The notes under the pieces were generated by a model that was given only the letters and a program-made list of their open reading frames with translations, was not told where the DNA came from and searched no databases. From Rubrivivax sp. (GTDB lineage: Bacteria; Pseudomonadota; Gammaproteobacteria; Burkholderiales; Burkholderiaceae_C): 64,000 nucleotides of DNA. The position numbers and the translations under genes were made by a program. The stretch covers positions 62,001-126,000 of the forward strand of contig JAUXRG010000098.1 in the NCBI GenBank assembly GCA_030681795.1, in the 5' to 3' direction. Shown piece after piece: positions 1-64,000 of the stretch (the stretch's first letter is position 1; the number at the start of each line of letters is the position of its first letter).

Positions 1-1160
1 TGGGTGGCGGTCTTCACGCCGTAGATGCCGGCGTGGCCCGAGCAGCGCTCCACCGTGGTGAGCTTGAGCTCCACGGTCTGGCCGATGAGCTTGAACATCT
101 CCTCGGTCTTCTTGCCGATGTTCTGCACCCGGCCGTGGCACGGGATGTGGTAGCTGACGCGGCCCAGCGCGGTCTTGAAATCGGTCTTCAGCAGGCCGTC
201 CCTGTGGCGCGCCATGAAATATTCGAAGGGGTCGAACATGGCCCGCTTGACGAGCTGCGTGTCGGCGTCCTCGGGGAACATCAGCGGCAGCTCCTGCTTG
301 AACATCAGCGTGCAGCTGGGCACCGGCGTGACGATGGCCCAGCCCTCGCGCGCATAGCGCGCCAGGACCGGCATGTTGGCGCGCCAGGCGGCCTCCACCG
401 CGTCGAGGTCGCCGAGCTCGAGCCTGGGCATGCCGCAGCACTGTTCCTTCTCGACGATTTCGTAGGGGATCTCGTTGTGGTCGAGCAGCTTGACCAGGTC
501 GGCGCCTATGCCCGGCTCGTTGTAGTTCATGTAGCAGGTGGCAAAGATCGCCACCTTGCCCGGGGTGCGCTGGCCGTTGACGGCCGGGTGCGCGGGGTTG
601 TTCATGGCGCGGCCCCAGCGGAAGCGCTGCGGCGCCAGGCCGGGCATCCAGGCCTCGGGGTGCACGCGCAGCTGGCTGTCCATGAGGCTGCGCGCGGCCT
701 TGGTGCCATTGATGGCGTTGACCACGGACACGACGATGGGGATGCCGGCGAACTGGCCGTGCAGGTCGGTGCTGGCGAGAAACTTGTCGCGCGCCTTGAC
801 CTCGCCCTTGCGGAACTTGATGGCCTTGGCGCGCAGCATGAGGTGCGGGAAGTCCAGGCCCCAGGCGTGCGGCGGCGTGTACGGGCACTTCGTCATGTAG
901 CACAGGTCACACAGGTAGCACTGGTCGACGACGCTCCAGTAGGCTTCCTTCTTCACGCCGTGCACCTCGCCGTCCTCGGTGGCGTCCACCAGGTCGAACA
1001 GATTGGGGAAGCTCTGGCACAGGCTCACGCAGCGGCGGCAGCCGTGGCAGATGTCGAACACGCGCTCCATCTCGGCCAGGGCTTTGCCCTCGTCGTAGAA
1101 ATCGGGGTTCTTCCAATCGATGGCGTGGCGGGTGGGGGCTTCGAGGTTGCCTTCGCGCAT
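1..1160 (-). CDS. Iron-sulfur (heterodisulfide reductase-like) oxidoreductase, 3' end outside window
   Basis: The protein is read from ATG at 1160 and leaves the window after about 386 residues. Two ferredoxin-type cysteine sets are visible: C38/C41/C44/C48 and C81/C84/C87/C92. They are followed by two CCG-type domains like those of HdrB and GlpC; the first has the CCG motif (EQCCGMPR) and the second is degenerate (ERCSGHAG). This arrangement is that of the Fe-S oxidoreductases found beside rubrerythrin in many proteobacteria, which probably pass electrons to it. The rubrerythrin gene is directly upstream on the same strand, with a hairpin between them. The electron donor and exact reaction cannot be told from sequence. 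The family call is firm; the link to peroxide reduction is inferred from context. Confidence 0.85.
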   Translation of the reverse strand, partial: MREGNLEAPTRHAIDWKNPDFYDEGKALAEMERVFDICHGCRRCVSLCQSFPNLFDLVDATEDGEVHGVKKEAYWSVVDQCYLCDLCYMTKCPYTPPHAWGLDFPHLMLRAKAIKFRKGEVKARDKFLASTDLHGQFAGIPIVVSVVNAINGTKAARSLMDSQLRVHPEAWMPGLAPQRFRWGRAMNNPAHPAVNGQRTPGKVAIFATCYMNYNEPGIGADLVKLLDHNEIPYEIVEKEQCCGMPRLELGDLDAVEAAWRANMPVLARYAREGWAIVTPVPSCTLMFKQELPLMFPEDADTQLVKRAMFDPFEYFMARHRDGLLKTDFKTALGRVSYHIPCHGRVQNIGKKTEEMFKLIGQTVELKLTTVERCSGHAGIYGVKTAT

Positions 1161-1200
1161 GGTGCGGGCCTGGTGGTGGTGGGTTGCAAACGAACAAACG

Positions 1201-1225
1201 AACAAGGGGCACGAAGCCCCTTGTT
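1201..1225 (-). terminator. Hairpin between rubrerythrin and Fe-S oxidoreductase genes
   Basis: A perfect 10-bp stem (AACAAGGGGC with GCCCCTTGTT) closes a five-base loop. On the minus strand it is followed by a T-rich stretch (CGTTTGTTCGTTT). It lies 20 bases after the rubrerythrin stop codon, so it could act as a partial terminator that lowers transcription of the oxidoreductase relative to rubrerythrin. Confidence 0.6.
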
Positions 1226-1244
1226 CAACGGGCTTCAGCTCGGA

Positions 1245-1667
1245 TCAATCGACCAGCGCATCCAAAGCCTTCTGGTAGCGGTTGGCATGCGAGCGTTCGG
1301 CCTTGGCCAGCGTCTCGAACCAGTCGGCGATCTCGTCGAAGCCTTCTTCGCGCGCCGCCTTGGCCATGCCCGGGTACATGTCGGTGTACTCGTGCGTTTC
1401 GCCAGCGACGGCAGCCGTCAGGTTCTGCCGGCTGTTGCCGATGGGCAGGCCGGTGGCCGGGTCGCCCGAGCCGTTCTCGAGGAATTCGAGATGGCCGTGC
1501 GCATGACCGGTTTCGCCCTCGGCGGTGGAGCGGAACAGCATGGCCACGTCGTTCTGGCCCTCGACGTCAGCCTTGTTGGCGAAATACAGATACCGGCGGT
1601 TGGCCTGGGATTCACCCGCGAAGGCGTCCTTCAGGTTTTGCTCGGTCTTGGAACCTTTTAAGCCCAT
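1245..1667 (-). CDS. rbr: Rubrerythrin without rubredoxin domain
   Basis: This is a 140-residue ferritin-like diiron protein that would reduce hydrogen peroxide in the cytoplasm of oxygen-stressed cells. The four-helix ligand pattern is complete: E19, E52-x-x-H55 (GETGH), the GETHEY segment near residue 97 and a final E-x-x-H (AERSH). The C-terminal Cys4 rubredoxin domain of classical rubrerythrins is absent, so electrons must come from another protein, plausibly the Fe-S oxidoreductase encoded next. The start at 1667 was chosen over an upstream in-frame ATG because AGGAG lies seven bases before it and the family begins near MGLKGSKTE. The 150 bases upstream (1668-1819) carry no gene. Confidence 0.93.
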
Positions 1668-1819
1668 GTCTTGCTCCTGGAGTTCAAAAAAGCATTCGGC
1701 CCGGCACCCGCTGCGGTGCACGGCCGAAGGCTACGGTACCAAACTGCCGCCCGGCCAGCCAATACAAAGCTTCAATGTCAACCATAGCCACGGCCGTGGC
1801 CCGGCGGGCACCCGACTCG

Positions 1820-2677
1820 TCAACGCAGACCGAGCAGCCGCAGCGCCAGTTCGTGCAGGCGAGCGGCGGGGTCGGCCAGGCCCTGCAACACGGTGAAATG
1901 GTTGGCACCGAGCAGCGTTTCGCACACGGGCACGGCCGTGGGACCCCAGACGTCGCGGATGAGCCGGTTCTGGCGCAGGAACTCTTCGCTTTCCTCCTGG
2001 CCCACGGTGGCGTACAGGCGCGCGCCCTTGGGCCGCGGGAAAAAGGCCGGGCTCAACCGGGCCACCGCCGTCGGCGTGAGCTTCAGGTCGGCTTGCAGGA
2101 AAGGCGCATGCCGCAGCGGCTCCAGGTCGTACAGGCCGGAGATCGACAAGGCGCCGGCCAGCGGCTGCGCCGGCATGTCGGCCGCCAGCTCCTTCCAGCG
2201 GCAGCTCAGCAGCAGGGTGGCCAGGTGCCCGCCGGCCGAGTGGCCCACGAGCGCGATGCGCCTGGCGTCGCCGCCGTATTGCGCAGCGTGGCGCCAGACC
2301 CAGATGACGGCCTGCGCCAGTTGCAGCGCGATCTGCTCGATGCTCAGGGCTGGGCACAAGCCGTAATTGGGCACCACCACCATCGCGCCATCAGCCACGA
2401 ACGAAGGCGCGACGAAGGAGTGGTCGGCCTTGTCCAGCGCGCGCCAGTAGCCGCCGTGGATGAACAGGAGCACGGGCGCGCCGGGCGCGGCGGCGGGGAA
2501 GATGTCCAACGTCTGGCCCGGGCCGCTGCCGTACGCGATGTCAAGCTGCGCGGGGCTCTGGCTGCGGACGAATGCAGAAGCTTCAGCCCACCGCGCAAGC
2601 ACCCTGGCATGGTCGGCCACGCGGGCGCGGTTGTTGTATTGCGCTTCCAGCCAGACCGGATCGAAACGAGGTTTCAT
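1820..2677 (-). CDS. Alpha/beta hydrolase (arylformamidase/esterase-like)
   Basis: The 285-residue product has the hormone-sensitive-lipase style oxyanion motif HGGYW, the nucleophile elbow GHSAGG and a late catalytic histidine in GANHFT, so it is an active serine hydrolase by motif. The N-terminal segment WLEAQYNNRA recalls kynurenine formamidase-like esterases, but no tryptophan-pathway genes are near and the substrate is unknown. The start at 2677 is tentative: an ATG four codons upstream (2689) is also possible and neither has a clear Shine-Dalgarno sequence. It is transcribed away from the tRNA-Ala gene. Confidence 0.85.
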   Translation of the reverse strand: MKPRFDPVWLEAQYNNRARVADHARVLARWAEASAFVRSQSPAQLDIAYGSGPGQTLDIFPAAAPGAPVLLFIHGGYWRALDKADHSFVAPSFVADGAMVVVPNYGLCPALSIEQIALQLAQAVIWVWRHAAQYGGDARRIALVGHSAGGHLATLLLSCRWKELAADMPAQPLAGALSISGLYDLEPLRHAPFLQADLKLTPTAVARLSPAFFPRPKGARLYATVGQEESEEFLRQNRLIRDVWGPTAVPVCETLLGANHFTVLQGLADPAARLHELALRLLGLR

Positions 2678-2760
2678 GTGACAGTTCATGGCTACGTGAC
2701 GGGGCCGCGATGTTAAGCGTGGCCGGGCAGTGCACGAGCAGTGCAGAGACGCAGCAGTGA

Positions 2761-2766
2761 TAAACT
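2761..2766 (+). promoter_or_regulatory. Possible -10 box of tRNA-Ala
   Basis: TAAACT lies 14 bases before the first base of the tRNA, the usual distance for a tRNA promoter. No good -35 hexamer was seen, so this is only a suggestion. Confidence 0.35.
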
Positions 2767-2780
2767 GCAAGGCTACACGT

Positions 2781-2856
<76 letters not shown>

Positions 2857-2864
2857 CCGAACCG

Positions 2865-2890
2865 CAGGGGCCGCCAGTGAGCGGCCCCTG
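2865..2890 (+). terminator. Terminator of tRNA-Ala
   Basis: A perfect 10-bp stem (CAGGGGCCGC with GCGGCCCCTG) and six-base loop start nine bases after the CCA end. The T tract is short (CTCTTG), but position and stem strength fit a tRNA terminator. Confidence 0.65.
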
Positions 2891-2965
2891 GCTCTTGTGA
2901 ATCCTGCACGTGCCGCTCGCGCCTTTGGGCTGGAGAGCCCGATCATCGCCGCGCATCGCGTTCGA

Positions 2966-3006
2966 TTGAGCGTGCTCAATGCGCTGGCTGGCCTGGCACC
3001 TATTCT
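2966..3006 (+). promoter_or_regulatory. FNR-type box with -10 element
   Basis: TTGAGCGTGCTCAA (2966-2979) matches the FNR/DNR/FixK consensus TTGA-N6-TCAA with perfect dyad symmetry of its five-base arms. A TATTCT -10 box lies at 3001-3006. A start site near 3014 would put the box centre at -41.5, the canonical class II activator position. The Crp/Fnr gene at 4102-5028 is a candidate for the cognate regulator. Confidence 0.65.
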
Positions 3007-3012
3007 TGGTTT

Positions 3013-3198
3013 GTGTGCGGTGGGAGAGTGAAACCGATCGCCGCGCGCGATGGTGAGGATTCCCCTTGAGGGGGAAGTTACGTGATGTGCCCACATCACG
3101 GGGATGAAGACACCCTCAGACCGGCGGGGCCGCAGCTGGCTTCGTCGGGGGTCTTCACCGGGCCCGCCACGACGCAAGAACTGGCGGGCCTTCATTTT
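3013..3198 (+). ncRNA. Candidate FNR-activated small RNA
   Basis: This 424-base stretch between tRNA-Ala and the universal stress gene has no convincing coding frame. Reading from the predicted start, it contains a hairpin at 3060-3076 (TTCCCC/GGGGAA, loop TTGAG), a near-perfect hairpin at 3081-3100 (CGTGATGTG/CACATCACG), a longer imperfect stem (3105-3155, GAAGAC/GTCTTC) and a final terminator. A promoter with FNR box, stacked hairpins and a terminator with no gene between them together fit a regulatory RNA of about 185 bases. It is not a family I recognise. Tiny frames such as the 11-codon one at 3050 lack a ribosome binding site. Expression is not proven. Confidence 0.5.
3161..3198 (+). 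terminator. Intrinsic terminator of the candidate small RNA
   Basis: GGCCCGCCA (3161-3169) pairs with TGGCGGGCC (3182-3190), nine perfect base pairs, followed directly by TTCATTTT on the plus strand. The T tract is absent on the other strand, so it terminates rightward transcription, for which no protein gene exists here. Confidence 0.7.
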
Positions 3199-3280
3199 GC
3201 GCGGCCGCTGCGCAGCGTGGGTCAGCGCGCGGCCTTCGGCAAGCGGGGTCGGCGCTCGCCCTGGGCCCCGATCGCGGCCT

Positions 3281-4105
3281 TCAGTGCGCCATCAACACGG
3301 GCAGCGTCATGCTCTGCAGCACGGTGCGCGAGGCCCCGCCCAGCACCAGTTCGCGCGCCCGGCTGTGGCCGTAGCAGCCCATCACGAGTAAATCGGCGGC
3401 GGTGTCGGCGGCCAGCGAGAGCAGCGCTTCGCCGACCTCGCCCGAGCCCAGCACATGCCGCCGCAGCGGCGCGGTGACACCCTGCAGGCGCAGCCAGCTC
3501 TCCAGCGCCGCGATATCGGCGTGGCCACCCTCCTGGGCTGCGGGCTGGCGGGCCACGTGCACGGCAGCGGCCTGGCGCAGCCAGGGCAGCGCCGCGCTGG
3601 CCGCCCGGGCGGCCTCGCGCGTGGGCTTCCAGGCCAGCAGCACCTGGCTACCGATTTGCTCTGCCGGGCCGACGCAGGGCACGACCAGGGTCGGCCTGCC
3701 GCTGTCGGTGATGACCGAGGGAACGAAATCGGGCGGCAGGGCGCCGGTCTGGTCGTCACTGGAGTCGCCCTGGCCAAGCACCACGAGATCGGCGAAGAGC
3801 GCGGCCTGCAAAAAGGCGAAGCGCAGGCCCTCGAAATTCGCTTCCAGCCACTGCATGGGCCCCGACCCGGCTTCGCGGTCGAACAAGGCCCGCGCCCGGT
3901 CGCGCTGCAGGCGATCGAATTCGAACAACGCCGAGGCCGCGGAGGACATGCCTTCGGCGCTGGCCCAGGGCACCGCCAGCAGGCTGGGGAGCACGGCATA
4001 CATCGCCGTCAGGCGGGCGCCCTGCTGTTGTGCCACGCGATGCGCCAGGGCCAGCCGTACGGCCGAACGCGGCGAGGCGTCGAGGTGAACGAGGACGCTC
4101 TTCAT
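3281..4105 (-). CDS. Universal stress protein with two UspA domains
   Basis: The 274-residue protein begins with MKSVLVHLDAS, typical of UspA, and is long enough for two tandem domains. The C-terminal copy keeps the nucleotide-binding pattern G-x2-G-x9-G-S/A as GCYGHSRARELVLGGAS; the first copy is more divergent. Such proteins help cells survive oxygen limitation and other stresses, probably by binding ATP. The start at 4105 has GGGAG seven bases upstream and overlaps the stop of the Crp/Fnr gene as ATGA, so the two are translationally coupled. The final gene of its unit, it may be controlled by the same FNR-type signals. Confidence 0.92.
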   Translation of the reverse strand: MKSVLVHLDASPRSAVRLALAHRVAQQQGARLTAMYAVLPSLLAVPWASAEGMSSAASALFEFDRLQRDRARALFDREAGSGPMQWLEANFEGLRFAFLQAALFADLVVLGQGDSSDDQTGALPPDFVPSVITDSGRPTLVVPCVGPAEQIGSQVLLAWKPTREAARAASAALPWLRQAAAVHVARQPAAQEGGHADIAALESWLRLQGVTAPLRRHVLGSGEVGEALLSLAADTAADLLVMGCYGHSRARELVLGGASRTVLQSMTLPVLMAH

Positions 4106-5028
4106 GTGGGCTCCCTGAGGCCGGCACTTGCGCGGCGGTGGGCCCAGCCCGCGGCCGTGCCGGCCAACTCGATGCCCGCCCACCACACCGGGCCTGCCCG
4201 GCGCCCATGTGGAGCTTCCGCGTGGCCATGGTCCGCGGGCAGGTCATCGCCCACGTTGCGTGTGCTGCGGGCGCGGGCCTGCAGTCGCGCGAGGTCGAGA
4301 AGCTCGACTTCGCGGTTGTTCACCTTGATGCAGCCGCCGTCGGCCAGCGCGCTGAAGGAACGGCTCACCGTCTCGTGGGCCACGCCCAGGCAGCTGGCGA
4401 TGTCGCGCCGACACATGGCCAGGTGCAGGCGGCGCGGCGAGCGTCCGAGCTCGGCCATGCGCGACGACATCCACAACAGGAAGCGGGCCAGCCGCACGTC
4501 GGCCGCCACCGCGGCCATCATCTCCGTCAATTCGGCGGCCCGCGCGAGCTGGCGGCTCAGGGCCAGCAGCAAGGCCTGGTCAAAGGCGGGTGAGTGCAGC
4601 CGCAAGCCGCGCAAGTCCTGCAGCGGCAGGACATACACCGTGCATTCCTCCAGCGCCTGCGCGCTGACGGGCTGGGTGCCTCGGCACAAGGCATCGAAGC
4701 CCAACACCTCGCCCAGGCCGGCAAACGACAGCACCTGCTCGTAGCCGTCTTCCGCGGTCTTGACGCAGCGCATCGTGCCCGAGCGCATCACGTGCAGGTC
4801 TTGCACACGCGACCCCTCGTGGAACAGCACCGCACCCTGGCGCACATGCCACAGCGCGATGGGCAGGCGGGCCTCGTCGCCGCCCAGGGCCTCGGCGCCG
4901 CCGCCCAGGGTTCGCACCAGATCGGCCAGGTGGCCCAGGGTTTCGGACGGGCTCGCATGGCCGCCGCGCGTCGGGGGGCTGGCCAGCGGCGTGCCGCTGG
5001 GTTCGAGCTGCAGGACCGGGGTGCCCAT
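4102..5028 (-). CDS. Crp/Fnr-family transcriptional regulator without N-terminal Fe-S cysteines
   Basis: A 308-residue protein with a cyclic-nucleotide-binding fold (about 60-165) and a C-terminal winged helix. The recognition helix reads HETVSR, keeping the E-x-x-S-R set that FNR uses to read TTGAT half-sites. No cysteine occurs before about residue 88, so the 4Fe-4S sensor of true FNR is absent. It is more like FixK or DNR, controlled by its own synthesis or by heme, than a direct oxygen sensor. The last 60 residues after the helix-turn-helix are an unusual low-complexity tail. It is co-transcribed with the universal stress gene and lies opposite a FixJ-like regulator across a perfect FNR box. 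Confidence 0.9.
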   Translation of the reverse strand: MGTPVLQLEPSGTPLASPPTRGGHASPSETLGHLADLVRTLGGGAEALGGDEARLPIALWHVRQGAVLFHEGSRVQDLHVMRSGTMRCVKTAEDGYEQVLSFAGLGEVLGFDALCRGTQPVSAQALEECTVYVLPLQDLRGLRLHSPAFDQALLLALSRQLARAAELTEMMAAVAADVRLARFLLWMSSRMAELGRSPRRLHLAMCRRDIASCLGVAHETVSRSFSALADGGCIKVNNREVELLDLARLQARARSTRNVGDDLPADHGHAEAPHGRRAGPVWWAGIELAGTAAGWAHRRASAGLREPT

Positions 5029-5175
5029 GATGACCTCCGCTGGTGGTGACGCGCCCGACGGCGCGGGCCGACGAAGTCAAGCGTCACGCCCCCGCGATCT
5101 CCGGGCAATCGGCCGGGGCTGCATTGCCCTGTCGGCCGCTGTCGCTGCAATGTCCGCGGGTCGTCCTACCGTGGG

Positions 5176-5191
5176 CTCGGAAATTTCCGAG
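5176..5191. promoter_or_regulatory. Perfect 16-bp palindrome, operator candidate
   Basis: CTCGGAAATTTCCGAG is a perfect dyad in the divergent gap between the Crp/Fnr gene and the response regulator. It is AT-rich at its centre, unlike the surrounding DNA. It could bind a dimeric regulator, for example the LuxR-type response regulator encoded downstream, but no direct evidence ties them. Confidence 0.5.
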
Positions 5192-5235
5192 TGACTGCAG
5201 CGGCGGCCCCGGCAGCCCGACGATCCAGGGCACAC

Positions 5236-5249
5236 TTGATGGCGATCAA
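5236..5249. promoter_or_regulatory. Consensus FNR box
   Basis: TTGATGGCGATCAA is an exact match to TTGAT-N4-ATCAA. It lies between two divergent regulatory genes, 208 bases from the Crp/Fnr start and 126 from the response regulator start. No good -10 box was found 41 bases to either side, so which gene it controls, or whether it is autoregulatory, is open. The rest of the 5029-5374 gap shows only the palindrome at 5176. Confidence 0.65.
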
Positions 5250-5374
5250 AGCCTGGCCGACGGCACCCGCGCAAGCTGCCCCTTCCGGGTTTGCGGCGAG
5301 CGGGCCACCGCCTGCCGCCGGGCACGAGCCGCGGAGGAGCTTGCCCATGGTGGTTCGCAGGTCTCGGGTGCTTG

Positions 5375-6067
5375 ATGAAGCAGGTGGCGATGTCCCCGCC
5401 GGGTGAGGCCCACGCGCTTCGCATCCTGCTCGTCGACGACCACGCCATCGTGCGCGAGGGGCTCAAGCGCCTCCTCGAAGGCACGGGTTGGTCGATTGCC
5501 GAAGCTGAGAACGGTTTCCAGGCGCTGGAGTTGATGCGCCGCGAGCCCTTCGACCTGGCGATCATCGACCTCTCCATGCCCGGCATGAGCGGCCTGGATC
5601 TGCTGCACCGCACGCGCGCCGAGTTCGCCCGCATGGGCATTCTGGTGCTGAGCATGCACGCCGAGGAGCAGTACGCGATGCGGGCCTTCAAGGCCGGGGC
5701 CAACGGCTATGTCACCAAGGACAGCGCGGCGCGCGAACTCGTCAACGCGGTGCGCAAGGTGGCCGCCGGTGGGGCCTACGTCAGCGCCGGCCTGGCCGAG
5801 CGCATGGTGCTGCAACTCGGCGGCACCATGCAGGTGCCGCGGCACACCGAGCTCTCCGACCGCGAGCTCGACGTCCTGCGCCGCCTGGTGGCCGGCCAGC
5901 GGCCCACCGAGATCGCCCAGGCGCTGCACCTGTCGGTGAAGACCGTGAGCACGCACAAGACGCGCATCCAGGACAAGCTGCAACTGCACAACACCGCCGC
6001 CCTGGTGCGCTACGGCATGGAAAACGGCCTGTGCGCCGACGACGCGGTGCCCGAGTCCGGCTTTTGA
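5375..6067 (+). CDS. NarL/FixJ-family response regulator
   Basis: The 230-residue protein has a receiver domain with the acidic pair D21/D22, phospho-acceptor D65 (IIDLSMPG) and the conserved lysine in YVTKDS, then a LuxR-type helix-turn-helix (LSDRELDVLRRL, KTVSTHKTRI). It should bind DNA as a dimer when phosphorylated. An alternative start at 5390 has AGG five bases before it and would drop five residues. The kinase gene at 10873-12294, with a HisKA_3 domain that pairs with this regulator class, is the most likely partner although 4.8 kb away. It sits across from the Crp/Fnr gene, as fixJ-fixK type pairs often do. Confidence 0.92.
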   Translation: MKQVAMSPPGEAHALRILLVDDHAIVREGLKRLLEGTGWSIAEAENGFQALELMRREPFDLAIIDLSMPGMSGLDLLHRTRAEFARMGILVLSMHAEEQYAMRAFKAGANGYVTKDSAARELVNAVRKVAAGGAYVSAGLAERMVLQLGGTMQVPRHTELSDRELDVLRRLVAGQRPTEIAQALHLSVKTVSTHKTRIQDKLQLHNTAALVRYGMENGLCADDAVPESGF

Positions 6068-6069
6068 GT

Positions 6070-7734
6070 TCAGGCCGGCCGTTCGCACGGCGGCACCGGC
6101 CCGGCCTGACCCAGCCGCTCGAGCAGCGGTCCCCAATCGGCCTGCGGCGCAGCGTCACCCGCATCCGGCAGCGGCCGGCAGCGAAACACCACGCCGCCTT
6201 CGTCGGCCTGCAGCGGCTCGGCCGTGCGCCATTGCATCTGCAGCACCCGCTCGTCGGCTTCGGAGGCGTCGGCCGCCAGGGCCGCGCGGCGGTGCACGCG
6301 CTCGCGCAGGGTGGCCGGTGCGGCTTCGAAGTCGAGGAGGACCGCGGCAACGCCCTGCGCTGCCGCCACGCGCCGTGCGGCGTCGCGCTGGGCCCGTTTC
6401 AGGAAGGTCGCATCGAGGATCACGGGGTAGCCGCCCTGCAGCACCGGCACGGCCAGCCGCACCAGCCGCGCGTAGGTGGCCGCGGTGCTTTCGCCGCTGT
6501 AGAGGCCGGCCTCCAAGGGCGAGGCGCTGCGGGCCAGCGCATCCAGCCCGGCCAGGCGCTTGCGCTCGACATCGGCACGGATGCGGATGGCGCCCGCGGC
6601 CTCCAGCAGGCCCTGCGTCAGGCTGGTCTTGCCGCTGCCCGAGGGTCCGTGCGTGAACATCAATGCCGGGTGCCCCGGCTGGCTGCTTTGCACGGCCAGA
6701 TGCAGGAACTGGCGCACCGACTCGGCCGCTGCCGTCGCGGCTGCCTCCTCGCACCCGGGTTGCGCCGCGCGCATCGCCGCCACCTTGGCGCGCACCAGGG
6801 CGCGGTGCACGATGTAGTAGCGCAGCACGCGTGCGCCGTCATAGTCGCCACTGCCCTGCAAGTAGGCATTGACGAAGCGGTGGGCCAAGGCGTGCAGCGC
6901 GTGCGCCTGGAGGTCCATGGCCATGAAGGCGACCTCGCTGATGACGTCGATCCAGCGGAAATCGTCGTTGAACTCGATACCGTCGAAGACCGTGGTCCGC
7001 CCGGCGATGAATGTGACGTTGCCCAGGTGCAGGTCGCCGTGGCACTCGCGCACGCGGCCCTCGGCCAGGCGCTGGGCAAAGACGGGCTCGAGCGCCGCCC
7101 AGGCCCGAACTTCCCAGCCCCGCAGCTGCTGCAACCGGGCGCGCTCGGCGGGCTGCGTGAGCAGGCCATCCAGCGCCTCCAGGTTGTCGAGCATGGGCGC
7201 TCGCACCTGCGCCGGCGTGCCCAGCCGGCCCTGGGCATCGGCCACCGCCGCGGCCGCATGGAAGGCGCACAGCAGCCCCGCCAATTCGTCGATGTGGGCA
7301 CTGCGCAGCGCCGCGCGCGCCGCCAGGCGGTCCCACAGGCCTTCCTGCGCGAAGGCCCGCATCTTCACTGCGCAGTCGATCATGGGGCCGGCGCCGCCGA
7401 GCACCGGTGCATCGGGCGTGCCGGCCACGGCCACCACATCGAGATACAGGTCCGGCGCCAGGCGGCGGTTCAGCCGCAATTCCTCATGGCAGCAATGCAG
7501 GCGCAGGGCCAGCGTCGAGTAGTCGAGGAAACCCGGCCGCAGCGCCTTCTTGAATTTGTAGGCATGCCCGCCGGCGATGAGCACGAAGGAGATATGGGTC
7601 TCGATGAGCTCGACGCGGGGGCCCGGGTGGCGTGCCTGCAGCGCCAGCCGCAGCGCCTGGACCATGGCCGCTTGTTCGGCCGGCGTCAGCTCGGTGCCCG
7701 CGGCAGGTTGCGATGGCGGCGTGGCGGCGTGCAT
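6070..7734 (-). CDS. Fused aminoglycoside-phosphotransferase-like and P-loop kinase protein
   Basis: The 554-residue protein joins two kinase-like halves. The N-terminal half has the APH/choline-kinase signature HGDLHLGN (from residue 232) followed by the DGIEFND segment that replaces the metal-binding D. The C-terminal half has a Walker A loop GPSGSGKTS (363-371) of the AAA_33/zeta-toxin type. Homologues annotated as bifunctional kinases occur widely in proteobacteria and often sit with stress or denitrification genes, but no substrate is known. The start at 7734 is the best of several and lacks a clear ribosome binding site. It ends three bases from the response regulator, converging on it. 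Confidence 0.85.
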   Translation of the reverse strand: MHAATPPSQPAAGTELTPAEQAAMVQALRLALQARHPGPRVELIETHISFVLIAGGHAYKFKKALRPGFLDYSTLALRLHCCHEELRLNRRLAPDLYLDVVAVAGTPDAPVLGGAGPMIDCAVKMRAFAQEGLWDRLAARAALRSAHIDELAGLLCAFHAAAAVADAQGRLGTPAQVRAPMLDNLEALDGLLTQPAERARLQQLRGWEVRAWAALEPVFAQRLAEGRVRECHGDLHLGNVTFIAGRTTVFDGIEFNDDFRWIDVISEVAFMAMDLQAHALHALAHRFVNAYLQGSGDYDGARVLRYYIVHRALVRAKVAAMRAAQPGCEEAAATAAAESVRQFLHLAVQSSQPGHPALMFTHGPSGSGKTSLTQGLLEAAGAIRIRADVERKRLAGLDALARSASPLEAGLYSGESTAATYARLVRLAVPVLQGGYPVILDATFLKRAQRDAARRVAAAQGVAAVLLDFEAAPATLRERVHRRAALAADASEADERVLQMQWRTAEPLQADEGGVVFRCRPLPDAGDAAPQADWGPLLERLGQAGPVPPCERPA

Positions 7735-7856
7735 GGGGGCTTGGAGGATGGTGAGCGCTGGCCCGCGCCGGTTCGGGCGACAGGCCAGTGTCGCGCAGCG
7801 TCTCGCACCAGCGCAAGCGGCAGCGTGCACATGCCGCACCCTTCCGATGAGCGGCG

Positions 7857-7900
7857 TTGAGGGCGCTCAATGATCCGCGCCGCCATCGCGTGACCATACG
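7857..7900 (+). promoter_or_regulatory. FNR-type box upstream of the class II RNR operon
   Basis: TTGAGGGCGCTCAA (7857-7870) has the same TTGAG/CTCAA arms as the box at 2966. A weak -10 element (CATACG, 7895-7900) would put the start site near 7906, with the box centred close to -42. This fits anaerobic activation of the two genes from 7947. A plausible -10 in the opposite direction was not seen. The rest of the 7735-7946 gap appears empty. Confidence 0.6.
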
Positions 7901-7946
7901 CGCCAAGGCATCGCTTGCCGCAAACCAAGGTGCTGCCCGCTGCGCC

Positions 7947-9035
7947 ATGAACCCTCACCCCGCCCCCCCTTTCGACACCTGGCAGTGGCTGCAGGCTTGC
8001 CACGAGACCTGGCAGGCCACGCTGGACCCGGCGCGCGTGGGACGCAGGTTTCGCCGGGCTCGGCTGGCGCGCCTCATCGCCACGGCGCAGCGCGATTCGC
8101 CGCTGTACGCCCGGCGCAATGCCGGTGCACAAGAATTGAGCGACTTCGCGCCTGTCACCCGGGCCGAGCTGATGCACCAGTTCAACGACTGGGCCACCGA
8201 CCGGCGCATCACGCGCGAGGCGGCCGAGGCCTTCGTCGCCGATCCCGACGGCGTCGCCGATGCCTGGCTGGGCCGCTACCTGCTGTGGACCAGCCTGGGC
8301 AGCGGCGGCGAGCCGGGTCTGTTCGTCCAGGACGCGGCCAGCCTGGCCGCCTACGAAGCCCTCGATGCGTTGCGCCTGCGCGCCGCCGACCCGGCCCAGG
8401 CGGCGCTCGGCCTGTGGGGTCTGGGGCGGCGATTCGCCTATGTCGGCGCCATCGGGGGCCACCGCGCCGGCCACGCCAGCATCGAGCGGCTGCGCCGCGT
8501 CGTGCCTGCGGCCTGGGCGCCGCAGGTCGATGTCCTCTCGGCGCGCGAGCCGCTGCCCCTGCTGGCCGAACGCCTGCAGGCCCTGCAGCCCGGGGTGCTG
8601 ATCACGCACCCGAGTTGTGCCGCCGCGCTGGCCGGCCTGCAGGCGCAAGGCGAGTTGCACCTGCGGCTGGACGAGTTGTGGTTGGGCGGCGAGCCGCTCA
8701 TGCCGGCGCAACGCGAACGCCTGCACGGGGCTTTCGGCTGCACGGTGCGCAACAGCTATGGCTCATCGGAGTTCCGCTCGATCGCCTACGAATGCAGGCA
8801 TGGCAGCCTGCACCTGAACGACGACTGGGTGATCCTGGAAGCGGTGGACGAGCACTGGCGAGCGGTGCCACCCGGCGTGCTTTCGCACACCACGCTGCTC
8901 ACCAACCTGGCCAACCTGACACAACCGCTGCTGCGTTGCGAGTTGCCGGATCGCGTGCGCTTCCTCACCGAGCCCTGCCCCTGCGGCAGCGCCTTGCCGG
9001 TCATCGAGGTGCAAGGCCGGGCCACCACCCATTGA
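7947..9035 (+). CDS. F390 synthetase/phenylacetate-CoA ligase-like adenylate-forming protein
   Basis: A 362-residue member of the ANL superfamily related to CapK, phenylacetate-CoA ligase and coenzyme F390 synthetase. It has a glycine-rich phosphate loop TSLGSGGEPG (from residue 115) and the YGSSE adenylation motif (from 271). It is shorter than phenylacetate-CoA ligase (about 430) because the mobile C-terminal lid domain is missing, so it may only adenylate, or may be regulatory. It lies 12 bases upstream of the class II reductase and shares its FNR-type promoter, which suggests a joint role under low oxygen. The substrate is unknown. Confidence 0.8.
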   Translation: MNPHPAPPFDTWQWLQACHETWQATLDPARVGRRFRRARLARLIATAQRDSPLYARRNAGAQELSDFAPVTRAELMHQFNDWATDRRITREAAEAFVADPDGVADAWLGRYLLWTSLGSGGEPGLFVQDAASLAAYEALDALRLRAADPAQAALGLWGLGRRFAYVGAIGGHRAGHASIERLRRVVPAAWAPQVDVLSAREPLPLLAERLQALQPGVLITHPSCAAALAGLQAQGELHLRLDELWLGGEPLMPAQRERLHGAFGCTVRNSYGSSEFRSIAYECRHGSLHLNDDWVILEAVDEHWRAVPPGVLSHTTLLTNLANLTQPLLRCELPDRVRFLTEPCPCGSALPVIEVQGRATTH

Positions 9036-9047
9036 CCCGGGCGTGCC

Positions 9048-10853
9048 ATGGACATCGCCAGCCAACCGATCAGCCACGACGTGTTGATGGATCTCTACGC
9101 CCAACCCGGCGAGCGCAGCATCGACGACGTGCGCCGGCGCATCGCCCGCGCCCTGGCGCAGGCCGAGGTGCCGGCGCGGCGCGCGGCCTGGGAAGCGCGT
9201 TTCCTGGCCGTCCAGCAGGCCGGCTTCATCCCGGCGGGCCGCATCGCAGCGCACGCCGGCACGGGCCTGCGGGCCACGCTGATCAACTGCTTCGTGCAGC
9301 CCCTGGCCGATTCGATCAGCCACGCCGAAGGCCCCTGGCCTTCGATCTACACCGCACTGGCCGAAACCGCCGAGACGCTGCGCCTGGGTGGCGGCGTGGG
9401 GCTGGATTTCTCGCCCATCCGGCCGATCGGCGCGCAGGTCGCCAGCACGCAGCTGCAGGCCGCCGGGCCGCTGGCCTTCATGCGCCTGTTCGATGCCTCA
9501 TGCCAGGCGCTGGACAGCTCGACCCCGCGGCGCAGCGCGTTGATGGCGGTGCTGCGCTGGGACCACCCCGACGTCGAATCCTTCGTCAGCGCCAAGGCCG
9601 GCGGCGGGCTCGAACATTTCAACCTCTCGGTCGCGGTGGGCGACGCCTTCATGCACGCGATCGAGGCCGGTTCGGAGATCGAACTGGTGCACGCCGCCGA
9701 GCCCGGCCCGGCGCAGCAGGCCGCGGGCGCCGCGCGGCGCGCCGACGGGAGGTGGACCTACCGCCGACTCGGGGCACGCAGCCTGTGGGACCAGATCGTG
9801 CGCTCGGCGCACGGGCACGGCGAACCAGGGCTGCTGTTCCTGGACCGCATCAACGCCGACAACAACCTGGCCTACTGCGAGACGATCACCGCCACCAACC
9901 CCTGCGGCGAGCAGCCCTTGCCGCCCTATGGCGCTTGTTGCCTGGGCTCGATCGATCTCACGCGCCTGGTCACCCAGCCTTTCGAGCCGGCGGCAGGCTT
10001 CGACTTCGCCCGTCTGCACGCCATCGTGCCGGTGGCCGTGCGCATGCTGGACAACGTGCTCGAGATCAGCGCCTGGCCCTTGCCGCAGCAGCAGGCGCAG
10101 GCCCAGGCCAAGCGGCGCATCGGCCTGGGCTACACCGGCCTGGGCGACGCACTGGCCATGCTCGGCCTGCACTACGACAGCGAGGCCGCGCGCGCCATGG
10201 CCACCCGCATCACGCGCGTCTTGCGCGACACGGCCTACGCCGCCTCGACCGCCCTGGCGCGTGAACGCGGCGCATTCCCGCTCTTCGATGCCCAGGGCCT
10301 GCTGCGCGAGGGCAGCTGCGCCTCGCGTCTGCCGCCGGCGTTGCGCCAGCGCATCTTGGCGTGCGGCCTGCGCAACTCGCACCTGCTGTCGATCGCCCCG
10401 GCCGGCAGCGTCAGCCTGGCATTTGCCGACAACGCCAGCAGCGGCATCGAGCCCGCTTACGCCTGGCACTACCTGAGGGACCGGCGTTGCCACCGCGGGC
10501 CGGGTGTGACCGCCTACGACGTCGAGGACCATGCCTGGCGCCTGTTCCATCGTCTCAAGGGCGATCAGGCGCCGCTGCCCGCCGCCTTCGTCCATGCCCT
10601 GGAGCTCTCGGCGCGGGCCCACCTGGAGATGGTCGCCGCGGTGGCGCCCTATATCGACGGCGCCATTTCCAAGACCGTGAATGCGCCCGAGTCGTGTCCT
10701 CTCGGCGAATTCGCGTCGCTGTACCGGCAGGCCTGGCTTCTCGGGCTCAAGGGCATCACCGCCTTCCGCCCCAACCGCGTCTTCGGCGCGGTGCTGCATG
10801 CGCGCGCGGCACAGGCCACACCGGCACCGGCCCGGCGCCGCGGGGCGAATTGA
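9048..10853 (+). CDS. nrdJ: Adenosylcobalamin-dependent (class II) ribonucleotide reductase, short form
   Basis: A 601-residue class II reductase, which makes deoxynucleotides without oxygen using coenzyme B12. The active-site motif NPCGEQ places the thiyl-radical cysteine at C286, with the N-x-C-x-E triad intact. C297 in GACCLGS and C81 in NCFVQ match the redox pair by comparison with the Thermotoga enzyme. The common C-terminal cysteine-rich tail that re-reduces the active site is absent, so thioredoxin or another partner must act directly. An FNR-type box upstream fits use under low oxygen. It converges on the sensor kinase with a 19-base gap. Confidence 0.92.
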   Translation: MDIASQPISHDVLMDLYAQPGERSIDDVRRRIARALAQAEVPARRAAWEARFLAVQQAGFIPAGRIAAHAGTGLRATLINCFVQPLADSISHAEGPWPSIYTALAETAETLRLGGGVGLDFSPIRPIGAQVASTQLQAAGPLAFMRLFDASCQALDSSTPRRSALMAVLRWDHPDVESFVSAKAGGGLEHFNLSVAVGDAFMHAIEAGSEIELVHAAEPGPAQQAAGAARRADGRWTYRRLGARSLWDQIVRSAHGHGEPGLLFLDRINADNNLAYCETITATNPCGEQPLPPYGACCLGSIDLTRLVTQPFEPAAGFDFARLHAIVPVAVRMLDNVLEISAWPLPQQQAQAQAKRRIGLGYTGLGDALAMLGLHYDSEAARAMATRITRVLRDTAYAASTALARERGAFPLFDAQGLLREGSCASRLPPALRQRILACGLRNSHLLSIAPAGSVSLAFADNASSGIEPAYAWHYLRDRRCHRGPGVTAYDVEDHAWRLFHRLKGDQAPLPAAFVHALELSARAHLEMVAAVAPYIDGAISKTVNAPESCPLGEFASLYRQAWLLGLKGITAFRPNRVFGAVLHARAAQATPAPARRRGAN

Positions 10854-10872
10854 GTCGACTCCCGCTGCCCGG

Positions 10873-12294
10873 TCAGCCCGGCGCGGCGTCCGACACCGGT
10901 ACGCTCACCTCCACCACCGTGCCGTCGCCCGGCTGGCCGTCAACCTTGAGCACCCCGCCGAGCGCGCGCACGCGTTCCCGCATCCCCAGCAGCCCGAAGG
11001 ATTGCGGCTTGAGCCGATCGGCGCTGCGTATGCCTATGCCGTTGTCGCTGATGCGCAGGGTGACCCTTCCCCCCTTCGGGCCGGAGAGGCGAACCTGCAC
11101 GCTGCTCGCCTGGGCATGATTGGCCGCGTTGTGCAGGGCCTCCTGCGCCACCCGGTACAAGCAGGTCGTGACGCCGGGCGCGTCGAGCAAGGCGTCGCCG
11201 GCGCCGTCCTGCACGTCGAGCCGGCAGGCCAGGCCGGTGCGCTTGTTGAACTGCGCGATGAGGACTTCGAGCGCCGGCACCAGGCCGAGGTCTTCGAGCA
11301 TGTGCGGCCGCAGGTTGTTGATGATGCGGCGCGTCGAGTCGATCGCCGCCGAGGCCAGGCCGTCAATCTCGGCGAGCATCGCCGCCGTGGCGACGGGGAT
11401 GCCCGGCGAGGCGTCGCGCATCGAGCCCACGAGCATCCGGATGGCCCCCAGCGTCTGCTGCAGATCGTCGTGCAGCTCGCGCGCGATGCGCTTGCGTTCC
11501 CCCTCGCGGATCTGCTCCTGGGCCACGACCAGGCGTTGCAGGTCGGCGTGCGAGCGCACCTGCTCGGCCTGCGCCCGATCGACGTCCAACAAGTCGCGAT
11601 GCATCGCCGTGAACAGCGACTGGCCGCCCAGGGACAAATGCGAGATCGAGGTCTCCAGAGCGAACTCGGTGCCATCGGCGCGCAGGCCGAGTAGCTGCAT
11701 CGGCCTGCCCATGGCGCGGAGCTTGAAATCGCTGTCGCCAAAGGCCTTCATGTCGAAGCGGTGCCTGGCGCGAAACCGCTCGGGGATCAATCGCTCCAGG
11801 GGCGCGCCGATCAGCTCGTCCACGCTCTTGTAGCCGAACATCTTCGCGGCCGCCGGATTGGCCATCACGATGACCTGGGCGTCGTTGGCGGTGACGATCG
11901 CGTCGCTGGCCGCTTCGAAGATGGCGCGCAGCCGGGTGTCGCCCAGGTCGCGCGCATCGAGCATCCGATTGAACTGCCGCGCGACCGAAGCGATTTCCGG
12001 GGCCCCGGTCACCTCGGCCCGCACCTCGCTGCGACCGGAGGCGACCGCTGCGGCGGCGCGGGCAAGCTCTGCGATCGGCTTGACGATGGCGGCGCTCAGC
12101 CACCATGCCCCACCCAGCGCCAGCAGCCACACACCCGCCCCGATGCCGAGGGTCTGCCAAAGCGTGACTTCGTAGTGCGCGGACAAGCCGTCGGCGAAGT
12201 GCCACGCCAGGATTCCCGCCACAGGAACCAGGATCGTCAGCACCAGAAGAAAGATTCGCGCGCGGATCGAAATGCGGTCAAACCAGAACTTCAT
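10873..12294 (-). CDS. Membrane sensor histidine kinase, HAMP-PAS-HisKA_3-HATPase
   Basis: The 473-residue protein has a transmembrane segment near 10-35 and a second near 45-70 with only a short external loop, then HAMP, a PAS domain (about 120-225), a dimerisation box with phospho-acceptor H275 (RELHDDLQQ) and an ATPase domain with DNGIG. This is the NarX/DevS kinase class that feeds LuxR-type regulators, so the regulator at 5375-6067 is the likely partner. In the PAS domain, H178 (RARH) and R197 align with the heme ligand H200 and the signalling R220 of FixL with one gap. Many non-heme PAS domains share this pattern, so heme binding is only possible. The start at 12294 has AGAGG upstream. 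Confidence 0.9.
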   Translation of the reverse strand: MKFWFDRISIRARIFLLVLTILVPVAGILAWHFADGLSAHYEVTLWQTLGIGAGVWLLALGGAWWLSAAIVKPIAELARAAAAVASGRSEVRAEVTGAPEIASVARQFNRMLDARDLGDTRLRAIFEAASDAIVTANDAQVIVMANPAAAKMFGYKSVDELIGAPLERLIPERFRARHRFDMKAFGDSDFKLRAMGRPMQLLGLRADGTEFALETSISHLSLGGQSLFTAMHRDLLDVDRAQAEQVRSHADLQRLVVAQEQIREGERKRIARELHDDLQQTLGAIRMLVGSMRDASPGIPVATAAMLAEIDGLASAAIDSTRRIINNLRPHMLEDLGLVPALEVLIAQFNKRTGLACRLDVQDGAGDALLDAPGVTTCLYRVAQEALHNAANHAQASSVQVRLSGPKGGRVTLRISDNGIGIRSADRLKPQSFGLLGMRERVRALGGVLKVDGQPGDGTVVEVSVPVSDAAPG

Positions 12295-12468
12295 TGGCGC
12301 CTCTGTCAGTTCAAGATCGGGGCCGGGCAATGGGTGTCAATTGTGGCGCCGCAAGCCCTGCCTGGGGCGGCCACCCGGTCGCCCGATGCGGGCACGGTCA
12401 ACGCCGCGCCCGATTCCCCGTTCAAGCCGACAATGCCGGCCGCACGGCCCACCTCCAAAGGATCTGAA

Positions 12469-13101
12469 ATGAAGCGTCGCGAATTTGCCATTGCCCTGGG
12501 CGCCACGTCTGTGCTGGCCCGCCCGGCCTGGGCCGCCAGCGAGCCCGTCGAGGACAAGGACTTCACGCGGCTGCCGCAGCCGATTCCCGTGGCCCTGGCC
12601 GGCAAGGTGGAGGTCATCGAGTTCTTCGGCTACTGGTGCCCTCACTGCGCGACCTTCGAGCCCAAGCTGGATGCCTGGGCGCGCGCACTGCCGGCCGATG
12701 TGAACTTCCGGCGCGTCCCGGTGGGCTGGCAAGACGCGCAGGAGCCCTACCAGCGGATGTATTTCGCGCTCGAAGCGCTGGGCCTGCTCGACACCCTGCA
12801 TGCCAAGGTCTTCCAGGCCGTGCAGGTGGACCGCCTGCGGCTGAAGAAGGACGCCGACTTCCTGGCCTTCGCCACGACCCACGGCCTGGACGGAGCCAAG
12901 CTCGTGGCGGCGGCCAACAGTGCCGCGGTCTCTGCCCGGGTGCGCGCAGCCAACCAGCTGGTCACGAGCTACCGCGTCGACGGCGTGCCGACGCTGGCCG
13001 TGCATGGCCGCTTCATGACCTCGCCCGCGATGGCCGGCAGCGCCGAGCGTGCGCTGCAGGTCGTGGACGCCCTCATCCGCCAGGCCCGGACGACGAAGTG
13101 A
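12469..13101 (+). CDS. DsbA-like periplasmic thiol:disulfide interchange protein
   Basis: The 210-residue product has a signal peptide (MKRREFAIALGATSVLARPAWA) with twin arginines but a short, Sec-compatible core. A thioredoxin fold follows with active site C57-P-H-C60 and the cis-proline loop GVPTLAV. It would oxidise cysteine pairs in exported proteins, with DsbB as electron acceptor (not in the window). AAAGGAT precedes the start by four bases. The 174-base gap to the divergent kinase contains a TTGACA hexamer on the minus strand at 12335-12340 that may be the kinase promoter. It is convergent with the RraA-like gene. Confidence 0.93.
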   Translation: MKRREFAIALGATSVLARPAWAASEPVEDKDFTRLPQPIPVALAGKVEVIEFFGYWCPHCATFEPKLDAWARALPADVNFRRVPVGWQDAQEPYQRMYFALEALGLLDTLHAKVFQAVQVDRLRLKKDADFLAFATTHGLDGAKLVAAANSAAVSARVRAANQLVTSYRVDGVPTLAVHGRFMTSPAMAGSAERALQVVDALIRQARTTK

Positions 13102-13126
13102 CCGGCCGGGCGACCCGCCCCTGCGT

Positions 13127-13864
13127 TCAGCCGCCCTTGCCCTGGGCCTGCACCCAGGCCTGGTAACGCGCCTGGTTCTCGGCGTTGGGCGGGTACAGCC
13201 CCGGCAGGGCCTCGCCGGCCTGCACCTGCTGCAGGATCCAGCCCTCCAGGCGTTCCTGTTCGGCACCGGCTTCGATGACCTTGTCCAGCAGGGCCGCCGG
13301 GATGACCACGGCGCCGTCGTCGTCGACCACGCAGACGTCGTTGGGGAAGACCGCGACGCCGCCGCAGGCGATGGGCTGCTGCCAGTCGACGAAGGTCAGG
13401 CTGTTGACCGAAGCCGGCGCGGCCGTGCCCTGGCACCACACCGGCAGCCCGGTGGACAGCACACCGGCCACGTCGCGCACCACGCCGTCGGTGACCAGGG
13501 CGGCCACTTCGCGCTTGCGCAGCCGCGCGCAAAGGATGTCGCCGAAGATGCCGGCATCGGTGGTGCCCATGGCGTCGACCACGGCGATCACGCCGGCAGG
13601 CATGGCCTCGATGGCCGCGCGCGTGGAAATCGGCGAGCCCCACGACGCCGGCGTGGCCAGGTCCTCACGCGCGGGCACGAAGCGCAGCGTGAAGATGCGG
13701 CCGACGCAGCGCGGCTGCGGCGTACGCAAGGCGCGGGTGCCGCGCATCCACACGTTGCGCAGGCCCTGCTTGAGCAGCACCGTGGTCAGCGTGGCGGTCG
13801 AGATTTGCAGCAAGGCGGCATGGGTGGCCGCAGGCAGCGGCAGGACGGCAGGTGTGTCGTTCAT
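13127..13864 (-). CDS. RraA/HMG-aldolase-family protein
   Basis: A 245-residue member of the RraA fold, whose members include the RNase E inhibitor RraA and 4-hydroxy-4-methyl-2-oxoglutarate/oxaloacetate-cleaving aldolases. The glycine-rich and acidic stretches DAMGTTDAGIFGDIL and ALVTDGVVRDVAG match the metal- and substrate-binding region (the G-x-R-D pattern is represented by G-V-V-R-D). It is longer than RraA itself (about 160), which favours an enzyme. It is divergent from the LacI regulator across a shared operator, so it probably belongs to sugar-diacid metabolism, cleaving or decarboxylating a C4-C6 keto acid. The substrate is an inference. Confidence 0.8.
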   Translation of the reverse strand: MNDTPAVLPLPAATHAALLQISTATLTTVLLKQGLRNVWMRGTRALRTPQPRCVGRIFTLRFVPAREDLATPASWGSPISTRAAIEAMPAGVIAVVDAMGTTDAGIFGDILCARLRKREVAALVTDGVVRDVAGVLSTGLPVWCQGTAAPASVNSLTFVDWQQPIACGGVAVFPNDVCVVDDDGAVVIPAALLDKVIEAGAEQERLEGWILQQVQAGEALPGLYPPNAENQARYQAWVQAQGKGG

Positions 13865-13918
13865 GGTGAGGTCGGGTGTTGGAGGGCCAGCGCGCATTGT
13901 GGACCGGTGGCACGGCAC

Positions 13919-13943
13919 GGTAGCGCTGCCATCGGCCTAAAAT
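13919..13943 (+). promoter_or_regulatory. LacI-family operator and leaderless -10 box before the regulator gene
   Basis: GGTAGCGCTGCC (13919-13930) differs by one base from the two perfect operators before the Bug gene. A TAAAAT -10 box (13938-13943) ends five bases before the ATG, so the operator lies in the promoter spacer and the transcript would begin at or next to the start codon. This suggests autoregulation, and repression of the divergent RraA-like gene. Confidence 0.65.
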
Positions 13944-13948
13944 GCGGC

Positions 13949-14977
13949 ATGACTCAGGAGTCACCCCCCCGGCGGCCCCGACGCGGCAGCGGCGCCGTCA
14001 CCCTGCACGACGTGGCCCGGTTGGCCGGTGTCGCGCCGATCACCGCCTCGAGGGCATTGAACACGCCGAACCAGGTTTCGGCCGAGGTGCTGAGGAAGGT
14101 CGGCGACGCCGTCGCCCGCACCGGCTATGTACCCAATCGCCTCGCCGGCGGCCTGGCGTCCCGGCGCAGCCGGCTGGTCGCGGCCGTGGTGCCGACCCTC
14201 TCCGGCCCGGTCTTCCTGGAGACCGTGCAGTCGCTCACCGAGGCGCTGGCCGGGCAGGGCTACCAGCTCATGCTGGGCCAGTCCGGGTATGCCGGCACGC
14301 GCGAGGATGCCCTGCTGGCCGCCGTCATCGGGCGCCGGCCCGACGGCATCGTGCTCACCGGCATCCTGCATTCGGCCGAGGGCCGCCGCCGCCTCCTGGC
14401 GTCGGGCATCCCCGTGGTCGAGACCTGGGACCTCACGCCCACGCCCATCGACATGCTCGTCGGCTTCTCGCACGTGGATGTGGGGCGCGCCGTGGCCGCT
14501 TTCCTGCACGCCAGGGGGCGACGGCGGTTCGCGGTGGTGGCGGGCGACGACGAGCGCGCGCAGCGTCGCTCCGAGGCCTTTCAGGCGGCCGCGCGCTCGC
14601 TGGGCCTGCCGCAAGTGCAGGTGGCCGTGGTCCCCGCGCCCACCACGCTCAGATACGGCCGCGAGTCGCTCACCCGCTTGATGGGCCTGTGCAGCGAACT
14701 CGACGCCGTATTCTGCAGTTCCGACCTGCTGGCCCTGGGTGTATTGACCGAAGCACGGGTCGCGGGAATCGACGTGCCGGGTCGGCTCGCCGTCGTCGGT
14801 TTCGGCGACCAGAACTTTGCGGCGGACATGGCCCCCGCGCTCACCACGGTCCACATCGACGGCACGGCGATCGGCCGTCAAGCCGCGCAGTTCATCGTCG
14901 ACCGCGCCGAAGGCCGCGAGGTGAGCCCGCGCGTGATCGACATCGGCTTCGAGATCATCGAACGCCAGAGCACTTGA
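13949..14977 (+). CDS. LacI-family transcriptional regulator of sugar-diacid genes
   Basis: The 342-residue protein has the LacI helix-turn-helix and hinge (VTLHDVARLAGVAPITASRA, then RTGYVPNRLAGGLASRRS) and a periplasmic-binding-protein-like effector domain. It resembles GntR/GudR-like LacI members. Three copies of a GGTAGCGCTACC-type palindrome, the usual LacI operator shape with a central CG step, lie before this gene and before the transporter/dehydratase operon. It likely represses that operon until glucarate, galactarate or a product binds; the effector is inferred from the neighbours. The start is set by the ATG next to the -10 box; no Shine-Dalgarno sequence is needed if leaderless. 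Confidence 0.92.
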   Translation: MTQESPPRRPRRGSGAVTLHDVARLAGVAPITASRALNTPNQVSAEVLRKVGDAVARTGYVPNRLAGGLASRRSRLVAAVVPTLSGPVFLETVQSLTEALAGQGYQLMLGQSGYAGTREDALLAAVIGRRPDGIVLTGILHSAEGRRRLLASGIPVVETWDLTPTPIDMLVGFSHVDVGRAVAAFLHARGRRRFAVVAGDDERAQRRSEAFQAAARSLGLPQVQVAVVPAPTTLRYGRESLTRLMGLCSELDAVFCSSDLLALGVLTEARVAGIDVPGRLAVVGFGDQNFAADMAPALTTVHIDGTAIGRQAAQFIVDRAEGREVSPRVIDIGFEIIERQST

Positions 14978-15004
14978 CGCGGGTAATTCCCGATCTCGCG
15001 CGCA

Positions 15005-15058
15005 TTGCCAGGCCAATTAGGTAGCGCTACCATTCAAAATCAATTTGGTAGCGCTACC
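15005..15058 (+). promoter_or_regulatory. Promoter with twin LacI-family operators
   Basis: Two perfect GGTAGCGCTACC palindromes at 15020-15031 and 15047-15058 have centres 27 bases apart. A -35 TTGCCA (15005-15010) and -10 TACCAT (15028-15033) with 17-base spacing place the first operator over the promoter core and the second just after the start site. Bound repressor would block initiation. This controls the operon from 15090 to 19812. Confidence 0.75.
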
Positions 15059-15089
15059 GCTCCCCGTCCCAAGCCCAAGGAGACTCCGC

Positions 15090-16052
15090 ATGAAGAAGCT
15101 GTTTGCCGCCCTCGCGCTCGGCCTGGCCGCCGTGAGTGGTGTACAGGCCCAGGCCTGGCCGGCCAAGCCGGTGACCCTGCTGGTGCCTTTCCCGCCCGGC
15201 GGCTCCACCGACTTGATCGCCCGCACGCTGGCCCCGAAGCTGCAGGAAAAGCTGGGCGGCCTGTTCATCGTCGAGAACAAGGCGGGAGCCACCGGCACCG
15301 TCGGCGCCGGCCAGGTCAAACGGGCCCCGCCCGACGGCTACATGGTGTTCGTCTCGTCGCTGGGGCCATTCGTCATCGCGCCGCACCTCATCAAGAACGT
15401 GACCTACGACCCGCTGAAGGATTTCGACTACCTCACCGTCGCGGTGCAGGCACCGAATGTGCTGGCCGTTCCGGCGGCCTCGCCGCACAAGTCGCTGGCC
15501 GATGTGATTGCCTTCCACAAGGCCCAACCTGGCAAGATGAGCTTTGCCTCGTCAGGCAATGGCTCGAGCGATCACCTCACGGCCGAGTTGTTCTGGCAGA
15601 TGACGGGCACCAGCGGACTGCACATCCCCTACAAGGGCGGCGCGCCGGCGATGTCCGACCTGCTGGGTAGCCAGGTCGACGCCACGTTCATGAATATCAA
15701 TACCGGCCTGCCGAATATCAAGGCCGGCAAGCTGCGCGCCCTGGCCATCACCAGCGCCAAGCGCTCGCCCCTGCTGCCCGACGTGCCGACGATGGAAGAA
15801 CTCGGCGTGAAGGGCCTCATCGTCTATTCGTGGCAAGCCTTTGCCGCGCCCAAGGGGCTGCCTGCGGAGATCAAGACCAAGCTGCACGAGGCCCTGGTGG
15901 CCGGCCTGAACGATCCTCAGATCAAGGCCAAGCTGATCGACCTGGGCTTCGAGATCGTCGGCAATACGCCCGAGCAGTTCACCGCCTTCCAGGCCGCGGA
16001 ATTCGCGCGCTGGAAGAAGGTGATCGAGCTGGGCAAGATCACTGCAGACTGA
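15090..16052 (+). CDS. Bug/TctC-family tripartite tricarboxylate transporter substrate-binding protein
   Basis: A 320-residue exported protein with a signal peptide (first about 22 residues, ending VQAQA) and the Bug start of the mature chain, WPAKPVTLLVPFPPGG. The family binds carboxylates in the periplasm and may hand them to TctAB permeases; no tctA or tctB gene is near, as is usual for the many orphan Bug proteins of Burkholderiales. AAGGAG precedes the ATG by seven bases. It is the first gene of the diacid operon, so glucarate or galactarate is the likely ligand, by context only. Confidence 0.93.
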   Translation: MKKLFAALALGLAAVSGVQAQAWPAKPVTLLVPFPPGGSTDLIARTLAPKLQEKLGGLFIVENKAGATGTVGAGQVKRAPPDGYMVFVSSLGPFVIAPHLIKNVTYDPLKDFDYLTVAVQAPNVLAVPAASPHKSLADVIAFHKAQPGKMSFASSGNGSSDHLTAELFWQMTGTSGLHIPYKGGAPAMSDLLGSQVDATFMNINTGLPNIKAGKLRALAITSAKRSPLLPDVPTMEELGVKGLIVYSWQAFAAPKGLPAEIKTKLHEALVAGLNDPQIKAKLIDLGFEIVGNTPEQFTAFQAAEFARWKKVIELGKITAD

Positions 16053-16070
16053 TCTCCGCGGGCAGGCCTC

Positions 16071-17405
16071 GTGACGCTCTCCTCCACCCCCACGGTCACC
16101 GCGCTGCGCGTGATCCCGGTGGCCGGCCGCGACAGCATGCTGCTCAACCTGAGCGGCGCCCACGGCCCGTTCTTCACGCGCAACCTGCTGATCCTGACCG
16201 ACAGCGCCGGGCGCACCGGCGTGGGCGAGGTGCCGGGCGGCGAGAAGATCCGCCAGACGCTGCAGGACAGCGCAGGGCTCGTCGTCGGCCAACCCCTGGG
16301 CGCGCACCTGCGCGTGCTGCAGCGGGTGCAGCAGGCCTTCGCCGGCCGCGACAACGGAGGCCGGGGGCTGCAGACCTTCGACCTGCGCACCACCATCCAC
16401 GCGGTCACGGCGATCGAGTCGGCACTGCTCGATCTGCTCGGCCAGCATCTGGGCGTGCCCGTGGCCGCGCTGCTGGGTGAAGGCCAGCAGCGTGATGCCG
16501 TCGAGATGCTGGGCTACCTCTTCTTCGTCGGCGACCGTGCCAGGACCGGCCTGCCCTATGCCACCGACCCCGGTGCCGACAACACCTGGTTCCGCCTGAG
16601 GCACGAAGTGGCGCTGACGCCGCAGGCCGTGGTCGCCCAGGCCGAAGCCGCGCGCGAGCGCTATGGCTTCAACGACTTCAAGCTCAAGGGCGGCGTGCTG
16701 CGCGGCGAGGAAGAGATCGAAGCCGTCACGGCGCTGCACGAGCGCTTCCCTGGCGCCCGCGTCACGCTGGACCCCAACGGCGGCTGGATGCTGAGGGACG
16801 CGGTGCGCCTGATGCGCGACCTGCGCGGCGTCGTGGCCTATGCCGAAGATCCCTGCGGCGCCGAAGACGGCTTCTCGGGCCGCGAGGTGATGGCCGAATT
16901 CCGCCGCGCCACCGGCCTGCCCACGGCCACCAACATGATCGCCACCGACTGGCGGCAACTCAGCCACGCGCTGGCGCTGCAAAGCGTGGACATCCCGCTG
17001 GCCGACCCGCACTTCTGGACCATGGCCGGCAGCGTGCGCGTGGCGCAGACCTGCCGCGACTGGGGGCTGACCTGGGGTTCGCATTCGAACAACCACTTCG
17101 ATGTCTCGCTGGCCATGTTCACCCACGTCGGTGCCGCCGCGCCCGGCCGCGTCACGGCCATCGACACGCACTGGATCTGGCAGGATGGCCAGCGCCTGAC
17201 GAAGGAGCCGCTGCAGATCGTCGGCGGCAAGGTGCAGGTGCCGAACAAGCCCGGCCTGGGCATCGCGCTCGATATGGTCGAGGTCGAGAAGGCCCACCAG
17301 CTCTACCAGCAGCAGGGCCTGGGCGCGCGCGACGATGCCATGGCCATGCAGTCCCTGATCCCCGGATGGACCTTCAACCCCAAGCGGCCGGCACTGGACC
17401 GCTGA
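16071..17405 (+). CDS. gudD: Glucarate dehydratase
   Basis: A 444-residue enolase-superfamily enzyme that dehydrates D-glucarate (and often L-idarate) to 5-keto-4-deoxyglucarate. The K-L-K motif at K204/K206 matches the catalytic lysines of Escherichia coli GudD. The metal ligands appear in TLDPNGG and YAEDPC, an asparagine in ATNM, and the catalytic histidine in SHSNNHFD. The start is GTG, 18 bases after the Bug stop. Length equals the family norm (about 446). Its product is the substrate of the aldolase encoded next. Confidence 0.95.
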
Positions 17406-17415
17406 GGAGAGCCTC

Positions 17416-18174
17416 ATGAGACCGAATGCCCTGCGCACCCTGTGGCGGTCCGGCGGCGCCGCCGTCAACGGCTGGCTCGCCATCGCCAACAGTTTTTCTG
17501 CCGAGACCATGGCCCACCAGGGCTGGGACTCGCTGACCATCGACCTGCAGCACGGCGTCGTCGATTACGCCGCCATGGTGACCATGCTGCAGGCCATCAG
17601 CACCACGCCCACCGTGCCCGTGGTGCGCGTGCCCTGGCTGGAGCCCGGCATCCTGATGAAGGCGCTGGACGCCGGGGCCTACGGCGTGATCTGCCCGATG
17701 GTGAATTCGCGCGAAGAAGCGCAAAAGCTCGTGGCTTATACGCACTACGCACCGCGCGGCACGCGCAGCTTCGGGCCGGTGCGCGCCACGCTCTACGGCG
17801 GCGCGGATTACCCACTGCACGCCAACGACACCATCGTCACCTTCGCGATGATCGAGACGGCTGCGGCACTCGACCACCTCGACGAGATCCTGTCGGTGGA
17901 AGGCCTGGACGCCATCTATATCGGCCCTTCCGACCTCTCCCTGGCGCTGGGTTGCGCGCCCGCCTTCGACGACCTGGAGCCCCGGGCCGCCGAAGCGGTG
18001 GACCACATCCTGGCGCGGGCCAAAGCCCATGGCGTGGTGGCCGGCATCCACAACGGCAGCCCCGAGGCGGCGCTGGCGCGCATCGCGAAGGGCTTCCAGT
18101 TCGTCACCGTCAGCTCCGATGCGCGGCTGATGGCCGCCGGCGCGCAGCAGGTCATGGCCGCGATGCGTGCCTGA
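17416..18174 (+). CDS. garL: HpcH/HpaI-family aldolase (5-keto-4-deoxyglucarate aldolase type)
   Basis: The 252-residue class II aldolase has family motifs FDLQHG-like (SLTIDLQHG), VRVPW, the metal ligand region FAMIETAAAL and IYIGPSDLSLALG. GarL of E. coli, of nearly the same length, splits 5-keto-4-deoxyglucarate to pyruvate and tartronate semialdehyde. Placement between glucarate and galactarate dehydratases, 10 bases after gudD, makes that reaction very likely, although sequence alone cannot exclude HpcH-type substrates. The tartronate semialdehyde reductase and glycerate kinase that would follow are not in the window. Confidence 0.88.
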   Translation: MRPNALRTLWRSGGAAVNGWLAIANSFSAETMAHQGWDSLTIDLQHGVVDYAAMVTMLQAISTTPTVPVVRVPWLEPGILMKALDAGAYGVICPMVNSREEAQKLVAYTHYAPRGTRSFGPVRATLYGGADYPLHANDTIVTFAMIETAAALDHLDEILSVEGLDAIYIGPSDLSLALGCAPAFDDLEPRAAEAVDHILARAKAHGVVAGIHNGSPEAALARIAKGFQFVTVSSDARLMAAGAQQVMAAMRA

Positions 18175-18252
18175 GCGAACCGGCCGGGGCCTGGACACGC
18201 GAAGCGAGCGCCGCCGCGACCCGGCCTCATCCAGCCCGGCAAGAAGCCCACG

Positions 18253-19812
18253 ATGACCGCACCGGCGCTGACCCTGCGCATGCACGGGCGCGACAACGTC
18301 GCCATCGTCGCCAACGACGGTGGCCTGGCGGCGGGCACGGCGCTGCCGGGCGGCCCGGTGCTGCGCGAGCGCGTGCCGCAGGGCCACAAGGTGGCCCTGG
18401 TCGACATCGCTGCCGATGCACCGGTGCTGCGCTACGGCATCCCCATCGGTTTCGCGCGCGAGGACATCGCCGCCGGCAGCTGGGTCCACGAACGCCGGCT
18501 GCAGATGCCGCAAGCGCGCGGGCTCGACGACCTGCCGATCGCCACCTCCAGGGCCGAGCCCCTGCTCCCGCTGCAGGGCTATGCCTTCGAGGGCTACCGC
18601 AACGCCGACGGCTCGGTGGGCACGCGCAATATCCTGGCCATCACGCAGACCGTGCAGTGCGTGGCCGGCCTGACCGACCTTGCCGTGCAGCGCATCAAGG
18701 CCGAGCTGCTGCCGCGCTACCCGAATGTGGACGACGTGGTGGCGCTGGAGCATGGCTACGGCTGCGGCGTGGCCATCGACGCGCCGGATGCCGAGATTCC
18801 GATCCGCACGCTGCGCCACATCAGCCTGAACCCGAACTTCGGCGGCGAGGTGATGGTGGTCAGCCTGGGTTGCGAGAAGCTGCAGCCCGAGCGGCTGCTG
18901 CCGCCGGGGGCTATCCCCTTGCAGGATGCGCGCGGGAGCGCTGCGGCCGGGCTCGACGTGGTCTGCCTGCAGGACGACGCGCATATCGGCTTCATGGCCA
19001 TGGTCGAGGCCATCGTGCGCCAGGCCGAGGAGCACCTGAAGCGCCTGGATGCCCGCCGGCGCGAGACCGTGCCGGCGAGCGAGCTGGTGGTCGGCGTGCA
19101 ATGCGGCGGCAGCGACGCCTTCTCGGGCGTCACCGCCAACCCGGCGGTGGGCTTCTGCACTGATCTGCTGGTGCGTGCCGGGGCCAGCGTATTGTTCTCG
19201 GAGACCACCGAGGTGCGCGACGGCATTGCCCAGCTCACCGCGCGCGCCGCTACGCCGGAGGTGGCGCAGGCGCTGATCCGCGAGATGGCCTGGACCGATG
19301 CCTACCTGAAGCGCGGCGGTGTGGACCGAAGCGCCAACACCACGCCGGGCAACAAGGCCGGCGGCCTTTCCAACATCGTCGAGAAGGCGATGGGCTCGAT
19401 CGTCAAGTCAGGTTCGGCGCCGATCTCGGGTGTGCTCGCGCCGGGCGAAAAGCTGCAGACCAAGGGACTCACCTTCGCCGCCACGCCGGCCAGCGACTTC
19501 ATCTGCGGCACGCTGCAACTCGCCGCCGGCATGAACCTGCACGTCTTCACCACCGGCCGCGGCACGCCCTACGGCCTGGCCGCGGTGCCGGTCATCAAGG
19601 TCGCCACGCGCAGCGCGCTGGCGCGGCGTTGGCACGACCTGATGGATGTGAATGCCGGCCGCATTGCCGACGGCACGGCCACGATAGAGGACGTGGGCTG
19701 GGAGCTCTTCCACCTCATGCTCGAGGTGGCCAGCGGCCGCAAGAAGACCTGGGCCGAGCACTGGAAGCTGCACAACGCCCTGGTGCTGTTCAATCCGGCG
19801 CCGGTGACCTGA
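18253..19812 (+). CDS. garD: Galactarate dehydratase, UxaA family
   Basis: The 519-residue protein matches the altronate/galactarate dehydratase family: a small N-terminal SAF domain, then the large C-terminal part with [22 protein letters not shown] and a closing segment GTPYG. GarD of E. coli has 523 residues and makes the same 5-keto-4-deoxyglucarate as GudD, so both C6 diacids would feed the one aldolase. It is the last gene of the operon, 78 bases after garL, and converges with the aldehyde dehydrogenase gene. Confidence 0.93.
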
Positions 19813-19849
19813 GGGCGCCGCTGGACAGGCGGCCGGCCGCGCCCGCCCC

Positions 19850-21280
19850 TCAATTCATCTGCGTCACGAACTTGGTATTGAGATACCCGTCGAAGGTCTC
19901 GCTGCCGCCTTCGCTGCCGTAGCCGCTGTCCTTGATGCCGCCGAAGGGCACTTCGGCCAGGGCCAGGCCGAAATGGTTGATCGAGACCATGCCCGCCTGC
20001 AGGCCATTGGCGATGGCGTGGGCGTTGCGCGTGCCGCCGGTGAAGGCGTAGGCGGCCAGGCCGAAGGGCAGGCTGTTGGCGCGCTTGAGCACTTCGTCCA
20101 GGGTCTTGAAGCGCACCAGGCCGGCGACCGGGCCGAAGGGCTCCTCGGTCATCAGGCGGCTGTCTTCGGGCAGGTCGGCAATCAGCGTGGGCGAGAAGAA
20201 GTTGCCCGCGCCGGGCAGCGGGCCGCCGCCGGCCAGGATGCTGGCGCCGCGCTGCTGCGCATCTTCGACGAACGAGGCCACCGCCGTGACGCGGCGCGCC
20301 TGCGCCAGCGGGCCCATGCGCGTATCCGGCGCCAGGCCGTCGCCGACCTTGATCTTTTCCAGCGTGGCGAGGAAGCGCGCCACGAAGCGGTCGTAGGCAC
20401 CCTCCTGCACATAGAAGCGCGTCGGCGAGATGCACACCTGCCCGGCGTTGCGAAACTTGAAGGGCACCAGCATGTCGGCCGCGGCTTCAACGTCGGCGTC
20501 GTCGCAGACGATCACAGGCGCGTGGCCGCCGAGCTCCATCGTGCAGCGCTTCATCAGCGAGCCCGCCAGCGCGGCGAGCTGCTTGCCCACGGGCACCGAG
20601 CCGGTGAACGAGATCTTGCGCACGATGGGGCTCTTGATGAGGTAGTCGCTGACCTCGTGCGGCACGCCCCAGACGACGTTCAGGCAGCCCGAGGGCAGGC
20701 CGGCGTCGTGGAAGAGCTGGGCCAGCGCGACGACGGCGCTGGGCGCGTCTTCCGGGCCTTTGAGGATGATGGTGCAGCCCGCGCCCAGCGCTGCGGTGAC
20801 CTTGCGGATGGCCTGGTTGAAGGGGAAATTCCAGGGCGAGAACGCGGCGCACACGCCGATGGGTTCGCGCAGCACCAACTGGCGCACGCCGTCCAGGCGC
20901 GCCGGGATGACGCGGCCGTAGATGCGCCGGCATTCCTCGGCGTGCCACTCGGCGTGCTCGGCGCAGGCGTTGACCTCGGCCACGGCCTCGGCCAGCGGCT
21001 TGCCCTGGTCCAGCGTGATGCCGTGGCCGATGTCGGGCGCGCGCTCGCGCGCCAGCGCGGCCACCTTGCGCAGCAGCTTGCTGCGCTCCAGCGGCGAGGT
21101 CTTGCGCCAGCTCTCGAAGGCGCGCTGCGCGGCCGCCAGCGCGTCGTCCAGGTCGGCCTGCGTGGCGTGGGGCAGCTGGCCGATGACTTCATCGGTGGCG
21201 GGGTTGATGATGTCCTGCTCACGGCGGCCTTCGCCGCTCTTGAACTGGCCGTCGATATACAGGCTGAGCTTGGGATACAT
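19850..21280 (-). CDS. NAD(P)-dependent aldehyde dehydrogenase (succinate/2-oxoglutarate semialdehyde type)
   Basis: A 476-residue aldehyde dehydrogenase with catalytic C283 (GQVCIS), general base E249 (MELGG), the cofactor segment SPWNFP and FTGSVPVGK, and PFGGIKDSG near the end. It is closest in length and motifs to GabD-type succinate semialdehyde and 2-oxoglutarate semialdehyde dehydrogenases. The latter finish an alternative glucarate/galactarate route to 2-oxoglutarate, so it may serve the neighbouring convergent operon, but it is on the opposite strand and no ketodeoxyglucarate dehydratase is seen. The substrate remains open. Confidence 0.9.
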
Positions 21281-21379
21281 GCGGAGGGCTCCATTCGGGG
21301 GATGCGTCGAATGCTAAGCGCGGGAGTCCGCTCGGGCCGGGAGCAAAATGACCCGGCCGAAAAACACAGGGAATCCACC

Positions 21380-22927
21380 ATGACCACGCCTGAGCTGAAG
21401 GGCGCACCGCTGCTGGTGGTGGGCGCCGGCCTGATGGGCGCCGGCATCGCGCAGGTGGCCGCCCAGGCCGGCCACGCGGTGCAGCTCTTCGACACGCGCG
21501 AGGGCGCCGCCGAGCAGGCCAAGGCCGGGCTCGCCGCCACGCTCGACGGCCTGGTGGCCAAGGGCAAGATGGGCACCGACGACGCTAACGCCACACTGGC
21601 ACGCATTGCGCCCATCGCGTCGCTGGCCGCCGGCGGTTCAGCGCACCTGGTGGTGGAGGCGATCGTCGAAGACCTGGGCATCAAGCGCGCCCTGTTCAGG
21701 CAGCTCGAGGCCGTCGTCGCCCCCGGCTGCGTGCTCGCCACCAACACCTCGTCGATCTCGGTCACGGCGCTGGCCGCCGGGCTGGCACACCCGGGGCGGC
21801 TGGTGGGCATGCACTTCTTCAACCCCGTGCCGCTGATGAAGCTGGTGGAGGTGGTCAGCGGCCTGCACACCGAGCCGGCGGTGGCCGAAGCGGTCTTCGC
21901 GCTGGCCGGCGCCTGGGGCAAGGTGCCGGTGCATGCGCGCTCGACGCCGGGCTTCATCGTCAACCGCATCGCGCGGCCGTATTACGCCGAGGCGCTGGCC
22001 CTGCTGCTGGAGCAAGCCGCCACGCCGCAGGTGCTCGACGCCTGCCTGCGCGCGGCGGGTTTTCGCATGGGGCCGTGCGAGCTGATGGACCTGATCGGCC
22101 ACGACACCAATTTCGCCGTCACGCAATCGGTGTACGAGGCGAACTTCTTCGACAAGCGCTTCATGCCTTCGCTGGTGCAGCGTGAGATGGTCGAGGGCGG
22201 CCTGCTCGGGCGCAAGAGCGGGCGCGGCTTCTACCGCTATCCCGAGGGCGTGCCGCCGCTGCCGGTGGCCGTGCACGAGGCGCCGGCCACGGCGCGCGAG
22301 GTCACGGTGCACGGTGAAGGCGCGGTGGCCGACTTCCTTGAACAGGCCGCCACGCTCGCGCTGGCCGCCCAGGGCTGGGGGCCGGCGCGGCTGCGCGACA
22401 GCGCCTGGGTGGGGGTCGAGATCGATGGCGCCCGGCTGGTGCTGACCACCGGCCGCACGGCGGGTGAGATCGCGGTGCAGGAAGGGCCCGCCGATGTTGC
22501 CGTCTTCGACCGGCCGCTGGCACTGACGGCATCGGCCGGCCTGCCCACCGGCCTGCCACCGGGCACGGCCCTGGCCTACGCCCTGGCACCGCAGGCCGGC
22601 CCGGCCTGGCGCACGCAGTCCGCGGCCTGGCTGGCCGCGCTGGGCTTCACGCCGCTGCCGCTGGCCGACACGCCGGGCCTGGTGGTGGCGCGCACGGTGG
22701 CCATGCTCGTCAACGAGGCCGCCGACGCCGTGCTGCAAGGCGTGTGCACTCCCGCCGGTGCCGATGCCGCGATGAAGCTGGGCGTGAACTACCCGGCCGG
22801 CCCCTTCGAGTGGCTGGCGCACTGGAGCGCCACCGAGGTGCTCGCCCTGCTCGACGCGCTGGACGCCCAATACCGCGGCGAGCGCTATCGTGCCAGCCCC
22901 TGGCTGCGTCGCCAGGCCCTCCTTTGA
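21380..22927 (+). CDS. paaH: 3-hydroxyacyl-CoA dehydrogenase (PaaH-like)
   Basis: The 515-residue protein has the NAD-binding [11 protein letters not shown] loop, a first 3HCDH domain with the catalytic [11 protein letters not shown] histidine, and a second C-terminal 3HCDH copy ending in NYPAGPFEW. This double layout and length match PaaH/PaaC, which oxidises 3-hydroxyadipyl-CoA in phenylacetate breakdown. It is followed 13 bases later by a beta-ketoadipyl-CoA-type thiolase, giving the last two steps to succinyl-CoA and acetyl-CoA. No paaABCDE ring epoxidase genes are here, so adipate or other dicarboxylates are equally possible. The 98-base divergent gap to the aldehyde dehydrogenase shows no clear operator. 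Confidence 0.88.
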
Positions 22928-22940
22928 ACTGCCACCTGCC

Positions 22941-24155
<1,215 letters not shown>

Positions 24156-24191
24156 CCCGGCACCGGGGCACCGTGGCTCAATCTCACAGGT

Positions 24192-24602
24192 TCAGGGCTT
24201 GAGCGTCAACAGCCAGGCCAGCACGTCAGCCTTCTCACCCGCGTTGCACTCGCGGCCCAGCACGTCCTTGCAGTTCAGGCGGAAGAAGTTTTCCACCTTG
24301 CTGGCATCGGTGAAGCGCGCGGGGTTGAAGGCGGGGGCCAGCGCGGTGATGCGTTTTTCCGACATCTGGTCCTTGCCGTCCTTGGCCGGATTGCTGCCGT
24401 GGCACGAAGCGCAGCTCCAGCCCAGGTCACGCCCGAAGTTCGTCGTGTAGAGCTTCTGTCCGCGCTCGGGCGAGGCGGGGGCGCCGGCCTTGGCGGTGTA
24501 GCCCGCCAGCATCTCGGCGGGCGTGGCCGCCTGCGCCGCCGGTGCCAGGCCAGCCGCCGCCGCCACGACCAGGCTGCAAAGGGTGAGTCTCGAGACCTTC
24601 AT
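24192..24602 (-). CDS. SHP-type (DUF1924) oxygen-binding cytochrome c
   Basis: The 136-residue precursor has a signal peptide (about 25 residues) and one heme-attachment site C64-A-S-C67-H68. The C-terminal segment FFRLNCKDVLGRECNAGEK matches sphaeroides heme protein, in which the asparagine (here N110) is a displaceable sixth ligand and the two cysteines (C111, C119) form a disulfide. SHP binds oxygen and NO when reduced. In other genomes it usually sits with a diheme cytochrome c and a membrane cytochrome b; neither is present here. Its gene follows the copper ATPase on the same strand, 177 bases later, a gap with nothing recognisable. Confidence 0.88.
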   Translation of the reverse strand: MKVSRLTLCSLVVAAAAGLAPAAQAATPAEMLAGYTAKAGAPASPERGQKLYTTNFGRDLGWSCASCHGSNPAKDGKDQMSEKRITALAPAFNPARFTDASKVENFFRLNCKDVLGRECNAGEKADVLAWLLTLKP

Positions 24603-24779
24603 GGCAACTCCATCGCGGCGAGACCCTGCTCGAAGCCTGGAAGCCGTTTGCCGCGGTCGCCGCGCCGCGTACAGCCCCGACCCAGGCCACCCACAAGAAG
24701 GCGATGCACGCACGAAGTTGAACAGCAACGTTCTTTCGCCGCCTTGTCCCCGCGCAAACTCGCTCGTCGAGCGCTGGCC

Positions 24780-27212
24780 TCAGCGGCGCGCGCCCTGCCA
24801 GCGCCGCAGCAGCAGCGCGTTGCTCACCACCGTGACGCTGCTCATCGCCATGGCCGCGCCGGCGATCACCGGGCTGAGGTAGCCCAGCGCCGCCAGCGGG
24901 ATGCCGATGACGTTGAAGATGAAGGCCCAGAAGAGGTTCTGCCAGATCTTGACCGTGGTGCGCCGCGAGATATCGATGGCGTCGGCCACCAGGCCGGGGT
25001 CGCCGCGCATCAGCGTGATGCCCGCGGCGTGCATGGCCACGTCGGTGCCGCTGCCCATGGCGATGCCGACGTCGGCCGCGGCCAGCGCCGGGGCGTCGTT
25101 GATGCCGTCGCCCACCATGGCCACGCGGCCGGCGCTCTTGAGCTCGCCGACGATGCGTGCCTTGTCCTCGGGCAGCACCTCGGCACGCAGCTCGGTGATG
25201 CCCAGCGCCGCGGCCACGGCGCCGGCGCTGCGCGGGTTGTCGCCCGAGAGCATCACCGTGCGCACGCCCATGGCCGCCAGCCGCCGCACCGCGGCCGCGG
25301 CGCCGGGCTTGGGGGCGTCGCCAAAGGCCAGCAAGCCGAGCAGCCGCGGCGCGGGGCCGAGCGCGGCCAGGAACGACACCGTGCGCCCCTGCCCCTGCAA
25401 TTCGTCGATGCGCGGGCGCGCCGCCGCCAGGTCGACATGCAGTTCGCGCATCCAGCGTTCGCTGCCCAGGCCGAGCGCCACGCCGCCCACTTCGCCCGTC
25501 AGCCCACGGCCTGGCATGGCGCGCAGCGCGGTGGCGGTGGGCCCTTTCACGCCATCGGCCTGGGCGGCCTGCAACACGGCGCGGGCCAGGGGGTGCTCGC
25601 TGCCCGCCTGCAAGGCGGCGGCCTGGGTCAGCACCTCCGCGCGGTCGCCCTCGAAGGCATCGGCGGCCACCAACTGCGGCTTGCCTTCGGTGAGCGTGCC
25701 GGTCTTGTCGAAAGCCACCACGCGCACGGCATGGGCGAGTTCAAGCGCCTGGGCGTCCTTGATCAGGATGCCATGCTGCGCGGCCACCCCGGTGCCGGCC
25801 ATCAGCGCAGCGGGCGTGGCCAGGCCCAGTGCACAAGGGCAGGCGATGACGAGCACGGCCACGGCGTTGAGCACGGCCGCTGTCCACTGCCCCGTGCCCA
25901 GGCCCCAGCCGAGCAGCGTGAGCAGCGCCACGCCCAGCACGGCCGGCACGAAAACCGCGCTGACCTGGTCGACCAGGCGCTGGATGGGCGCCTTGCCTGC
26001 CTGCGCCGATTCCACCAGCCGCACGATGCGCGCCAGCACCGACTCCGCCCCCACGGCGGTGGTGCGCACCAGCAGCAAGCCCTCGCCGTTGACGGCGCCC
26101 CCGGTGACGCGTTCGCCCGGCTCGCGCGCCACCGGCAGGCTCTCGCCGGTGATCAGCGACTCGTCGACATGGCTGGCGCCCTCCATCACCACGCCGTCCA
26201 CCGCGATGCGCTCACCGGGCCGCACCACCACCCGGTCACCCACCTGCACCTGGGCCAGCGGCAATTCCATTTCGCCCTCGGCGCGGCGCACGCGGGCCGT
26301 CTCCGGGCGCAGCGCCTGCAGCGCGCGGATGGCGGCGGTGGTCTGCCGGCGCGCACGCGCCTCCAGCCATTTGCCCAGCAGCACCAGGGTGATGACCACG
26401 GCCGAGCTTTCGAAATACAGCGCGTGCGCGCCGGCATCGCCGGCCGCAAGGAGCTGGTACAGGCTCAGGCCGAAGGCCGCCGAGGTGCCTAGCGCCACCA
26501 GCAGGTCCATATTGCCGGCGCCCGCACGCACCGCGGCCCAGCCCGCGCGATAGAAGCGCGCACCCAGCCAGAACTGCACCGGCGCGGCCAGCAGCAGCTG
26601 CCACCCGCCGGCCAGCATCCAGTGCCGGCCCACCAGCATGCCGAGCATGGGCAGCACCAGGGGCGCGCTGAGCAGCGCGGCCAGCGCCACGCGGGCGCCG
26701 TCGCTCAAACGCGGGCGCGGCGCCGCGCTGGCGGCCAGCGGGACCTGCACGCCGTAGCCCGCGCGCTGCACGGCGGCGACCAGCGGCGCGGCATCGGCGT
26801 CGCGGCCGGCCAGCGTGACCGTGGCGGTTTCGGTGGCCAGGTTGACGCTGGCCGCCATCACCCCGGGCACCTTGAGCAAGGCTTTTTCGACGCGGCCCAC
26901 GCAGGAGGCGCAGGTCATGTCCGCAATGGCCAACTGCACTTCGGTGCTGGCCAGCGTGTAGCCGGCGCGCGCCACGGCCTGCTGCAAGGCGGCGGGCGTA
27001 AAGGCGGGCGTGGCGCTGATCGTCAGCGTCTCGGTGGCCAGGTTCACGCCAGCCTGCTCGACACCCGCCACGCCGCGGGCCACTTTTTCCACCCGCGACG
27101 AGCACGACGCGCAGGTCATGCCTGCCACCGGGAACGACCACTCGCGGCGGGCGCTGCTGCCACTGCTGGCGGCCACCGAAGAAACAGGGGTTGCGGCTTG
27201 GGCTGGGGTCAT
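24780..27212 (-). CDS. copA: Copper-exporting P1B-type ATPase
   Basis: An 810-residue Cu(I) pump of the inner membrane. Two N-terminal metal-binding domains carry CASC (C34/C37 and C101/C104). Eight membrane helices follow, with the transport site C458-P-C460, phosphorylated D502 in DKTGT, a TGES actuator motif and GDGIND. The pump moves excess Cu(I) to the periplasm. It faces a CopZ-like chaperone gene across a 115-base gap. A CueR-type dyad was looked for in that gap and not clearly seen. Confidence 0.96.
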
Positions 27213-27253
27213 GGGGTCACAGTGGGGGCGGCGATGCCGCTCGGAGGAGGGGC

Positions 27254-27259
27254 ATCATA
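27254..27259 (-). promoter_or_regulatory. Likely -10 box of copA
   Basis: TATGAT on the minus strand is a five-of-six match to consensus and lies 41 bases before the copA ATG. A short inverted repeat, GATGCC/GGCATC, starts just downstream. No standard -35 hexamer is present, as is usual for promoters driven by MerR-type activators. Confidence 0.45.
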
Positions 27260-27327
27260 GGAGCCTGGGGTGGCTTGCATGCGCGTGGCGCAGAATGGCC
27301 CCCCTTTCCATGGCCTTCGGAGCCCAG

Positions 27328-27519
27328 ATGTTGACCTTCGAAATCCCCAACATGACCTGCGGCCACTGCGTGCGCGCCGTCACCGAGGCGGTGCAGGCCG
27401 CCGACCCGGCTGCGCGCGTCGAGTGCGACCTGCCCAGCCACCGCGTGCAGGTCGACACCACCGCGGCGCGCGAGGCGGTGGTGGCGCAGCTCATGGAGGC
27501 CGGCTACGCCCCGACCTGA
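27328..27519 (+). CDS. copZ: CopZ-like heavy-metal-binding chaperone
   Basis: A 63-residue HMA-domain protein with the metal loop M-T-C-G-H-C near residues 9-14 and the ferredoxin-like pattern ending in GYAP. The histidine between the two cysteines is typical of proteobacterial copper chaperones beside copA. It would carry Cu(I) to the ATPase N-terminus. It is transcribed divergently from copA and precedes the DUF3717 gene by 57 bases. Confidence 0.9.
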   Translation: MLTFEIPNMTCGHCVRAVTEAVQAADPAARVECDLPSHRVQVDTTAAREAVVAQLMEAGYAPT

Positions 27520-27576
27520 GCGACAGGCGCGCCGGATGCGCGCCGTGACCCCTGCCGGCCCTCTTGCACCCACCCC

Positions 27577-28059
27577 ATGACCGGCATCCACATCACCGAC
27601 ATCGAAGCCGCCATCAACTGGTGGCGCGAGCGTTCGCCCTCGCCCGACGGCGTCACCGCCTGCGCCGAGGTGCGCGCGCTGGCCGAGGTGTATGCGCTGA
27701 TGGTGTACTACCGCGAGCCGCTGTGCGACGAGATCAGCATGCCGCCCAAGGCTCGGGCCGCCTGGCTGGCCTGGTACGCCAGCACGCCCGACGCGCCGTG
27801 CATCGCCATCTGCTCGACGAGCCAGGGTGACGCCGTGTGCAAGGGCTGCGGGCGCAGCTTCGAGGAAGTGCAGCACTGGCCCTCGATGAACCCGATGGAA
27901 AAGCGCAGCGTGTGGCGACGCATCACGCAGGAAGCCAGCGCCTGGCGCTTCAACCGCTACGCCGAACGCGCGAGCCTGGCCACGGGCGCCGACCACCCGC
28001 CCCCCGAGGTCTTTGCCGCGCCGCCCACTCCTTCGCCGCGACCGGCGAGCGAGCGTTGA
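27577..28059 (+). CDS. DUF3717-DUF1289 fusion protein
   Basis: This 160-residue protein has an N-terminal DUF3717 segment (ITDIEAAINWWRER, about 5-70) known mainly from Burkholderiales. A DUF1289 region follows with four cysteines (CIAICSTSQGDAVCKGCGRS, near 82-101) that could bind iron or zinc, and a proline-rich end. The function is unknown; DUF1289 proteins have been linked to Fe-S proteins only by context. Its stop codon overlaps the start of the MATE gene, so the two are co-translated. Confidence 0.85.
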   Translation: MTGIHITDIEAAINWWRERSPSPDGVTACAEVRALAEVYALMVYYREPLCDEISMPPKARAAWLAWYASTPDAPCIAICSTSQGDAVCKGCGRSFEEVQHWPSMNPMEKRSVWRRITQEASAWRFNRYAERASLATGADHPPPEVFAAPPTPSPRPASER

Positions 28060-29462
28060 GCGGCCTGCCGCAAGCCGCGCCGCGCCACGTCACCCTGGCT
28101 GACAGCGCGCGGCGCATCGCGCCCCTGGCCTGGCCGGTATTCGTGGGCCAGATCGCGGTGCTGGCCTTCGCCACCATCGACACCGTGCTGGTGGGGCGGG
28201 CCTCGGCCACCGACCTGGCGGCCCTGGCGGTGGGCAGCGCGGCCTATATCACCATCTTCATCGGCCTGATGGGCGTGGTGCTGGCGGTCTCGCCCATCGT
28301 CGGGCAGCTCTACGGCGCCGGCCGGCTGGAAGAAGCCGGTCGGCAGGTCCACCAGGCGCTGTGGGTGGCGCTGGGGCTGGCGCTCCTGGGCAGCACGCTG
28401 CTGGCCTTCCCGCAACCCTTCCTGGCCCTCTCGCGCGTCGGGCCCGAGGTGGCGGCCAAGGTGCGCGGCTACCTGCTGGCGCTGGCCTTCTCGCTGCCGG
28501 CCTCGCTGCTGTTCACCATCTACCGCGGCTTCAACACTGCCGTGTCAAGGCCCAAGGCGGTGATGGCGCTGCAGCTCGGCGGGCTGGCGCTGAAGGTGCC
28601 GCTCTCGGCCGCACTGGTCTTCGGCGTGCCGGCGCTGGGCGTGCCCGCCCTGGGCGTGGTGGGTTGCGGCATCGCCACCTGCGTGGCCATGTGGTCGCAG
28701 ACGCTGGTGGCCGCCGCGGTGATGCGGCGCGACCCCTTCTACGCACGCTTTCGCCTCGGCGGGCGCAGGCTGGACCGGCCCGACGCGGCTTCGCTGCGCC
28801 GGTTCATGCGCCTGGGGCTGCCCATGGGCGCGGCGATCCTGGTCGAGGTCTCGGGTTTTGCGTCGATGGCCTTCTTCATCGCCCGGCTGGGCACCACGCC
28901 GGTGGCCGGCCACCAGCTCGCCGCCAATCTCGTTTCGCTGCTCTTCATGATCCCGCTGGCGCTGGGCAATGCCACGGGCGCGCTGGTGGCGCAGCGCATA
29001 GGCGCGGGCGACGCGCACGACGCCCACCGGCTGGGCCGGCACGGGCTGGTGATGGGCTGCGCGCTGGCGGCGGGCGTGGGTGCGGCCGTGTTCCTGGGCC
29101 GCGAACCCATGCTGGGCCTGTACACGCGCGACGCCGCCGTGGTGGCCGCCGCCCTGCCCCTGGTGGCCTGGGTGGCGGTGTTCCATGTGGCCGACGCCGC
29201 GCAGACCATCGCGGCCTTCGTGCTGCGCGCCTACAAGATCGCCACCGTGCCCGTGCTCATCTACGTCATGGCGCTGTGGGGCGTGGGGCTGGGCGGCGGC
29301 TACCTGCTGGCCTTCGACCTGCCGGGCTTCGTTCCGCAGGCACTGCAGGGTGCGCCGGGCTTCTGGATCGCTTCCACCGCCGGCCTGGCCGTGGCGGGTG
29401 CGGCGCTCAGCGGCTTCATGGTCTGGGTGCTGCGCCACCAGGGCCGCCGCGTGGGCGGCTGA
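28056..29462 (+). CDS. MATE-family multidrug/metabolite exporter
   Basis: A 468-residue membrane protein with about 12 hydrophobic segments in two repeats, the MATE fold used for cation-coupled export. Family marks include PVFVGQ in helix 1, LMGVVLAVSPIVGQLYGAG and the repeat IPLALGNATGALVAQRIGAG. The start is taken as TTG at 28056, which overlaps the upstream stop as TTGA; no ATG or GTG is available before the first helix. This makes expression dependent on translation of the DUF3717 gene. The substrate is unknown. It converges on the kinase gene. Confidence 0.88.
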   Translation: MSGLPQAAPRHVTLADSARRIAPLAWPVFVGQIAVLAFATIDTVLVGRASATDLAALAVGSAAYITIFIGLMGVVLAVSPIVGQLYGAGRLEEAGRQVHQALWVALGLALLGSTLLAFPQPFLALSRVGPEVAAKVRGYLLALAFSLPASLLFTIYRGFNTAVSRPKAVMALQLGGLALKVPLSAALVFGVPALGVPALGVVGCGIATCVAMWSQTLVAAAVMRRDPFYARFRLGGRRLDRPDAASLRRFMRLGLPMGAAILVEVSGFASMAFFIARLGTTPVAGHQLAANLVSLLFMIPLALGNATGALVAQRIGAGDAHDAHRLGRHGLVMGCALAAGVGAAVFLGREPMLGLYTRDAAVVAAALPLVAWVAVFHVADAAQTIAAFVLRAYKIATVPVLIYVMALWGVGLGGGYLLAFDLPGFVPQALQGAPGFWIASTAGLAVAGAALSGFMVWVLRHQGRRVGG

Positions 29463-29474
29463 GCCGGCGGGAAC

Positions 29475-30812
29475 TCAGGCTCTGGCGCCCGCCGCTTCGT
29501 GCACCGGCAACTGCAGCACGAAGCAGCTGCCGCCGCCCGCGCGCGGCTCGCAGCGCACGCTGCCGCCGTGGCGCTGCGCGATCTGGCGCACCAGCGACAG
29601 GCCCAGGCCGACGCCGCCTTCGCGCTCGGCATGGCCGGGCAGGCGGAAAAAGGCTTCGAAGATGCGCTCGCGCCAGGCCTCGGGCACGCCGGGGCCGCGG
29701 TCGCAGACCCGCAGCTCGACATGGCCGGGGCCGCCGGCCACCGTGGCCTCGACCTCGTCGCCGCCGTAGCGGCGGGCGTTCTCCAGCAGGTTGCGCACGG
29801 CGCGGCGCAGCAGCCTCTCGTCGCCGGTCACGCGCGCGTCGTCGCCCTGCGCCGTGGCGCCCACGCGCGAGGCTTCCTCGGCCGCCACGGCCAGCAGATC
29901 CACGGATTCCTTGTGGTCCAGCGCTGCGGCCGCATCCAGCCGGCTGGCGAGCAGCACTTCCTCGACCAGCGCGTCGAGCTCGGCCACGTCGGTATCGATC
30001 TCCTTGCGCAGCGCGGCGCGCTGTGCCGGCGGCGCGTCTTCCATCATCGTCACCGCCATCTTCAGCCTGGAGAGCGGCGAGCGCAGCTCGTGGCTGGCGT
30101 TGGCCAGCAGGCTCTGGTGCGAGCGCAGCAGCGCCTCGATGCGCCCCGCGGCGCGGTTGAAGCTGGCACCCAGGGCCGCGACCTCGTCGCGCCCGTCTTC
30201 GGCCACGCGCTGGTGCAGGGCGCCGGCACCGAAGGCCTCGACCCCTTGCTTGAGCGCCTCGAGCCGGCGCGTCAGGCGCCGCACCACGGGCCAGGCCCCG
30301 GCGGCCACGGCCATGAAGAGCACCACCAGCAGCAGCACCAGTCCCAGGCCGTCGGGCCAGGCCTGCGGGCCCATCCACATCGGGCGCAGGTCGGCGTGCC
30401 GCGCCCCCATCATCGGCCGCGCCTGGTTCTGGCGCGCCACCCACAAGGTGCGGCCGTCGTCGAAGCGGATGGACCGCAAGCGCGGCGCCATGGCAGGGGT
30501 ATCGAATTCGCGGCGGGTGTAGGAGTCGGACGCGCCCAGGCGCTGCCCTGCCGCGTCGTCCAGCGCCATCGGCAGGCGCAGGCGCTGCGACCACTCGCGC
30601 AGCACCTCGATCTGCTGGGCCGCCGGCGCCGTGGCCGGCGGCATCGCACGCTCGACCATTTCACCCCAGGACTCCAAGCGCTCGCGCACGGCGTTCTCGG
30701 CCTGCACGCGCTGCTCTTCGAGGTGCCGCTGCACCAGCCAGCCCGAGACCCCCGCGAAGAGCGCCAGGGCCACCACCACGGTGAGGTAGATGCGCAGGTA
30801 CAGCGAACGCAT
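29475..30812 (-). CDS. OmpR-class sensor histidine kinase
   Basis: The 445-residue kinase has a membrane helix at about 6-26, a periplasmic sensor of about 125 residues, a second helix near 155-175, HAMP, a HisKA domain with H241 (NASHELRSPLSRL) and an ATPase domain with RNLLENARR, DRGPGVP and GVGLGLSLV. It resembles CpxA/RstB-type envelope sensors. The periplasmic part contains a Met/Arg-rich patch (ARPMMGARHADLRPMWMG). It lies six bases after its response regulator. With the Spy-like gene upstream, it likely senses envelope or metal stress. Confidence 0.93.
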   Translation of the reverse strand: MRSLYLRIYLTVVVALALFAGVSGWLVQRHLEEQRVQAENAVRERLESWGEMVERAMPPATAPAAQQIEVLREWSQRLRLPMALDDAAGQRLGASDSYTRREFDTPAMAPRLRSIRFDDGRTLWVARQNQARPMMGARHADLRPMWMGPQAWPDGLGLVLLLVVLFMAVAAGAWPVVRRLTRRLEALKQGVEAFGAGALHQRVAEDGRDEVAALGASFNRAAGRIEALLRSHQSLLANASHELRSPLSRLKMAVTMMEDAPPAQRAALRKEIDTDVAELDALVEEVLLASRLDAAAALDHKESVDLLAVAAEEASRVGATAQGDDARVTGDERLLRRAVRNLLENARRYGGDEVEATVAGGPGHVELRVCDRGPGVPEAWRERIFEAFFRLPGHAEREGGVGLGLSLVRQIAQRHGGSVRCEPRAGGGSCFVLQLPVHEAAGARA

Positions 30813-30818
30813 GTCTGG

Positions 30819-31523
30819 TCAGTCGGCGTCCTGCTTGCGCGCGAACACATAGCCCGTGCCACGCACGGTGAGCACGCGCCTGGGGACTTTGGGGTCGTCC
30901 TCGATCACCGCGCGGATGCGTGAGATGTGCACGTCGATGCTGCGGTCGAAGGCCTCCAGCGGGTGGCCCTTGAGCGAATCCATGATCTGGTCGCGCGAGA
31001 GCACGCGGCCCGGGCTTTGCGCCAGCACGGTGAGCAGTTCGAACTGGTGGCTCGTGAGGTCGCAGGCCTGGCCGTCGAGGCGGGCCTGGCGCGCGCCGAG
31101 GTCGATTTCCAGGCGCCCGAAGACGAGCAGGCTGTCATCGCCGCTGTCCGGCGCGGCGCGGCGCAGCAAGGCCTTGACGCGCGCCAGCAGCTCGCGCGGC
31201 TCGAAGGGCTTGGGCAGGTAGTCGTCGGCGCCGATCTCCAGCCCCACGATGCGGTCCAGCGGCTCGCCGCGCGCGGTGAGCATGAGCAGCGGCAGGCGCC
31301 GCGTGCGCGCCTGGCTGCGCAGCTCGCGCGTGAAGTCCAACCCGTCGCCGTCGGGCAGCATCAGGTCGAGCAGCAAGGCGTCGAAGGCACCATGGTGGAG
31401 CCGCTCGCGCCCGGCGGCCAGCGAGCCGGCGGTCTCGACCTCGAAGCCGTTCTGGCGCAGGTAACCGCTCACCATGTCGGTGAGTCGCAGGTCGTCGTCG
31501 ATCAGCAGCAGGCGGCTTGACAC
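30819..31523 (-). CDS. OmpR-family response regulator
   Basis: A 234-residue regulator with receiver acid residues D9-D11, phospho-acceptor D53 (LLLDLMLPDG), K105 (YLPKPFEP) and a winged-helix output domain ending in RGTGYVFA. It resembles CpxR/RstA. It is the first gene after the Spy-like gene and a hairpin, and is followed by its kinase. A direct repeat of CACTCGAT lies 23-40 bases upstream of the start and may be its own binding site. Confidence 0.94.
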   Translation of the reverse strand: MSSRLLLIDDDLRLTDMVSGYLRQNGFEVETAGSLAAGRERLHHGAFDALLLDLMLPDGDGLDFTRELRSQARTRRLPLLMLTARGEPLDRIVGLEIGADDYLPKPFEPRELLARVKALLRRAAPDSGDDSLLVFGRLEIDLGARQARLDGQACDLTSHQFELLTVLAQSPGRVLSRDQIMDSLKGHPLEAFDRSIDVHISRIRAVIEDDPKVPRRVLTVRGTGYVFARKQDAD

Positions 31524-31545
31524 TCGGCGGGCCCTATCTCAATGA

Positions 31546-31563
31546 CACTCGATCGCACTCGAT
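31546..31563 (-). promoter_or_regulatory. Direct repeat CACTCGAT, possible OmpR-type binding site
   Basis: Two copies of CACTCGAT are spaced 10 bases start to start, one helical turn, which is how OmpR-family regulators bind in tandem. They sit just before the response regulator gene. The link is positional only. Confidence 0.4.
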
Positions 31564-31565
31564 GA

Positions 31566-31599
31566 CGCAAAGACGCCCCGGCGCGGGGGCACCGGGGCG
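31566..31599 (-). terminator. Terminator/attenuator after the Spy-like gene
   Basis: On the minus strand CGCCCCGG pairs with CCGGGGCG around a 10-base loop and is followed by TCTTTGCG. It lies between the Spy-like gene and the response regulator, so it may separate the two or reduce read-through. Confidence 0.55.
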
Positions 31600-31645
31600 A
31601 ACAAGGCCCGACCACCGGGCCCTGCGGGAGCAGGATACCGCCGCT

Positions 31646-32212
31646 TCAGCGCGCCGGCTTGACCAGCGCCTCGCGCTCGGCGCGGTGACGCGCCATCATG
31701 CCGCTTCGCTGCGCCATGCGATCGGCCATGATCTTGCGCTGCTCGGGGGTGAGCACACGGCTGACTTCGAGCATGGCCTGCAGCATGCGCTTGCTGGCCT
31801 GGTCGTGCTGGGCCAGCATCTGCAGGCGCAAGGCCTCGGCCGCGTTGGCGTCCACCGTCGGTTGCGTGAACAGGGCCCGTGCCTGATCGCGCAATTTGAT
31901 CCCGGCGTCGCGCTGGGCGCTCATTTCGGTGCGTGCGGTGAGCATGATCTGCTGGATCTGGGCGCGCTGTTCGGCCGTGGCCTTCACGGCGACCAGCATG
32001 CGTTCGCTGGCCATCGCGCCACCCATCTCCATGCCCGCGCCCATGCCGTGGCCCATGCCCGAGCCGGCGCGGCCCATGGCGCCCGGGCCGCCCATGCCGC
32101 CGTACGGTTGGGCTTGGACGGTTTGCACGAAGCCGGCGGCCAGGGCCAGCGTGAGGGTGGCGGTCAACAGGCGAAGCGGGTGTTGCGTGAGTTTCAGTGC
32201 CGAGACTTGCAT
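31646..32212 (-). CDS. Spy/CpxP-like periplasmic protein with Met/Gly-rich N-terminus
   Basis: The 188-residue precursor has a signal peptide (about 34 residues, ending TVQA). A 35-residue stretch rich in glycine and methionine (with PYGGMGGPGAMG and GMGHGMGAGMEMGG) follows, and then an all-helical LTxxQ domain (LTPEQRKIMADRM). Spy and CpxP are chaperones or inhibitors of envelope stress kinases; the Met/His motifs suggest a metal, perhaps Cu(I). GGAG precedes the start by six bases. It is upstream of the regulator-kinase pair on the same strand, so it is probably both target and modulator of that system. Confidence 0.85.
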   Translation of the reverse strand: MQVSALKLTQHPLRLLTATLTLALAAGFVQTVQAQPYGGMGGPGAMGRAGSGMGHGMGAGMEMGGAMASERMLVAVKATAEQRAQIQQIMLTARTEMSAQRDAGIKLRDQARALFTQPTVDANAAEALRLQMLAQHDQASKRMLQAMLEVSRVLTPEQRKIMADRMAQRSGMMARHRAEREALVKPAR

Positions 32213-32326
32213 GACATCTCCAGGGGTGGGGTTCAACATGGAAGCGATGGTGCGCGGCGGCGGTATCTGCGCTGTGCGCGGCCGGTAAAGTTCTGTGTCA
32301 TCGCCCGAGCCCGCGTCGGGGCGCTC

Positions 32327-33238
32327 TCAGCCCGGCGCCGGATCCACCCGCACCAGGCGCCGCTGCAGCGTGAAGTCGCCGTGCGCGCTGCGCAGGTCCA
32401 GCCGCAGCAGCACGCCGCTGCGGCGGTCGATCACGATGGCCCCGTCCACCCGCGTGTAGCCCTCGCCGCTCTGCGCGTCGCCGAAGAGCTCCACCACCGC
32501 GACGTCGAAGCGCCGCCCGGCCACCGTCTGCGGGCCCACCGCCACCACCTGGCCCCGCATGCGGGCGCGGGCCAGGGGGTCGCCGACGATGACCATGTCT
32601 CCCCCCGTCACGGCACCCAGGGCAAGGTCGGCGCGCAGCAGATGCGGCCACTGCAGCGCGCCTTCCGGCGCGCTCAGGATGTTGCCCGAGCGGTCCTGTC
32701 GCCAGGTCCCGCGTGGCGCCGTCTGGGCCAGGTATTCAATCTCGCCGCGCCGAAGTGCCGTCAGGCGCAGGATCCATTCGGTGGCCGGCCCCTTGAGCGC
32801 CGTGCGGTCCTCGTAGACCAGTTGCTCACCCACGGCCACTGGCAGTGCCGCAGCGCGCGCAGGCGGCAGGTCTGCCGACGGCGGTGGGCAATTCTTCATG
32901 CCCGCCGCGGCCCGGAGCGCGTCGTAGCGTCCCTTCAGGCGAGCCAACTCGGCCGCCTCGGGGCCGTCGCTGCGCATGGCCAGGATCGCCGGCCAGAACA
33001 CCGTGAGGCCCACGCCCAGCGCCAGGATGTTGTTGCCCGCACGCTCGTCGACGGTCCAGGCGACATCGGCGGCGCGCTGCTGCACGCTGTCGGTCTCGTC
33101 GTCGACATGCTCGCAGGTCCAGGCCGAGAACTCCGCCGGATTGGCCGGCAGCGGCGCCACGTCGACGGCACGCGTGGCACAACCCGCCAGGGTCAGGGCC
33201 AGGGCGCAGCCGGCAAGGGTCGAGGCGCTTGGGGTCAT
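32327..33238 (-). CDS. Putative lipoprotein of unknown function
   Basis: A 303-residue protein with a lipoprotein signal and lipobox LAGC ending at C20. A hydrophobic segment NNILALGVGLTVFWPAILAM lies near residue 70-90. The rest is a mixed alpha/beta region without a motif I know. The N-terminal part, through the hydrophobic segment, resembles small YgdI-like metal-dependent lipoproteins only in layout. Its start overlaps the stop of the SRAP gene as ATGA, so it is translationally coupled to a DNA-repair gene, an odd pairing with no known reason. Confidence 0.7.
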   Translation of the reverse strand: MTPSASTLAGCALALTLAGCATRAVDVAPLPANPAEFSAWTCEHVDDETDSVQQRAADVAWTVDERAGNNILALGVGLTVFWPAILAMRSDGPEAAELARLKGRYDALRAAAGMKNCPPPSADLPPARAAALPVAVGEQLVYEDRTALKGPATEWILRLTALRRGEIEYLAQTAPRGTWRQDRSGNILSAPEGALQWPHLLRADLALGAVTGGDMVIVGDPLARARMRGQVVAVGPQTVAGRRFDVAVVELFGDAQSGEGYTRVDGAIVIDRRSGVLLRLDLRSAHGDFTLQRRLVRVDPAPG

Positions 33239-33918
33239 GGGAGAACGGATTGTGCCCCCTGGCCCGCGGCCGGCTGGGCGCTGAAGGTCCCGGGCGGCGC
33301 AAGCCGCACCAGCGAGCGCGCCTGCTCCAGGGTGCCGAACAGCCAGGCGTCGGTGTCCTGCCGCTCGATGGGCACCACCGAGCGCTTGTCCTGCATCTCG
33401 GGCGGCCGCTGGGGGTCGGGCCTGTGCATGCGCCGCATCAGGGGGTGGGTATCGGCGTTGAGGGTCAGCAGGGTATAGCTCTCCACCATTTCGCCGCTGG
33501 CCTTGTCGGTCCAGAGGTTCCACAGGCCCGCCAGCCCCCAGGGGGCGCCATCCGAGCGGCGGAAGATCCACGGCTCATGCCGCCCGGTTTCCCAGTTCGG
33601 TTCGAAGAACGCGAGCGCCGGGATGATGCAGCGCTGCCCGCGCGCCCAGGGCAGCTTGTACGAGGCCTTCTCGCTGAGCTCTTCGGCGCGCGCATTGCAG
33701 GTCGGGTACCTGAGCTTGCGCTCCTTGGCGAACCAGGGGATCAGCGACCACTGGCCGATGACGAGTTCGCGCGGGGGGTCAACGCTGTCGCGCGCGGCGC
33801 GTATGAACGGCCCCGGGTAGTTCGGGAAGACCTCAGCGCCGCGCCAGGGCGTGCGTGCCCCCACATGCCAGTGGCGCTCGATGTCTGCGGTCGCAGGCGA
33901 GATGTAGCGGGTGCACAT
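33235..33918 (-). CDS. SRAP-family abasic-site protein (YedK/HMCES)
   Basis: The 227-residue protein starts MCTRY; after removal of Met1, C2 forms a thiazolidine crosslink with abasic sites in single-stranded DNA. The family motifs NARAE (residue about 77), the glutamate in CIIPALAFFEPN and the histidine in the DTHPLMRRMH segment are all present. It shields abasic sites during replication. It lies 40 bases after aroD and is coupled to the lipoprotein gene. Confidence 0.95.
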   Translation of the reverse strand: MCTRYISPATADIERHWHVGARTPWRGAEVFPNYPGPFIRAARDSVDPPRELVIGQWSLIPWFAKERKLRYPTCNARAEELSEKASYKLPWARGQRCIIPALAFFEPNWETGRHEPWIFRRSDGAPWGLAGLWNLWTDKASGEMVESYTLLTLNADTHPLMRRMHRPDPQRPPEMQDKRSVVPIERQDTDAWLFGTLEQARSLVRLAPPGTFSAQPAAGQGAQSVLP

Positions 33919-33958
33919 GCCTTCAATGTAGCGGGACTGCCGCGGCCCGCAAGCGTCC

Positions 33959-34735
33959 TCAGCGCGCGGCCTGGCGAACCGTCGCGAGCACGGCGCGCAA
34001 GTCCTCGACGGCCAGCTGCCCCGGCGCGGACCCGCTCTTGCCGACGGCAAACGTCGCCGCCGAACCGAACTGCCAGCCCATGATCCGGGACACCGCGCCC
34101 AGGCCACCCATCGAAATGCCGATCAGCGGGATGCCCAGGGTCTGGCTGGCCTTGCAAGTGGCGCCCAGCAGCGTCAACACATCCTGCGGGGCCTCGGGCA
34201 TGACGGCGACCTTCGCGATGTCCGCGCCCAGCCTTTCGGCCTCGGCGAAGGTGCCAAGGAGCGTGTCGAAATCCGGCGTGGACTGGAAGTTGTGGTACGA
34301 GAGGATCATGCCGACGCCGCACCGGGCCGACACGGCCCGCAGATGCGCCAGCTGCTCCCGCGCGTTGGACAGTTCGTAGTCGATGAAGTCCACGCAACCC
34401 GCCTCGCACAGGCGGGCATACAGCGCCACCACGTCGGGCTCGGCAAGCGCAATCGCCTGGCCCCCTTCGCGGGTGTGGCGGCGGGTCAGCAGGAGCGGGA
34501 GATGGCGCGCCGCACGCTTGATCTCGCGCGCCATGTCGACCATCAACGCGGTGTCGGCGATGCCTTCGAAACCGTCGATCCGCCACTCCAGCAGATCGGG
34601 CTGCTTGGGCACGATGGCCGCCAGCTCGGCCCTCACTTCGGCCACCGTCCGGCCGACCAGCGGCACGATGATCGATGGGAACGCGCCCGTGCCTATGGGC
34701 TGGCCGTGGAGTTCAATCCGCCTGGGTTGCACCAT
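33959..34735 (-). CDS. aroD: Type I 3-dehydroquinate dehydratase
   Basis: A 258-residue class I enzyme that forms a Schiff base; the lysine is K175 (IAKVAVMP) and the catalytic histidine H148 (SYHNF), with the substrate-binding E-R pair in LLEWRID. It converts 3-dehydroquinate to 3-dehydroshikimate. Most betaproteobacteria use the unrelated type II enzyme AroQ for the shikimate route, so this may be an accessory catabolic or redundant copy; no other aro or qui gene is nearby. It follows the tRNA-Ser gene by 49 bases. Confidence 0.93.
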   Translation of the reverse strand: MVQPRRIELHGQPIGTGAFPSIIVPLVGRTVAEVRAELAAIVPKQPDLLEWRIDGFEGIADTALMVDMAREIKRAARHLPLLLTRRHTREGGQAIALAEPDVVALYARLCEAGCVDFIDYELSNAREQLAHLRAVSARCGVGMILSYHNFQSTPDFDTLLGTFAEAERLGADIAKVAVMPEAPQDVLTLLGATCKASQTLGIPLIGISMGGLGAVSRIMGWQFGSAATFAVGKSGSAPGQLAVEDLRAVLATVRQAAR

Positions 34736-34784
34736 GCACCGGGCACCTGCTGTGGGTTGCGCGCGTTCGGACCCAGGGCGCGGC

Positions 34785-34875
34785 TGGCGGAAAGGGAGGG
34801 ATTCGAACCCTCGGTACTACGAAGTAGTACACCGGATTTCGAGTCCGGCGCATTCGACCACTCTGCCACCTTTCC
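34785..34875 (-). tRNA. tRNA-Ser (anticodon CGA)
   Basis: A 91-base tRNA on the minus strand including encoded CCA, with discriminator G73. The anticodon loop CTCGAAA gives CGA, reading UCG. The long variable arm (GTACTAC-TTCG-GTAGTAC) is the serine hallmark. It is 55 bases downstream of serS on the same strand. Confidence 0.97.
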
Positions 34876-34930
34876 GGGGTGCTTCGCCGCCTGTGATCCG
34901 GCCTCGGGCGAAGGGAGAAATTCTAGCCGA

Positions 34931-37421
<2,491 letters not shown>

Positions 37422-37422
37422 T

Positions 37423-37866
37423 TCACAGCACCCCCAACAGCTTGACTTCAAAGCGCACCGCCTGGCCGGCCAACGGGTGGTTGAAGTCGAAGAGCAGCCA
37501 GTCGGGGCCGAGCTCGCGCACCACGCCGGCGTAGCTGCCCTGGCCGTCGGGCGTGGGAAACCGGACCACATCGCCCAGCCCGTATGGCGCATCGGGCTCG
37601 CCCAACTCGTGCAGCAGCGTGAGCTTCACGCGCTGCATCAGCGCCGGGTTGCGCTCGCCGAAGGCCACCCCGCGCGCCAGATCGAAAGCCTCGTGCGCCC
37701 CCTCGGGCAGGCCGACCAGGTGCTGCTCGATGGCCGGCGCGAGCTGGCCCGTGCCCAGCGACAGCGTGGCCGGCTTGTCGTCGAAGGTATTGATCACATC
37801 CGCGCCGTCGGGGCCGGCGAGGCGGTAATGCAGGGTCAGGAAGGAACCAGGCTGGACGAGGTTCAC
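37423..37866 (-). CDS. FKBP-type peptidyl-prolyl isomerase (SlpA/FkpB-like)
   Basis: A 147-residue FKBP with an inserted flap, like SlpA (FkpB) of E. coli, which is also encoded directly upstream of ispH there. Marks are [24 protein letters not shown] in part (V-I-N-T-F-D-D) and the closing [15 protein letters not shown]. It probably helps proteins fold in the cytoplasm. It is divergent from radC by 51 bases and leads the ispH unit. Confidence 0.92.
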
Positions 37867-37917
37867 GCGGGCCTTTTCAGCGTCGAATAGACTGCCACCG
37901 ATTCTACCGGGGACCCC

Positions 37918-38586
37918 ATGAAAGACCTGCCCGCCGACCAGCGACCCCGCGAGAAGCTGCTGGCGCGCGGCGCGGCGGCGCTGGCCGACGCGGAGCTGCT
38001 GGCGCTACTGCTGCGCACCGGCTACCGTGGCTTCGGGGTGGCCGCGCTCGCCCAGCAGGTGCTGCAGGAGTGCGGCGGCTTCGCCGGGCTGCTCCAGGCC
38101 GCGCCCGAGAAGCTCGCCGGCATCAAGGGCCTGGGCCCGGCCAAGCGCAGCGAGCTGCTGGCCGTGGTGGAAATGGCCCGCCGGGCATTGGCGCAGCAGA
38201 TGCAGGCCGCGCCGGTGTTCGACGCACCGGGCCGCGTGAAGGACTATCTGGCCCTGCAGCTTGCCGGCCGCTCGCAGGAGGTCTTCGCCGTGCTCTTCCT
38301 CGACGGCCAGCACCGGCTGCTGCGGCTGGAGGAGATGTTCCACGGCACGCTGACGCAGACCTCGGTCTACCCGCGCGAGGTCGTTCGCCGCGCCCTGGCG
38401 CTGAATGCCGGCGCCGTGGTGCTGGCGCACAACCACCCTTCGGGCGTGGCCGAACCCTCGCGCGCCGACGAGTTCCTGACGCAGACGCTCAAGGCGGCGT
38501 TGCAGCTGGTGGACGTGCGCGTGCTCGACCACATCGTCGTCGGCCAGGGCCAGGCGGTGTCGATGGCCGAACGCGGGCTGCTTTGA
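37918..38586 (+). CDS. radC: RadC/JAB-domain protein
   Basis: The 222-residue protein has an N-terminal helix-hairpin-helix part ([14 protein letters not shown]) and a JAMM metal site H-N-H-P-S-G with the downstream aspartate ([14 protein letters not shown]). Its true role is unclear despite the name; a metalloprotease-like or DNA-related function has been proposed for the family. It overlaps the Smr gene as TGATG. Confidence 0.94.
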
Positions 38587-39218
38587 TGAAGGTGCGGGCG
38601 CTGGCCGAACTGGCCCACCTGCGCGAAACACTCCAGCGCCACGAGCGTGAAGCGGCCGAGCGCGCTGCGCAGGCCGCCGCCGCCCACGCCGCGGCCGAAG
38701 GGCAGCGGCGCCTGTTTTCCGACAGCGTGGGCCCGGTGCGCGCGCTGGCGCCCGACGGCCGCGCGCCACCCTGCGGCTTGCGTCCGGCCCCTGAGCCGCG
38801 GCAACGCCAGCTCGACGAGAAGGCCGCGCTGGCGCAGACCCTGTCCGACGAGGTGGACATCGAGACCCTGCTGCTCACCGACGATGGCCTGAGCTTTCGC
38901 CGCTCCGGCGTCGGGCCCGACGTGGTGACTCGCTTGCGCCGCGGGCATTGGGCGATCCAGGCCGAGATCGATCTGCACGGGCTGCGCCGCGAAGAGGCAC
39001 GCGACGCGCTCGCGGGCTTCGTGCGCGAAGCCGCCCAACGCAGCCACCGCTGCGTGCGCGTGGTGCACGGCAAGGGCCACGGCTCGCCGGGGCGCCAGCC
39101 GGTGCTCAAGGCCAAGGTGCAGCGCTGGCTGGGGCAGAGCGACGCGGTGATCGCCTTCACCCAGGCCAGCGGACCGCAGGGCGGCGCAGGCGCCTTGCTG
39201 GTGCTACTGCGGGGCTGA
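38586..39218 (+). CDS. Smr-domain protein
   Basis: A 210-residue protein with a charged, alanine-rich helical N-terminus and a C-terminal Smr domain (EIDLHGLRREEA, VRVVHGKGHGS). Free-standing Smr proteins of this type (YdaL/SmrA/SmrB-like) are nucleases; SmrB cuts mRNA between collided ribosomes. Its H-G-x-G-H-G motif is intact. It is coupled to radC, and its last 15 bases overlap the 3' end of the MinD-like gene on the other strand. Confidence 0.9.
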   Translation: MKVRALAELAHLRETLQRHEREAAERAAQAAAAHAAAEGQRRLFSDSVGPVRALAPDGRAPPCGLRPAPEPRQRQLDEKAALAQTLSDEVDIETLLLTDDGLSFRRSGVGPDVVTRLRRGHWAIQAEIDLHGLRREEARDALAGFVREAAQRSHRCVRVVHGKGHGSPGRQPVLKAKVQRWLGQSDAVIAFTQASGPQGGAGALLVLLRG

Positions 39219-39995
39219 GGCCGCAAGCCGCGCCGCCGCGGCCACCATGGCCCGCGCCGCCGGCACGCCGGGCAGCACCTCGAGCATGAGCTGGCGGCGC
39301 TGCACGCATTCGCGCACGGCGGGGTCGGACGGAATCTCGCCCAGCAGGTCCAGCCGGACCGGGCCGTCCAGCCCCGGGTTGACATAGCGGTCCACCACCT
39401 GCTGCAGCTGCTGGCGCACGGCGCGGCCCTCGCCGAGCTTGCGGGTCTGGTTGACGAGCAGCCTCATGTGCCGGCGGCCCTGGGTCGTGGCCAGCACCTT
39501 GATGGTGGCGTAGGCGTCGGTCAGCGAGGTCGGCTCGGGCGTGACCACTACCAGCACCTCGCCGGCCAGAGACACCGTGTAGAGCACCACATCGGAGATA
39601 CCGGCGCCGGTGTCCAGCAACACATGGTCGAACTGGGGTTCGACCTCGGCGACGACGCGTAGCAGCTGGTCGCGCACTTCGGGCGTCATGTGCGAATACT
39701 CGACCATGCCCGATCCGGCCAGCAGCACCGAGAAGCCACCCGGCGCCGGCAGGATGGCGTCGGCCAGCGAGCTCTTGCCGGTGAACACGTCGTGCAGCGT
39801 GATCTTGGGAAACAGGTTGAGCACCACGTCCAGGTTGGCCAGGCCCAGGTCGGCGTCGAGCACCAGCACGCGCCGGCCCGCCCGGGCCAGTGCCGCGGCG
39901 AGGTTGGCCGCCACGAAGGTCTTGCCCACACCCCCCTTGCCACTGGTGATGGCCACGATGCGCGAGGAAGCGGGTGCGGGCGGCGATGCGGTCAT
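39204..39995 (-). CDS. MinD/FlhG-like P-loop ATPase
   Basis: The 263-residue protein has the deviant Walker A K-G-G-V-G-K-T, VLDADLGLANLD and DTGAGIS, the pattern of FlhG/FleN/YlxH ATPases that limit flagellar number, within the MinD/ParA family. A short N-terminal tail precedes the ATPase core; the amphipathic C-terminal helix of MinD is not obvious. FlhG usually sits beside flhF. Here it follows, with an ATGA overlap, a diguanylate cyclase gene, and chemotaxis genes are divergent. A role in flagellum or pole placement is likely but not certain. Confidence 0.85.
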   Translation of the reverse strand: MTASPPAPASSRIVAITSGKGGVGKTFVAANLAAALARAGRRVLVLDADLGLANLDVVLNLFPKITLHDVFTGKSSLADAILPAPGGFSVLLAGSGMVEYSHMTPEVRDQLLRVVAEVEPQFDHVLLDTGAGISDVVLYTVSLAGEVLVVVTPEPTSLTDAYATIKVLATTQGRRHMRLLVNQTRKLGEGRAVRQQLQQVVDRYVNPGLDGPVRLDLLGEIPSDPAVRECVQRRQLMLEVLPGVPAARAMVAAAARLAASAPQ

Positions 39996-40693
39996 TCGTG
40001 ATCCTGGAACTGGGAGGTCTCGAAGAGCATCTGCCGCTCTTCACTGCTGACCACCGACACCGCCGTCGGTTCGATCTGCACGAGGTTGCGGCCCTGGGCC
40101 TTGGCGCGGTAGAGCTGCAGGTCGGCGCGCTCCACCCACAGCGTGGGGGTCGAGCGAACCCACTGCGGTGCAAAGGCGCCGCCGATGCTGATCGTGACCG
40201 TGATCTCAGCCCCCGGCGCGATCAGCACCGGCATGCGTTCGATGCGCCGGCGCACACGCTCGGCCACCGTCTCGCCGAAGGAGGCGGCACAGTTGGGCAG
40301 GATGATGGAGAACTCTTCCCCGCCCACGCGCGCCACGAGATCCATAGGGCGCACGCTGTCGATCAAGGCGCCCGCCACGGCCTTGAGCACCTGGTCGCCG
40401 GCGTTGTGGCCCCAGGTGTCGTTCACGCGCTTGAAGTGGTCGACATCCAGCTCCAGCAGCAGCGCGGGCTCGCCGCTGCGCGCCACGCGGTCGATCTCGC
40501 GCGTCAGCGCCATCTCGAAGGCGCGGCGGTTGGCCAGGCCGGTGAGCGCGTCGCGGCTGGACAGATCCACCAGCGTGTCGATGAGCCCCTGCAACCAGGC
40601 CGGGGACCCCGGTTCACCCTGAGGCGGGGCCCGCCCAGACTGGCCCAGCAACTGCAGCGCCTGCTCGAGCTGCAGCGCGGTGAGGTGCGTCAT
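39992..40693 (-). CDS. GGDEF-domain diguanylate cyclase
   Basis: A 233-residue cytosolic protein with an N-terminal helical part of about 65 residues and a GGDEF domain. The active-site motif is GGEEF, and an RxxD inhibitory site (RPMD) lies five residues before it, so the enzyme should make cyclic di-GMP with product inhibition. No sensory domain of known type precedes it. The start was put at 40693 because the stretch further upstream is low-complexity. It overlaps the FlhG-like gene and faces cheR across a 272-base gap with no clear promoter. Confidence 0.9.
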   Translation of the reverse strand: MTHLTALQLEQALQLLGQSGRAPPQGEPGSPAWLQGLIDTLVDLSSRDALTGLANRRAFEMALTREIDRVARSGEPALLLELDVDHFKRVNDTWGHNAGDQVLKAVAGALIDSVRPMDLVARVGGEEFSIILPNCAASFGETVAERVRRRIERMPVLIAPGAEITVTISIGGAFAPQWVRSTPTLWVERADLQLYRAKAQGRNLVQIEPTAVSVVSSEERQMLFETSQFQDHE

Positions 40694-40965
40694 CGGCGGT
40701 GATTGGAAGGCGTCCAAAGGCGGTGGCAGTGTCCGGAATCCCGGGTCGAGGTGGGTGCCGGATGGTGGCCTGCACGGCATGTCCGAGGCGGCCAGTCTAG
40801 CAGCGGCCTGGGCGCCCCCGGCTCAGCAAACAGCGCCACTTGCACGGCCCATATCGGGCCTTTGGCCGACCCGGCTGCAGGCCACACTGGCCCGCATCGG
40901 CGCCGTCCCTGCGCACCTGCGGTGTCGAGTTCCCGCCCCTTGCCTTCTTGCTGCCCTGCCCCGCC

Positions 40966-41844
40966 ATGACCGCCGCCCTCGCAACGCCCGCTTCCACCAC
41001 CGCGCAGGAATTCACGCTCACCCCCACCGACTTCGAGCGCGTGCGCCGGCTCATCTACCAGCGTGCCGGCATCAGCCTGCACGCCGGCAAGCAGGCCATG
41101 GTGTACAGCCGCCTGTCGCGCCGGCTGCGCGAGACGAGCCACGCCTCGTTTGCCGACTACCTGCAATGGCTGGAGCGCGTCACGGGCGAGCAGGCCGAGG
41201 CCGAGTGGCAGGAGTTCGTGAACTGCCTGACCACCAACCTCACGGCCTTCTTCCGCGAGGAACACCATTTCCACGCCCTAGTGGAAGACCTGCGAGCGCG
41301 CGCCGGGCTGCAGCACGCGCCTGGTGGCGCGCGTGGCCCCATCCGGATATGGTGCAACGCGGCCTCCACGGGCGAGGAGCCCTACTCGCTGGCAATGACG
41401 GTGGTCGAAACCCTGGGCAGCTCGGCGCAGCTGAAGATCCTGTGCAGCGACATCGACACCAAGGTCCTGGCCACGGCGCAGCGCGGCGTGTATTCGGCCC
41501 AGGCCCGCGGCCTGAGCGCCGAGCGGCTGCGCCGGCACTTCTTGCGCGGCACGGGCGGCAACTCCGGCTCCATTCGTGTCAAGCCCGAGCTGGCGCGCCT
41601 GATCGAGTTCCGCGGCTTCAACCTCATGAGTGCCAGCTGGTCCGCCCTGGGCGAGCCTTTCGACCTGGTGTTCTGCCGCAACGTGATGATCTATTTCGAC
41701 AACCCCACGCAGCGCCAGGTGCTGGAACACATCCACGCCGCCATGAAGCCCGGCGGGCTGCTCTACGTGGGGCACTCGGAGAACTTCACCGAGTCGCGCG
41801 ACCTCTTCCGGCTGCGAGGCAAGACCACCTACGAGCGCGTCTGA
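40966..41844 (+). CDS. cheR: Chemotaxis protein methyltransferase CheR
   Basis: A 292-residue methyltransferase that adds methyl groups to receptor glutamates using S-adenosylmethionine. An N-terminal helical domain (about 15-85) is followed by the cofactor motif NAASTGEEPYSLAM and the FCRNVMIYFD and GGLLYVGHSE segments. No C-terminal receptor-tethering pentapeptide partner is visible. First of cheR-cheD-cheB; cheA, cheW, cheY and receptors must lie elsewhere. Confidence 0.96.
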   Translation: MTAALATPASTTAQEFTLTPTDFERVRRLIYQRAGISLHAGKQAMVYSRLSRRLRETSHASFADYLQWLERVTGEQAEAEWQEFVNCLTTNLTAFFREEHHFHALVEDLRARAGLQHAPGGARGPIRIWCNAASTGEEPYSLAMTVVETLGSSAQLKILCSDIDTKVLATAQRGVYSAQARGLSAERLRRHFLRGTGGNSGSIRVKPELARLIEFRGFNLMSASWSALGEPFDLVFCRNVMIYFDNPTQRQVLEHIHAAMKPGGLLYVGHSENFTESRDLFRLRGKTTYERV

Positions 41845-41867
41845 GTGTGCGAGGCCTGCGGTCCGAT

Positions 41868-41895
41868 TCAAGCCGCCGCCGCGCCACGCCGATAA
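41868..41895 (+). promoter_or_regulatory. Sigma-28 (FliA)-type promoter before cheD
   Basis: GCCGATAA (41888-41895) is an exact match to the FliA -10 element. TCAAG (from 41868) resembles the -35 TAAAGTTT with a 12-base spacer instead of the usual 11. The start site would fall just before the cheD ATG at 41904. Confidence 0.55.
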
Positions 41896-41903
41896 ACCAT
41901 GAG

Positions 41904-42569
41904 ATGTCTGCCATCCTGACCGCCACCTCGCCGTCGCCGACGCTCGCGCGCCCCACCGGGGACCGGCTCGAACGGCTCAAGGCCCGGCCACGCAGGAACG
42001 GCGAGGCCTCGTTCTTCTACTACGACGCGCATTTCCGCAACGAGGCGGTGAAGGTGCTGCCCGGCGAATTCTTCGTCTACGACGAGGACATCCTGCTCAT
42101 GACCACGCTGGGCTCGTGCATCGCCGCCTGCCTGTGGGACCGCGACAAGCGCGTCGGCGGCATGAACCATTTCCTGTTGCCCGACAGCCGGGGCAGCGGC
42201 GACAGCGGCCGCTACGGCGGCTTCGCGATGGAGTTGCTGATCGGCGAGATGGTCAAGCGCGGCGCCACGCGTTCGACGATGGAAGCCAAGGTCTTCGGCG
42301 GCGGCGCGGTCATCAGCGGCATGAACAGCATCAACGTGGGTGAGCGCAACACGAGCTTCGTGCTGGACTACCTGCGCACCGAACGCATCACCGTGGTCAG
42401 CAAGGACGTGATGGACATCTATCCACGCAAGGTGTGTTTTCTCCCGGCCAGCGGCAAGGCGATGGTCAAGCGCCTGGCGTCGGCCAACACCGAAGCCCTG
42501 GCCGCGCAGGAACGCGCCGCCGCGGCGCGCGCCGTGCCTGCCTCTGGCGGTTCGGTGGACCTGTTCTGA
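41904..42569 (+). CDS. cheD: Chemoreceptor glutamine deamidase CheD
   Basis: The 221-residue protein carries the CheD catalytic cysteine and histidine in LGSCIAACLWD and GGMNHFLLP, with a threonine/serine set further on (AKVFGGGAV). It deamidates receptor glutamines and in some bacteria is bound by CheC. An N-terminal extension of about 40 residues and an alanine-rich tail are beyond the core. It precedes cheB by 15 bases. Confidence 0.95.
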   Translation: MSAILTATSPSPTLARPTGDRLERLKARPRRNGEASFFYYDAHFRNEAVKVLPGEFFVYDEDILLMTTLGSCIAACLWDRDKRVGGMNHFLLPDSRGSGDSGRYGGFAMELLIGEMVKRGATRSTMEAKVFGGGAVISGMNSINVGERNTSFVLDYLRTERITVVSKDVMDIYPRKVCFLPASGKAMVKRLASANTEALAAQERAAAARAVPASGGSVDLF

Positions 42570-42584
42570 ACCGAGGGGATATCA

Positions 42585-43667
42585 ATGACCCAGAAGACGC
42601 GCGTGATCGTCGTGGACGACTCGGCCCTGGTCCGCGGCCTGCTGACCGAGATCATCGACCGCGAAAGCGACATGACCTGCGTCGGCGCGGCCGCCGACCC
42701 CCTGGTGGCGCGCGAGATGATCCGCGACCTCAACCCCGACGTCATCACGCTGGATGTGGAGATGCCGCGCATGGACGGGCTGGACTTTCTCGCGCGGCTG
42801 ATGCGGCTGCGACCCATGCCGGTGGTGATGGTCTCCACGCTCACCGAACGCGGGGCCGATGTCACGCTCAAGGCGCTGGAGCTGGGCGCCGTGGACTTTG
42901 TCTCCAAGCCCAAGATCGGCGTCGCCGACGGGTTGCGGCAACTCGGCGCCGATATCACGGACAAGATCCGCACCGCATCAGGGGCCCACGTGCGCCGGCT
43001 GCCCGCGGCAGCGGCCGCCGGCACGGCACCCGCCAGGCCGGCGGCGGCCGCCGCCCTGGGGCGTCTGTCGACGGAGAAGATCATCTTCATCGGTGCCTCC
43101 ACGGGTGGCACCGAGGCCACCCGCGAGCTCATCGTGAATCTGCCACCCGATGCGCCGGCGGTGATGATCACCCAGCATATGCCGCCGGGCTTCACCCGCA
43201 GTTATGCGGCGCGGCTGAATGGGCTGGCGCGCATCCGCGTGGCCGAGGCCACCGACGGCGAACGCGTCCTGCCCGGCCACGCCTACATCGCGCCAGGCGG
43301 CCTGCACCTGTCGGTGGAGCGCTCGGGGGCCAACTACATCGCCCGCGTGCAGGACGGCGAGCCGGTCAACCGGCACAAGCCGAGCGTCGAAGTGCTCTTC
43401 AATTCCGCCGCCCGCGTGGTCGGTCGCAACGCCCTGGGCGTGATGCTCACCGGCATGGGCGCCGACGGCGCCAAGGCGATGCGCGCGATGCGCGACGCCG
43501 GCAGCTGGAATATCGCCCAGGACGAGGCCAGCTGCGTCGTCTTCGGCATGCCGCGCGAGGCCATTGCGCACGGCGCCACGCATGAAGTCCTGCCGCTGGG
43601 CAAGATGGCGCCGCGCCTGATCGAATGGCTGCGCAGCAACGCAGGGGTGAGCACTTCGCGGGTGTAG
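42585..43667 (+). CDS. cheB: Protein-glutamate methylesterase CheB
   Basis: A 360-residue two-domain protein: a receiver with phospho-acceptor D in [11 protein letters not shown] and the SKPK segment, and a methylesterase with the catalytic set S (GASTGGTEA), H (QHMPPGFT) and D ([10 protein letters not shown]). It removes receptor methyl groups when phosphorylated by CheA. GAGGGG lies before the ATG. It converges on hemW. Confidence 0.97.
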
Positions 43668-43685
43668 GCGCCCCCGCCTGCGACC

Positions 43686-44900
43686 TCAGCGTGACGCGGC
43701 AGCAGGCAGGAACAGGGCCTGCAGGTCCGACAGGAAATCGAAGCCGCGTGCCGTGGGCCGCACCCTGCCGACAGTCTGGTCATCTTCAAGCAGGCCACGC
43801 TTCACGGCCTGCGCGAGCGCGGTCTGCACCGACGACCAGGGCAGGCCCGTGCGCTCCACGAAGCGCGCGGGTTGGAAGCCCTCGCGCAGCCGCAGCGCGT
43901 TGAGCATGAACTCGAACGGCAGCTCGCTCGCCGCCACCTCGTATTCGTTCGACACCGCCTGGCCCGCCAGCGCCTTGGCCATGTAGGCCGCCGGCTCGCG
44001 CCAGCGCACCTGGCGCAGCACGCGGTGCGGGAAGCTGAGCTTGCCGTGGGCGCCGGCGCCCAGCCCAAGGTAGTCGCCGAACTGCCAGTAGTTGAGGTTG
44101 TGCGCGCAGCGGTGGCCCGGTCGGGCGAAGGCCGAGACCTCGTAGCGCACCAGGCCATGGGCCGCGGTGCGTTCGGTGATCAGGTCGAGCATGTCGCTGG
44201 CCAGGTCGTCGTCGGGCAGGGCGGGCGGGCGCAAGGCGAACACCGTGTTGGGCTCCACCGTCAGGTGGTAGATCGACAGGTGCGGCGGCGCGTACGACAG
44301 CGCGACGTCCAGATCGGCCGCCAGCGCGGACAGGCTCTGCCCCGGCAGCGCGTACATGAGGTCGATATTGAAGGTGTCGAAGGCCTCGCGGGCCTCGGCC
44401 ACGGCGGCGCGTGCCTGGGCGGCGTCGTGCACGCGGCCGATGCGTTGCAGGGCGGGGTCGTCGAAGCTCTGCACGCCGATCGACAGGCGTGTGACGCCCG
44501 CCGCCCGAAAGGCCTTGAAGCGTTCGCGCTCGAAGGTGCCGGGGTTGGCTTCGAGCGTGATCTCGGCGTCGGGCGCGAGCGGCAGCCGGGCGCGGATGTC
44601 GCCCAGCAGCCTCGCGATGCCCTCGGGCGAGAACAGGCTGGGCGTGCCGCCACCGATGAAGACGCTTGCGACGCGGCGGCCCCAGACCAGCGGCAGCGCC
44701 GCCTCCAGATCCGCGCGCAAGGCATCGAGGTAGCGCGCCTCGGGCACTTCACCCGCTGTCGCGTGGGAGTTGAAGTCGCAGTAGGGGCACTTCTTCAGGC
44801 ACCACGGCAAGTGCACGTACAGCGCCAGGGGCGGCAATGCCGCGAACTGGAGCGTGCCCGGGCGCAGGGAGTGGGCCACGCCGCCCGTCACAGCCGCCAC
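43686..44900 (-). CDS. hemW: HemW-type radical SAM heme chaperone
   Basis: A 404-residue radical SAM protein with the cluster motif C-x3-C-x2-C (WCLKKCPYCDF), IGGGTPSL and the HemN-like C-terminal domain. HemW, often labelled coproporphyrinogen III oxidase, lacks the extra N-terminal residues of true HemN and is a heme-insertion chaperone for respiratory proteins. It overlaps rdgB by 13 bases and is the last gene of the kinase-phosphatase-rph-rdgB-hemW run. Confidence 0.94.
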   Translation of the reverse strand: MAAVTGGVAHSLRPGTLQFAALPPLALYVHLPWCLKKCPYCDFNSHATAGEVPEARYLDALRADLEAALPLVWGRRVASVFIGGGTPSLFSPEGIARLLGDIRARLPLAPDAEITLEANPGTFERERFKAFRAAGVTRLSIGVQSFDDPALQRIGRVHDAAQARAAVAEAREAFDTFNIDLMYALPGQSLSALAADLDVALSYAPPHLSIYHLTVEPNTVFALRPPALPDDDLASDMLDLITERTAAHGLVRYEVSAFARPGHRCAHNLNYWQFGDYLGLGAGAHGKLSFPHRVLRQVRWREPAAYMAKALAGQAVSNEYEVAASELPFEFMLNALRLREGFQPARFVERTGLPWSSVQTALAQAVKRGLLEDDQTVGRVRPTARGFDFLSDLQALFLPAAASR

Positions 44901-45526
44901 ACCTCACGCAGCAGGCCGAGCATCTGCACCATCGCGCGCGCGCGGTGGCTGTGGGTGTTTTTCAGCGTCGCATCCATCTCGGCCACGGTGCGCCCGAGCT
45001 CGGGGATGAACATCAAGGGGTCGTAGCCGAAGCCGAGGTCACCGCGCGGCGCCCGCAAGATCTCGCCCGGCCAGCGCCCTACGGCCACCAGCGGCTGCGG
45101 GTCCTGCGCATGGCGCACGGCCACCAAGGTGCAGACGAAGTGGGCGCGGCGGTCCGCCACGCCCTGCAGCCTGCGCAGCAGCAGCTCGTTGTTGGCGGCA
45201 TCCTGCACGCGACGAAGCGCCTCACGCCCGGCGGCGGCATCGACCGCGCCGGCGGGCACGCCCGCGTAGTGCGCCGAGACGACCCCGGGCTCGCCGGCCA
45301 GCGCATCGACGCACACACCGGAGTCATCCGCGAAGGCCGCACCACCGCAGGCCGTTGCCGCGTGGCGCGCCTTGGCCAGCGCGTTCTCGATGAAGGTGGC
45401 ATGCGGCTCCTCGGCCTCGGAGATGCCGAGCTCGCCCTGGGCCACGAGCTCGACCGCCAGGCCGCCCAGCATCACCCGCAGCTCGGTGAGCTTCTTGGCG
45501 TTGTGGGAGGCCAGGACCAGACGCAT
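44888..45526 (-). CDS. rdgB: RdgB/HAM1 non-canonical purine NTP pyrophosphatase
   Basis: The 212-residue enzyme hydrolyses dITP, ITP and XTP. Motifs are LASHNAKKLTEL at the start, FADDSGVCVDAL and FGYDPLMFIPELG. Start at 45526 shares bases with the rph stop (TGATG). The pairing with rph upstream and hemW downstream is common in betaproteobacteria. Confidence 0.96.
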   Translation of the reverse strand: MRLVLASHNAKKLTELRVMLGGLAVELVAQGELGISEAEEPHATFIENALAKARHAATACGGAAFADDSGVCVDALAGEPGVVSAHYAGVPAGAVDAAAGREALRRVQDAANNELLLRRLQGVADRRAHFVCTLVAVRHAQDPQPLVAVGRWPGEILRAPRGDLGFGYDPLMFIPELGRTVAEMDATLKNTHSHRARAMVQMLGLLREVWRL

Positions 45527-46254
45527 CAGGCCAATCCCAAAGCCTTGCGCTGCAGCGCGTTGAGGCTGCGGATGCCCTCGCCCGCCAGTTCCAGCAGCGC
45601 GTCCATCTCGGCGCGCGAGAACGGCGCGCCTTCGGCCGTGCCCTGCACCTCGACGAAGCCGCCAGCCCCTGTCATCACCACGTTCATGTCGGTATCGCAA
45701 GCCGAGTCTTCGGTGTATTCCAGATCGAGCAGCGGCGTGCCCTGCACCACGCCCACCGACACCGCAGCGACGAAATCGCGGATCGGGCTGGCCTGCAGCC
45801 GGCCCTGTGCCATCAGCCAGGTCACGGCATCGTGCGCCGCGACGAAGGCGCCGGTGATGGCCGCCGTGCGCGTGCCACCGTCGGCCTGCAGCACGTCGCA
45901 GTCCAGGCTGATCGTGCGCTCGCCCAGGGCGCTCAGGTCGAAGACGCTGCGCAGGCTGCGCCCGATGAGGCGCTGAATCTCCTGCGTGCGCCCGCTCTGC
46001 TTGCCCTTGGCGGCCTCGCGGTCGCTGCGCGTGTGCGTGCTGCGCGGCAGCATGCCGTACTCGGCCGTCACCCAACCCTGGCCGCTGCCGCGCTTGAAGG
46101 GCGGCACCTTCTCTTCCACCGAGGCGGTGCACAGCACCTTGGTGTCGCCGAAGCTGACCAGCACCGAGCCTTCGGCATGGCGGGTGTAGCCGCGCTGCAG
46201 ACTCACGGGGCGCAGTGCGTCGGCCAGGCGGCCGGCAGTTCGATCGAAGCTCAT
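45526..46254 (-). CDS. rph: Ribonuclease PH
   Basis: A 242-residue phosphorolytic exoribonuclease that trims tRNA 3' ends. The RNase PH core is complete, with the [22 protein letters not shown] segment in part ([12 protein letters not shown]), [13 protein letters not shown] and [10 protein letters not shown]. It lies 76 bases after the PP2C phosphatase gene on the same strand. Confidence 0.97.
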
Positions 46255-46330
46255 GGTGGGTGTCCTGGGAACAGGTGGGAAGAAGTGCCGGGCGCGCGCT
46301 GCGCCAGGCAGTGCAGCAGGCAGTGCAGCG

Positions 46331-47245
46331 CTAGCGCTTCTTGTGCGAGCTGCGCTGGATAGCCTCGTTGATCTCGCGGATCGAACGCTCGATCTCGGCC
46401 TCGTCGAGCTCGTCGGTCGAGCCGTCGGCGCCCAGGCTGGCCTGGATCGTGGAGGCGAAGACATCGTCGCCCAGCGACAGCGTCGAGATGCCGCTCTTGC
46501 TGTCGAGCTCTTCGGCCCCTTCCCATTCGACGGCCAGCACGGTGACATTGTCACTGCGATCTCCGGCGGCGCGCAGCGCGCGCTCGACGAGTTCGGGCAC
46601 CGCGTCGGAGATCGGCCTGGAGGCCAGGATGTCGCTGATGATGGGGTCGCTGACCGTGCCCCACAGGCCGTCCGAGCAGAGCATGACGCGGTCGCCCGGG
46701 TGCACGAGCAACGGGCCTGCCGTGTCCACCACTGGCTTGCCGGGGCTGCCCAGGCAGGTGAAGAGCACGTTGCGGTTGACGCGGTCGCCGATGGGCACCA
46801 CCTGCGACAGCGTCTCTTGCAGCTCTGAATAGGAATGGTCGCGCGTGCGCGCCACGAGCTTGTTGCCGCGCACCAGGTACAGCCTGGAGTCGCCGCAGTG
46901 CGCCCAGTACGCCGCGTTGCCCTGGATCACGCAGGCCACGAGCGTGGTGCGCGGCGTGTCCATCAGTCCCCGCTCGGTGGCGTAACGCAACAACTGGTGG
47001 TGCCCGGCGACGATGGCATCGTGCAGGAAACGCAGTGGCTCGGCCAGCCGCGGCTTGGCCTCGCGCTGGAACAGCGCCGCCAGCGTCGACAGGGCCAGTT
47101 GCGAAGCGACTTCGCCCTCGGGGTGGCCGCCCATGCCGTCGGCCAGCGCGAACAGACCCGCGTCGCGCGTGTAGCAGTAGCCCATGCGGTCTTCGTTCTT
47201 CTCGCGGCCGCCCTTGCGGCTGACCTGGTAGACGGAGAACTGCAT
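46331..47245 (-). CDS. PP2C-family Ser/Thr protein phosphatase
   Basis: A 304-residue phosphatase with all PP2C metal motifs: NEDRMG, ADGMGGH, GDSRLY, CSDGLWG and [12 protein letters not shown]-terminal acidic tail (about 245-304) of unknown role follows. It lies 21 bases after a protein kinase gene and surely forms a pair with it, reversing its phosphorylations. Targets are unknown. Confidence 0.95.
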
Positions 47246-47266
47246 GCTGGGCCGGCTCGTGCGCGA

Positions 47267-48235
47267 TCAGTTCTTGACGCCGGTCTTCAGCGTCTCGACC
47301 TGCAGCTTCAGGCGTTCGCCGAAGCTCAGCTTGGTATAGCGGCGCTCGGTCTCGCGGGCCAGTTCCTTTTGCAGCGCGAATACGCTCTGTGGGCGGCTCA
47401 GCGGGTCCAGCGACATGCACCACTCCGTGACTTCGATGAGGTTGTCGGAATAGACGTTGCGCAGCCGCGAGAGGCTCAGAGCGAGCCGGTCTTTCTCCAG
47501 CCGCTGCGGCGCGTCGTTCGGCGGGTAGCCCTGCATGCAGGCGTAGATGCAGGCACCGATGGCATAGATGTCGGTCCAGGGGCCCAGCGTGCCGTCGCGG
47601 CGGTACATCTCGGGCGCGGCAAAACCCGGCGTGTACATCGGGCGGATGAAGTTGCCTTCCTTGCTCAGCACCTCACGCGCCGCGCCGAAATCGAGCATGA
47701 CGGCCTTGTTCTCGTTGGTCACGAAAACATTCGCCGGCTTGATGTCCAGGTGCAGCATCTTGTGCTGGTGCACGATGCGCAGGCCGCGCAGGATCTCGTC
47801 GAACAGGCTGCGGATGGTGCTCTCGCGGAAGACCTTGTCGCGCTTCAAGTCGCGCGCCGTGACGATGAAATCCTGCAGGGTGTCGCCCTGCAGGTAGTTC
47901 ATCACCATATAGACGGTTTCGTTCTCGCGGAAGAAGTTCAGCACGCTGACCACGCTGGGGTGGCTGATCTGCGCCAGCGAGCGCCCTTCCTCGAAGAAGC
48001 TCTTCAGCCCCAGCCGGTACAGCGGCTGCTTGTCGGGTTTGACACGTGGCGTAAGCTCGCCCGCGGAGCGCTCGGCCAGCGAGGCCGGGAGATACTCCTT
48101 GATCGCCACCAGCTGCTGCTTCTCGCCCTCGGCCAGGTAGACCACGCCGAAGCCGCCGGCGGCCAGCTTCTTGACGATCGAATAGCCGCCCACGACCGTG
48201 CCCGAAGGCAATGGCGCAGGCTTGGGCTTTGACAT
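47267..48235 (-). CDS. Hanks-type Ser/Thr protein kinase, cytosolic
   Basis: A 322-residue kinase with the glycine loop GGFGVVYLAE, catalytic lysine in AIKEYLP, the catalytic loop HLDIKPANVF, DFG (LDFGAAR) and an APE-like segment (GFAAPE). The catalytic loop has leucine in place of the usual arginine before the aspartate, so it is a non-RD kinase. No transmembrane or PASTA segment exists. With the PP2C gene it heads a run that includes rph, rdgB and hemW. It faces yicC across only 30 bases. Confidence 0.95.
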   Translation of the reverse strand: MSKPKPAPLPSGTVVGGYSIVKKLAAGGFGVVYLAEGEKQQLVAIKEYLPASLAERSAGELTPRVKPDKQPLYRLGLKSFFEEGRSLAQISHPSVVSVLNFFRENETVYMVMNYLQGDTLQDFIVTARDLKRDKVFRESTIRSLFDEILRGLRIVHQHKMLHLDIKPANVFVTNENKAVMLDFGAAREVLSKEGNFIRPMYTPGFAAPEMYRRDGTLGPWTDIYAIGACIYACMQGYPPNDAPQRLEKDRLALSLSRLRNVYSDNLIEVTEWCMSLDPLSRPQSVFALQKELARETERRYTKLSFGERLKLQVETLKTGVKN

Positions 48236-48265
48236 AATCGACAGGTTGAATCAGGCGCGGACGCG

Positions 48266-49156
48266 ATGGCTGTTTATAGCATGACGGGGTACGCCGGCGC
48301 GGCGTCCGAAGCGGCGGACGCCGCCCCTGCGGTGACCGTGGAAGCACGCTCGGTCAACGGACGCTTTCTCGACCTGGCCCTGCGCCTACCCGACGAATTG
48401 CGTGGTCTGGAGCCGGCGCTGCGTGAACTGCTTTCCGCGGCCTGCCGCCGCGGCAAGATCGAGCTGCGGGTCTCCACGTCCCGCGAAGCCGATGGTGCCT
48501 GGCCGTCGCCCACGCCTGAGCAGCTCAACCGCCTGTCGCGCCTGGAAGGCTCGGTCCAGTCCTGGCTGCCGCAGTCGCGGGGCTTGAGCGTCAACGAAGC
48601 CATGAACTGGTGCCGCGCCGGCGGCGCCGCCGTGCGGCTGGACGAACCGGCGCTGGCCGCCGCCAAGGCCTGCATCCAGGGCCTGCGCGAAGCGCGTGCC
48701 CGCGAGGGCGCCCGGCTGGTGGCGATGCTGCTCGAGCGTGTGACCCGGCTGCGCGAACTGGCCGCCCAGGCCGGCCCGCTATTGCCGCAGGTGGTGCAGC
48801 GCCAGCAGGCGCGCTTCCTCGAGCGCTGGAACGAGGCCCTGGCCACCGTGCAGGCCGGTGCGGCGGTGCCCGCACAGTCGCTGCACGAGCGCGCGCTGGG
48901 CGAGGCCGCGGCCTACGCCATCCGCATCGACGTGGCCGAAGAACTCTCACGACTGGCCTCACACCTCGACGAAATCGAGCGCCTGCTCCAGGCCGGCGGC
49001 GAGCTCGGCAAGCGGCTGGAATTCCTGATCCAGGAGCTGCAGCGCGAGGCCAATACCCTGGGCAGCAAGTCGGCCGCGCTGGAGCTCACCAACATCTCGG
49101 TGGAGATGAAGGTCGCCATCGAGCAGATGCGCGAGCAGGTGCAGAACATCGAGTAG
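48266..49156 (+). CDS. YicC-family endoribonuclease
   Basis: The 296-residue protein starts [11 protein letters not shown] and has the [11 protein letters not shown] and [13 protein letters not shown] segments of YicC, an endoribonuclease that in E. coli helps remove some small RNAs. Length is normal. It is upstream of gmk, a conserved neighbour in many proteobacteria. A CATAAT box at 48233-48238, inside the start of the kinase gene, may be its -10. Confidence 0.94.
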
Positions 49157-49194
49157 TGCACCGGCGCAGCTGGCGTCTGGTGGAAAATCCGCGC

Positions 49195-49815
49195 ATGGAA
49201 ACACCCGGCAACCTGTTCTGTGTGGCCGCGCCCAGCGGCGCTGGCAAGTCCAGTCTCGTGAAAGCCGTGCTGGAGCTCGACTCGCGGCTGGCGGTGTCGG
49301 TCTCGCACACCACGCGCTCGCCGCGCGGGCAGGAACTCGACGGCCGCGAATACTGGTTCGTCGGGGAGCCCGAGTTCCGCGCCATGGTCGAACGCGGCGA
49401 GTTCTTCGAGTGGGCGCAGGTGCATGGCCACCTCTACGGCACCTCGCGCAAGGCCATCGAGGAGCGGCTGGCGCGCGGCGAAGACGTGGTGCTGGAAATC
49501 GATTGGCAGGGCGCGCTGCAGATCAAGCAGATCTTCCCGCACGCCGTGCTCATCTTCGTCCTGCCACCGAGCTGGGACGAACTCGCCCAGCGCCTGAACC
49601 GCCGCGGCGAAGACCGCCTGGAGGTCATCGCCACGCGGCTGGCCAACGCGCGCACCGAGGTGGCCCAGGCCCGCCACTTCGACTTCGTTATAATCAACGC
49701 CTTGTTCGAGACGGCGCTGTTCGACCTGAAGACGGTCGTTCACTCCCAGCGCCTCAAGTACGCCGCCCAGTTGCGCAACCGCTCGCAGGTCTTTGCGGCA
49801 CTGGGCCTGGCCTGA
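49195..49815 (+). CDS. gmk: Guanylate kinase
   Basis: A 206-residue kinase that phosphorylates GMP to GDP. The P-loop is [12 protein letters not shown]-binding residues are in [11 protein letters not shown] and the GREYWFV segment. A GAAAAT box (49183-49188) ends six bases before the ATG, which suggests an own, leaderless start in addition to read-through from yicC. It precedes rpoZ by 26 bases. Confidence 0.97.
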
Positions 49816-49841
49816 AACCGACATCCACATCCAAGGCACCC

Positions 49842-50045
49842 ATGGCCCGCATCACCGTCGAAGATTGCCTCGTCAAGATCCCGAACCGCTTCCAGCTCGT
49901 GCTGGCCGCGACCTACCGCGCCCGCATGCTGAGCCAGGGCCACGCGCCGAAGATCGAGACCAAGAACAAGCCCGGCGTGACCGCGCTGCGCGAGATCGCC
50001 GCGGGAGAAATTGGCGTGGAGATGCTGCGCAAGGTGCCGATCTGA
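49842..50045 (+). CDS. rpoZ: RNA polymerase omega subunit
   Basis: The 67-residue omega subunit begins [10 protein letters not shown] and has the conserved [14 protein letters not shown] segment. Omega helps assemble RNA polymerase and forms part of one ppGpp site, which fits the spoT gene that follows. It is shorter than the E. coli protein (91), as usual in this order. Confidence 0.97.
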
Positions 50046-50067
50046 CCCGACCCTGAGCTCAAGCCCC

Positions 50068-50107
50068 ACGGGCGCCCGGTCATCGCGACGGGCGCCCGTC
50101 TGCATTT
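50068..50107 (+). terminator. Terminator after rpoZ
   Basis: ACGGGCGCCCG (50068-50078) pairs with CGGGCGCCCGT (50089-50099), 11 pairs, followed by CTGCATTTG. Each arm is itself palindromic. It should end most gmk-rpoZ transcripts, leaving spoT to its own promoter. Confidence 0.65.
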
Positions 50108-50141
50108 GTGGGCCTGCCCTGCCCGCGCAGGCAATCCGCGC

Positions 50142-50147
50142 TAAATT
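50142..50147 (+). promoter_or_regulatory. -10 box of spoT, leaderless geometry
   Basis: TAAATT ends six bases before the spoT ATG at 50154, so a transcript would begin at or next to the start codon. No Shine-Dalgarno sequence is present, in agreement. Confidence 0.5.
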
Positions 50148-50153
50148 CCGGGC

Positions 50154-52442
50154 ATGAGCCTGCGCTCCCTCGCCGCCGATTTGCTGCCTGCCGCCTTGCA
50201 CGGGCTGCAGCGCGCGCCGCTGCAGCAGGTGGCACTGGAGCCCAGCACCGAGGCGTCGTCCTTCGCGACGTTGCTGGAGAAGCTCTCCTACCTGGCCAAG
50301 GTCGACCTGAAGCTCGTGCGCGAAGCCTACAAGTTCGCCGACGTGGCGCACCTGGGCCAGTACCGCGCCAGTGGGCAACCCTACATCACGCACCCGATCG
50401 CCGTGGCCGGCTTGTGCGCCGACTGGAAGCTCGATGCCCAGGCCATCATGGCCGCACTGATGCACGACACCATCGAGGACCAGGGCATCACCAAGGCCGA
50501 GCTGATCGAGAAGTTCGGTGCACCGACGGCCGATCTGGTGGACGGCCTGACCAAGCTCGACCGGCTGCACTTCAGCACCCGCGAAGAAAGCCAGGCCGAG
50601 AGCTTTCGCAAGATGCTGCTGGCGATGGCGCGCGACGTGCGCGTCATCCTCATCAAGCTGGCCGACCGGCTGCACAACATGCGCACGATGCAGGCGGTGG
50701 CGGCGGACAAGCGCCAGCGCATCGCACGCGAGACGCTCGACATCTACGCCCCCATCGCCCACCGCCTGGGCCTGAACCAGACCTACCGCGAGCTGCAAGA
50801 GCTGTGCTTCGCCATGCTCTATCCCTGGCGCCACGCTGCGCTGGCCAAGGCGGTGACGCGTGCTCGCGGCCACCGCCGCGACATCGTTGAGCGCGTGCAA
50901 AAGGACGTTGAGCGGGCTTTCGGGCAGCACAAGATGAAGGTCCGGGTCTCGGGGCGAGAGAAGACCATCTACGCCATCTACCGCAAGATGCACGAGAAGC
51001 ATGCGGGCTTCGCGCAGGTGAGCGACGTCTTCGGCTTTCGCGTCGTCGTGCCCACGCTCACCGAGTGCTACGTCGCCCTGGGCGTGCTGCACCAGCTCTA
51101 CAAGCCCGTGCCGGGCCGCTTCAAGGACTACATCGCCATCCCCAAGGCCAACGGCTACCAGAGCCTGCACACCACGCTGGTCAGCCCCCTGGGCACGGCC
51201 GTGGAGTTCCAGGTGCGCACCGAGGTCATGCACGCGGTGGCCGAGAAGGGCATCGCCGCACACTGGCTGTACAAGGCCGGCGACAAGACCAGTGCCACGG
51301 CCGATGCGCAACGCCTGTCCACCATCTGGCTGCAGAGCCTGCTCGACATCCAGGACGAGACCCGCGACGCGGCCGAGTTCCTGGAACACGTGAAGATCGA
51401 TCTCTACCCCGACGCGGTCTACGTCTTCACGCCACGCAGCAAGATCCTGGCGCTGCCGCGGGGTGCCACGCCGGTGGACTTCGCCTACGCCATCCACTCC
51501 GACGTGGGCCAGCACACCGTGGCGGCCAAGGTCAACGGCGAGTCCGTGGCCTTGCGCACCGTGCTCAAGAGCGGCGACGTGGTGGAGATCATCACCGCCC
51601 CGGGCGCGAACCCGCACCCGGGATGGCTGAGCATGGTGCACACCGGACGCGCTCGTTCGAAGATCCGCCAGCACCTGAAGAATATGGAGGGCGAGGAATC
51701 GCGCGCCTTGGGCGAGAAAATGCTCACCCAGGCCCTGCGTGCAGAAGGCCTGGCGCTGCCGTCCACCGACCCCAACGACGCGCAAGGCAGCGCGCTGTGG
51801 CAGCAGCTGGCACGCTGGAGCGGCAACCGCCATCGTGGTGAACTGCTCGTGGACATCGGCCTTGGACGAAAGATCGCCACCATCGTGGCCAAGCGGCTGA
51901 CGCAGATGATGGGCGAGCGCGGCATCAAGCCCGACGCCGTGACGCTCACCCTGGGCCGCTACGCTGCCGACGACGGCGCCCTGTCGCAAGGCGTGGTCTT
52001 CGTTGACGGCAGCGAAGGAGCCTCGATCTCCTTCGCCCATTGCTGCCGCCCCATTCCCGGCGACCAGATCGTCGGCTACCTGGGCCGCGGCGAGGGCCTG
52101 CTCGTGCATACCGTCGAGTGCCCCGCCGGCAAGCGCCTGTTCGAGCGCGACAGCGAGCGCTGGATGCAGGTCGAGTGGGCCGATGAACCCGTCCGCATCT
52201 TCGAAACCAGCCTGCACGTGCTGGTGAAAAACGGCAAGGGTGTGCTGGCCCAGGTGGCCTCGGCGATCAGCGCCGCCGAGGCCGACATCACCCACATCGA
52301 CATGGACCCCGAACCGATGGAAGAAAGCACCGAGCTGCGCCTGCTCGTCAGCGTGCGCGACCGCCTGCACCTGGCCGACGTGCTGCGCACGCTGCGGCGC
52401 TCTCCGGTGGTGCTGCGCGTGTCGCGCTACCGCATGACTTGA
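50154..52442 (+). CDS. spoT: Bifunctional (p)ppGpp synthetase/hydrolase
   Basis: A 762-residue Rel/Spo protein. The N-terminal HD hydrolase domain is intact (THPIAV, LMHDTIEDQG), so it can degrade (p)ppGpp. A synthetase domain follows (GREKTIYAIYRKM, then FRVVVPTLTECY and FKDYIAIPKANGYQSLHT), then TGS (about 390-450), a helical region and an ACT domain at the end. It sets growth rate under starvation. A second, RelA-type enzyme is expected elsewhere. Confidence 0.96.
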   Translation: MSLRSLAADLLPAALHGLQRAPLQQVALEPSTEASSFATLLEKLSYLAKVDLKLVREAYKFADVAHLGQYRASGQPYITHPIAVAGLCADWKLDAQAIMAALMHDTIEDQGITKAELIEKFGAPTADLVDGLTKLDRLHFSTREESQAESFRKMLLAMARDVRVILIKLADRLHNMRTMQAVAADKRQRIARETLDIYAPIAHRLGLNQTYRELQELCFAMLYPWRHAALAKAVTRARGHRRDIVERVQKDVERAFGQHKMKVRVSGREKTIYAIYRKMHEKHAGFAQVSDVFGFRVVVPTLTECYVALGVLHQLYKPVPGRFKDYIAIPKANGYQSLHTTLVSPLGTAVEFQVRTEVMHAVAEKGIAAHWLYKAGDKTSATADAQRLSTIWLQSLLDIQDETRDAAEFLEHVKIDLYPDAVYVFTPRSKILALPRGATPVDFAYAIHSDVGQHTVAAKVNGESVALRTVLKSGDVVEIITAPGANPHPGWLSMVHTGRARSKIRQHLKNMEGEESRALGEKMLTQALRAEGLALPSTDPNDAQGSALWQQLARWSGNRHRGELLVDIGLGRKIATIVAKRLTQMMGERGIKPDAVTLTLGRYAADDGALSQGVVFVDGSEGASISFAHCCRPIPGDQIVGYLGRGEGLLVHTVECPAGKRLFERDSERWMQVEWADEPVRIFETSLHVLVKNGKGVLAQVASAISAAEADITHIDMDPEPMEESTELRLLVSVRDRLHLADVLRTLRRSPVVLRVSRYRMT

Positions 52443-52468
52443 GCGCGCGGCGGCCCGCCGTCCCGGGG

Positions 52469-53041
52469 TCAGCCGGGCGCCGGGTAACGGACGGCCACGA
52501 TCTCGATTTTCTCCACACCGCCGGGCGTGAGGAGTTGCACCTCGTCGCCCTCGCGCGCCTTGAGCAGGGCGCGCGCGATCGGCGAGACCCAGCTCACCTC
52601 GCCATGCAGGTTGTCGGCCTCGTCGATGCCCTTGATGGTGACCGTGCGTTCCCCGCCGCGCACCGTGGCGTAGGTGACGGCGGCACCGAAGAAGACCTGG
52701 TCGCTGCCCAGGTGGGCCGAGGGGTCGACCACCTCGGCAATGCCCAGCCGCTTCGTCAGGAAACGAATGCGGCGGTCGATCTCGCGCAGGCGCTTCTTGC
52801 CGTAGAGGTAGTCGCCATTCTCCGAACGGTCGCCGTTCTTGGCGGCCCAGGAGACGGCCTCGACGACCTTGGGGCGTTCGCCATCGAGCAGCGTCATCAA
52901 CTCCTCGCGCAAGCGGCGGTAGCCAGCGGGCGTGATGTAGTTGCGCGTGCCCGCAGGCAGGGCCGGCAAGCCTGGCGCATCGTCGTCATCGTCGGCGCTG
53001 TCGGCGCCGTCGGCGGCCTCTTTCACGAAGGCTTTGTTCAT
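52469..53041 (-). CDS. greB: Transcription elongation factor GreB
   Basis: A 190-residue Gre factor with the N-terminal coiled coil carrying the acidic tip (GDRSENGDYLYGKKRL) that provokes RNA cleavage in backtracked polymerase, and the C-terminal FKBP-like domain. Before the core there is an acidic, Asp-rich extension of about 30 residues (ADGADSADDDDD) not present in E. coli GreB. It converges on spoT and is divergent from the metallo-hydrolase gene. Confidence 0.94.
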   Translation of the reverse strand: MNKAFVKEAADGADSADDDDDAPGLPALPAGTRNYITPAGYRRLREELMTLLDGERPKVVEAVSWAAKNGDRSENGDYLYGKKRLREIDRRIRFLTKRLGIAEVVDPSAHLGSDQVFFGAAVTYATVRGGERTVTIKGIDEADNLHGEVSWVSPIARALLKAREGDEVQLLTPGGVEKIEIVAVRYPAPG

Positions 53042-53093
53042 GGCCCGGCCATTGTGGCAGCGAGACCGAGGGACGCACCAGAATGCGGGCGCG

Positions 53094-54020
53094 ATGATGA
53101 ACCCTGCCCCACCCCTTGCCGGCCTGACGATCTTCGAGCGCGGCTGGCTGTCCTCGAACAATGTCCTGCTGCATGGAGAGGGCGCAGGCGCGGTGCTGCT
53201 GGACACCGGCCACGTGCTGCACGCCGGGCAGACCGTCGGCCTGGTGCGCCCGGCGCTGCGTGGCGAGACGCTGGCCGGCGTCGTCAACACCCACCTGCAC
53301 TCGGACCACTGCGGTGGCAACGCCACGCTGCGGCGTGAATTCGCCTGCACCATCACCATCCCCCCCGGGCAATGGGCCGCCGTGGGGGCCTGGGATGAAG
53401 TGGCGCTGAGCTACACGCCCACCGGCCAGCGCTGCGAGCGTTTCGTGGCCGACACCTGCATCGAACCCGGGCAGACATTGAGCGTGGGCCGCCAGCGCTG
53501 GCAAGCCTTCGCTGCGCCGGGGCACGACCCTCATTCGATCATCCTCTTCAACGCCGCCACAGGCGTGGTCGTCACCGCCGACGCGCTGTGGGAGAGAGGC
53601 TTCGGCGTGGTCTTCCCCGAACTCGAGGGCGAGCCCGCTTTCGACGATGTGGCACGGACGCTCGATCTCATCGAGTCGCTGGATGCGCGCTGGGCCGTCC
53701 CCGGACACGGTGCGCCCTTCGGCGACCTGCGCGGTGCCTTGCAGCGTGCGCGGCAGTTGCTGACCCGAGTGCGCGCCGATCCGGCTCGCCATGCCCGGCA
53801 TGCCGTCAAGGCACTGCTCAAGTACCACCTGATGGAAGTACAGCAGCAGCCCTGGTCCGATCTGCTGTCCTGGTTTTCCAGTGCGACGCTTTACGAAACG
53901 ATCTGGCGGCGCATGGGCCGGCCCGCGGGCAGCCTGCCGGCCTTTGCGCAAGTCATCCTCGGCGAACTCGTCGCCGGCGGCACGCTGGCGCTGCGCGACG
54001 GGACGGTGTTCAACTCTTGA
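53094..54020 (+). CDS. Metallo-beta-lactamase-fold hydrolase
   Basis: A 308-residue protein with the zinc motif H-L-H-S-D-H, a further histidine in PGHDPHS, the bridging aspartate in VTADALW and the last histidine in VPGHGAP. The C-terminal 90 residues form a helical domain similar to those of LACTB2-like and thioesterase-type members. The substrate is unknown. A GC-rich inverted repeat (CCGCCCG/CGGGCGG) 10-38 bases after its stop may end transcription from both sides. Confidence 0.87.
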   Translation: MMNPAPPLAGLTIFERGWLSSNNVLLHGEGAGAVLLDTGHVLHAGQTVGLVRPALRGETLAGVVNTHLHSDHCGGNATLRREFACTITIPPGQWAAVGAWDEVALSYTPTGQRCERFVADTCIEPGQTLSVGRQRWQAFAAPGHDPHSIILFNAATGVVVTADALWERGFGVVFPELEGEPAFDDVARTLDLIESLDARWAVPGHGAPFGDLRGALQRARQLLTRVRADPARHARHAVKALLKYHLMEVQQQPWSDLLSWFSSATLYETIWRRMGRPAGSLPAFAQVILGELVAGGTLALRDGTVFNS

Positions 54021-54071
54021 ATCCCTGGTCCGCCCGGGCCCCACGGCGACGCGGGCGGCTTCAGGCTGCGT

Positions 54072-54362
54072 TCAGCGCACCTTGCCCAGCAGTTTCTGCA
54101 CTTCTTCGAGCACGGCGCCCAGCGCATCCCGTTGGCGTGGGCTCAGATCCACGCGCGACCGCAGCTGCTCCTCCATGAAGCACACGGCCATCCTCGCGTA
54201 GGCGCTGTCCACGGCCCTGCGCACGGCGTCCATCTGGCGGGCGATGTCCATGCACCCCTCGCCTTCCTCGACCATGCGCTGAATCCCGCGCAAGTGGCCC
54301 TCGGCACGCCGCAGGCGGTTGAGAAGCTCGGTTCGGTGCGCGGCGTCGGCAAGTCTGGACAT
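54072..54362 (-). CDS. CsoR/RcnR/FrmR-family transcriptional repressor
   Basis: A 96-residue all-helical DUF156 repressor. The signature cysteine is C37 (EGEGC) and the N-terminal H23 (EGHLRGI) is present, but the histidine that lies 25 residues after the cysteine in CsoR, RcnR and FrmR is replaced by phenylalanine (F62), with a cysteine next to it (C61). The ligand set is thus atypical. No metal exporter or formaldehyde dehydrogenase gene is adjacent. It follows the thioesterase gene on the same strand by 67 bases. Confidence 0.88.
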   Translation of the reverse strand: MSRLADAAHRTELLNRLRRAEGHLRGIQRMVEEGEGCMDIARQMDAVRRAVDSAYARMAVCFMEEQLRSRVDLSPRQRDALGAVLEEVQKLLGKVR

Positions 54363-54429
54363 GGGGAAGTGCTCGATCAGAGGCCTGCCTGATGCCAGCG
54401 CTTCTCGATGCCAGGCGGCCACGACATGG

Positions 54430-54897
54430 CTAGCGACCGCAGGCCGGCTCAACCATGGCCGACAGGTAGGCCTGACAGAACTCGGGCGGCATTCTGCGCG
54501 CCCGCCCGCTGCTGAGCTCGATGCAGACCAGAAGCCAGACGCCGCGAAGCACCGTGGCCTGGTCACGCTGGCGGATCACCTGAAATCGGCGCTGCAGCGT
54601 CAGCTTGCCATCGCTGGCCACCAGCCAGGTGGCGATGGTGAGCTCGTCGTGCAGTGCCGTGGGCAGCAGGTAGTCGTACTCGCCGCGGCGGATCGCCATC
54701 GCACGGTCGAGCCGCCGGTAGTCGTCCAGAGCCAGTCCCAGCGAACCCGAGTGCGCCCATGCCACCCTCTCGCACCACTGCACATAGACCGCATTGTTGG
54801 TGTGGTTCAAGCCGTCGATCTCATCGGCCTGCGGCATGACCTGCAGGGTGAACGGGTGCGCAAAGTCCCAGGCCATCGGTGCTGTCGGTTCACTCAC
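54430..54897 (-). CDS. 4HBT-type acyl-CoA thioesterase
   Basis: A 155-residue hotdog-fold protein. NHTNNAVYVQW carries the residue set of the 4-hydroxybenzoyl-CoA thioesterase class (normally D at the position of N in GHVNN-type motifs), so the catalytic acid may differ. The start is GTG at 54897, five bases after a TATCAT box; an ATG at 54876 is the alternative. The acyl substrate is unknown. Confidence 0.85.
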   Translation of the reverse strand: MSEPTAPMAWDFAHPFTLQVMPQADEIDGLNHTNNAVYVQWCERVAWAHSGSLGLALDDYRRLDRAMAIRRGEYDYLLPTALHDELTIATWLVASDGKLTLQRRFQVIRQRDQATVLRGVWLLVCIELSSGRARRMPPEFCQAYLSAMVEPACGR

Positions 54898-54902
54898 GGG
54901 GC

Positions 54903-54908
54903 ATGATA
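54903..54908 (-). promoter_or_regulatory. -10 box of the thioesterase gene
   Basis: TATCAT on the minus strand ends five bases before the GTG start codon, again a leaderless layout. The remaining gap up to 55053 shows no gene. Confidence 0.45.
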
Positions 54909-55053
54909 GCCACGCGCCGGGCGGTTCGAGAAGTCGAGGTCAGGAGAATCTCGGGACTCCCAGGCGGTCGAAGCAGGCCATGGGCATCACCCGGTTCAGA
55001 CCCATGCGGCCATTGCGCCACCAGCGTCTTGCATTGCCGGCAACGCGTGCGGC

Positions 55054-57498
55054 TCAGGCCTGCAGCCAGCCCCGCAGCTCGCCGATGGCCGGCTCGTAGG
55101 CCAGCGCGGCGCCTTCGGCCAGTGCGGCGGCGTAGGCAGGCTCGCCCAGGCGCTGCCGCGCCTGGGCCAGGTGCGGCGCCAGGAACGCCGCATCGACGAC
55201 ATCGCGCCGGCGCCCCATCTGCAGGGTGTGCACTTCGGCGGCCCCATCGAAACGCGCCGCACGTTCGCATTGCCCCAGGTGCGCGGCCAGTCCGGCGCAG
55301 ACCTCCATCACCACCAGGCGCCCACGGCGCGAATCCAGCTCGTCGCAGATCGCCAGCGACTCGACCAACTGCGCCCGGGCCTGCGGGGCCTGGCCACGGG
55401 CCACCGCCACCATGGCCAGGTTGTTCAGGGCGATCATCACCGACAGGCGGTCGCCATCGGCGCGCGCGAGTTGCAGGCCTTCTTCGTACAGCGGCGCGGC
55501 GGCATCCGCCCGCCCTTCCAGGCGTTCGAGCTCGGCCAGGTGGCCCAGCACCAGGCGCCTGAGCGCCCGGTTGTCGCCCTGCTGCCCGGCCAGCGCCACA
55601 GCCTCTTCCATGCAGGCCCGCGCACCCGCGCGGTCGTCCAGGCTCATGCGGGCGTAGCCCAGGCGGGCCAGGGCCTCCGCCACAGGCGCCGCCGCACCGC
55701 AGGCCCGGCCCAGGGCGACGCTGCGAGACAGCAACTCGGCGGCCTCCAGGTCGAGGCCGCGGTAGGCAGCCAGCCGGCCCGCGTGCAGCAGCGCTTCGGC
55801 CTGCAGGCCTGCGAACTTCTCCGCGCCCGGCCGCGCCAGGGCCTCCAGGGTCACGCGCTGGCCCTGCACCAGCAGGCTGCGGCTGAGCCAGTAACGCATC
55901 AGCGCGTTGACCAGGCGCAGTCCCTTCTCGGCACCCTGCGGCAGGCTGTCGCAGGCGCTGTGCGCAGCCAACAGGTTGTCGCGGTCGAGCTCGAGCCGGT
56001 CCAGCCACTGGCCTTGCTGCGGGCCCTCCAGTGGCGCGCGTGCTGCCAGCGCCAGGGCCAGGAAGAAGACCAGGTGGCGCTCGCGCAGCGCCGCGTCTTC
56101 GCCCGCACCAGCCAGTTGCTCGAGTGCGTGCTGGCGCACCGTCTCGAGCAGGCGAAACCGCGGCTCGCCCGCAGGCCCGATCTCGGCCGTGACCATCGAC
56201 TTGTCCACCAGCGCGCCCAATGCGTCGAGCACATCCCACTCGTCGATCTCGGCCGCGGCCGCGACCTGCTGCGCCGCCTCCAGACCAAAGCTGCCGGCCA
56301 TCACCCCCAGGCGCCGATAGACCACCTGCTGCGGCGGCGTCAGCAGGTCGTGGCTCCACTCCAGCGCGGCGCGCAGGGTGCGGTGGCGCGGCGGCAGGTC
56401 GCGCGCGCCACCGGTGAGCAGGCGCAGCCGCTCGCCCAGGCGCAGGCGCAGCCCCTCCACGCCCAGCAGCGGCACGCGCGCGGCGGCCAGCTCGATGGCC
56501 AGCGCAATGCCGTCGAGCTGGCGGCAGATGTCCACCGCCGCCGCCACGTTGGTGGCGTTGAGCGCGAAGTGCTGGTCGGCCGCGCGGGCGCGCTCTTCGA
56601 ACAATTGCAGCGCGCCGGCATCGCGCGCCTGCTCCAGCGTACTGGCAGCGCCGGCGGCCGGCAGCGCCAGCGTGGCCAGGCGATAGACCTGCTCGCACGA
56701 CAGCCTGAGCGGCTCCTGGCTGGTGGCCAGCAGGCGCAGCTGCGGCGCCTGGGCCAGCAGCGCGGCCGCCAGCTCGGCCACCGGGCGCTGCAGGTGCTCG
56801 CAGTTGTCCAGCACGAGCAGCAGTTGCCGCGCCTGCAGGCTGGCGGCCAATGCCGCCAGGCCCGGGCCCGCACCCAGGCTCAGGTGCAGCGCGCCGGCCA
56901 AGGCCGGCAGCAAATGCGCGGCGTCGGTGAGCGGCGCCAGGTCGATGGTGCAGACACCGTCCCTGTATTCGCCTTGCAGGGCCTGCGCCAGGGTGCGCAC
57001 CAGCGCGGTCTTGCCGACCCCGCCGGCACCCACCACGCAGACCAGGCGATGCGTGGCCAACAACGCGCGCAAGGCCCGCAGATCGGCCGCGCGGCCGAAC
57101 AGGGGCGGCAAAGCGACGCTCGCCGCCGCGGCCGCCGCGGCCGTCGCACCAGGCTCCACGGCGCTCACCACTGCAGCCCAGGCCGGCGTGGGCGGGTCGG
57201 TCTCGACCAGGCTGAACTGGTAGCCCCGGCCCGGCACGGTGGTGATGGCCTGCGGCCCGAGCAGCTTGCGCAGGGCCGAGACATGCACCTGCAGGTTGTT
57301 CTCTTCGACCACCAGGCCAGGCCAGACCAGGTCGAGCAGCTCGTTCTTGCCGACCACCCGATCGCGCCGCTCGACCAGGGCCAGCAGCAGGTCGAAGGCG
57401 CGCGAGCCCAGCGCCGCTGGCTGGCCGGCAATGAGCAGCTGGCGCGTGGCCGGCCTCAGCACACAGCGGCCGAACGCCCGCTCATCCCGGCTGCGCAT
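55054..57498 (-). CDS. Winged-helix NB-ARC/TPR transcriptional regulator
   Basis: An 814-residue protein with an N-terminal OmpR-type DNA-binding domain (about 10-95, with GRGYQFSLVE as the wing), a STAND-type ATPase with Walker A GAGGVGKT from residue 157 and LLVLDNCEHL as Walker B, and a long C-terminal TPR-like helical region. Such proteins act as signal-gated activators, holding the DNA-binding domain until a ligand and ATP are bound. No receiver domain is present. It is divergent from a methyltransferase gene, its likely target. The start at 57498 is preferred; 57540 is possible. Confidence 0.92.
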   Translation of the reverse strand: MRSRDERAFGRCVLRPATRQLLIAGQPAALGSRAFDLLLALVERRDRVVGKNELLDLVWPGLVVEENNLQVHVSALRKLLGPQAITTVPGRGYQFSLVETDPPTPAWAAVVSAVEPGATAAAAAAASVALPPLFGRAADLRALRALLATHRLVCVVGAGGVGKTALVRTLAQALQGEYRDGVCTIDLAPLTDAAHLLPALAGALHLSLGAGPGLAALAASLQARQLLLVLDNCEHLQRPVAELAAALLAQAPQLRLLATSQEPLRLSCEQVYRLATLALPAAGAASTLEQARDAGALQLFEERARAADQHFALNATNVAAAVDICRQLDGIALAIELAAARVPLLGVEGLRLRLGERLRLLTGGARDLPPRHRTLRAALEWSHDLLTPPQQVVYRRLGVMAGSFGLEAAQQVAAAAEIDEWDVLDALGALVDKSMVTAEIGPAGEPRFRLLETVRQHALEQLAGAGEDAALRERHLVFFLALALAARAPLEGPQQGQWLDRLELDRDNLLAAHSACDSLPQGAEKGLRLVNALMRYWLSRSLLVQGQRVTLEALARPGAEKFAGLQAEALLHAGRLAAYRGLDLEAAELLSRSVALGRACGAAAPVAEALARLGYARMSLDDRAGARACMEEAVALAGQQGDNRALRRLVLGHLAELERLEGRADAAAPLYEEGLQLARADGDRLSVMIALNNLAMVAVARGQAPQARAQLVESLAICDELDSRRGRLVVMEVCAGLAAHLGQCERAARFDGAAEVHTLQMGRRRDVVDAAFLAPHLAQARQRLGEPAYAAALAEGAALAYEPAIGELRGWLQA

Positions 57499-57547
57499 CG
57501 TCTCTTCAGGCACACAGCCCCCCGGCCCGGAACCCCGCAAGCGGCCA

Positions 57548-57590
57548 GCTTAAGCGAGAAGGCAGCCCTGCGCATTCAGAACGCTTAAGC
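57548..57590. promoter_or_regulatory. Two GCTTAAGC palindromes in the divergent promoter region
   Basis: GCTTAAGC occurs at 57548-57555 and 57583-57590, with centres 35 bases apart, and flanking G/C extend the pair into an inverted repeat GCTTAAGCG/CGCTTAAGC. AT-rich cores are rare in this DNA. The gap separates the winged-helix regulator from the methyltransferase, so it is a candidate operator for that regulator. Confidence 0.55.
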
Positions 57591-57634
57591 GCCCCCCAAG
57601 GACAAGGGACAGGCGCGGCGTCCACAGTCCCCCC

Positions 57635-58405
57635 ATGGACGCGACCGCTGCCCACCTCGCCAGGGTGCCGCCCGGCACATGGGCGGGCCTCAAGCAGCGC
57701 AGCCAGGGGGCCCTGCGGCTGCGAGCCGGCCAGCGCGTGCTCGACCTGGGCTGCGGCGCGGCCACCGACACGCTGGCGCTGGGCCGCCGCGTGGGCCCGG
57801 CCGGCCAGGTGAGCGGCGTGGACTACGACGCCGGCGTGGTGCAGCAGGCGCGGGCGCGGGCGCTGGCCGAAGGCCAGGGCGGCTGGGTCTCGCACCACCA
57901 TGCCAACGCCACCGCGCTGCCCTGGCCCGAGGGCGCCTTCGACGCCAGCCACTGCGTGGCCATGCTGCAGCACCTGCTCGAGCCCGACCGGGCGCTCGAC
58001 GAATTGCTGCGTGTGACGCGCCGCGGCGGCCCGGTCGTGGTGGCCGATATCGACTGGGCCACGCTGAGCATCGAGTGCGGCGAGCCCGGGATCGAGCGCC
58101 GCCTGGTGCGCCACCGCATCGGTTTCGGAGTGCCCAACCCCCACGCCGGCCGCCGCCTGCACGGCCTGTTGTGGGCCCGTGGGTTGGAGCAGCTGCAATG
58201 CGAGATCTGGCCCCTGTGGGCCAGCGAGCTGGCCGCCGCCGATGAGCTGCTGCAGCGCCGCCAGCTCGAAGACGAGGCGCTGGCCGCCGGCGTGGTGGAT
58301 GACCAGGACTTGCTGCGTTGGCGAGCCGCCCTGGCCCGCAGCAGCGCCACGCACGCCTTGTTCGTCAGCGTCAACGCCGTGCTGGTCAGCGGCCGCAAGC
58401 CTTGA
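57635..58405 (+). CDS. Class I SAM-dependent methyltransferase
   Basis: A 256-residue methyltransferase of the UbiE/Methyltransf_11 type: motif I is VLDLGCGAATDTLALG, the acidic SAM ligand is in GVDYDAG, and motif IV is near FDASHCVAMLQHL. The substrate is unknown; ubiquinone-type, arsenite and small-molecule methylases share this layout. It starts 137 bases from the divergent regulator and ends one base from the nitroreductase stop. Confidence 0.88.
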   Translation: MDATAAHLARVPPGTWAGLKQRSQGALRLRAGQRVLDLGCGAATDTLALGRRVGPAGQVSGVDYDAGVVQQARARALAEGQGGWVSHHHANATALPWPEGAFDASHCVAMLQHLLEPDRALDELLRVTRRGGPVVVADIDWATLSIECGEPGIERRLVRHRIGFGVPNPHAGRRLHGLLWARGLEQLQCEIWPLWASELAAADELLQRRQLEDEALAAGVVDDQDLLRWRAALARSSATHALFVSVNAVLVSGRKP

Positions 58406-58406
58406 C

Positions 58407-59198
58407 TCAGGCGAGAAAGCCACGCGCCCGAAGCAGATCGCGCAGTGCCGCCGAATCCAGCGCGAACTGGTCGGGGTCGTACTTGATCTTGCTGGTATAG
58501 AACTGCGCCAGTGAAGTGATGCCGTGCTCGGCCCAGCGCTGCGCCATCCCTTCGCCGGCCGCCAGATAGCGCTCGCGGCCGCGGCGCTCGCGCTCGGCGA
58601 AGTCGGCATCGATAGCGGCCGGCGTGGGGCGCCGGTAGCGCTCGTCGTGGATCCACGCCGCCGGCGGCAGGCGGTCGCGCTGGGCCGGCGCTTCGGCGGG
58701 CCAGCCCACCACCATGCTGGTCGCGGGAAGGCAGTTCTCGGGCAGCTCCAGGAAGTCGGCAATGGCGCCCATCGAGTGCAGCGTGGTGCCCATGTAGCAG
58801 ATGCCCAGGCCGTGCGACTCGAGCGCCAGCGCCGTGGTCTGCGCCAGGATGACGGCGTCGAACGAGGCCACGTGCCAGCTGATGAAGTCGGCAAAGCCGG
58901 GCCGCGCACCGCGCTGCGCCAGCCACTGCCGCGTGCGCCATGTATCGGCGCAGAAGGTCAGCACGAGCGGCGCCTGCAGCACCATCGGCTGCTCGAAGTG
59001 CAGCTCGTACAGGCGGCGCTTGCGCTCGGCGTCGCGGGTCTTGATGACCGAGACCATGTTGAGGTTGCCGCTGGAGGACGAACCGGCCAGTGAATCCTGC
59101 AGCACGCGGTCGACCAGTGCCGGTTCGATGGATCGGCTTTCGAACTGACGGATCGAGCGATGCGCCTGCAGCAGGCGGGTCAGGTCGGTGGCGGTCAT
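58407..59198 (-). CDS. NAD(P)H nitroreductase family protein
   Basis: A 263-residue flavoprotein of the NfsA-like nitroreductase fold, with the FMN-binding R-S-I-R-Q-F start, SSSGNLNMVSVI and ESHGLGICYMG. Such enzymes use NAD(P)H to reduce nitroaromatics, quinones or flavins. AAGGAG precedes the start by six bases. The last 60 residues (from about 200) are an added helical tail. It is divergent from the glycine riboswitch. Confidence 0.92.
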   Translation of the reverse strand: MTATDLTRLLQAHRSIRQFESRSIEPALVDRVLQDSLAGSSSSGNLNMVSVIKTRDAERKRRLYELHFEQPMVLQAPLVLTFCADTWRTRQWLAQRGARPGFADFISWHVASFDAVILAQTTALALESHGLGICYMGTTLHSMGAIADFLELPENCLPATSMVVGWPAEAPAQRDRLPPAAWIHDERYRRPTPAAIDADFAERERRGRERYLAAGEGMAQRWAEHGITSLAQFYTSKIKYDPDQFALDSAALRDLLRARGFLA

Positions 59199-59324
59199 CG
59201 GGGCTCCTTGCGGAATGGCGGGCCGCGCATGATGCCAAGGTCTGGCTCCCGAGGCCTGGCACCTGGCGAACCGCCCGTGTCGAACCGCCCGAGTCGAACC
59301 CCTGATGGCCGCTGATACACTGGC

Positions 59325-59540
59325 CAGCGTCAGGAGAGAGCTCCGCTCGCCGGGGCCGCCGAAGGCGCAGAGGCCACTTGCGTGGCGCTTCGAACGCTCA
59401 GGCAAAAGGACTGATTTTTTACCTCACTGGAGAGAGGTTGCCGAGCGCCAAGCGAGGCAGCCCACCGAAGGGGCAAGGCCTGCCGGTCCTCGCGGATGCG
59501 GCGGCGCTGAATCTCTCAGGTAAAGCGGACAGCGAGGGCC
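59325..59540 (+). promoter_or_regulatory. Tandem glycine riboswitch
   Basis: Two glycine aptamers lie head to tail before gcvT. Aptamer 1 (about 59325-59415) shows CAGGAGAGA, CCGAAGG and CTCAGGCAAAAGGACTG. Aptamer 2 (about 59425-59540) shows CTGGAGAGAG, CCGAAGGGGCAAGG and CTCTCAGGTAAAGCGGACAG. The linker between them is T-rich. Glycine binding should switch on the glycine cleavage operon. A likely -10 (GATACA, about 59314-59319) lies just upstream. Confidence 0.95.
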
Positions 59541-59591
59541 CCCGGTACACCGAATGCGGTGTATGCGTCGAAGCCCTTTGAGGAGTGCGCC

Positions 59592-60740
59592 ATGTCCGCC
59601 ACCGAACAAGCCCCCTTGCAGCACACGCCGCTGCACGAACTGCACCTGCGCCTGGGCGCGCGCATGGTGCCCTTCGCCGGCTACGCCATGCCGGTGCAGT
59701 ACCCCGCCGGCGTCATCGCCGAGCACAAGCAATGCCGTGAATCGGCCGCGCTGTTCGACGTCTCGCACATGGGCCAGGTGCGGCTGGTGGGCAGCGATGC
59801 GGCCGCGGCGCTCGAGACCCTGGTGCCGGTGGATGTCGTGAACCTGGGCGAAGGCAAGCAGCGCTACGCCTTCTTCACCAACGCCAGCGGCGGGCTGCTC
59901 GACGACCTGATGGTCACGCGGCCCGCGGCCAACGCGCGCGCCGCCTTCGGCGACCTCTTCCTCGTCGTCAACGCCGGCTGCAAGCAAGCCGACATCCGCC
60001 ACCTGCAAACAAACATCGGCCACCGCTGCCAGGTGGTGCCCATGCCCGAGCGTGCGCTGCTGGCGCTGCAAGGGCCCAAGGCAGCGCGCGCGCTGGCCGA
60101 GCTCAACCCCTGCGTGGCCCAGCTCGTATTCATGAGCGGGTGCGTGCTCGATCTGGTGGGTGTGCCCTGCTTCGTCACGCGCTCGGGCTATACCGGCGAA
60201 GACGGCTTCGAGATCTCGGTGCCGGCCGCCACCGCGGTGACGCTGGCCGAGGCCCTGCTGGCGCGGCCCGAAGTCCAGCCCGCCGGCCTGGGCGCGCGCG
60301 ATACGCTGCGCCTGGAGGCCGGCCTGTGCCTGTACGGCCACGATATCAATGAGACCACCAGCCCGGTCGAGGCCGGCCTGACCTGGGCGATCCAGAAGGT
60401 GCGCCGCCCCGGCGGCGCGCGCGAAGGCGGCTACCCGGGCGCGGCGGCGATCGCGGCGCACCTGGGCGGCTCTGCGCCGAGCAAGCGCGTCGGCCTGGTC
60501 GGCCTGGAGCGCGTGCCGGTGCGCGAAGGCACCACCCTCTTCGATGCCCACGGCCACAAGCTGGGCACGGTGACCAGCGGCACGCTGGCGCCCACCGTGG
60601 ACCAGCCCATCGCGATGGCCTACCTGCCCGTCGATCACGCCAGGCCGCAGCACGAGGTCTATGCCGAGGTGCGCGGCCGTCGGCTGCCGATGCGCGTGAC
60701 GCCCATGCCTTTCCACCCCCACCATTACCACCGCGGCTGA
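59592..60740 (+). CDS. gcvT: Glycine cleavage system T protein (aminomethyltransferase)
   Basis: The 382-residue protein transfers the methylene group from the aminomethyl-lipoyl H protein to tetrahydrofolate, releasing ammonia. It has the GcvT start LHELHLRLGARMVPFAGY, DVSHMGQ and SGYTGEDGFEI. An in-frame ATG 11 codons upstream was rejected because GAGGAG lies before 59592 and the family begins near there. It is the first gene after the riboswitch. Confidence 0.97.
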   Translation: MSATEQAPLQHTPLHELHLRLGARMVPFAGYAMPVQYPAGVIAEHKQCRESAALFDVSHMGQVRLVGSDAAAALETLVPVDVVNLGEGKQRYAFFTNASGGLLDDLMVTRPAANARAAFGDLFLVVNAGCKQADIRHLQTNIGHRCQVVPMPERALLALQGPKAARALAELNPCVAQLVFMSGCVLDLVGVPCFVTRSGYTGEDGFEISVPAATAVTLAEALLARPEVQPAGLGARDTLRLEAGLCLYGHDINETTSPVEAGLTWAIQKVRRPGGAREGGYPGAAAIAAHLGGSAPSKRVGLVGLERVPVREGTTLFDAHGHKLGTVTSGTLAPTVDQPIAMAYLPVDHARPQHEVYAEVRGRRLPMRVTPMPFHPHHYHRG

Positions 60741-60770
60741 AGCCACCACCCCCCCACAGGAGCCCGTCCG

Positions 60771-61145
60771 ATGACCACCATGTACACCCCCGATCACGAG
60801 TGGATCAACATCGAAGACCACGAAGCTGCCGTCGTCGGCATCACCCACCACGCGCAGGACGCACTGGGCGATGTGGTCTTCGTCGAACTGCCCGAAGTCG
60901 GCCGCACCTACAAGCAAGGCGAGGTCGCCGGGGTCGTCGAATCCGTCAAGGCCGCGGCCGACATCTTGATGCCCGTCACCGGCGAGGTGGTCGAGGTCAA
61001 CGAGGCGCTGCGCGCCGACCCGGCCCTGGCCAACAGCGACCCACTGGGCAACGGCTGGTTCTTCAAGGTCCACGTGACGAAGATGGAAGAGTTCGACCAG
61101 CTGATGGACCCGCCCGCCTACGACAAGCTGCTCAAGACCCTCTGA
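60771..61145 (+). CDS. gcvH: Glycine cleavage system H protein
   Basis: A 124-residue lipoyl carrier. The lipoylated lysine is in VESVKAA, about residue 60, and the barrel-sandwich fold motifs (YTPDHEWI, GDVVFVELPEVG) are complete. It shuttles the aminomethyl group between P, T and L proteins. Gaps to gcvT (30) and gcvP (56) fit one operon. Confidence 0.98.
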   Translation: MTTMYTPDHEWINIEDHEAAVVGITHHAQDALGDVVFVELPEVGRTYKQGEVAGVVESVKAAADILMPVTGEVVEVNEALRADPALANSDPLGNGWFFKVHVTKMEEFDQLMDPPAYDKLLKTL

Positions 61146-61201
61146 TCCGCTGACCCACTGACCCAAGGCGGCGACGCGCCCGCCCTGACCGGACCCTCCC
61201 C

Positions 61202-64000
<2,799 letters not shown>

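What the first reader, a model, noticed from the sequence alone, without database searches (positions are those of the whole stretch)
2966..3198. Undescribed FNR-driven small RNA between tRNA-Ala and a universal stress gene
A gene-less stretch holds an FNR-type box (TTGAGCGTGCTCAA), a TATTCT -10 box placed so that the FNR box is centred at -41.5, stacked hairpins and a nine-pair terminator with a T tract, all in one orientation. This is the full layout of an activator-dependent small RNA of about 185 bases, comparable in logic to FnrS of enteric bacteria but without visible sequence similarity. The neighbouring genes (FNR-type regulator, stress protein, class II RNR) fit an oxygen-limitation regulon.
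Basis: partly seen in the sequence, partly recalled or inferred. Interest (0 to 1): 0.75.

Follow-up and report, generated by a model that had tools for sequence, protein, structure and literature searches.

The report
Oxygen-controlled pseudoknotted RNA gene family
The stretch looks like a real, so far uncatalogued RNA gene, probably switched on when oxygen runs out, that folds into a conserved knotted shape in a number of related bacteria, although nobody has yet seen it expressed or knows what it does.

Summary
An FNR-type box (2966-2979), a -10 (3001-3006) and a 9-bp terminator stem (3161-3190) frame an RNA whose covariance model, built without the box, yields 39 copies (36 without near-duplicates), all above 50 bits and, where kinship was shown, in one Burkholderiales family. 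Copies lie in differing neighbourhoods; some genomes hold two or three. Of the 36, 31 carry an FNR-type box (at least 7 of 8 positions; about 1.5% expected per sequence). In 20 aligned copies, 33 of 43 base pairs show changes on both sides (0 of 500 shuffles), including a pseudoknot (P1 crossing P4) that single-sequence folding missed. A 5' closing stem is supported too. No Rfam family reaches its cut-off. Neighbours include oxygen-limitation-type genes (Usp, Crp/FNR, BON, chaperonin). Hairpin loops vary, about a third being GNRA-capped in P2, P5 and P6, and no conserved unpaired seed longer than three letters was seen in the aligned core. I therefore favour action in trans through the folded core (protein or ribosome partner) over FnrS-like antisense pairing; that step is inference. 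Expression, FNR dependence and targets are untested.

The parts
2966..2979 (+). FNR-type box TTGAGCGTGCTCAA
   Evidence: box of at least 7/8 upstream of 31 of 36 copies
3001..3006 (+). -10 hexamer TATTCT, 21 nt after the box; inferred +1 near 3014
   Evidence: start site inferred, not mapped
3014..3198 (+). proposed transcript, about 185 nt
   Evidence: box/-10 spacing and terminator; covariance model covers 3046-3198
3011..3050 (+). 5' domain closed by stem P0 (3011-3020 with 3041-3050; its first letters may lie before +1)
   Evidence: own against crossed duplex energies, 0 of 5000 permutations
3054..3118 (+). P1, 3054-3058 with 3114-3118 (TGAGG/CCTCA), pseudoknotted with P4
3060..3076 (+). 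hairpin P2 (3060-3065 with 3071-3076)
   Evidence: 85.6% of cells paired
3081..3100 (+). hairpin P3 (3081-3088 with 3093-3100)
   Evidence: 8 of 8 pairs with changes on both sides
3102..3159 (+). P4 (3102-3103 and 3105-3111 with 3151-3159), crosses P1
   Evidence: 6 of 9 pairs with changes on both sides
3121..3148 (+). hairpin P5 (3121-3131 with 3138-3148)
   Evidence: 6 outer pairs counted, 5 with changes on both sides
3161..3198 (+). P6 terminator stem (3161-3169 with 3182-3190) and TTCATTTT tail

Best explanation
A stand-alone RNA gene of a new family. When oxygen falls, an FNR-type activator binds the box at about -41.5 (class II) and RNA polymerase makes a transcript of about 185 nt that stops at the P6 terminator. 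The RNA closes its 5' end in stem P0 and folds into an H-type pseudoknot (P1 crossing P4) that carries hairpins P2, P3 and P5. The compact core, not a single-stranded seed, is what selection keeps, so the RNA most likely works in trans by presenting this shape to a protein or to the translation machinery, as part of the oxygen-limitation programme encoded around many of its copies. Shown here by comparison: the gene, the box with its spacing, the fold, the pseudoknot, independence from one neighbourhood. Inferred: transcription, FNR dependence, trans action, the partner. Sub-estimates: real RNA gene 0.93; FNR-type activation 0.85; stand-alone rather than leader 0.8; folded core rather than antisense 0.5-0.55.
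For: Homologues found with RNA-only models. Box of at least 7/8 in 31 of 36 copies against 1.5% in letter shuffles. 33 of 43 pairs with changes on both sides, 0 of 500 shuffles on five measures. P1 perfect over 5 nt in 29 of 39 copies against 118 of 858 crossed combinations. P0: 0 of 5000 permutations. GNRA caps in P2/P5/P6 of 11/14/14 of 36 copies against 0.4/1.6/1.2 shuffled. Next gene within 272 nt co-oriented in 18, convergent in 13 of 36.
Against: No expression data. Four of 36 copies have only a 6/8 and one only a 5/8 box. -10 hexamers are weak in 14 of 39. The 20-copy alignment was fitted to its nested helices, which favours them. The window's own copy has no GNRA cap by my test, and two thirds of the P2/P5/P6 loops have none. 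The 5' domain outside P0 was compared only by eye, so a seed there is not excluded. The RNA is patchy: 14 of 81 genus genomes, and absent beside a Usp gene 82% identical to the window's in G473.
Confidence: 0.5

Rival explanations
1. A classical antisense regulator working like FnrS: an FNR-activated RNA that base-pairs with mRNAs, with the seed in the 5' domain or a junction, the pseudoknot serving mainly for stability.
For: Same promoter logic as FnrS (passages of PMC3032703); intrinsic terminator; the variable 5' domain and loops could pair with lineage-specific targets.
Against: In the aligned core the letters conserved in 90% of copies lie in helices or in junctions of up to about three letters; about a third of the P2, P5 and P6 loops are GNRA caps. 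No target prediction was made.
Confidence: 0.3
2. A leader or attenuator element that controls a downstream FNR-dependent gene in cis by regulated read-through.
For: In 18 of 36 copies the next gene within 272 nt is co-oriented, at seven loci 5-47 nt behind the terminator, leaving little room for a promoter of its own.
Against: 13 of 36 are convergent, including the window's copy (18 of 31 does not differ from one half, p 0.47); neighbouring genes differ between copies. I saw no conserved alternative to the terminator stem by eye; this was not tested systematically.
Confidence: 0.12
3. Not an RNA gene: a small coding gene, or chance secondary structure next to an FNR box.
For: Frames of 95-131 codons overlap the stretch on both strands, as elsewhere in this GC-rich DNA.
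Against: Covariation and box conservation across copies; the modelled region varies from 149 to 160 bases among 39 copies with scattered short gaps.
Confidence: 0.03

Closest known systems
FnrS of enteric bacteria, and the FNR-activated small RNA called fnrS in Neisseria gonorrhoeae
   Same: Class II FNR site centred at -41.5 and anaerobic induction as described for FnrS; FNR box, -10 and Rho-independent terminator described for the gonococcal RNA (passages of PMC3032703)
   Different: No Rfam match at cut-off, FnrS included if it is modelled; a pseudoknotted core instead of an evident seed; copies found only in one Burkholderiales family within the samples searched
Oxygen-responsive small RNAs RIT1 and RIT81 of Burkholderia cenocepacia (passage of PMC10987360)
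   Same: Burkholderiales RNAs reported as raised under oxygen limitation
sbcD RNA (RF01757) and the Burkholderiales-1 candidate motif (table passages of PMC2864571)
   Same: Candidate structured RNAs of Burkholderiales
   Different: sbcD scores 13.9 bits here against a cut-off of 40 and does not recur in 25 relatives scanned. Burkholderiales-1 carries no Rfam accession in that table and could not be compared
lxa (low-oxygen-activated) locus of Burkholderia cenocepacia, as genomic setting
   Same: Usp, heat-shock and BON-domain proteins in an oxygen-limitation locus (passages of PMC6127331); Usp, BON and chaperonin genes near copies here
   Different: The search of PMC6127331 found no mention of phosphoribosyltransferase or CBS domain, both common near copies here; no RNA of this family is known there

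Membership tests
FNR-activated small RNA (functional kind, as FnrS) | FNR site at class II distance from a -10 | tested here: met
   Window: 21 nt between box and -10. 38 of 39 copies 21-22 nt, with the selection stated in the report; 31 of 36 boxes at least 7/8
FNR-activated small RNA (functional kind, as FnrS) | Intrinsic terminator at the 3' end | tested here: met
   P6 pairs in 98.9% of cells; T tract interrupted, and not listed by the simple scan
FNR-activated small RNA (functional kind, as FnrS) | FNR-dependent expression without oxygen | not testable with these tools
   Needs RNA from cells
FnrS sequence family | Match to the Rfam model at gathering score | tested here: not met
   All 4227 Rfam families scanned; in this stretch none reaches its cut-off. 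That FnrS is among them is recalled, not checked
Antisense (seed-pairing) small RNA | Conserved unpaired seed | tested here: inconclusive
   None longer than about three letters seen in the aligned core; 5' domain not aligned
Antisense (seed-pairing) small RNA | Hfq binding | not testable with these tools
   No binding data
sbcD RNA (RF01757) | Score at or above the gathering cut-off of 40 bits | tested here: not met
   13.9 bits, E 2.2; not in the listings for 25 relatives
Bp2_287 Burkholderia sRNA (RF02424) | Score at or above the gathering cut-off of 70 bits | tested here: not met
   27.1 bits in one relative (L008); the alignment covers the terminator stem and the DNA behind it
Burkholderiales-1 candidate motif | Sequence and structure of the published alignment | not testable with these tools
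   No Rfam accession in the table; supplements could not be read

The most novel reading that the evidence does not exclude
A new class of oxygen-controlled RNA: an FNR-driven, pseudoknotted, sometimes multi-copy RNA that works through its three-dimensional core by binding a protein or the ribosome, so that the FNR response includes a structural RNA effector and not only antisense regulators.
Probability: 0.4. Interest if true: 0.85.

Novelty: new variant of a known kind. Interest (0 to 1): 0.72.

Why it matters
The FNR-controlled small RNAs met in the passages read here (FnrS and its gonococcal counterpart) are discussed as regulators of other genes. A family whose conserved feature is a pseudoknotted fold, present in up to three copies per genome and often beside oxygen-limitation genes, would add a structural RNA to the low-oxygen programme. 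It is directly testable: there is a model, a consensus fold and named carriers such as Hydrogenophaga.

Tried and rejected
Dropped rows. The two family searches gave 19 of 399 and 31 of 399 genomes at E 0.001 or better; 15 in each carry copies above 55 and 80 bits respectively, and the other 4 and 16 score 34.4 bits or less and were dropped. In the genus search 17 of 81 matched and 3 at 30.7 bits or less were dropped. In the order search 8 of 399 matched and 6, all outside the family and at 31 bits or less, were dropped, as was a third weak match in G173. The dropped rows that I read (L021-L024, L049-L051, L057-L063) share little beyond a terminator; L099-L112 and further weak rows without a locus were dropped on score alone. 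L005 is a 27-base match. L031 (Oligosphaeraceae MAG) matched a 20-base pattern but not the model. Two antisense matches to terminators (L052, L054) and three near-duplicate copies (L046, L048, L054) were left out of the 36-copy counts.

Other negative results. Weak Rfam matches: sbcD 13.9 and mir-8229 15.6 bits in the window, Bp2_287 27.1 and ncr1175 27.8 bits in L008, where the alignments show the terminator stem and downstream DNA; 20 further relatives gave no match in the RNA at E up to 1. Plasmid and phage collections: no match. Ten literature searches listed no paper that I recognised as describing this RNA; I saw listings only, and passages of five papers. The library lacks most subscription papers, and supplements could not be read. 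No mRNA target prediction was made. No matched background was scanned for the neighbour families.

Full report
What is there. Between tRNA-Ala (2781-2856) and a convergent Usp-domain gene (3281-4105, minus) lie an exact FNR-type box (2966-2979), a TATTCT -10 (3001-3006) 21 nt further on, and a strongly folding stretch ending in a 9-bp stem and an interrupted T tract. The window has three TTGAN6TCAA sites against 0.10 expected; the whole genome has 55 against 15 for the reversed pattern. No Rfam family reaches its cut-off in the stretch; permissive scanning gave two weak matches, mir-8229 at 15.6 bits and sbcD RNA at 13.9 bits (cut-offs 45 and 40).

Relatives. Plain blastn with 2960-3200 matched 5 of 61 genomes, the own one included. 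One of the other four (L005) is a 27-base match that I dropped. The remaining three lie in other gene neighbourhoods, and each has an FNR-type box ending 21 nt before a hexamer: TACATT, TAGAGT and the weak CATGCT. A covariance model from these four RNA parts, without box or promoter, found 15 of 399 sampled family genomes above 55 bits. A second model from 20 copies found the same number, 15 of 399, above 80 bits (two copies each in G087 and G173), 14 of 81 genus genomes above 50 bits (three copies in G031, two each in G486 and G494), and in 399 sampled genomes of the order nothing above 31 bits outside the window's family. With five more named contigs the set is 39 copies, 36 without near-duplicates. 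Named carriers include Hydrogenophaga isolates and MAGs labelled Rubrivivax, Leptothrix and Hydrogenophaga. The RNA is patchy: G473 has a Usp gene 82% identical to the window's but no RNA beside it even with filters off.

Promoter. The box was not in the models, so its recurrence is independent evidence. Of 36 copies, 20 have 8/8 and 11 have 7/8 of the conserved positions within 97 nt upstream, 4 have 6/8 and 1 has 5/8; letter-shuffled upstreams give 0.06% and 1.4% per sequence for 8/8 and 7/8. In 38 of 39 copies the best -10-like hexamer lies 21 or 22 nt after the box; the choice allowed offsets 19-24 and broke ties towards 21, and in 14 of 39 the hexamer matches only 3 of 6 consensus letters. 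Of 12 Crp/FNR loci read, one encodes a protein with a CxxCxxxxxC cluster of the FNR kind (L118; meaning of the motif recalled; the script printed only proteins with a chosen helix motif). The Crp/FNR protein next to the RNA lacks it but has the ETVSR helix.

Fold. On the 20-copy alignment 33 of 43 pairs show changes on both sides, 93.9% of cells are paired, and none of 500 shuffles reaches any of the five measures; sliding the partners drops pairing to 41-51%. That alignment was fitted to the nested helices, so their counts lean towards them; P1 was not in the model. P1 (TGAGG/CCTCA) is perfect over 5 nt in 29 of 39 copies, against 118 of 858 crossed combinations of copies with different motifs. 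Over a 4-pair core it is standard in 35 of 36, with paired changes at three positions (the 5' strand was placed by a rule that leans towards it). P1 crosses P4, hence an H-type pseudoknot with P2 and P3 in its first loop and P5 in its third. The 5' end pairs with the letters just before P1 (P0; mean -10.3 against -6.6 kcal/mol crossed, 0 of 5000 permutations). Loops of P2, P5 and P6 are GNRA-capped in 11, 14 and 14 of 36 copies (0.4, 1.6 and 1.2 in shuffles); P3 has a UNCG cap in 4 of 36 (0.5) and a GNRA cap in none (0.5); the window's own copy has none of these.

Context. Two genes on each side of 31 copies, less those cut by a contig end, gave 116 proteins. The commonest Pfam families are phosphoribosyltransferase (6), CBS (5), Usp (5), Crp-type helix-turn-helix (5) and cNMP-binding (5), BON (4), followed by others such as Cpn60 (3); no background set was scanned. 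Usp, BON and heat-shock proteins are named for the lxa locus of Burkholderia cenocepacia in passages of PMC6127331; phosphoribosyltransferase and CBS domain are not mentioned there. Within the genus a homologue of the window's Usp gene at 75 bits or more is in 12 of 14 carriers and 26 of 67 non-carriers (one-sided Fisher p 0.0015, relatedness ignored). The next gene within 272 nt downstream is co-oriented in 18 and convergent in 13 of 36 copies, and farther away in 5, so the RNA is not tied to one gene in cis, although at seven loci a gene begins 5-47 nt behind the terminator and may depend on read-through.

How it most likely works. FNR-type activation under low oxygen yields a compact RNA that acts in trans. 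What is kept is helices with compensatory changes and short junction letters (CAGAC at the P1/P5 junction, GGG before the 3' strand of P4), while hairpin loops vary or are stable caps. This favours a protein or ribosome partner over antisense pairing, about 0.5 against 0.3. The 5' domain beyond P0 was not aligned, so a seed there is possible. Expression, partner and phenotype are not shown.

Compared with what is known. The logic is that of FnrS, for which a class II FNR site at -41.5 is described, and of the gonococcal FNR-activated RNA (passages of PMC3032703). The RNA belongs to no Rfam family at cut-off. Open caveats are the Burkholderiales-1 candidate motif, listed without an Rfam accession (PMC2864571), and the oxygen-responsive RIT1 and RIT81 RNAs of Burkholderia cenocepacia (PMC10987360), none of which could be compared.

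Noticed in passing
window 5236-5249 and 7857-7870: Two more exact FNR-type boxes: one between the Crp/FNR gene (4102-5028, minus) and a response-regulator gene (5375-6067, plus), one upstream of a gene at 7947 and a ribonucleotide reductase at 9048. They suggest a local FNR-type regulon.
   Followed up: partly
window 59321-59423: Glycine riboswitch aptamer (RF00504, 56.2 bits).
   Followed up: no
window 6070-7734, minus: Protein combining phosphotransferase-like (APH) and AAA_33/Zeta_toxin-like domains; 2 of the 116 RNA neighbours besides those in the window were not checked for the same make-up, but AAA_33 occurs in 3 of the 116.
   Followed up: no
L038, L040, L053, L013, L025: A co-oriented gene starts 5-37 nt after the RNA's terminator, leaving little room for a promoter of its own; these loci may use read-through from the FNR-type promoter.
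   Followed up: partly
L010, upstream of the RNA: Box is the symmetric TTGCGAATTCGCAA (6/8), perhaps read by another Crp/FNR-family regulator.
   Followed up: no
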